21,872 bases of DNA, taken from positions 1 to 21,872 of IMG/VR virus record IMGVR_UViG_3300046009_005103; one strand, 5' to 3'. Source of the DNA: a virus. The translations under genes were made by a program, and so were the position numbers. Position 1 is the stretch's first letter; every line of letters begins with the position of its first letter. Under the pieces are notes generated by a model. It saw only the letters and a program-made list of their open reading frames with translations, had not been told where the DNA came from and did not search any database. Shown here piece by piece: positions 1 to 21,872 of this stretch.

Positions 1-48
1 TCTGCCCTGCTATCTGCCCTGCTATCTGCCCTGCTATCTGCCCTGCTA
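1..48. repeat. Four tandem copies of a 12-bp repeat at the window edge
   Basis: Four perfect consecutive copies of TCTGCCCTGCTA fill positions 1-48. The array may continue to the left of the window. It directly adjoins the TGTAGGCAGT motif array and shares a CTGCC core with it, so it may be part of the same origin or operator region. No reading frame is evident. Confidence 0.9.
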
Positions 49-137
49 GTGTAGGCAGTCATTTAGGCATATGTAGGCAATTAAAAACAGTGTGACTGCC
101 TACGCCTGCGCCCAGTGTTGGCGTGGGTTTGCGCGAT

Positions 138-264
138 TGTAGGCAGTGTAGGCAGTCTATTTTCTGCCGCTCTTTTATATATATATTATTATATACCTTA
201 TTATTATTATGGTATATATTATAACTTTTTCTGTATAGAAAATAGACTGCCTACACTGCCTACA
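138..264. repeat. Perfect 28-bp inverted repeat flanking an AT-rich core
   Basis: The left arm (138-165) and right arm (237-264) are perfect reverse complements over 28 bp. Each contains two motif copies in tandem plus the extension CTATTTTCT. The 71 bp between them are almost entirely A and T from about 175 to 230. They contain a smaller nested dyad, TATATACC (190-197) with GGTATATA (211-218). This could be an origin with a DNA-unwinding element, a cruciform, or a long-stem RNA. A short open frame of 65 codons crosses it, but it is composed of the repeats and is not credible as a gene. Confidence 0.85.
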
Positions 265-328
265 CCCTTTGCCAAACCAATAGCGGCGCTGTCTCGCGCG
301 TGGGCAGTCTAAGTGTCATTTAACTGCC

Positions 329-361
329 TACGCACCACCTACGCACCACCTACAAAACACC
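329..361. repeat. 11-bp tandem repeat TACGCACCACC
   Basis: TACGCACCACC occurs at 329-339 and 340-350, followed by a degenerate third unit, TACAAAACACC, at 351-361. The first unit overlaps the end of an ACTGCCTAC motif. It lies between the inverted repeat and the ardA promoter region. Confidence 0.8.
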
Positions 362-423
362 CTTTGTAATAAAAAGTATTGCATTTACTGTTTAATGCTG
401 TATATTGTTTTGCAAGTCATCCA

Positions 424-452
424 TTTTGATGACTGCCTACATTAACTACACT
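424..452 (+). promoter_or_regulatory. Candidate promoter of the ardA operon with an embedded motif copy
   Basis: A -10-like TACACT (447-452) lies 17 bp after a weak -35-like TTTTGA (424-429). The start codon of ardA is at 467. The motif GACTGCCTAC (431-440) fills most of the spacer, so a protein bound there would block RNA polymerase. The -35 match is poor, so the exact promoter is uncertain. Confidence 0.4.
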
Positions 453-466
453 ATAGAGAAAATATC

Positions 467-949
467 ATGAAAATTTACGTTTCGACATATGCTAAATATA
501 ACGCCGGCAATTTAGACGGCGCGTGGCTAACCTTAAGCGACTACAATGACGCGGAACAATTTATTGATGCTTGCAAGGAACTACACAAAGATGAAATTGA
601 CCCTGAATTGATGTTTCAAGATTTTGATGACATACATAAAAATTATTGTAATGAATGTATCGATATGCAAGAAGTCTATTACTATGCTAACGCTTGCAAT
701 GCTGACATTAAAGATATTATTGATGCAGGGCTTGATTGTGAAATACCGCTTGATTCAATCATGAACGCGTATCAGGGCCAATATGATAGTGATAGCGATT
801 TTGCCTATGATATGGCCGAACAATGTGGATACTTAACTTTAGAAACTAACGCGTGGCCATATAATTGCATTGACTGGCATAATGCCGCGCGCGAATTAAT
901 GTTTGATTTTAACCAATCTAACGGCCATTATTTTTCTAATAACTGGTAA
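467..949 (+). CDS. ardA: ArdA-family antirestriction protein (DNA mimic)
   Basis: A 160-aa protein with the ArdA pattern: an N-terminal strand (MKIYVSTYAKYNAGNLDGAW), a central acidic helical region, and the C-terminal block YDSDSDFAYDMAEQCGYL followed by WPYNCIDWHNAARELM. ArdA proteins are elongated dimers that mimic bent B-form DNA and occupy type I restriction-modification enzymes, and some affect other DNA-binding proteins. By eye it has about 31 Asp/Glu against 7 Lys/Arg, as expected of a DNA mimic, and its length is normal for the family. It is the first gene of a rightward operon, next to the repeat array, a position that suits early expression after DNA entry. The Shine-Dalgarno sequence is weak (GAGAAA). 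The family call is firm; the target is inferred. Confidence 0.9.
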   Translation: MKIYVSTYAKYNAGNLDGAWLTLSDYNDAEQFIDACKELHKDEIDPELMFQDFDDIHKNYCNECIDMQEVYYYANACNADIKDIIDAGLDCEIPLDSIMNAYQGQYDSDSDFAYDMAEQCGYLTLETNAWPYNCIDWHNAARELMFDFNQSNGHYFSNNW

Positions 950-1029
950 AAGATTTCAACGTATAGCGCGTGGCCAGCTCGCGCGTTATGCGATGCAATT
1001 TCGCATCAAATAAAAATAATGGCTTAACA

Positions 1030-1296
1030 ATGAAAACATATAAAATTTTATCAATTGACGCGTGGCGTGAATGTGACGGCTACACCTGGAACGCGTGGTA
1101 TGACGCGGGCGATATTGATGCTGATGCAATTCACTGGACCACGCGCAAGTTATTGAAATATTTTCGCGATAATGGTTTTCTAACGCAAAAAAGCGCGGGT
1201 AAATGTGCAATTGATGATGACCAGTACAATATTGTTATTGTTGAACGTTCAACGCGCCGGCCCCTGTTTGCAATTGAATATGGGGTAGACAGCTAA
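1030..1296 (+). CDS. Small phage protein of unknown function
   Basis: An 88-aa protein beginning MKTYKILSIDAWRECDGYTW. I chose the ATG at 1030, although the frame is open further upstream (from 970), because this start matches the MKTY-type starts of its neighbours and the upstream part translates to low-complexity sequence. It is rich in Trp and Asp in the first half (WNAWYDAGDIDADAIHW) and ends with predicted strands (YNIVIVERSTRRPLFAIEYG), suggesting a small alpha/beta fold. I do not recognise a named family. The stop overlaps the next start as TAATG. Sitting behind ardA, it is a candidate accessory or anti-defence gene by position only. Confidence 0.7.
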   Translation: MKTYKILSIDAWRECDGYTWNAWYDAGDIDADAIHWTTRKLLKYFRDNGFLTQKSAGKCAIDDDQYNIVIVERSTRRPLFAIEYGVDS

Positions 1297-1514
1297 TGAA
1301 AACAATATATCTAGAATTTATTGACGCCCCTATGTGGTATCACACGCGCGGACTAATGCAAACAGCGACGGGTTACGGTCGTAAACTAAACACTGGCAAA
1401 AAAGCGTTAGTTGGAAATAGAGATTATCGCGTTTATGCGTCTTGCTTTTCTAATGTAGCGTGTCTCTATATCATCATTAAAGGCGTAAAAATTTACGTCG
1501 ATAGTTGGAAGTAA
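1296..1514 (+). CDS. Small protein of unknown function
   Basis: A 72-aa basic protein beginning MKTIYLEFIDAPMWYHTRGL, with a C-terminal strand-like segment (VACLYIIIKGVKIYVDSW). It starts within the stop of the previous gene (TAATG), which indicates translational coupling. The MKT-hydrophobic start resembles the genes at 1030 and 1519, but I see no extended alignment. No catalytic or binding motif is apparent. It is basic, unlike ArdA and the acidic protein at 1961, so it is not a DNA mimic. Confidence 0.6.
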   Translation: MKTIYLEFIDAPMWYHTRGLMQTATGYGRKLNTGKKALVGNRDYRVYASCFSNVACLYIIIKGVKIYVDSWK

Positions 1515-1518
1515 TAAT

Positions 1519-1716
1519 ATGAAAACATATTTAATTAATGATGATGAATTGTTCAATTATAGAATTGAATCTAATAATTTTAATCAAGCTATAGCACTAT
1601 TTAAAGACTTATATCGCGTTCAAGGCCGGTTACGGTTGACGGCGCGTTATGCAAACGTTAAAGAATACAAACTAGACAAGTCTAGCTATAAATTTTCAAT
1701 TCGTGAGATGCAATAA
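1519..1716 (+). CDS. Small protein of unknown function
   Basis: A 65-aa protein beginning MKTYLINDDELFNYRIESNN. Its central helix-like segment (NFNQAIALFKDLYRV) is followed by a basic part (RLRLTARYANVKEYKLDK). The start lies 4 bp after the previous stop, and its own stop overlaps the next start (TAATG). The fold may be a short strand-helix-strand unit. No family is recognised. Confidence 0.6.
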   Translation: MKTYLINDDELFNYRIESNNFNQAIALFKDLYRVQGRLRLTARYANVKEYKLDKSSYKFSIREMQ

Positions 1717-1952
1717 TGAAAAAATTTAATTTAAAAAACGGCGGCGGTTGTACCGTTTACGCTTTTATGTGTGGGTACGGTGATGTTATTACTAACGATG
1801 ATTTTGAATTATCTTTGTTTCATAACGGTGGCGTAGGTTATGACGTAAAGTTACGCGACGAAACGCGCGGCGTTAACGCTTGCTGGGTAACGTTTGAAAG
1901 TGTAAAACACGCACGCGCAATGTTTAAAACAATAAAAAATTTGATTCAATAG
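1716..1952 (+). CDS. Small protein of unknown function
   Basis: A 78-aa protein beginning MKKFNLKNGGGCTVYAFMCG. It contains a strand-rich middle (DFELSLFHNGGVGYDVKL) and a C-terminal helix (VKHARAMFKTIKNLI). It has four Cys but no CxxC pair, so a zinc site is unlikely. It is coupled to the preceding gene by a TAATG overlap. Codons are AT-rich like the rest of this operon. No family is recognised. Confidence 0.6.
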   Translation: MKKFNLKNGGGCTVYAFMCGYGDVITNDDFELSLFHNGGVGYDVKLRDETRGVNACWVTFESVKHARAMFKTIKNLIQ

Positions 1953-1960
1953 GTGTAATA

Positions 1961-2194
1961 ATGAATACAATTGATAGCATTAAAAATTCTATTAATAAAA
2001 TAGAAGACATTTATGGTGTTGATGTTGCGTTAAAATTAAGCTTACAATTAGAAAATTGTCTAAATTGTGAGTGGTATTATGACGATTTAAATGAGACGCT
2101 GTTTTCTGAAGACTTTAATTTATGTAGTGATGATTTAAACGGTATTAGAGATGTACAATTTTCAATACTTCAATTTTTTGGGGTTGAAAGATGA
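1961..2194 (+). CDS. Small, strongly acidic protein of unknown function
   Basis: A 77-aa protein with about 15 Asp/Glu and only 5 Lys/Arg. The N-terminal helix (SIKNSINKIEDIYGVDVALKL) is followed by an acidic, aromatic segment (CEWYYDDLNETLFSEDFNL) and a hydrophobic end (VQFSILQFFGVER). The preceding AGGTG supplies a ribosome binding site. Size, charge and proximity to ardA make a DNA-mimic or inhibitor role worth considering, but no family is recognised. Its stop overlaps the next start as ATGA. Confidence 0.65.
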   Translation: MNTIDSIKNSINKIEDIYGVDVALKLSLQLENCLNCEWYYDDLNETLFSEDFNLCSDDLNGIRDVQFSILQFFGVER

Positions 2195-2253
2195 TAATAA
2201 TATTTTTGATTCTAGTAAAATTCGCGGTCCTGGCGGTATTACTGGAAAGCTAA
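2191..2253 (+). CDS. 20-aa hydrophobic peptide, possible single-span membrane peptide
   Basis: The frame reads MIIIFLILVKFAVLAVLLES and begins in an ATGA overlap with the stop of the preceding gene. It ends 4 bp before the stem of the first terminator, so it fits exactly in the remaining operon space. Apart from Lys10 and the C-terminal Glu-Ser it is entirely hydrophobic and just long enough to span a membrane. The coupling and composition argue for a real gene, but so short a frame could occur by chance. Confidence 0.4.
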   Translation: MIIIFLILVKFAVLAVLLES

Positions 2254-2257
2254 ACAA

Positions 2258-2283
2258 GGGGCGGCTAACAACCGCCCTTTTTT
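2258..2283 (+). terminator. Intrinsic terminator of the ardA operon (first)
   Basis: The stem GGGCGG (2259-2264) pairs with CCGCCC (2272-2277) around a 7-nt loop, followed by six T residues (2278-2283). It lies just after the last small gene of the rightward operon. Confidence 0.9.
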
Positions 2284-2301
2284 ATTGCATCAAACAATAT
2301 C

Positions 2302-2324
2302 AAGGCCTTAACAGGCCTTTTTTT
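2302..2324 (+). terminator. Second tandem intrinsic terminator
   Basis: The stem AAGGCCT (2302-2308) pairs with AGGCCTT (2313-2319) around the loop TAAC. A run of seven T residues spans 2318-2324. It sits about 20 bp behind the first terminator, giving double termination of rightward transcription. Confidence 0.85.
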
Positions 2325-2513
2325 ATTGCCTATCATTTAACGCGTGTTAATAGCATATAGACTGCTATAAATAGCTTAGCAATACCCTAGTATTGCCTAA
2401 CATTCAATCAGCTTGCAGCAAGCCGATAAAGGCTATAAAAACGCCCTATACAATGCCAGGCGCGGGCGTAAAATCACGCGTGAACTTGATGAAACGCGCA
2501 TATATGAAGGATA

Positions 2514-2615
2514 GGAATTTCAAATCTGGGGATGCTCAGGATTTCAAATCTAATGAACGCTCAATTTTTGCCACGAAACGATTTGCAAAATTTTGCCACG
2601 AAACCAAATGACAAA
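2514..2615. repeat. Two consecutive imperfect tandem duplications
   Basis: A 25-bp unit built on GGA-TTTCAAATCT...GCTCA occurs at 2514-2538 and 2539-2563. It is directly followed by a 26-bp unit, ATTTT(T)GCCACGAAAC... ending ACAAA or GCAAA, at 2564-2589 and 2590-2615. A third unit start (ATTTTTT) begins at 2616. Neither unit length is a multiple of three, which argues against long-term coding selection here. Confidence 0.8.
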
Positions 2616-2681
2616 ATTTTTTCTGAATTCTTGAAAATGATAATTGCCGGTGTTGATGCTGCGTATCAGCCTACGCATTAA
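2532..2681 (+). CDS. Possible 49-aa protein in the convergent gap
   Basis: The frame starts at ATG 2532 (an inner ATG is at 2553) and stops with TAA at 2679-2681. Its C-terminal half, KIFSEFLKMIIAGVDAAYQP, looks like an amphipathic helix of a real protein. Against it, the frame lies over the tandem duplications, there is no convincing ribosome binding site at either start, and it lies beyond two rightward terminators, so it would need its own promoter. It may be a remnant of a decayed gene. Confidence 0.25.
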   Translation: MLRISNLMNAQFLPRNDLQNFATKPNDKIFSEFLKMIIAGVDAAYQPTH

Positions 2682-2774
2682 CTATCAATAAAACGCCCGT
2701 TACTTCTTCCAAACAATTACACATCGATTTGCAATTGTTGGCTTTACCGAGGTTTCCCCGCTTTCGCGCATTAT

Positions 2775-2805
2775 ACTATAACTCTAAGCGCTTAGAGGTT
2801 ATAGT
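2775..2805. promoter_or_regulatory. Strong palindrome, possible operator
   Basis: The centre CTCTAAGCGCTTAGAG (2782-2797) is a perfect 16-bp palindrome. It is extended by ACTATAA (2775-2781) and TTATAGT (2799-2805), interrupted by a single extra G at 2798. Neither side has a T-tract, so it is a poor intrinsic terminator and more like a dimer binding site. A leftward TATAAT (2775-2770) and a rightward TATACT (2772-2777) overlap its edge, but no good -35 was seen for either. Confidence 0.5.
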
Positions 2806-2844
2806 AAGGACTCTGCTATCTTTCAAGGCGTTTTATTCATAGCT

Positions 2845-2882
2845 AAAAAATTCCCCAATTACCCGAGCCGATAATTGAGGAA
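2845..2882 (-). terminator. Intrinsic terminator of the leftward replication operon
   Basis: On the minus strand TTCCTCAATTA (2882-2872) pairs with TAATTGGGGAA (2861-2851), giving 11 pairs with one G-U and a 10-nt loop. Six T residues follow (2850-2845). It lies 40 bp after the primase-helicase stop and closes the operon. Confidence 0.85.
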
Positions 2883-2921
2883 CACATGAACTAACAATTA
2901 GAGAGAATTGTTAAAGGTAGT

Positions 2922-5195
2922 CTACTTAATCGCTACAACTTTTGCAACAGGTTTTTGCTCTGCCATATCACGCAGCGCAGACTTGCTCATGTGTGCAAAC
3001 TCAGGCGCGCAGAAGACGTGCTTCTTAGTATTAGACGAGCGCGAATTGCACATTCCCTTATCAGCCCACCCAGCTTCTTCAAGTGCATGAAACAAAGCAG
3101 CAGGTGGAAATTGTTTACTGCCAAACGACATAGCGGCACGCTCACAAATGGCTTGAAAGGGGGAGGCAATCACACCGGATGCAAACTCACCCATACGCAG
3201 CGTAATCATGTCAAGCAGCGACGACTCAACAGCGGACAGACTATTCTGCACAAGTGACATTTTAAAGTCTGTCATAGGCGCAGGCGCAGCAGGGTTGAAC
3301 GCAGACACATCACGCAAGAACAACCAGTTAGCGATAAGGTCATAACCACCGCCGTCGTTAAACCATTTCCATATAGCGGTAGCTGATTGCGGCGCAAGAC
3401 GCTCCGCCGTACTCCAAGTAGCAAACCAACGACGGTCTCCCGATTCAAGTGACAACGGTACACGGTCATTCGAAAACGCAAGCACAGCAAGACGGTTCAC
3501 GAGATTGTAGGGGGCAAGGCCTTTACGGTTAACGGATAGCATCTCAGGTGGCGCGGCGATAACAGGCTTAAGTTTGTTGGCAAGCATCCGACGGGCGGCG
3601 CTGTCGGCTTCTTTAAGCTCATTAATAACAATAACCTCTGCTTCTAAATGATACCCCCACGCAGATTGAATGGTGTCAGTAGACATGAGCGAGTAATTGC
3701 GCAAATGAGGGCCGCACACGGCGTAAATGAATGGGGCATACATCGTATCCTTACCAATACCTTGACCGCCGGCGTGAAGAATAGCGTGGTTAATCTTAAC
3801 GCGCGGGTTCTGCACCTTGAACGCCATGTAATCCCATATATGGTTAAGCTCACGCTCGTCTGGAACAAGCGATTTACAGTGGTCAAGCCACAAGGATATA
3901 TTCCCGCCCAAATTTCCGCCACGAGATGAATCTGGACGGGCGTCACGCCATCGGTTGCCATACAATTCACCGTCACGCGTAGCAATCACCGAGTCACCCG
4001 CAGCAAAGGTGATACCTGCCAGCACTCTAGCGCCCATCACCTGACGGTTTTCATCAAAGCTCATGGCGGCTTCTATCTTGCGGTCGGAGTGAATACTTTT
4101 GCACGACACATGACGAAACACGGCGTTGAACGTCTGACGTGAGAATTCACGACGGTTTTGCAAATCAAAGTAGGAATCGTCTGACATGACGTAAGCAAAG
4201 CGTTGATACCACTCCGCCTTTTCAAGCCGCGCGATTTCCTTCTGCTCAACTTCTGCAATGATAGCCGCCGCGTCGGTGCTGAACATATCAGACGGCTCAA
4301 GTTTGCCAATCGCTGTGTGCATGACCTCCGCGAGTATTTCCTCACGAAGACCATGTGAGTGCTTAGGTCCACCCATCTCAGCTACCCATGCGAGGTAAGC
4401 ACGGCTGTCCCACAACGAGCAATGCCCATGAAAGCAACAGTACGCGCGGTTAAGCGGATGGTATCTGCCCATCAACTGACCGTCAGTATGCTCAGCGTGG
4501 TTAGGGCAAACAACGCCCACCCACCCCTCAGCGTTAGCAGACTCTAAAATATCGCCACGAGAAGACAACCACTCCAGCACATCGTCGTTGCCTGTGTCGA
4601 TGATAGCAATCGGGCGCACTGTCGCCGTGTCAGCGTCAGACGGGTGAACATCAAGCGCCGAGCAAATTTGGTCAAGCGTAAACTCACGCTCAGGGTGAAA
4701 CTCCACGAGAATAGATTTGAACGACGCACGGTCAGGCTTCAAATTGACTGACGCAGGAAGGCGAAAATTACGCACGGGGTTAATCGCGCCACTGTCAGTA
4801 TAGCCAGCGTCAGCGATTGCCTTAATAGCCGCGCTAAACTCGCCCTTAGTTGGCATATCATCAAGCGCGAAAGTGTAGCCCCATTGATAATTCTGCGGTG
4901 AGGTTTCCATTATCCATGTCGGCTCGATAGGAGGACGCAAACTCTTGGTGCCAATGTCGTCAAGCACGAGGAAAGCAACGTACTCGCAGTTGCCTGCACT
5001 CGCAGACGGTTTACCATCTTTAAAACGTGACGTGATAAACGACGCGGTATTGCCATACCACGCGCCTTTGTTATCGTATCGAGAAGGAAGATAAGCAGGC
5101 CATGCAAACTGACCGTTATCTTTAGCAATTTGTTTGACCAAAAGGATACTTTCGCCTTCAGGCGCGATACGTTCCAAGTAAGTGATAAAATTCAT
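2922..5195 (-). CDS. Replicative primase-helicase (AEP-type primase + zinc finger + SF3 DUF5906-like helicase)
   Basis: A 757-aa protein predicted to prime and unwind phage DNA. Residues 1-200 resemble a RepB/AEP-type primase: the acidic pair in FLVLDD (D79, D80), the segment ETSPQNYQWGY (97-107) and the basic NFRLPASVN (143-151). A zinc finger follows, with C230, H236, C254 and C259 (CPNHAEHT ... CCFHGHC). The C-terminal ATPase has Walker A GGQGIGKDT (476-484), a Walker B-like VIVINELKE (521-529), a sensor FSND (574-577) and a likely arginine finger in GDRRW (586-590). I chose the ATG at 5195 rather than the upstream in-frame one at 5252, because it gives an ATGA overlap with the polymerase stop and a family-like N terminus. 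It is the last gene of the operon, with a terminator behind it. The exact family names are from memory. Confidence 0.88.
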   Translation of the reverse strand: MNFITYLERIAPEGESILLVKQIAKDNGQFAWPAYLPSRYDNKGAWYGNTASFITSRFKDGKPSASAGNCEYVAFLVLDDIGTKSLRPPIEPTWIMETSPQNYQWGYTFALDDMPTKGEFSAAIKAIADAGYTDSGAINPVRNFRLPASVNLKPDRASFKSILVEFHPEREFTLDQICSALDVHPSDADTATVRPIAIIDTGNDDVLEWLSSRGDILESANAEGWVGVVCPNHAEHTDGQLMGRYHPLNRAYCCFHGHCSLWDSRAYLAWVAEMGGPKHSHGLREEILAEVMHTAIGKLEPSDMFSTDAAAIIAEVEQKEIARLEKAEWYQRFAYVMSDDSYFDLQNRREFSRQTFNAVFRHVSCKSIHSDRKIEAAMSFDENRQVMGARVLAGITFAAGDSVIATRDGELYGNRWRDARPDSSRGGNLGGNISLWLDHCKSLVPDERELNHIWDYMAFKVQNPRVKINHAILHAGGQGIGKDTMYAPFIYAVCGPHLRNYSLMSTDTIQSAWGYHLEAEVIVINELKEADSAARRMLANKLKPVIAAPPEMLSVNRKGLAPYNLVNRLAVLAFSNDRVPLSLESGDRRWFATWSTAERLAPQSATAIWKWFNDGGGYDLIANWLFLRDVSAFNPAAPAPMTDFKMSLVQNSLSAVESSLLDMITLRMGEFASGVIASPFQAICERAAMSFGSKQFPPAALFHALEEAGWADKGMCNSRSSNTKKHVFCAPEFAHMSKSALRDMAEQKPVAKVVAIK

Positions 5196-7111
5196 TTTCC
5201 ATATCTCTCTAATGTTGATACACCAACCGCTAAGGGTAATCCTTCTGCCCACGCAGGGGCGCTACACATCACGGTTTCCAAGTCTTGCGCGGCTGTCGCC
5301 GCGTCTTCTTTTTTCACTTCTAGCACAATCTCGTCGTGAACATGAAGCACGACATTATGCTCGATTCGACGCAAAGCGTCACGAAGTAAATCATTTGCAA
5401 TCGCCTGTGTAATATTCTCACAAGCAAGTCCAGCCCATAGCCTAGCTCGCGGCCATTCGACTGCATCAGCAGCGGGTTTCCACGCCGCCTTAGCGTAAGA
5501 TACCGACCCGTCTTCAATATATGCTGACGGATAACACAGCACCCGACCAGACGGCAGGGCGTACCACAAATTCACACCGTCAAACAGATACGTCACGCGA
5601 CCAGCGGTAAACTCACGCCCCTTATGGCGCATGGCGCACATATATGCCCGCTCAAGCTCACCCCAATACTGCACCGCCCATGAGTTACTGCGACGCCACG
5701 CGTCAACGGTACGTTTAGCTTCAGCTTCAGGCAGTGAAATGCCGTAGGCTTTACCCATCGCGCCAAACGCGCCCGCGCCACCCATATAGCCGCACGACAG
5801 AATAGCGACTTTACCAATCTGACGTTGGTCAGGCGTTATCATATCCATTGGACGATTAAAGATACCAGCAGCGGCACGGACGTAAATGTCCTCGCCACTG
5901 CGAAACACGTTAAGCACATCTTCACTGCCATGCTGCAAACTCGCCCAAGGCGTCACACGCGCTTCAATACCTGCCCAATCTGCTACCACGAAAACATTAC
6001 CGACGGCAGGCATCAGCGCAGGGCGAAGCATACCCTTTAAAACGTCAGTAACACGCTTGCCATGCACCGGAACAATGTCACGCCCAACGACCATATCATC
6101 ACGCACCCGTTGTGGCTCTTTAGCGCATTTACGCGTGAAGTTATGCACCTGCGCACCGTACGACGACGCTCGGCCAGTCGCACTGCCACCATTGAACACA
6201 AACGCGCCACGCACACGATGGTCTTCAAAATCTGCAAGAGAAAGCAAACGACTAAACTTCGCCACAGACGACGCCCACAAATCATCAGCGCACTGAATAA
6301 CCTCCGCAACGTGCGGTGGAATTTCCTCAAGGTTGTCCATCAATAGCAAATTAGCGCGAACGCTTTTGTCAATGGAATACTTCTCACCGTTCCACATCAG
6401 CGCTCGTGCAGACTCACCAACACGCTCAAGCACCCACTCACGCATCTTCGGTGAACGAACAGACTTAATTGCTCCGTCAGTTAGCTCCACGACGCGAGAT
6501 TGGATTTCCTCAAGCTCAACACTGGCATAACGCATCGCGGCGCGGCACAAGTCAACGTCCACAAGAACGCCCGCGTCGTTAATGCGCTCGTTGACGTGAT
6601 AGTCTAGTAGCTCACTATCTGTCAACTGACGCAGTGCAGTAGACACGGCTCGCATGGTTCTCACGTCTTGACGACAATACTCAATAAGCTCAGGCAACAG
6701 CTTGGTGTTGAAAGGAGGAGTACAGCACTGCTTGACCAGCATCTTGCCACGATGGTCTTTGCGCATCTCGCTAGAGATAGCACGACCAACATCTTCAAGA
6801 CTGCCCGGAAGGCAATTTGCTCGTGCTTGCACAGCCGTGCAGTAAAACTGCTCCAACTTAAAATCTATCTGTAGAACGTACCAGAATATTAAACGCTCAA
6901 ACGCGGCGTTATGCGCCCGTATCTGACCCGTGAAGTTGCGAACGTTGTCAGGAAATGGCATATCAGGCGTCCATGTTTGCACGTCTTCATCATCAAAGGC
7001 GTAGCACATACACAGCACGTCAGTGGTCAAATCTTGCGCGTAATTGTAAACGCCATGTTTAGGCAAGTCACATTCGCTTTTTGTTTCGAAATCGATATAA
7101 AGTATAGGCAT
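5192..7111 (-). CDS. Family A DNA polymerase with 3'-5' exonuclease domain
   Basis: A 639-aa phage replicative polymerase. The exonuclease has motif I YIDFETK (D7, E9), motif II AHNAAFER (N68, E72; Glu replaces the usual Asp) and motif III YCRQD (Y145, D149). The polymerase has TGRASSYGAQ (312-321), motif A VADWAGIEAR (D378, E383), motif B RQIGK...GY (R430, K434, Y442) and motif C VHDE (591-594). Leu438 occupies the position equivalent to F762 of E. coli Pol I by my alignment. There is no 5' nuclease domain, as usual for phage enzymes. It overlaps the primase-helicase by ATGA. Its start codon directly follows the U-tract of an intrinsic-terminator hairpin, with the Shine-Dalgarno sequence on the far side (see separate entry), so expression may be attenuated or structure-dependent. 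Confidence 0.95.
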   Translation of the reverse strand: MPILYIDFETKSECDLPKHGVYNYAQDLTTDVLCMCYAFDDEDVQTWTPDMPFPDNVRNFTGQIRAHNAAFERLIFWYVLQIDFKLEQFYCTAVQARANCLPGSLEDVGRAISSEMRKDHRGKMLVKQCCTPPFNTKLLPELIEYCRQDVRTMRAVSTALRQLTDSELLDYHVNERINDAGVLVDVDLCRAAMRYASVELEEIQSRVVELTDGAIKSVRSPKMREWVLERVGESARALMWNGEKYSIDKSVRANLLLMDNLEEIPPHVAEVIQCADDLWASSVAKFSRLLSLADFEDHRVRGAFVFNGGSATGRASSYGAQVHNFTRKCAKEPQRVRDDMVVGRDIVPVHGKRVTDVLKGMLRPALMPAVGNVFVVADWAGIEARVTPWASLQHGSEDVLNVFRSGEDIYVRAAAGIFNRPMDMITPDQRQIGKVAILSCGYMGGAGAFGAMGKAYGISLPEAEAKRTVDAWRRSNSWAVQYWGELERAYMCAMRHKGREFTAGRVTYLFDGVNLWYALPSGRVLCYPSAYIEDGSVSYAKAAWKPAADAVEWPRARLWAGLACENITQAIANDLLRDALRRIEHNVVLHVHDEIVLEVKKEDAATAAQDLETVMCSAPAWAEGLPLAVGVSTLERYGK

Positions 7112-7145
7112 AAAAAAAGGCGGCTTTTTAGCCGCCCTTCTCCTT
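7112..7145 (-). terminator. Terminator hairpin lying between the Shine-Dalgarno and the ATG of the polymerase gene
   Basis: On the minus strand the order is AAGGAG (7145-7140), three bases, a 7-bp stem GGCGGCT/AGCCGCC with a 4-nt loop (7136-7119), seven T residues (7118-7112), then the polymerase ATG at 7111. The hairpin plus T7 is a textbook intrinsic terminator within the operon. The Shine-Dalgarno is 28 nt from the ATG in linear distance, but only 10 nt if the folded hairpin is looped out. It may cut polymerase transcription relative to the upstream gene and, when read through, help position the ribosome. Confidence 0.85.
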
Positions 7146-7150
7146 ATCGG

Positions 7151-7795
7151 TTATGCGCGTCTGCGGCGGGTGGCAGGCGCGTCATCTTCGATGACTTCTT
7201 GAGGTGTGTCTTCTGAAGGTTCGCCGTCAAGGCTAATCCACTGCACAATGTCAAACATCGGCGTGTAGATACGCCCGTAGGCTTTGTGCTGATAGTGTTC
7301 TTTACCAAGAGATACAACAGCAACAGGTTTAGTTTGGTCTGTTTCTACTTGGTTGGCAATGTTTACGGCTAGTGTTTGCACGGCGCGTTTACCGCCCACG
7401 CTGGTGACTGTGTAGCGTACTTCTTCACCTTTGTCTTCACCATCGATACATTTGAGGGAAAATCCCACTTGCGTTTCCCAACCGCGTTTAGCGGCGGCAG
7501 GCGCAGGCTCAACTTGTGGCAATGGCTCAGTCACGCTAACCATTTTCTCACCTAACACTTCACCTTCACCCCATGCAATAAAACCGTGCGTGAAACTAAA
7601 AGGGTTAACTGCCCACACGCTATCGTTGTCCACTTCAGTTTCAGACGCGCCATATACCCAGTGACCTGTTCTGTCCATTTTAAGGATAGTCACGCCACCT
7701 GCGCTGTTGGTGTCAGTCTGAATGTTACGAAGTGCAGTAGAGATGCTGTTAACGGCTGGAAGGTTGGCGTTGCCAAATACAGATACGTTGTTCAT
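7151..7795 (-). CDS. Putative single-stranded DNA-binding protein (by context)
   Basis: A 214-aa protein between the DUF2800-type nuclease and the polymerase, the slot where related phage replication modules carry an ssDNA-binding protein. It is strand-rich and aromatic in the middle (GHWVYGA, VWAVNPFSFTHGFIAWGEGE, LGEKMVSVTEPLP). A Pro/Ala linker (PQVEPAPAAAK) separates this from a second part (GWETQVGFSLKCIDG ... FDIVQWISLDG). The tail is acidic (EPSEDTPQEVIEDDAP) and then switches to TRRRRA. An acidic tail is common in ssDNA-binding proteins, but the basic end is atypical. I cannot assign it to DUF2815 with confidence. It has a good ribosome binding site (AAAGG) 12 bp behind the previous gene. 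Confidence 0.65.
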   Translation of the reverse strand: MNNVSVFGNANLPAVNSISTALRNIQTDTNSAGGVTILKMDRTGHWVYGASETEVDNDSVWAVNPFSFTHGFIAWGEGEVLGEKMVSVTEPLPQVEPAPAAAKRGWETQVGFSLKCIDGEDKGEEVRYTVTSVGGKRAVQTLAVNIANQVETDQTKPVAVVSLGKEHYQHKAYGRIYTPMFDIVQWISLDGEPSEDTPQEVIEDDAPATRRRRA

Positions 7796-7807
7796 TTTAG
7801 ATTACCT

Positions 7808-8926
7808 TTAAAGTTTATTGAGGGCGTTTGTTAATTGTTGCCCGATTAATAAGACAGTAGGGCGCGGGTCAGATTCGTGCGCCATTGTACTGCCAGAAGA
7901 TACCACTGCGACAACATCATCCGGCATGGGCAGTTTCAGAGCCTTTAATTTCTTCTCTGCTTGCGCCGGCGAAACCAATTTGGAATCGTAGATGTCATCA
8001 TTTGTCAGACCAAGAGCCAAAAGCGATTCGACTGCTTGCGCCTCATTAGTCCATTTTCTTGTTCCCCGCTTTGCAACAAGTTTGTAGTTTGGGACAGGTT
8101 TGCCCGCTTCAAGCATTTGAAACGCTAATGCTCTCAAATCGGTAATCCATTGTTCCAGAATTTCAGCTTGTTGTAAATAGTTTGCAATAGATTCTGCATC
8201 AATATTATCTAGCGTTGCTTTAAGCGCCCTATCTACCTCACCTGTCATTAACGGACAAGTTGGTTTAGCCGCGCACCACTTGCAGTGTTTGCCACTGGCT
8301 AACGGTGCATCAGGTGTTTCAGACAAATCGATAGCTTTCTTGAGCGTTTTCTCAAACTCACGAATGCGTTTAGCATTAGTTTTCCAGCGCTTAACGGACG
8401 GGGGCTGAACAATCACAAGCTCAATAGACGCCGCGCCATCAAACACCCATTCTAGCCCTTTTGTGCGCATAGCGGCGGCGGCGTAGAACATGAGCTGCTC
8501 GTTTTCTTCTACTTCCACGCTAACGCCACTGCCAAATTTCCAATCTAGGATAACAGCGCGGTCCCCAAGTCTACCGATAAGGTCAACGCTACCAAACACG
8601 TCAGGCAAGAAATCACCGTAGCTTACATTAGCTTCAACGGTAAACTCCATCGATTTAGAAGGGTCAAGTTCATCAAGCGCCGCCAGCGCCGGTTCAATCT
8701 TTTCTTTTGCCAACTCAGTCGTCATATCAATGCCCGCATACGACAAACTGTAAATGTTAAAGTTATCCTCAGTGAGCAGTTTTTCCATTGCAAGGTGGCA
8801 AAGCGTCCCTTCATCGGCATACGATGATGATGGTTTAGGTGGCATTTGTTGCACCAGTTTAACACTGGCAGGACACGCAATAACTCGTTTAGCGGTGCTA
8901 CCGCCGGCAATATTTGAATGGCTCAT
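7808..8926 (-). CDS. DUF2800 / Cas4-RecB-like PD-(D/E)XK nuclease with Fe-S cysteines
   Basis: A 372-aa protein with the hallmarks of the RecB/Cas4 nuclease superfamily. EGTLCH (39-44) supplies the first motif and H44, VFGSVD (110-115) gives D115, ILDWKFG (126-132) gives D128 and K130, and EQLMFYA (143-149) is the QxxxY motif. Cys18 with C215, C218 and C224 (HCKWCAAKPTC) would bind a 4Fe-4S cluster, as in Cas4 and AddB. Such proteins are thought to process DNA ends during phage recombination and replication; the exact role of DUF2800 is not established. It begins in an ATGA overlap with the 38-aa gene upstream and precedes the ssDNA-binding candidate. C-terminal residues 230-372 are helical with no motif I recognise. 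Confidence 0.9.
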   Translation of the reverse strand: MSHSNIAGGSTAKRVIACPASVKLVQQMPPKPSSSYADEGTLCHLAMEKLLTEDNFNIYSLSYAGIDMTTELAKEKIEPALAALDELDPSKSMEFTVEANVSYGDFLPDVFGSVDLIGRLGDRAVILDWKFGSGVSVEVEENEQLMFYAAAAMRTKGLEWVFDGAASIELVIVQPPSVKRWKTNAKRIREFEKTLKKAIDLSETPDAPLASGKHCKWCAAKPTCPLMTGEVDRALKATLDNIDAESIANYLQQAEILEQWITDLRALAFQMLEAGKPVPNYKLVAKRGTRKWTNEAQAVESLLALGLTNDDIYDSKLVSPAQAEKKLKALKLPMPDDVVAVVSSGSTMAHESDPRPTVLLIGQQLTNALNKL

Positions 8927-9039
8927 TTTGTTTCCTTTACTTTTAAAGTATGTAATTCACCAATTCTAGCGGCATTGATTAGCCACGCTAATTGGCGCAA
9001 TAACCCTTGTTGATGTTTTACATATTGCTCTGCGGTCAT
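8923..9039 (-). CDS. 38-aa protein of unknown function
   Basis: The protein starts MTAEQYVKHQQGLLRQLAWL and is predicted to be largely one long helix. GGGG lies 7 nt before the ATG, and the stop overlaps the DUF2800 gene start as ATGA, a strong sign that it is translated and coupled. It shares part of its DNA in another frame with the 3' end of the gene at 8966-9178. No family is recognised; a small partner or regulator of the nuclease is possible. Confidence 0.6.
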   Translation of the reverse strand: MTAEQYVKHQQGLLRQLAWLINAARIGELHTLKVKETK

Positions 9040-9178
9040 TTGTTTTTCCCCAAAAGTGTTTTAAATAATTTCTTACATGGTCTTTATCTATGTCGTACCG
9101 CTGGTTTAGTTCGTCCATCATCTTCACTCGTGACTTCCTGCCGTAGTAATAAAACTTACCGCATTTAGTTAGGGGCAT
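8966..9178 (-). CDS. Small basic protein of unknown function
   Basis: A 70-aa protein starting MPLTKCGKFYYYGRKSRVKM. The ATG at 9178 is preceded by GGAG at 7 nt, better than the in-frame ATG at 9196. The segment SRVKMMDELNQRYDIDKDHVRNYL could be a helix-turn-helix-like helical pair. About the last 24 residues (from GKTNDRR) overlap the 38-aa gene in a different frame and look unlike a conserved protein end, so the functional part may stop near residue 45. It overlaps the preceding gene by 14 bp. Confidence 0.5.
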   Translation of the reverse strand: MPLTKCGKFYYYGRKSRVKMMDELNQRYDIDKDHVRNYLKHFWGKTNDRRAICKTSTRVIAPISVANQCR

Positions 9179-9428
9179 TTTGTTTCTCCAATACAATATC
9201 AGTTAACATATCAACTACATCAATCAGTTCGTCAATTACATGGTCTGGTACGTTTGCGTTATTTTGAAAAACAACAACTTCTAAACTGGACAGCATTTTA
9301 AGTATTCGCAATGCTTGTTCTTTATTCATTACATTTCCTTTTATTTCACGGTTCTCTTTACTTATTTTATGCTTCTCTCTGAATCTAAGCATCTCTGGTG
9401 TAGACATAAAATCAATTGATATGCTCAT
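9165..9428 (-). CDS. First gene of the replication operon, small helical protein
   Basis: An 87-aa protein, the first gene after the divergent promoter. GAGG lies 6 nt before ATG 9428. A second in-frame start, ATG 9329 with AAGGA upstream, would give a 54-aa product beginning MNKEQALRILKMLSSLEVVV. That C-terminal part looks like a compact two-helix domain with an acidic second helix (VPDHVIDELIDVVDMLTDIV). The N-terminal 33 residues are charged (RFREKHKISKENREIKG). Both forms may be made. No family is recognised; its position would suit a regulator. Confidence 0.6.
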   Translation of the reverse strand: MSISIDFMSTPEMLRFREKHKISKENREIKGNVMNKEQALRILKMLSSLEVVVFQNNANVPDHVIDELIDVVDMLTDIVLEKQNAPN

Positions 9429-9458
9429 AACTTACCTCTAATTGTTTAATGAGATTGC

Positions 9459-9487
9459 AGTATATCAAAAAAAGTTTGCAAAGAAAA
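9459..9487 (-). promoter_or_regulatory. Leftward promoter of the replication operon
   Basis: On the minus strand an extended -10, TGATATACT, has its TATACT core at 9464-9459, with a weak -35-like TTTTCT (9487-9482) at a 17-bp spacing. A start near 9452 would leave a leader of about 24 nt containing the GAGG ribosome binding site of the gene at 9428. Confidence 0.65.
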
Positions 9488-9495
9488 GTTTGCAA
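9470..9495. repeat. Direct repeat AAAAGTTTGCAA in the divergent promoter
   Basis: AAAAGTTTGCAA occurs at 9470-9481 and 9484-9495, a 14-bp period. The copies cover the -35 and spacer of the rightward promoter and the -35 region of the leftward one. The first copy contains the palindrome TTTGCAAA. A protein bound here would control both operons together. Confidence 0.7.
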
Positions 9496-9504
9496 TGATA
9501 AACT
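9476..9504 (+). promoter_or_regulatory. Rightward promoter of the VRR-NUC/helicase operon
   Basis: A -35-like TTGCAA (9476-9481) is separated by 17 bp from the extended -10 TGATAAACT (core 9499-9504). Transcription would start about 7 bp later, at or next to the ATG at 9511, implying a leaderless or near-leaderless mRNA. No Shine-Dalgarno precedes that ATG. Confidence 0.6.
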
Positions 9505-9510
9505 TTAGCC

Positions 9511-9786
9511 ATGTTAGAAAAAGACATCGAAAAATATTTATTAAAAGCCGTCAAAGAAATGGACGGCAAATCGTATAAGTTCACCTCCCCTGCTCGTCGG
9601 GGAGTGGCAGATAGAATCGTGTGTTTACCTAATGGCAGTACATGGTTTATTGAGCTTAAAACCGCAGGTGGCAAGCTGTCAGCACTGCAAAAAGTTTTTG
9701 CATCAGACATGGGCAAACTTAATCAAAAGTACGCTTGTCTTTGGAGCAAAGAAGACATTAACAACTGGAGAGAAAATAATGATTGA
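9511..9786 (+). CDS. VRR-NUC domain nuclease
   Basis: A 91-aa stand-alone VRR-NUC protein. It shows E7 in the first helix (LEKDIEKYLLKAV), the conserved SPARRGVADRIV with D34, the catalytic FIELK (E48, K50), GGKLSALQK (53-61) and the end strand ACLWSKEDINNW. This PD-(D/E)XK family is known from FAN1 and from small phage proteins, which form dimers with structure-specific nuclease activity, for example on Holliday-junction-like DNA. It is the first gene of the rightward operon, which also encodes an SNF2 helicase, a pairing often seen in phages. No Shine-Dalgarno precedes the ATG and the predicted transcription start is at the ATG itself, so translation may be leaderless. Confidence 0.93.
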   Translation: MLEKDIEKYLLKAVKEMDGKSYKFTSPARRGVADRIVCLPNGSTWFIELKTAGGKLSALQKVFASDMGKLNQKYACLWSKEDINNWRENND

Positions 9787-9925
9787 ATTTTTACACTACC
9801 TTGATGAATCAAATCTAGCATACCTTATTATGCTATTTTGTTTCTTAGTTATGACGCGCTTGCATCTCAATGCGCTAACTGAAATTACACGTTTACGCAA
9901 AATTATGAAGCAGGTGATGAGATGA
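9779..9925 (+). CDS. 48-aa single-span membrane protein
   Basis: The protein starts MIEFLHYLDESNLAYLIMLF and has one clear membrane segment (LAYLIMLFCFLVMT, about residues 13-26) followed by a basic amphipathic helix (EITRLRKIMKQVMR). The start overlaps the VRR-NUC stop by 8 bp with GGAG upstream, and the stop overlaps the next gene as ATGA. The basic C-terminal side would be cytoplasmic. No family is recognised. Confidence 0.6.
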   Translation: MIEFLHYLDESNLAYLIMLFCFLVMTRLHLNALTEITRLRKIMKQVMR

Positions 9926-10107
9926 AAAATCAACTTCCACATTACCAAAACGGGCTAAGTCAAAATTTACCAAAAGACTTAAAAGGTGTTTCTTATGTAA
10001 TAGGAGGCGATGACGGCTCAGGTAAACCCAATGCAGTGATGGTTGCGTATAACACTTACCAAGAACGTGAACGCCAAGACTGGGCAAGACTTTTAGGAGG
10101 GTTTTAA
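9922..10107 (+). CDS. Small protein of unknown function
   Basis: A 61-aa protein starting MKNQLPHYQNGLSQNLPKDL, with a glycine-rich turn (IGGDDGSGKPNAVMVAYN) and a charged helix (YQERERQDWARLL). AGGTG lies upstream and the start overlaps the previous stop (ATGA). The DDGSGK stretch superficially resembles a P-loop but lacks the full GxxxxGK[ST] pattern. No family is recognised. Confidence 0.55.
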   Translation: MKNQLPHYQNGLSQNLPKDLKGVSYVIGGDDGSGKPNAVMVAYNTYQERERQDWARLLGGF

Positions 10108-10108
10108 A

Positions 10109-10357
10109 ATGAGCGCAACTTTACTACTTACTTTGAGCTTCCTTACTGTCGATACCAACATCGACAAGCGCGGCAAAACAACCACGCATGAGGTAATCGC
10201 GTACACAAGCGTTGCAATACCATACGACACAATGCAAGCGTGCAACAACGCAAAGGAAGAATATAACTTTGCAGTAGGCGCATATCAATTATTTAAACGC
10301 CCGACGCGCATTATTGGCGCAATTTGCAATGCTAGTGCAACGGGGACAGTACAATGA
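10109..10357 (+). CDS. Small protein, possibly exported
   Basis: An 82-aa protein with a strong ribosome binding site (GGAGG). The first 13 residues (MSATLLLTLSFLT) are hydrophobic but lack a positive N terminus, so a signal peptide is doubtful and this may be a buried strand. Two cysteines (C45 in MQACNNAKEEYNF, C73 in IGAICNAS) could pair if it is exported. No family is recognised. The next gene starts within its stop (ATGA). Confidence 0.55.
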   Translation: MSATLLLTLSFLTVDTNIDKRGKTTTHEVIAYTSVAIPYDTMQACNNAKEEYNFAVGAYQLFKRPTRIIGAICNASATGTVQ

Positions 10358-10686
10358 GTTTATTAACAAAAGAACAACTTAAAGAAATACTTTTAATTAT
10401 TGAAGAAGAAGTAAATGTTGAATGGCCATGTTCTATGTTGGAAATGCTCCATAAATGGAACGAAAAACAACCACCGCAGACGGCACGCGAAATGTATCAA
10501 CGGGGGTATGCAGCGGCAGAGCGTGCTTTAAAACGTGAGCCTTTGAGTATAGATTGGGCTGAAGCCCCAGAAAACACTGCAATAGCAAAAGTAGCTTTAT
10601 TTTGGGTAACTGAAGATAATTTGATGCTTGGGCGAAAAGATTTGGTATCAATTGAAAAGCCTGTAAATGGGGCAGACAATGACTGA
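10354..10686 (+). CDS. Hypothetical phage protein
   Basis: A 110-aa protein. An N-terminal acidic helix (LTKEQLKEILLIIEEEVNVE) is followed by MLHKWNEKQPPQTAREMYQR and then GYAAAERALKREPLSIDW. The C-terminal part (KVALFWVTEDNLMLGRKDLVSI) looks like two strands. The pattern of a helix pair followed by GYxAA is common in small phage proteins, but I cannot name a family. It is coupled to the previous gene by ATGA and overlaps the next by 8 bp. Confidence 0.6.
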   Translation: MSLLTKEQLKEILLIIEEEVNVEWPCSMLEMLHKWNEKQPPQTAREMYQRGYAAAERALKREPLSIDWAEAPENTAIAKVALFWVTEDNLMLGRKDLVSIEKPVNGADND

Positions 10687-10873
10687 AACAACGATAAAAA
10701 AATACTGTGAGCAATATAAAATCAGTCGCTCTGGCATGGATTACCATATTCGCCGGTCAGGCGTGTTCCCAATCGGCAGTAAACGTTTCTCCGAAGCAGG
10801 CGCACCCTCATTCTTGTGGCGCGTTACCGATTTAGATGAAATTAAAGCGCTAATCAAAGGAAAGAAAAAATGA
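10679..10873 (+). CDS. Small helix-turn-helix DNA-binding protein
   Basis: A 64-aa protein starting MTETTIKKYCEQYKISRSGM. The order KKYCEQYKISRSGMDYHIRR, a short hairpin (GVFPIGSKRF) and WRVTDLDEIKALIKGKKK matches small winged HTH proteins of the excisionase/MerR/AlpA type. There the first helices bind DNA, and a final helix starting D-L-D-E caps the wing. I chose ATG 10679 over the in-frame 10667 because the product then begins directly with the HTH. It may regulate this operon or act in DNA packaging. The specific role is unknown. Confidence 0.65.
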   Translation: MTETTIKKYCEQYKISRSGMDYHIRRSGVFPIGSKRFSEAGAPSFLWRVTDLDEIKALIKGKKK

Positions 10874-11070
10874 AAGATGAACTTTTATACATAGCCATTG
10901 GCGCGTTTCTAATCGGCGCTGTTGCGTCAACGTTAACAATTTACGCAACACACAGACATTATTACGAAATTACCAAAACGACCATCGGCGAATTTATTAT
11001 TCACGATGGGCGCATCTATTCAGTGTACGAAATGGAACGTAACATCCGTGGGGAGATGGTAGCAAAATGA
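10870..11070 (+). CDS. 66-aa membrane-anchored protein
   Basis: An N-terminal membrane segment (LLYIAIGAFLIGAVASTLTIY, about residues 5-25) is followed by a soluble part with strand-like segments (YEITKTTIGEFIIHDGRIYSVYEM). The start overlaps the HTH gene stop (ATGA). No family is recognised. A soluble domain on one side of the membrane suggests a role at the cell envelope. Confidence 0.6.
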   Translation: MKDELLYIAIGAFLIGAVASTLTIYATHRHYYEITKTTIGEFIIHDGRIYSVYEMERNIRGEMVAK

Positions 11071-11201
11071 GTAAAGAAGAATTATATAAGCGCCTGACAA
11101 TGGCGCAGAAAAACAAAAAAGAGTTGAAGAAAATTAAACTTCAACTCCTTAAAGAAATCGAGCAATTGAAGTTAATGCTTCGCGCACTGGAGGAAGGGTA
11201 A
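11067..11201 (+). CDS. 44-aa coiled-coil protein
   Basis: The protein starts MSKEELYKRLTMAQKNKKEL and continues with LKKIKLQLLKEIEQLKLML, a continuous amphipathic helix with Leu/Ile at heptad spacing and many Lys residues. The start overlaps the previous stop (ATGA). GAGGAAGGG near its 3' end serves as the ribosome binding site of the next gene, which begins in a TAATG overlap. It may oligomerise or partner with the adjacent membrane peptides. Confidence 0.55.
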   Translation: MSKEELYKRLTMAQKNKKELKKIKLQLLKEIEQLKLMLRALEEG

Positions 11202-11278
11202 TGCAAATTGATGACTTTGCAGCGCTCATGTTTTACATTGGCGTACTATTTTTAACGGGGTTATGGCTATGTCATTAG
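11201..11278 (+). CDS. 25-aa single-span membrane peptide
   Basis: The peptide starts MQIDDFAALMFYIGVLFLTG and ends LWLCH. Residues 7-23 are a continuous hydrophobic segment after an acidic N terminus. GAGG lies at a good distance and the start overlaps the previous stop (TAATG). The next gene begins within it. The ribosome binding site and overlaps support translation; the function is unknown. Confidence 0.5.
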   Translation: MQIDDFAALMFYIGVLFLTGLWLCH

Positions 11279-11427
11279 TAAAACCCGTATCACCAGTGAC
11301 ACCTGCGCCAACAACGGTTGACTGTAAACATGACCATTGGCGCATATATAATAGCCTTGGTTACCGCGAGTGTGACCGCTGCAAAGAACGAAGACCCATT
11401 TTTAACGATATACGGCACCAAAGATGA
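11269..11427 (+). CDS. 52-aa zinc-ribbon-like protein
   Basis: After a Pro/Thr-rich start (KPVSPVTPAPTTVD) the segment CKHDHWRIYNSLGYRECDRC gives C19, H21 and a C35-x2-C38 knuckle. This matches small phage zinc fingers with a C-x-H ... C-x2-C arrangement around an aromatic and a tyrosine. It would bind one zinc ion and probably nucleic acid or protein. The ATG lies inside the 25-aa peptide frame (10-bp overlap), and its stop overlaps the next start (ATGA). Confidence 0.6.
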   Translation: MSLVKPVSPVTPAPTTVDCKHDHWRIYNSLGYRECDRCKERRPIFNDIRHQR

Positions 11428-11660
11428 ACATTTCACAAATATTTATAGGGCTTAGCCCTTTTTTAAAAGACAGATTTACTAGCGAAGTGTTTACGCTTGG
11501 CTTAATTAACGAGCTTAACGAGCAACGCTTTCGTGCTAGATGCCGGCGCTTGGTACGTCAGCACAACGGCGAAACGCGCAAGCTATACAAAGCACTAAAC
11601 AACCTATCAATGAACGACAGATTACGATTTTTTGACGTGGTAAGTGGAAATGAAAGATAA
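11424..11660 (+). CDS. Small basic protein of unknown function
   Basis: A 78-aa protein starting MNISQIFIGLSPFLKDRFTS. Its middle is highly basic (EQRFRARCRRLVRQHNGETR) and is followed by a helix (KLYKALNNLSMNDRLRFFDVV). It could bind nucleic acid. The start lies in an ATGA overlap and the end overlaps the HNH-like gene by 11 bp. No family is recognised. Confidence 0.55.
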   Translation: MNISQIFIGLSPFLKDRFTSEVFTLGLINELNEQRFRARCRRLVRQHNGETRKLYKALNNLSMNDRLRFFDVVSGNER

Positions 11661-12234
11661 AGATTTAGAGATTATAAGAAGCGCGATACGATACAACAGC
11701 ACAACAGGTCACTTTTACAAAGGCGGTGCGAACACACCTGCCGCGCTTAGTTGGAAAAACAAAAACGCCACCATTAACGTCAAGAAAAGCGGTATGCACT
11801 CCTACTTTCTAGCGTGGAAAATTGCCGTGTTTTTAGCTTATGGATGGTATCCCGAACATACTGACGCGGTAGAGTATTTAGACGGCAACCCGTGCAACCT
11901 AAGCATTAATAACATCAAGGTTATTAAAGCAGGCGAAGATGAAATGACCATGATTGACTTTTGCGACGAAAACGATTTGCGCTACCCTAGCGTGTCTGCG
12001 CTCATGCGCGGAGAACCGTTTATTCGTCGAATAGAAAATGGATACTCTCGCGCGTATTTTCGTAAAAGTTTATTAGAAGCAAACTGCGCTAAATTGATGG
12101 CTAAAAAACAACGTGACGAAGAAACCAGAAGCAAACCTAAACGCCCAATGGGCAGGCGACGTAATGAGCATTTTATGGAATTTCTAAGAACGCACTATTT
12201 AGTGCCTAAACGTTGGGAGATGACGCTATGTTAA
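11650..12234 (+). CDS. HNH-like protein with a degenerate catalytic centre
   Basis: A 194-aa protein. The N-terminal part follows the layout of HNH_3-type phage endonucleases: NSTTGHFYKGG (16-26), then FLAWKIAVFLAYGWYPEH (53-70), then AVEYLDGNPCNLSINNIKVI (73-92). In active relatives the last block reads roughly DHxxGxxxDNRxxNLR. Here the His is Tyr76, the DN pair is lost, and only the NNI end (N87, N88) survives, so nuclease activity is doubtful. The C-terminal half (SVSALMRGEPFIRRIENGYSRAYF and a Lys/Arg-rich tail) may bind DNA. I prefer ATG 11650 to the GTG at 11644. It overlaps both neighbours. A domesticated DNA-binding remnant is one explanation. Confidence 0.65.
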   Translation: MKDKDLEIIRSAIRYNSTTGHFYKGGANTPAALSWKNKNATINVKKSGMHSYFLAWKIAVFLAYGWYPEHTDAVEYLDGNPCNLSINNIKVIKAGEDEMTMIDFCDENDLRYPSVSALMRGEPFIRRIENGYSRAYFRKSLLEANCAKLMAKKQRDEETRSKPKRPMGRRRNEHFMEFLRTHYLVPKRWEMTLC

Positions 12235-12467
12235 GAGGTGACAGTGTACATGAGAGCGATAGTGTAAACGCGCCAGCGCATTATCAAGGCGACAAGATGC
12301 AGTGCATTGACGCGATGGAAGCAATGCTTACGCAAGATGAATTTCGTGGGTATCTGCGCGGTAATGTTTTTAAGTATCAATGGCGCTTTAGAGAAAAAGG
12401 CGGTGTTGAAGATTTACGCAAAGCAAGATGGTATTTAGACAGACTAATCAAATTGGAGAATTTCTAA
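12228..12467 (+). CDS. DUF3310 family protein
   Basis: A 79-aa protein with the full DUF3310 signature: VNAPAHYQ (13-20), CIDAMEAMLTQDEFRGYLRG (26-45), NVFKYQWRFREKGGVEDL (46-63) and KARWYLDRLI (65-74). The family is very common in phage early regions; it is sometimes annotated as a nucleotide kinase, which is not supported by a kinase motif here. ATG 12228 is preceded by GGGAG. It overlaps the HNH-like gene by 7 bp, and its stop overlaps the next start (TAATG). The role is unknown. Confidence 0.9.
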   Translation: MLRGDSVHESDSVNAPAHYQGDKMQCIDAMEAMLTQDEFRGYLRGNVFKYQWRFREKGGVEDLRKARWYLDRLIKLENF

Positions 12468-12628
12468 TGTATGCGTTTAAAAGTGGCCCTGTTGACCAAG
12501 ACCCGACCATTAAAGGCCTTCGTGGCGAAGATATGGAAAACTACATGAATTTGCTTAAATGGCTAGATACGGTACCGTTTATCCCCCTAAAGGTTAGCGA
12601 CTTTGTGCTACCTTGGCGGGATAGATGA
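12467..12628 (+). CDS. 53-aa protein of unknown function
   Basis: The protein starts MYAFKSGPVDQDPTIKGLRG, with a helix EDMENYMNLLKWLDTV and a proline-flanked end (PFIPLKVSDFVLPWRDR). GGAG lies before the ATG, which overlaps the DUF3310 stop (TAATG). Its stop overlaps the next start (ATGA). No family is recognised. Confidence 0.55.
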   Translation: MYAFKSGPVDQDPTIKGLRGEDMENYMNLLKWLDTVPFIPLKVSDFVLPWRDR

Positions 12629-13035
12629 AGCCAAAGCTCAAAACGATGAATGGGGTATGGATATGCTATACCCCCTGCTGCACCATTCCAATGATGGCAG
12701 ACCACCCACAAACGGCGTATTTAAGATGGAAATTTATCAATGCTAAGACCCAATCAGATAGAAGCTGTTGCCTTTTTGAGCCAAATAGACAAGGGCATGA
12801 TTCTCGCCCCAGTGGGGGCAGGCAAAACAGCGATAACGCTAACCGCCATGCAGCAAGCGCTCGACACGGGGAGAGTACGCCGGTTCTTAGTGATAGCGCC
12901 AAAGCGTGTCTGCACGGACGTGTGGACGATAGAGCCGGCCAAGTGGGCGCCAAATCTGACAGTATCTATCGCCGTTGGCTCTTACGCGCAGCGGTTAATA
13001 GCGTTCAACAAACCAACGCAGGTAGTGGTGACTAA
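12625..13035 (+). CDS. Small protein whose frame runs deep into the helicase gene
   Basis: The start lies in an ATGA overlap with the previous gene. The first 43 residues (MKPKLKTMNGVWICYTPCCT, then TAYLRWKF) resemble short phage proteins that begin with a basic strand, an aromatic W-x-C and a final P-x-x-A-Y-x-x-W helix. The frame then stays open for about 98 more codons inside the SNF2 helicase gene. That part is rich in Ser, Arg, Asn and Gly and looks unlike a folded protein. The start is credible; the long C-terminal part could be a non-functional overlap or a dual-coding segment. Confidence 0.45.
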   Translation: MKPKLKTMNGVWICYTPCCTIPMMADHPQTAYLRWKFINAKTQSDRSCCLFEPNRQGHDSRPSGGRQNSDNANRHAASARHGESTPVLSDSAKACLHGRVDDRAGQVGAKSDSIYRRWLLRAAVNSVQQTNAGSGD

Positions 13036-14026
13036 TTACGATACGCTGCAAACAACGCCTCCGCTGGTAGGCTTTGACGGTATTGTGTTTGACGAGTTGA
13101 CTGTTTTAAAGAATCCGTCAGGCAAACGTTTTAAAGCGCTATTTGGGTTAATCAAAGACTTTAAAGTTAAGTGGGGGCTTACCGGCTCGTTTACCAGCAA
13201 CGGACTTGAGGACGTGTTTGGGCAATGCAAGATAGTAGACGCGTCGCTTCTTGGAAAATCCAAGACCGCGTTTCTTCAAAAGTATTTTGTGTTGCTCAAT
13301 AAAGATTTTGGCGAATGGGTAGCTAAGTCTACTTCACTGCGTGATGTGATGTCGGAAATTAAGCCTGCAACGTATCTTATCGACACGCAAGAGTATATGG
13401 ATACTTTACCCCCGCTTAACGTTGTGCCGGTCAAATGCGCGATGGACATGAAGCAGTACAAAGAGATGAAAAAAGACTTTGTAGTGTATTACGAAGAAAA
13501 AGAAATCATAGCGGTTAACGCCGCTGTGGTGGTAAACAAACTGCAACAAATGGCCAGCGGGTTTTCGTATATTGAAGGGCAACCCGCCGCATGGTTTTCG
13601 CGCCACAAGTTTGACCGACTAGACGAAATACTTGAGGAGAACCAACACGCCAATACGATTATTGTGTACAACTTTCAAGCAGAGCTTGAAGAACTTAAAC
13701 GCCGATACCCTAATGCGCGGACAATTGACCAGCAAGGTGTTATCTCATCGTGGAACGCAGGGCGAGTAGAATTACTACTCGTCCACCCTAAGTCAGCGGG
13801 GCATGGACTTAACCTTCAATTTGGCGGCAGTAAAATGGTGTTCCTGTCGCTTCCTTGGTCACTTGATAGATATGAGCAGACCATTGGACGATTGCACCGT
13901 AGTGGGCAAAAGAACGCCGTATATTGCTATGTACTGCTAACAGATAAAACCGTAGACGAGCGCATATTTGCAAGTCTACATGACAAACGCGCAATTTCAG
14001 ATATTGCCTTAGAGGAGCTAAAATGA
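12740..14026 (+). CDS. SNF2-like superfamily 2 helicase / translocase
   Basis: A 428-aa compact SNF2-type ATPase. It begins with LRPNQIEAVAFL (Q motif-like) and has Walker A APVGAGKT (23-30), motif Ia VIAPKRV (51-57), motif II DELT (118-121) and motif III GLTGS (146-150). The C-terminal lobe has GHGLNLQFG (354-362) and motif VI QTIGRLHRSGQ (380-390) with both arginine fingers (R384, R387). Phage members are thought to translocate on double-stranded DNA in replication, recombination or initiation; the exact task is unknown. It has GGAA upstream of ATG 12740. Its first 296 bp are shared in another frame with the preceding gene. It lies in one operon with VRR-NUC, a common pairing. Confidence 0.93.
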   Translation: MLRPNQIEAVAFLSQIDKGMILAPVGAGKTAITLTAMQQALDTGRVRRFLVIAPKRVCTDVWTIEPAKWAPNLTVSIAVGSYAQRLIAFNKPTQVVVTNYDTLQTTPPLVGFDGIVFDELTVLKNPSGKRFKALFGLIKDFKVKWGLTGSFTSNGLEDVFGQCKIVDASLLGKSKTAFLQKYFVLLNKDFGEWVAKSTSLRDVMSEIKPATYLIDTQEYMDTLPPLNVVPVKCAMDMKQYKEMKKDFVVYYEEKEIIAVNAAVVVNKLQQMASGFSYIEGQPAAWFSRHKFDRLDEILEENQHANTIIVYNFQAELEELKRRYPNARTIDQQGVISSWNAGRVELLLVHPKSAGHGLNLQFGGSKMVFLSLPWSLDRYEQTIGRLHRSGQKNAVYCYVLLTDKTVDERIFASLHDKRAISDIALEELK

Positions 14027-14202
14027 ACAACTTAACATGGCGCGACATCTTTTTTAATTTGAATAATTACACAGAAGGTGAATTACAGGTGATGATTGAG
14101 TCAGAGCGTCACGGTAAACGTAGACGCTCTATCTTAGTGCGATTGCATCAGCGCTACTGCATCCTTCGCGCTAATCGTGAACGTGATGATTTACTCGCTT
14201 AA
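14023..14202 (+). CDS. 59-aa basic phage protein of unknown function
   Basis: The protein starts MNNLTWRDIFFNLNNYTEGE. The order NYTEGELQVMIESERHGKRR, SILVRLHQRYCILRANRERD matches small phage proteins found next to replication genes, with a helix of the form RLHQRYxxLRxxRER. It is strongly basic and helical, so it may bind DNA or the helicase. It is coupled to the helicase stop by ATGA. Its last 12 bp overlap the end of the oppositely oriented endolysin gene. Confidence 0.65.
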   Translation: MNNLTWRDIFFNLNNYTEGELQVMIESERHGKRRRSILVRLHQRYCILRANRERDDLLA

Positions 14203-14637
14203 AAACAACTCCGCTTCTGCATTTCTGCGTCGAGTAAGACCGGCTAATACTTTACCGCCAGCCTTGTTCCAGCGCAGAAACTGCGCCGCTATTTCAGACT
14301 TAGGTTCATCGGCTTTTAGCATCTTAACAAGCGTTGACGAAACAAAGTTGCCCGTGCCAATGTTATAGCAAAAGCATACCAGCGCATCAAACTCATTTTG
14401 CGTTAGCTCGACCTTAACCGCGTTTACAGCGTGTTCGTATGGGGCAAGCGTTTGCGCAAGCAAATGCAAAGCCGCTGCTTCGGTTGGTAGCGCCTGATTG
14501 ACTTTCACAGGTGTTCCATCAGCGTAGCGAGTTGAACCTATGCCAATCGTCCACACGCCCGCAGGGCATTTATATGACAATAGCTTACAACCTTCAAATT
14601 CTTTAATTAGGGCTAACCCTTTTTCACCTATCTTCAT
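14191..14637 (-). CDS. GH24 endolysin (phage lysozyme)
   Basis: A 148-aa T4/P22-type muramidase that cleaves the glycan strands of peptidoglycan. The catalytic region is FEGCKLLSYKCPAGVWTIG. Glu15 is followed by 8 residues, then Cys24 where most members have Asp, then 5 residues and Thr30, the E-x8-(D/C)-x5-T pattern. NEFDALVCFCYNIGTGNF (81-98) and RRRNAEAELF (136-145) are further family blocks. There is no signal peptide or anchor, so export needs a holin. It is the last gene of the leftward structural/lysis operon, starting in an ATGA overlap with the membrane protein at 14634. It overlaps tail to tail with the rightward operon. Confidence 0.95.
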   Translation of the reverse strand: MKIGEKGLALIKEFEGCKLLSYKCPAGVWTIGIGSTRYADGTPVKVNQALPTEAAALHLLAQTLAPYEHAVNAVKVELTQNEFDALVCFCYNIGTGNFVSSTLVKMLKADEPKSEIAAQFLRWNKAGGKVLAGLTRRRNAEAELFLSE

Positions 14638-14876
14638 TTCTTTTCCCGTAGCAATAGAATAGTGGTCAGTTTTTGCGTCAGTCTTATCATGTCATTATCC
14701 AGCACCCGCACTTGGTCGATTAGCTCAATTAGCGCGTCTGTGGCTTCTTGCAGGATAGGCTTTACGACGGTGGTTGCCCAAAGCCATACAAAATAGACAA
14801 TATAACCCATGCCGCCAGCGGCGATAATTGGGAATCCATACTGGTTAATATATTTAGCGATTGCATCGGCGTCCAT
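14634..14876 (-). CDS. Small membrane protein, holin candidate
   Basis: An 80-aa protein with one strong hydrophobic segment (FPIIAAGGMGYIVYFVWLWATTVV, about residues 15-38). It is followed by an amphipathic, coiled-coil-like part (LQEATDALIELIDQVRVLDND) and a basic tail (LLREKK). It directly precedes the endolysin (ATGA overlap), the usual place for a holin, and resembles BhlA/UviB-type holins in layout. Its N terminus parallels that of the next membrane gene (YGFPIIAAGGMGYIVYF versus VGFPIAAATGGMYFVYL), suggesting an ancient duplication. Confidence 0.7.
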   Translation of the reverse strand: MDADAIAKYINQYGFPIIAAGGMGYIVYFVWLWATTVVKPILQEATDALIELIDQVRVLDNDMIRLTQKLTTILLLREKK

Positions 14877-15145
14877 TAATCTTTCCTCTCAACAGGAGGT
14901 GGTCTTGGTCTGTCTTTTTCTTGCGGTATGTTAAGCGCCGTTGACGCCAAATCATCAATTTTGGTGATGTCACATGACATAGCGGTAACGCGCTTATCAA
15001 GTTGCTTGATGATGCCTATTAGGCTTTTAATCTTCTCAAGCACACTATCGAGCAAGAATTTCTGCGTCAGGTAGACAAAATACATTCCGCCAGTCGCCGC
15101 CGCGATAGGGAATCCTACGTCCGAAGCAAACTGTAAGAATTCCAT
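14876..15145 (-). CDS. Small membrane protein, second holin or antiholin candidate
   Basis: An 89-aa protein with an N-terminal membrane segment (VGFPIAAATGGMYFVYLTQKFLL, about residues 10-32). A coiled-coil-like region follows (KIKSLIGIIKQLDKRVTAM), then a proline-rich charged tail (KDRPRPPPVERKD). It is similar in start and layout to the gene at 14634, so the pair may act as holin and antiholin. Starts and stops overlap on both sides (TAATG). No experimental family assignment is possible from sequence alone. Confidence 0.65.
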   Translation of the reverse strand: MEFLQFASDVGFPIAAATGGMYFVYLTQKFLLDSVLEKIKSLIGIIKQLDKRVTAMSCDITKIDDLASTALNIPQEKDRPRPPPVERKD

Positions 15146-15357
15146 TATTTACTCGTCCACCAAGCAATAAAAGAAAATATCGCTCCAATGGTAAATACGA
15201 TACCGCCGATAAAGCCTTTGTAGCGCGTTTGCTCGGTTTTCATCTCGTCAAGCGCGGCTATGATAGCGTCTAGCTTTCTTCCTCTGTCATCAAACACTTC
15301 TTCTAGCGCATCAATGCGTTGTTCTACTTTAGCTAAACGGCAGGCTTCGTCGGGCAT
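15145..15357 (-). CDS. XhlA-like protein: coiled coil with C-terminal membrane segment
   Basis: A 70-aa protein whose first 45 residues form a charged coiled coil (CRLAKVEQRIDALEEVFDDR, KLDAIIAALDEMKTEQTR). A C-terminal membrane segment follows (FIGGIVFTIGAIFSFIAWW, about residues 49-67). This is the layout of XhlA-type lysis proteins, which assist holin-endolysin lysis at the inner membrane. GAGG precedes the ATG. It is the first of three adjacent single-span membrane genes before the endolysin. Confidence 0.7.
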   Translation of the reverse strand: MPDEACRLAKVEQRIDALEEVFDDRGRKLDAIIAALDEMKTEQTRYKGFIGGIVFTIGAIFSFIAWWTSK

Positions 15358-15364
15358 CTCGACC

Positions 15365-15721
15365 TCACTTCAAGAATCTAAGTTTATAAAGAACGGTAAA
15401 ATAGGTTTCCATAATCCCATCAATTAGGTTTTGAAGTGGCGTGTCATCTTTACCGCAGACTTTATAGCGGTTTTCGTCAATCCATGTCACTTGTTTCTTT
15501 AAGAAATCTTCAATATTATCGACGTTTTTACTACCGATAATTTCTAAATCTTTTAAGAGCTGATAGCTGCCCTGATACGCCTCTGTAATGCCGTCCGCCT
15601 GCTCGATAATCTCATGGTAGAAGTCGTTAAGCGCCATGTGCGCGGCAAAACTTCTAGTGCGTAGATGTTCACGGTGCGCAACGTCCCTTGCAAGGAATAA
15701 TAAAGAGATAAAATGCTCCAT
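15365..15721 (-). CDS. Helical phage protein, possibly DUF5856-like
   Basis: A 118-aa, all-helical protein. Its N-terminal half, ISLLFLARDVAHREHLRTRS then FAAHMALNDFYHEIIEQADG, has regularly spaced His, Glu and Asp residues (H16, E18, H19, H28, E37). This recalls ferritin/Dps-like four-helix proteins. I believe phage proteins of this pattern are grouped as DUF5856, but this is from memory. It lies between the fibre-associated gene and the lysis genes and starts in a TAATG overlap. The role is unknown. Confidence 0.6.
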   Translation of the reverse strand: MEHFISLLFLARDVAHREHLRTRSFAAHMALNDFYHEIIEQADGITEAYQGSYQLLKDLEIIGSKNVDNIEDFLKKQVTWIDENRYKVCGKDDTPLQNLIDGIMETYFTVLYKLRFLK

Positions 15722-15972
15722 TATAGTGCTGCCAGTTGTTGTCTGAGTTGACCAATTTGAAGCTCAACGTCTGCAAGCCATGTGGTGTCGATATTGAGGA
15801 TGGCTTCGCGTTGTCTGCGCGGTGTGATTGACGCTTCTAGCGCTGCAATCTTTGCTTTAATTTCTGTTTTAGGTAATTCTTGAGCGATTGTTGTTTCTTG
15901 AGCATCCCATTCTAATTCTTCTTCCGCTGTAAAAGGAATGTTACCTTCTGCTGTTGCGTGAAATCTTGCCAT
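15721..15972 (-). CDS. Small tail-fibre-associated protein (assembly or chaperone type)
   Basis: An 83-aa protein starting MARFHATAEGNIPFTAEEEL. I chose ATG 15972 over the in-frame 16002 because AAGG sits just before it and the start then follows the fibre stop by 10 bp. The N-terminal EGNIPFTAEEELEWDAQE and the C-terminal TPRRQREAILNIDTTWLADV plus a final helix (IGQLRQQLAAL) match small proteins encoded directly after tail fibre genes, often linked to fibre assembly. The function is inferred from position and pattern. Confidence 0.65.
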   Translation of the reverse strand: MARFHATAEGNIPFTAEEELEWDAQETTIAQELPKTEIKAKIAALEASITPRRQREAILNIDTTWLADVELQIGQLRQQLAAL

Positions 15973-15982
15973 TTTAATCACC

Positions 15983-17287
15983 TTAACTGTTTTTAATGCC
16001 ATAAAGTCTAAAAGTACCTGTTATATCGCCAATAGACCTAAATAATCTAATGCCCGTTAAAGCACCAGTGTTGTTTCTAGCTCCAACCCCGCAGGCTTGT
16101 TGATTATTAGCTGGGTCAGTGCCCATAAAATACACAGCTTTACGCGTTGTTGTAGAAGCAGGCGTAGGAATATATATAGTAAAACTTTGCGCATATCCAG
16201 AGGTGGCCGCCCCACTAGCACATAATTGTATATAGTTGTCATTTTGCGCCCCTGTTGTATTAGGAGTGCTATATGAGTAGGTATAAGAGTAGTTATATTC
16301 GCCTGAGCCGGTATATGTACCCCCTATTTTTATTCTCATAAATAACGATGATGCCGTAGTTCCGTAGCAATTAACAACCGTAAGTGCATACATATCGTAA
16401 GTAGAATCAAATGTTGTTTCTATATCCGCTGTAGCCGCGCCTGCCGCAGTAACAGTAGATAAGTATACCCACCCTCCGCCTCCTGCTGGCGTGCTAGAAG
16501 ACCATGTAGTGCCATTAGAAGTTAGTACATTACCAGAAGCCCCCGGAGCAACAACTTGCAAAGCGCTTGTACCGTTACCTAACAAAACACTATTAGCAGT
16601 TAAAGTTGTTGCGCCAGTTCCCCCATTATTTACTGGAAGCGTACCTGTAACGCCTGTTGATACAGGAAGACCCGTACAGTTTGTTAGCGTACCGCTAGAA
16701 GGTGTACCAAGCGCAGGCGTAATAAGCGAAGGTGAATTTGCAAATACTGCTGCACCACTTCCTGTTTCATCCGTTAACGCAGCCGCTAAGTTAGCGCTGG
16801 ACGGCGTTGCAAGAAACGCCGCTACGTTTGTTCCAAAACCTGTAACGCCTGTTGATACAGGAAGACCCGTACAGTTTGTTAGCGTACCGCTAGAAGGTGT
16901 GCCAAGCACGGGAGTTACAAGAGTGGGGGAGGTAGCAAATACCGCTGCACCGCTTCCTGTTTCGTCAGTTAATGCAGCCGCTAAATTTGCACTTGAGGGT
17001 GTTGCAAGAAACGTCGCTACGTTTGTGCCTAATGAAGCAGAAAGCACCACCTGTTCATAGCGTACACTGTCCCCCGCAGACGTGCCAGCGGCAAGTCCTG
17101 TGAGTTTTTTAGCGTTCATTGGCAAGTTAGCTGACGGCGTAGACTGACCGTCACGCGTGATACAGTTTGTCAACGCCGTTGCAATGTCACTGTTGGTTGT
17201 GTTAGTTGTTGATGATGAAATCGTTGTGCCGGTAACAACGGGGTTGCCAGCAGGCAGGTTATATGTCCCAGAGCCATTAAAAGCCAT
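15983..17287 (-). CDS. Tail fibre / receptor-binding protein with internal repeats
   Basis: A 434-aa protein. Residues 1-80 form an N-terminal region with the fibre-type block ANLPMNAKKLTGLAAGTSAG (53-72), presumably for attachment. Residues 87-151 and 152-216 are near-identical 65-residue repeats containing FLATPSSANLAAALTDETGS and LGTPSSGTLTNCTGLPVSTG, typical of fibre shafts. NNGGTGATTLTANSVLLGNG follows as a linker. From about residue 275 (GGGWVYLST) to the end (TFRLYGIKNS) lies a strand-rich, aromatic domain, probably the receptor-binding tip. A strong AGGAG precedes the start, which overlaps the previous stop (TAATG). Confidence 0.88.
   Translation of the reverse strand: MAFNGSGTYNLPAGNPVVTGTTISSSTTNTTNSDIATALTNCITRDGQSTPSANLPMNAKKLTGLAAGTSAGDSVRYEQVVLSASLGTNVATFLATPSSANLAAALTDETGSGAAVFATSPTLVTPVLGTPSSGTLTNCTGLPVSTGVTGFGTNVAAFLATPSSANLAAALTDETGSGAAVFANSPSLITPALGTPSSGTLTNCTGLPVSTGVTGTLPVNNGGTGATTLTANSVLLGNGTSALQVVAPGASGNVLTSNGTTWSSSTPAGGGGWVYLSTVTAAGAATADIETTFDSTYDMYALTVVNCYGTTASSLFMRIKIGGTYTGSGEYNYSYTYSYSTPNTTGAQNDNYIQLCASGAATSGYAQSFTIYIPTPASTTTRKAVYFMGTDPANNQQACGVGARNNTGALTGIRLFRSIGDITGTFRLYGIKNS
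16640..17029 (-). repeat. Two 195-bp direct repeats in the tail fibre gene
   Basis: The blocks 16640-16834 and 16835-17029 encode the two 65-residue shaft repeats and are highly similar in DNA. For example, a stretch starting CCTGTAACGCCTGTTGATAC occurs at 16644 and again at 16839. The first half of the units differs mainly at third codon positions. Such repeats allow the shaft to lengthen or shorten by recombination. Confidence 0.85.
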
Positions 17288-20160
17288 TATTTTTCTCCTG
17301 TTATTAAGGTGACTGCGCCAGCAGCAGTGCGTGGAAGAATTCTACCATATTCTATAGCGGCAGAGGGAATTGCGTATTCCTCAGCTTTTTGAGCGCGTTC
17401 TAGCGCAGTAGCAAACGCTTCTGACGACATCAATTCTTTAGAAATTTTATCTGCAAGTTTAGCGTCTGCTGATTTTAATAAAGAAGTGTGAATCCATTTA
17501 ACTAACGAAAAGCCTTCAGTTAACGAGAAAGGTAACGTCGGCGTAGCTTCAGACGCCATTTTAATTGTTCCTTCTTTTGCTTTACGTCCGCTAGATGCCA
17601 ATTCAGCAAATTTCCGCTGGTCATTAAGCGTAGCCAATATGTCCTCTACTGCACGTTTAACTTGAGGTTTATCCGCAGTCAAGTTGTCTAACGCTTGCGC
17701 GGTGTCGTATGGGTGCGCAGGTGCTTCTTTTTTAACTTTTTCAATCATTGATTGAACGTGCGCGGTTTCCTTAAAGTCAGCCAATTTAGCTGCGCCTTCT
17801 TCTTTACCGTAAGTCGCTTTTAGTGCTACCGCGATACGCGAGTTATCTAGTGCTTTAGCTGTCTTAGCACCTGCATTTTCAACGCCTGCTGTGATAGGTT
17901 CAAACGCATTACTAATGATTTGCTTTGCCAATTCAGGCTTTGCTTCAGGCGTCAGCTTGTGCAGTATGCGCCCCATTACGCGAGCGTCAGCGTTAACCGC
18001 TACTTTAGCTAAATTTTCCGCATCAGTTGCGCCACTTAAATCTTTGGTTGATTTGCCAATAATGCGCTGTTGGTTTGCAACCGATTCATCTACTACTTTA
18101 GGGATTGCTTTAACTTGTTCGCCAAGCGCAGCTTGACTTCCTTCAACCTGTTTCATGCCGCGCATAATTTCAACAAGTCTATTTTGAATACCAAGACCCG
18201 TAGAATCTAACGTTGCCAACGCTTCACGATTATCTTTTAAAAATTTTTCAGGTGATTTACCTCCCTGCACAACTTCATTGTTAAACTTACCTTCAACGCC
18301 GGTTTTAATCGCTTGCATTGCTTCTGGGTCGTTACCAAACGCCCGCATATAGTCAGTTGCATGGTCAGGGTGAAGAAACTTATCGGCTACCTCAGAAGGG
18401 TTAATTTGAGGTCGAGCAAGTGTATTCTCACGCGTTAGCTTATCTACCATACCTTCACGATACGGCTGCGCCACTGTTGTTCTATAAAGCTCATTGGCTT
18501 TATTAAACATAGCTTTCGCTTCTTCTGGCGCGTGTTGAGCTATAGACGCGTCAATACCTTCTTTTAACTTATATAAATTAGCGCGTGTCAGATTAGCGCT
18601 AGTGTCAGAATTTCCTTCGATACTTCTAATATCTTCTAACACGGCAGACCGTAAAGCATGAATATCTTGTAGCGTTCCACCATAAGGTAAATCCGCCGAT
18701 ACGGGCTTCATTGGCCTACCTTTAGCGTCTAATAGTATCGGCGCTTCACTCTCTTTAGCTTTAAACACGTCTAAGGCTTCGTGAACTTTAGGTGCAATTT
18801 TAGGGTCAATAGCAGTAGAAACTTTATTTTTAATCTTTTCTGCTTTATCAAGTAAAGGTTGAAAGCTAAAAGGGGCAGGCGCTAAATCGTAAGCCTGTTG
18901 ATATAGCGGGCTTACCGCCGCTTTAGCTTGGCTTTCAAGCGCTTCTTTGCGCCCTATAATAGCTTCGCCAAGCGGACGTTGCGCAGGTTGTGCAACGCTT
19001 CCTTCTAACGCTTGTTTTTGCTGCTGTATTACCCCTTGCTGTGTTTCTGCCTGCCGTAATAGCTCTGCTGTACGCGTCGCTTTAGCGTCTTCAAGAGCGC
19101 CTTTTTGTGCAATTTGTGCATCTCGCACGTTCTGATATGGCGCGTTAACGCTAACTCCACTAACAGGCATTTCACCTTGATGAATAGCGTTAAGCGAGCT
19201 TTGCGCTTGATTTACTTTTGACGCCAACGCTTCAGCTTCAGCAGCACGTTTAACGCCCCACTCTTTAGGGAATTGTTCTTCAGACGTTTTAATAGACCCC
19301 GCCAATTCAGGAGAATCCATTTTTACCGCTAATTGTTCGGGGGTAAGACCTCCGCTTCGTAATTGCTCAACCATGCCGGGTATATTTTCCGCGCCACCTG
19401 CAATATCACGCATTTTTCTACTTGCCATGGCTTCACGCCCGCGCTCAAACACTGGCTCGACAATTCGATACCCTAGTTTAGCGGCAGGGTTGATAATAGA
19501 TGTCGCTGCGCTTACGCCGCCACCTACCGCAGCTCCAGTAAACCCTCCATCTTCTTCAGGCGCTATTAATTGCCCTGTAAGTCCGCCAACGCCTGCCCCT
19601 GCGGTAGCCTTAGTAAGTAAATTTTTGGCAAACCCTTTTGCTTCGCCAGTGCTTAAACCGCCAGATTTTAACGCTTCAACAATGCGCTCAGGCGCTTTAG
19701 CTACCTTTGCAACGCTTCCTAACGCGCCGCCAATAGGATATGTTGCAGCTGCCTCGCCCCCAAATTTACCAATTCCATACGCGTCGCTTTCAGGCTTAAC
19801 GCCTAAATCCGCCAACTTTTGCTGAACTGCCGCTTTGTACTCCGTTGCTTTGTCAGACGGCACTGCTTGAACTAAATTAGCCGCGTTAATAGCCGTATTT
19901 GCTACCCCTCCTGCAACGCCTCCAGCTAAATTTTGTGCCTCTTGAGCATAAGTATCTACAGGATGCTCCATAAACCGTTTAAGCATTGACGGCGCTTCTT
20001 TAGGCGCTTCCGCAGCGCGGCCGCCATCAAGCGCCGTGACAGAACGATTAGATTCTTTTTGTGCCCGCTCAATTACCGCATCAGGCGTTATGTCGTCAGG
20101 TGCGCCTTTATATTGAATTTGAGAACCGTCATCTAACGTTACCGTTATATCTCTAGCCAT
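17287..20160 (-). CDS. Large virion-associated protein, possible DNA-ejection or internal protein
   Basis: A 957-aa protein. It begins ITVTLDDGSQIQYKGAPDDI then TPDAVIERAQKE, a small domain seen at the N terminus of large phage virion proteins. Gly/Ala-rich hydrophobic segments follow at about 75-110 (NLAGGVAGGVANTAINAANL) and 140-225 (AAATYPIGGALGSVAKVAKA, AVGGGVSAATSIINPAAKLG), which could insert in membranes. From about residue 300 to 900 it is mostly helical and coiled coil, with Gln/Ala-rich stretches. No catalytic motif such as a lytic transglycosylase was found. It lies between another large virion-type gene and the tail fibre, consistent with an internal or pilot protein in a short-tailed phage. 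The role is inferred. Confidence 0.6.
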   Translation of the reverse strand: MARDITVTLDDGSQIQYKGAPDDITPDAVIERAQKESNRSVTALDGGRAAEAPKEAPSMLKRFMEHPVDTYAQEAQNLAGGVAGGVANTAINAANLVQAVPSDKATEYKAAVQQKLADLGVKPESDAYGIGKFGGEAAATYPIGGALGSVAKVAKAPERIVEALKSGGLSTGEAKGFAKNLLTKATAGAGVGGLTGQLIAPEEDGGFTGAAVGGGVSAATSIINPAAKLGYRIVEPVFERGREAMASRKMRDIAGGAENIPGMVEQLRSGGLTPEQLAVKMDSPELAGSIKTSEEQFPKEWGVKRAAEAEALASKVNQAQSSLNAIHQGEMPVSGVSVNAPYQNVRDAQIAQKGALEDAKATRTAELLRQAETQQGVIQQQKQALEGSVAQPAQRPLGEAIIGRKEALESQAKAAVSPLYQQAYDLAPAPFSFQPLLDKAEKIKNKVSTAIDPKIAPKVHEALDVFKAKESEAPILLDAKGRPMKPVSADLPYGGTLQDIHALRSAVLEDIRSIEGNSDTSANLTRANLYKLKEGIDASIAQHAPEEAKAMFNKANELYRTTVAQPYREGMVDKLTRENTLARPQINPSEVADKFLHPDHATDYMRAFGNDPEAMQAIKTGVEGKFNNEVVQGGKSPEKFLKDNREALATLDSTGLGIQNRLVEIMRGMKQVEGSQAALGEQVKAIPKVVDESVANQQRIIGKSTKDLSGATDAENLAKVAVNADARVMGRILHKLTPEAKPELAKQIISNAFEPITAGVENAGAKTAKALDNSRIAVALKATYGKEEGAAKLADFKETAHVQSMIEKVKKEAPAHPYDTAQALDNLTADKPQVKRAVEDILATLNDQRKFAELASSGRKAKEGTIKMASEATPTLPFSLTEGFSLVKWIHTSLLKSADAKLADKISKELMSSEAFATALERAQKAEEYAIPSAAIEYGRILPRTAAGAVTLITGEK

Positions 20161-20165
20161 TTACA

Positions 20166-21665
20166 TCACCAATTGACAATAACAGGCTGTTTAGGCGCTG
20201 CGGGTTGACTAACAGGCTGTTGAACAGGTTGTTGAACAGGTTGTTGAACAGGTTGTTGAACAGGTTGTTGAGGATTAGCAAGTCGAGCGCTAATGTCGGC
20301 AGTGCCTGTTTTAAAACTTTCAAGTCTGTTATCAGCTTCTCGTCGTAAAGTTTCAATAGCTTTTCTATATGTTTCAGGGCTGTCGGCAGTGCTTAACATT
20401 TCACGAGCGTGTTTAGCCGCTGCAACAGATACGGCTGAAGACCCCGTGCTGCCGGACATAATTTTAGCATACTCATTAACGGCAGTTTCGGTAGCGTTTT
20501 TAAACGATTTTAATTCAGGGTTTTGGACACCGCTTGATTGCCATGACTGAATAAGTTGATTAGCTATTGGAGATTTAGTCCGCGCAACGGTATCGCTAAA
20601 TTCAAGTGCCATTTGAGCATTTTTATCAAACGTATCACTAAAGTTTTTAGCGGCTTCAAATTGTTTAGTCTGCGCCCCTAATGCTGACGTGCCAGCTTTA
20701 GAGGTAGCGCTTCCGCTTACAATAGCATTAACATCGCCGCCATTTTTAGCTAGCCACTCTTGGTAACGAAGTTGAGTTTTGGCAGGGATTCTAGGGTTCA
20801 TTCCGGCTTGTTGCCCTTTATAAAGTTGCCCAAAAGAAGCATTTTCTGAATCCGTAAACGATTTAGTTTCCCCGCCCAATGCCCCGCCAGCAGAAGCATA
20901 AGGCTTGATTTCCCCTGTACGATGGTCAATGACGCCAACAGAACCGTCCGGCAATGACACCGAAGAATATGAAGGCGTACCGCCGCTATTTGGTGAAGGA
21001 ATCATGTGTATGTCCATGCGATTTTGCCGATTTAAATCGCCTTGTTCACCTTGAAAGTTAATGTTTTTGTCTTGTCGAGTATTTTTACCTTGCTCAGTTT
21101 GCGACAACATCCACCGTCTAAGGTCTGCGGTGTCTTGAGCGGCTATTCTTCGCGCTTCTCTATTAGCTTGATTATTGCCTATAGTTTGCGCCATAGCGCC
21201 AACTTCAGGATTAACAACTGACATTGCTAACGATTGACGGTCTATATCTTCAGGCGACACGCCTTTAGCTACATTTTGCGCCATAGGCTGTGCAGGAACT
21301 GATTGAGGTTGGTCGCCTCCTGTAACAAAAGCAGAAGTTTTATCCCACCAAGATGGTTTTTGCTCTGGCGTCCCAGCCTGCAACGCCATTTCTGGCGGCG
21401 CTTCCATCCCCATAGAATTTAACCCCCTAATAGTGGCTGCTGTTTTTTCACGCTCTGCCTTGTCCAAATCTTCTCTAGCGCCGCTTTCTTGATACGCGCC
21501 AATGATATTTTGCAACGCGCCAAGCGCGGCTCCACCAGTATTAGGGACGTACCATCCGCTAACCATTTGACCAGCCGCAATATTATCGCCTTTTTCTTGT
21601 AACTTACGAGCTAAAGCAATTCTATCTTTAGCACCAAGCACTTTTTCATCGTATAAACTAGCCAT
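20166..21665 (-). CDS. Virion-associated protein with C-terminal QPVQ repeat tail
   Basis: A 499-aa protein starting MASLYDEKVLGAKDRIALAR. ATG 21665 is preceded by GGAGG and overlaps the preceding stop by 8 bp; upstream in-frame sequence is the shadow of the neighbouring gene. The N-terminal 70 residues are helical with a Gly/Ala patch (TGGAALGALQNIIGAY). A charged, Gln/Asn-rich middle follows, then a strand-type module (SYSSVSLPDGSVGVIDHRTG, about 230-250) and a long helical C-terminal part. The end is a low-complexity tail of five QP-type tetrapeptides followed by PAAPKQPVIVNW. No enzymatic motif is seen. Its position before the 957-aa protein suggests an internal or ejection-type virion protein. 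Confidence 0.6.
   Translation of the reverse strand: MASLYDEKVLGAKDRIALARKLQEKGDNIAAGQMVSGWYVPNTGGAALGALQNIIGAYQESGAREDLDKAEREKTAATIRGLNSMGMEAPPEMALQAGTPEQKPSWWDKTSAFVTGGDQPQSVPAQPMAQNVAKGVSPEDIDRQSLAMSVVNPEVGAMAQTIGNNQANREARRIAAQDTADLRRWMLSQTEQGKNTRQDKNINFQGEQGDLNRQNRMDIHMIPSPNSGGTPSYSSVSLPDGSVGVIDHRTGEIKPYASAGGALGGETKSFTDSENASFGQLYKGQQAGMNPRIPAKTQLRYQEWLAKNGGDVNAIVSGSATSKAGTSALGAQTKQFEAAKNFSDTFDKNAQMALEFSDTVARTKSPIANQLIQSWQSSGVQNPELKSFKNATETAVNEYAKIMSGSTGSSAVSVAAAKHAREMLSTADSPETYRKAIETLRREADNRLESFKTGTADISARLANPQQPVQQPVQQPVQQPVQQPVSQPAAPKQPVIVNW
20211..20270 (-). repeat. 12-bp coding minisatellite (QPVQ tail)
   Basis: Four perfect copies of AACAGGTTGTTG (20223-20270) follow one variant copy, AACAGGCTGTTG (20211-20222), on the plus strand. 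In the minus-strand gene they encode repeated Gln-Pro-Val-Gln units near the protein C terminus. The 12-bp length preserves the frame, so copy number can vary without harm. Confidence 0.9.
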
Positions 21666-21872
21666 TAGAGCCTCCAAATAGCCCATTCCACTTGTTCTGC
21701 AAACCTTTTGTAAAGTCGCCTTGGTCGGGTGTTTTTGCTTGTTGCGCAGCAAATTGAGGGTCAAACTTCCCAAACTCGTCAGCATACTGCTGCGCGTCGC
21801 TTTTGCCAGCTTCTTTAATGTTTTGGTAGCCTTTAGCAAGCATCTTACCATTCTCCATTATAGACTGCGCTG
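21658..21872 (-). CDS. 3' part of a gene continuing beyond the window
   Basis: The frame is open from the window edge and ends at 21658, giving at least 70 residues. The Met at 21858 has no ribosome binding site (upstream bases are GCAGTCTATA), so it is more likely internal. The visible C terminus (MENGKMLAKGYQNIKEAGKS, DAQQYADEFGKFDPQFAAQQ, FTKGLQNKWNGLFGGSNG) is Gln-rich, helical and ends in a Gly-rich tail, resembling small internal virion proteins. It overlaps the start of the 499-aa gene by 8 bp. Confidence 0.55.
   Translation of the reverse strand, partial: AQSIMENGKMLAKGYQNIKEAGKSDAQQYADEFGKFDPQFAAQQAKTPDQGDFTKGLQNKWNGLFGGSNG

Follow-up and report, generated by a model that had tools for sequence, protein, structure and literature searches.

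Where does this phage begin to copy its genome, and which of its proteins recognizes the site? The question is raised by the first few hundred bases of the window, by which we mean the whole stretch of DNA that was analyzed, an entire viral fragment from IMG/VR with a length of 21,872 bases. An initial annotation had described an iteron-like array there, interpreted it as an origin of replication, and supposed that the binding protein could be the product of one of the unknown small genes.

An Iteron Array Around an AT-Rich Core

The array is present as described. The motif GTAGGCAGT has eight exact copies, all within positions 1-470, and the rest of the window has none; the copies are not scattered at random. 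Allowing one mismatch gives 13 copies in the window, 10 of these inside 1-470. For GTAGGCAGTC, with at most two mismatches, ten sites in both orientations are located between positions 50 and 440 (Table 1). Dinucleotide shuffles of positions 1-470 were used for comparison: the commonest 9-mer, observed 8 times, reached a maximum of 3 in 100 shuffles, and the longest perfect inverted repeat, observed at 28 bp, reached a maximum of 16 in 40 shuffles. The perfect 28-bp inverted repeat and its AT-rich center with a nested dyad were likewise confirmed. The two arms, 71 nt apart, each consist of two tandem iterons; the center has a GC content of 18%, and the dyad within it is 82% complementary. The region combines clustered short non-coding repeats (8 exact copies in 470 bp) with an AT-rich element beside them that is kept in relatives, as is typical of iteron-type origins.

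Two other tandem repeats had been counted as part of the same signal. Both exist; however, the one at 327-353, CCTACGCACCA, looks like degenerate iterons when read on the minus strand (GTAGGTGGTG; likewise in L004 and L016), whereas the one at 1-48, four copies of TCTGCCCTGCTA, forms a minisatellite of its own at the contig end, variable among relatives. The contig breaks at this minisatellite. The spot beside the array is hypervariable, with relatives carrying CAGCACC, CCTGAGGATGTCAG, or other tandem repeats where the window has the minisatellite.

Table 1. Coordinates of the array, its parts, and the genes discussed in the text (positions in the window).
Feature	Position	Strand	Basis
Iteron array, putative replication origin	50-440	.	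Repeats, shuffles, position in relatives
Outer left iterons: 51-60 (+), 73-82 (+, 2 mismatches), 94-103 (-)	51-103	.	Motif sites
Left arm of the 28-bp inverted repeat; tandem forward iterons 139-148 and 148-157	138-165	+	Sequence
AT-rich core, 18% GC, presumed unwinding element; imperfect dyad 187-203/205-221	166-236	.	Sequence; relatives
Right arm of the inverted repeat; tandem reverse iterons 245-254 and 254-263	237-264	-	Sequence
Outer right iterons: 300-309 (+), 322-331 (-), apparent degenerate copies in 327-353 (11-bp tandem repeat)	300-353	.	
Promoter-like element TTGCAT-N16-TATATT	379-406	+	Read by eye; TATAAT in many relatives
Last iteron, inside the leader of the first early gene	431-440	-	Motif site
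Primase-helicase, 776 aa, DUF5906, proposed initiator	2922-5252	-	Domain and structure matches
C-terminal winged-helix domain (residues about 672-764), proposed iteron reader	2961-3239	-	Predicted structure, covariation
Wing loop, codons 736-741; residues 736, 738, and 741 covary with iteron bases	3030-3047	-	
Family A DNA polymerase, same replication block	5192-7111	-	Domain matches

The first gene past the array (467-949) encodes an ArdA antirestriction protein (E = 2.3e-20) that was not found in every relative. The leader sequence of the first early gene has a short inverted repeat at 415-434, TCATC-CATTTT-GATGA, whose pairing is kept in relatives with other bases (TCGTC/GACGA, TCAGCA/TGCTGA, and TTAAAA/TTTTAA). 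The promoter-like element in Table 1 is absent from the output of a consensus promoter scan, and Rfam and tRNA scans of the window gave no matches. The array and the stop codon of the primase-helicase gene are roughly 2.5 kb apart, with the early operon between them; an exonuclease is encoded in the window besides the primase-helicase and the polymerase. Two further repeats lie within genes: a 195-bp direct repeat (16643-17026; 2 copies, 86%) in the gene for a 434-aa protein (15983-17287), and a 12-bp tandem repeat (20211-20271; 5 copies) encoding the repeated QQPV stretch of a 561-aa protein (20166-21851).

Position and Layout of the Array in Related Phages

A protein scan returned a close set of 50 loci with helicases 90-98% identical, to which the window was added as number 51. 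The array is present in 43 of the 51; the other 8 (L006, L009, L015, L019, L039, L045, L050, and L052) all end before terS and have no countable array. In close relatives with terS in sight, the array is located between terS and the divergent early operon. The motif GTAGGCAGT itself is absent in some of them, an absence that the initial annotation had regarded as speaking against an origin, but L049 (= G004), L043, L014, and other close relatives have a variant array, GTAGTCAGT, in the same place. Two core types were distinguished: type A, that of the window, and type B, in which GTAGGCAGTGTAGGCAGTGTAGGCACTGCCTAC precedes AAGTCGC, with close variants included. The type B loci (L013, L032, L034-L038, and L040) resemble phage MW202483, which carries GTTGGTAGT iterons at the matching genomic place. 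MW202483 is the nearest named relative of the window, the sole match among named phages in a DNA search with positions 1-7900, and has P22-like portal and coat genes. Phages with 92-98% helicase identity to the window thus far differ in core type, some having A and others B. One locus, L067/G005, was set aside: the motif is present there as a tandem pair, but neither an array anchor nor a terS match was found.

In one relative (G002:C1:1-37640), the array is found at both contig ends, which suggests that this genome is circular or circularly permuted and was cut at the array. Palindromes are present near terS (L012:10233-10500, L049:7440-7760, and L071:28220-28593): those of close relatives are of the type GTCA-N-TGAC, and MW202483 has several copies of GTTTAYGTAAAC. 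The GC-skew analysis that the initial annotation had proposed was uninformative: in G001-G004 and MW202483 the extrema do not fall reliably at the array, and none is clear there.

More distant loci were collected in two profile scans. The first gave 35 further loci at 55-62% identity; the second gave at least 73 new loci, and removal of L157 and L204, which repeat L093 and L119, left 71. The distant arrays keep their position, a few hundred bases from terS, and have other iterons, for example TGTGGACA, TGTAGTCA, TATTGGCA, AATTGTCA, and ATAGTCAT. Among the 79 distant loci with terS in sight (distinct contigs; for the second scan, among the matches listed), k-mers revealed the array in 68; motif counts detected it in 10 of the other 11, and L182 is doubtful. 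Across the 68 loci, 432 forward and 109 reverse iterons lie to the left of the AT core, and 68 forward and 262 reverse iterons to its right. Often, two forward iterons lie 65-105 bases ahead of the core center and two reverse iterons 20-47 bases beyond it, and the array of the window follows the same plan. The minimum GC content of the core averages 0.16 in the 68 loci, compared to 0.37 in windows taken from the helicase gene.

Divergent transcription units flank the array, a promoter-like element is found at 379-406, and the leader of the first early gene includes one iteron. Such a setting would also suit an operator through which the helicase or a repressor controls the divergent terS and early promoters, while replication starts elsewhere. 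We consider this unlikely: an operator does not usually require some ten sites placed in symmetry about an AT core, the layout stays constant while the iterons change, and the covariation described below is with the replicative helicase. A dual role of the array, as operator and origin, is possible.

Domains and Predicted Structure of the Primase-Helicase

The protein that we propose as initiator contains a D5/SF3-like helicase domain, with DUF5906 above its cut-off and a match to the helicase part (CTR) of the NrS-1 protein at E = 6e-10 in the profile search and E = 6e-9 in Foldseek. For a possible primase domain, the match to RepB_primase (E = 0.0034) falls short of the cut-off for that family, and Foldseek returned S-2L PrimPol and RepB' with E-values of 7e-5 to 9e-5, presumably through the N-terminus. 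The model of the full helicase is of moderate quality (pLDDT 68); its best PDB match is the NrS-1 CTR, then S-2L PrimPol and RepB', and weaker matches include poxvirus E5, ASFV PrimPol, and SaPI PriRep1 (E = 1.3e-3).

The C-terminal domain, modeled on its own, is predicted to be a winged helix (pLDDT 80, pTM 0.68) with the order helix-strand-helix-helix-strand-loop-strand-helix. In this model, residues 736-741 are in, or immediately beside, the loop joining the two wing strands. Its matches in the PDB are to generic winged helices and are modest (best E 0.067, best Z 6.8). The P4 origin-binding domain, a winged helix of the alpha protein (PDB 1KA8), was not among the matches listed in structure and profile searches with the C-terminal domain.

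Two small enterobacterial plasmids (L216 and L217; 2 of 10 plasmid hits examined) have 5 and 9 short repeats (L216:4468-4571 and L217:3000-3339, respectively) close downstream of a gene for a DUF5906-type primase-helicase, which fits such proteins acting as initiators.

Covariation Between Iterons and Helicase Residues

In the close relatives, we tested SNPs of six genes for association with the share of GTCA against GGCA iterons in 30 deduplicated class A loci (L020, L041, L043, and L051 were omitted as duplicates, and L047 for want of a class label). The best of 845 SNPs was helicase codon 732 (K/M, p = 2.7e-4), followed by codons 671/672. No SNP in exo, ssb, terS, or terL had p < 0.01, and one in polA had p = 0.007. 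The codon 732 signal does not survive correction for 845 tests and weakens to p = 0.009 once the class B loci join (39 loci); it therefore serves as a pointer only. A model in which residue 732 reads base 5 was dropped, because class B arrays pair GGCA iterons mostly with V or M at this position.

In the distant relatives, the loop 736-741 is among the places where the C-terminal domain varies. A rule relating arginine at 738 to TGT[AG]G iterons was recorded before the array of L089 was read; L089 has R at 738, and its array then showed TGTAGGCA, while its sister L088 has alanine and ATAGTCAT. For the loci of the second scan, which were held out, the rule was written out beforehand and iteron base N2 was called before the helicase residues were inspected; the calls were made by hand from k-mer consensus strings, with a frame that was fixed after the training set. 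Among the matches listed, 52 of the 71 held-out loci were callable, and 49 of these agree with the rule (G accompanies R in 29 loci, and another base accompanies another residue in 20; R occurs with a base other than G in 3, and G without R in 0; Fisher's exact p = 1.4e-11). The three exceptions, L152, L154, and L156, combine R with TGTTAGTCA, in which the TG is one base further out. A further exception is MW202483, with G2 and a proline at 738. Of the 19 loci that could not be called, 18 were long enough to be re-examined, in this case without residue blinding; among the 11 with terS in sight, an array was found in 10, broadly as the wing suggests, with L182 the doubtful one. L182 and L187 are mixed with regard to the rule. 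In a bacterial genome bin, L213 has R at 738 together with TGTAAGCA repeats, in accordance with the rule.

We then scanned all columns of the helicase alignment in 77 loci. The association of N2 = G with R738 gave the top column (37/3/1/36; Fisher's exact p = 2.9e-17), and columns 741 and 736 came next, both at 6e-13. The scan for bases N4 and N6, from which L086 and L118 were omitted, likewise has its peaks at columns 741 and 736. The best columns of the control proteins reached 1.5e-3 for the exonuclease (42 loci), 2.7e-3 for SSB (46 loci), 2.0e-3 for PolA (68 loci), and 6.8e-4 for TerS (69 loci), whereas helicase column 738 retained 1.1e-14 on the PolA loci and 3.8e-16 on the TerS loci. terL was unusable as a control, being present in one locus. 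To account for shared ancestry, pairs of loci that are independent on the tree were drawn from a FastTree phylogeny calculated with the wing columns removed: in 13 such pairs differing in N2, R follows G in 10.3 on average and the opposite occurs in 0.0 (median p = 0.002). These associations indicate that the phage's own primase-helicase recognizes the iterons through residues near the tip of its last domain.

The same data bear on three other explanations of the array. Its distance of a few hundred bases from terS in relatives would fit a packaging (pac) site read by TerS, but the best TerS column is far behind helicase 738 on the same 69 loci, and the best of 45 TerS SNPs in the close relatives has p = 0.078; we regard a pac site as very unlikely. 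The initial annotation's suggestion of a small early-operon protein as initiator draws on the several small uncharacterized genes that follow the array. These genes come and go among relatives, with none of the six early genes searched (ArdA and p2-p6) found in all array-bearing relatives, whereas the wing residues of the helicase predict the iteron in all but three of the callable held-out loci; the suggestion is therefore unsupported, and we rate it as highly improbable. Clustered inverted sites can also act as centromeres, and the array might accordingly serve the partition or maintenance of a prophage in a plasmid-like state. However, the 11 open reading frames of the window that were submitted gave no ParA or ParB match in Pfam or PHROGs, and the covariation is with the helicase, so that this explanation seems extremely improbable.

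A Putative Origin and Its Proposed Reader

The initial interpretation is thus supported in part, for the origin but not for the small-gene initiator. The array is very probably the site where copying of the genome starts, and we hold with considerable confidence, on the strength of sequence comparisons, that it is an iteron origin and that the phage's primase-helicase reads it with its C-terminal domain, a predicted winged helix. The origin is the best-supported reading because position, layout, and AT core are kept, the repeats occur only here, and the iterons covary with a replication enzyme. Several C-terminal winged-helix domains of helicase subunits would occupy the 9-bp iterons on either side of the AT core; one or more helicase rings would load or assemble over or beside the core, the core would melt, and the PrimPol domain, together with the phage family A polymerase, would start the forks.

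In kind, an iteron origin with a self-loading primase-helicase is ordinary; what is unusual is the clarity of its repeated natural re-coding, which involves a few wing residues and the whole array. For this podovirus-like group, we lean slightly towards an evolvable origin recognition code, in which changing two or three residues of the wing loop (736, 738, and 741) re-targets the helicase and the whole array follows. If this is true, the group contains many mutually orthogonal pairs of origin and initiator on one conserved chassis, and the driver may be satellites, defence, or superinfecting relatives that exploit the origin.

The analysis proposes an origin and an initiator for a large group of uncultured phages, and it points to a possible function of the C-terminal domain in DUF5906 primase-helicases, whose Pfam family is labeled as unknown. 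The loci form a natural and internally controlled data set in which an initiator and many DNA sites appear to shift specificity together. The residue-to-base rule yields direct predictions of binding and could supply orthogonal origin/helicase pairs. In the open-access literature (subscription journals and preprints were outside the scope), we found no prior report of such covariation between origin and helicase.

Comparison with Known Systems

The best reading of the locus is an iteron origin similar to those of P4 alpha and the SaPIs, with the C-terminal domain of a DUF5906 primase-helicase as the reader. In P4, the alpha protein unites primase and helicase parts with a winged-helix domain that binds the origin repeats (PMC4234260); the same arrangement is predicted for the window. 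Unlike P4 alpha, whose primase is of the Toprim type (PMC4234260), the protein from the window resembles RepB'/PrimPol at its N-terminus. Furthermore, the P4 domain is absent from the sequence and structure matches listed for the window helicase, and the window phage has its own family A polymerase.

SaPI Rep and SCCmec Cch2 are self-loading helicases with a C-terminal domain that binds short iterons (PMC7581432), as we propose here, and SaPI PriRep1 is a weak structural match of the window helicase. Their origins are directly downstream of the helicase gene; in contrast, the putative origin of the window lies across the early operon, beside terS.

The primase-polymerase-helicase of NrS-1 provides the nearest solved helicase part. 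In the portion of the NrS-1 report used, its Tail domain is called a novel fold, and an 8-nt site with two genomic occurrences is put forward as a possible origin (PMC7102993); that portion reports no iteron array, unlike what is found here.

The closest published case of covariation that we found is that of the RepA_N/origin modules of PLE, a Vibrio satellite (PMC8263062). There, the DNA-binding domain of the initiator covaries with the iterons as a swappable module, which is the likeness to the present phages. The PLE initiator is of the RepA_N type and its iterons are about 30 bp long, whereas here a primase-helicase is paired with 9-bp iterons, and few residues change.
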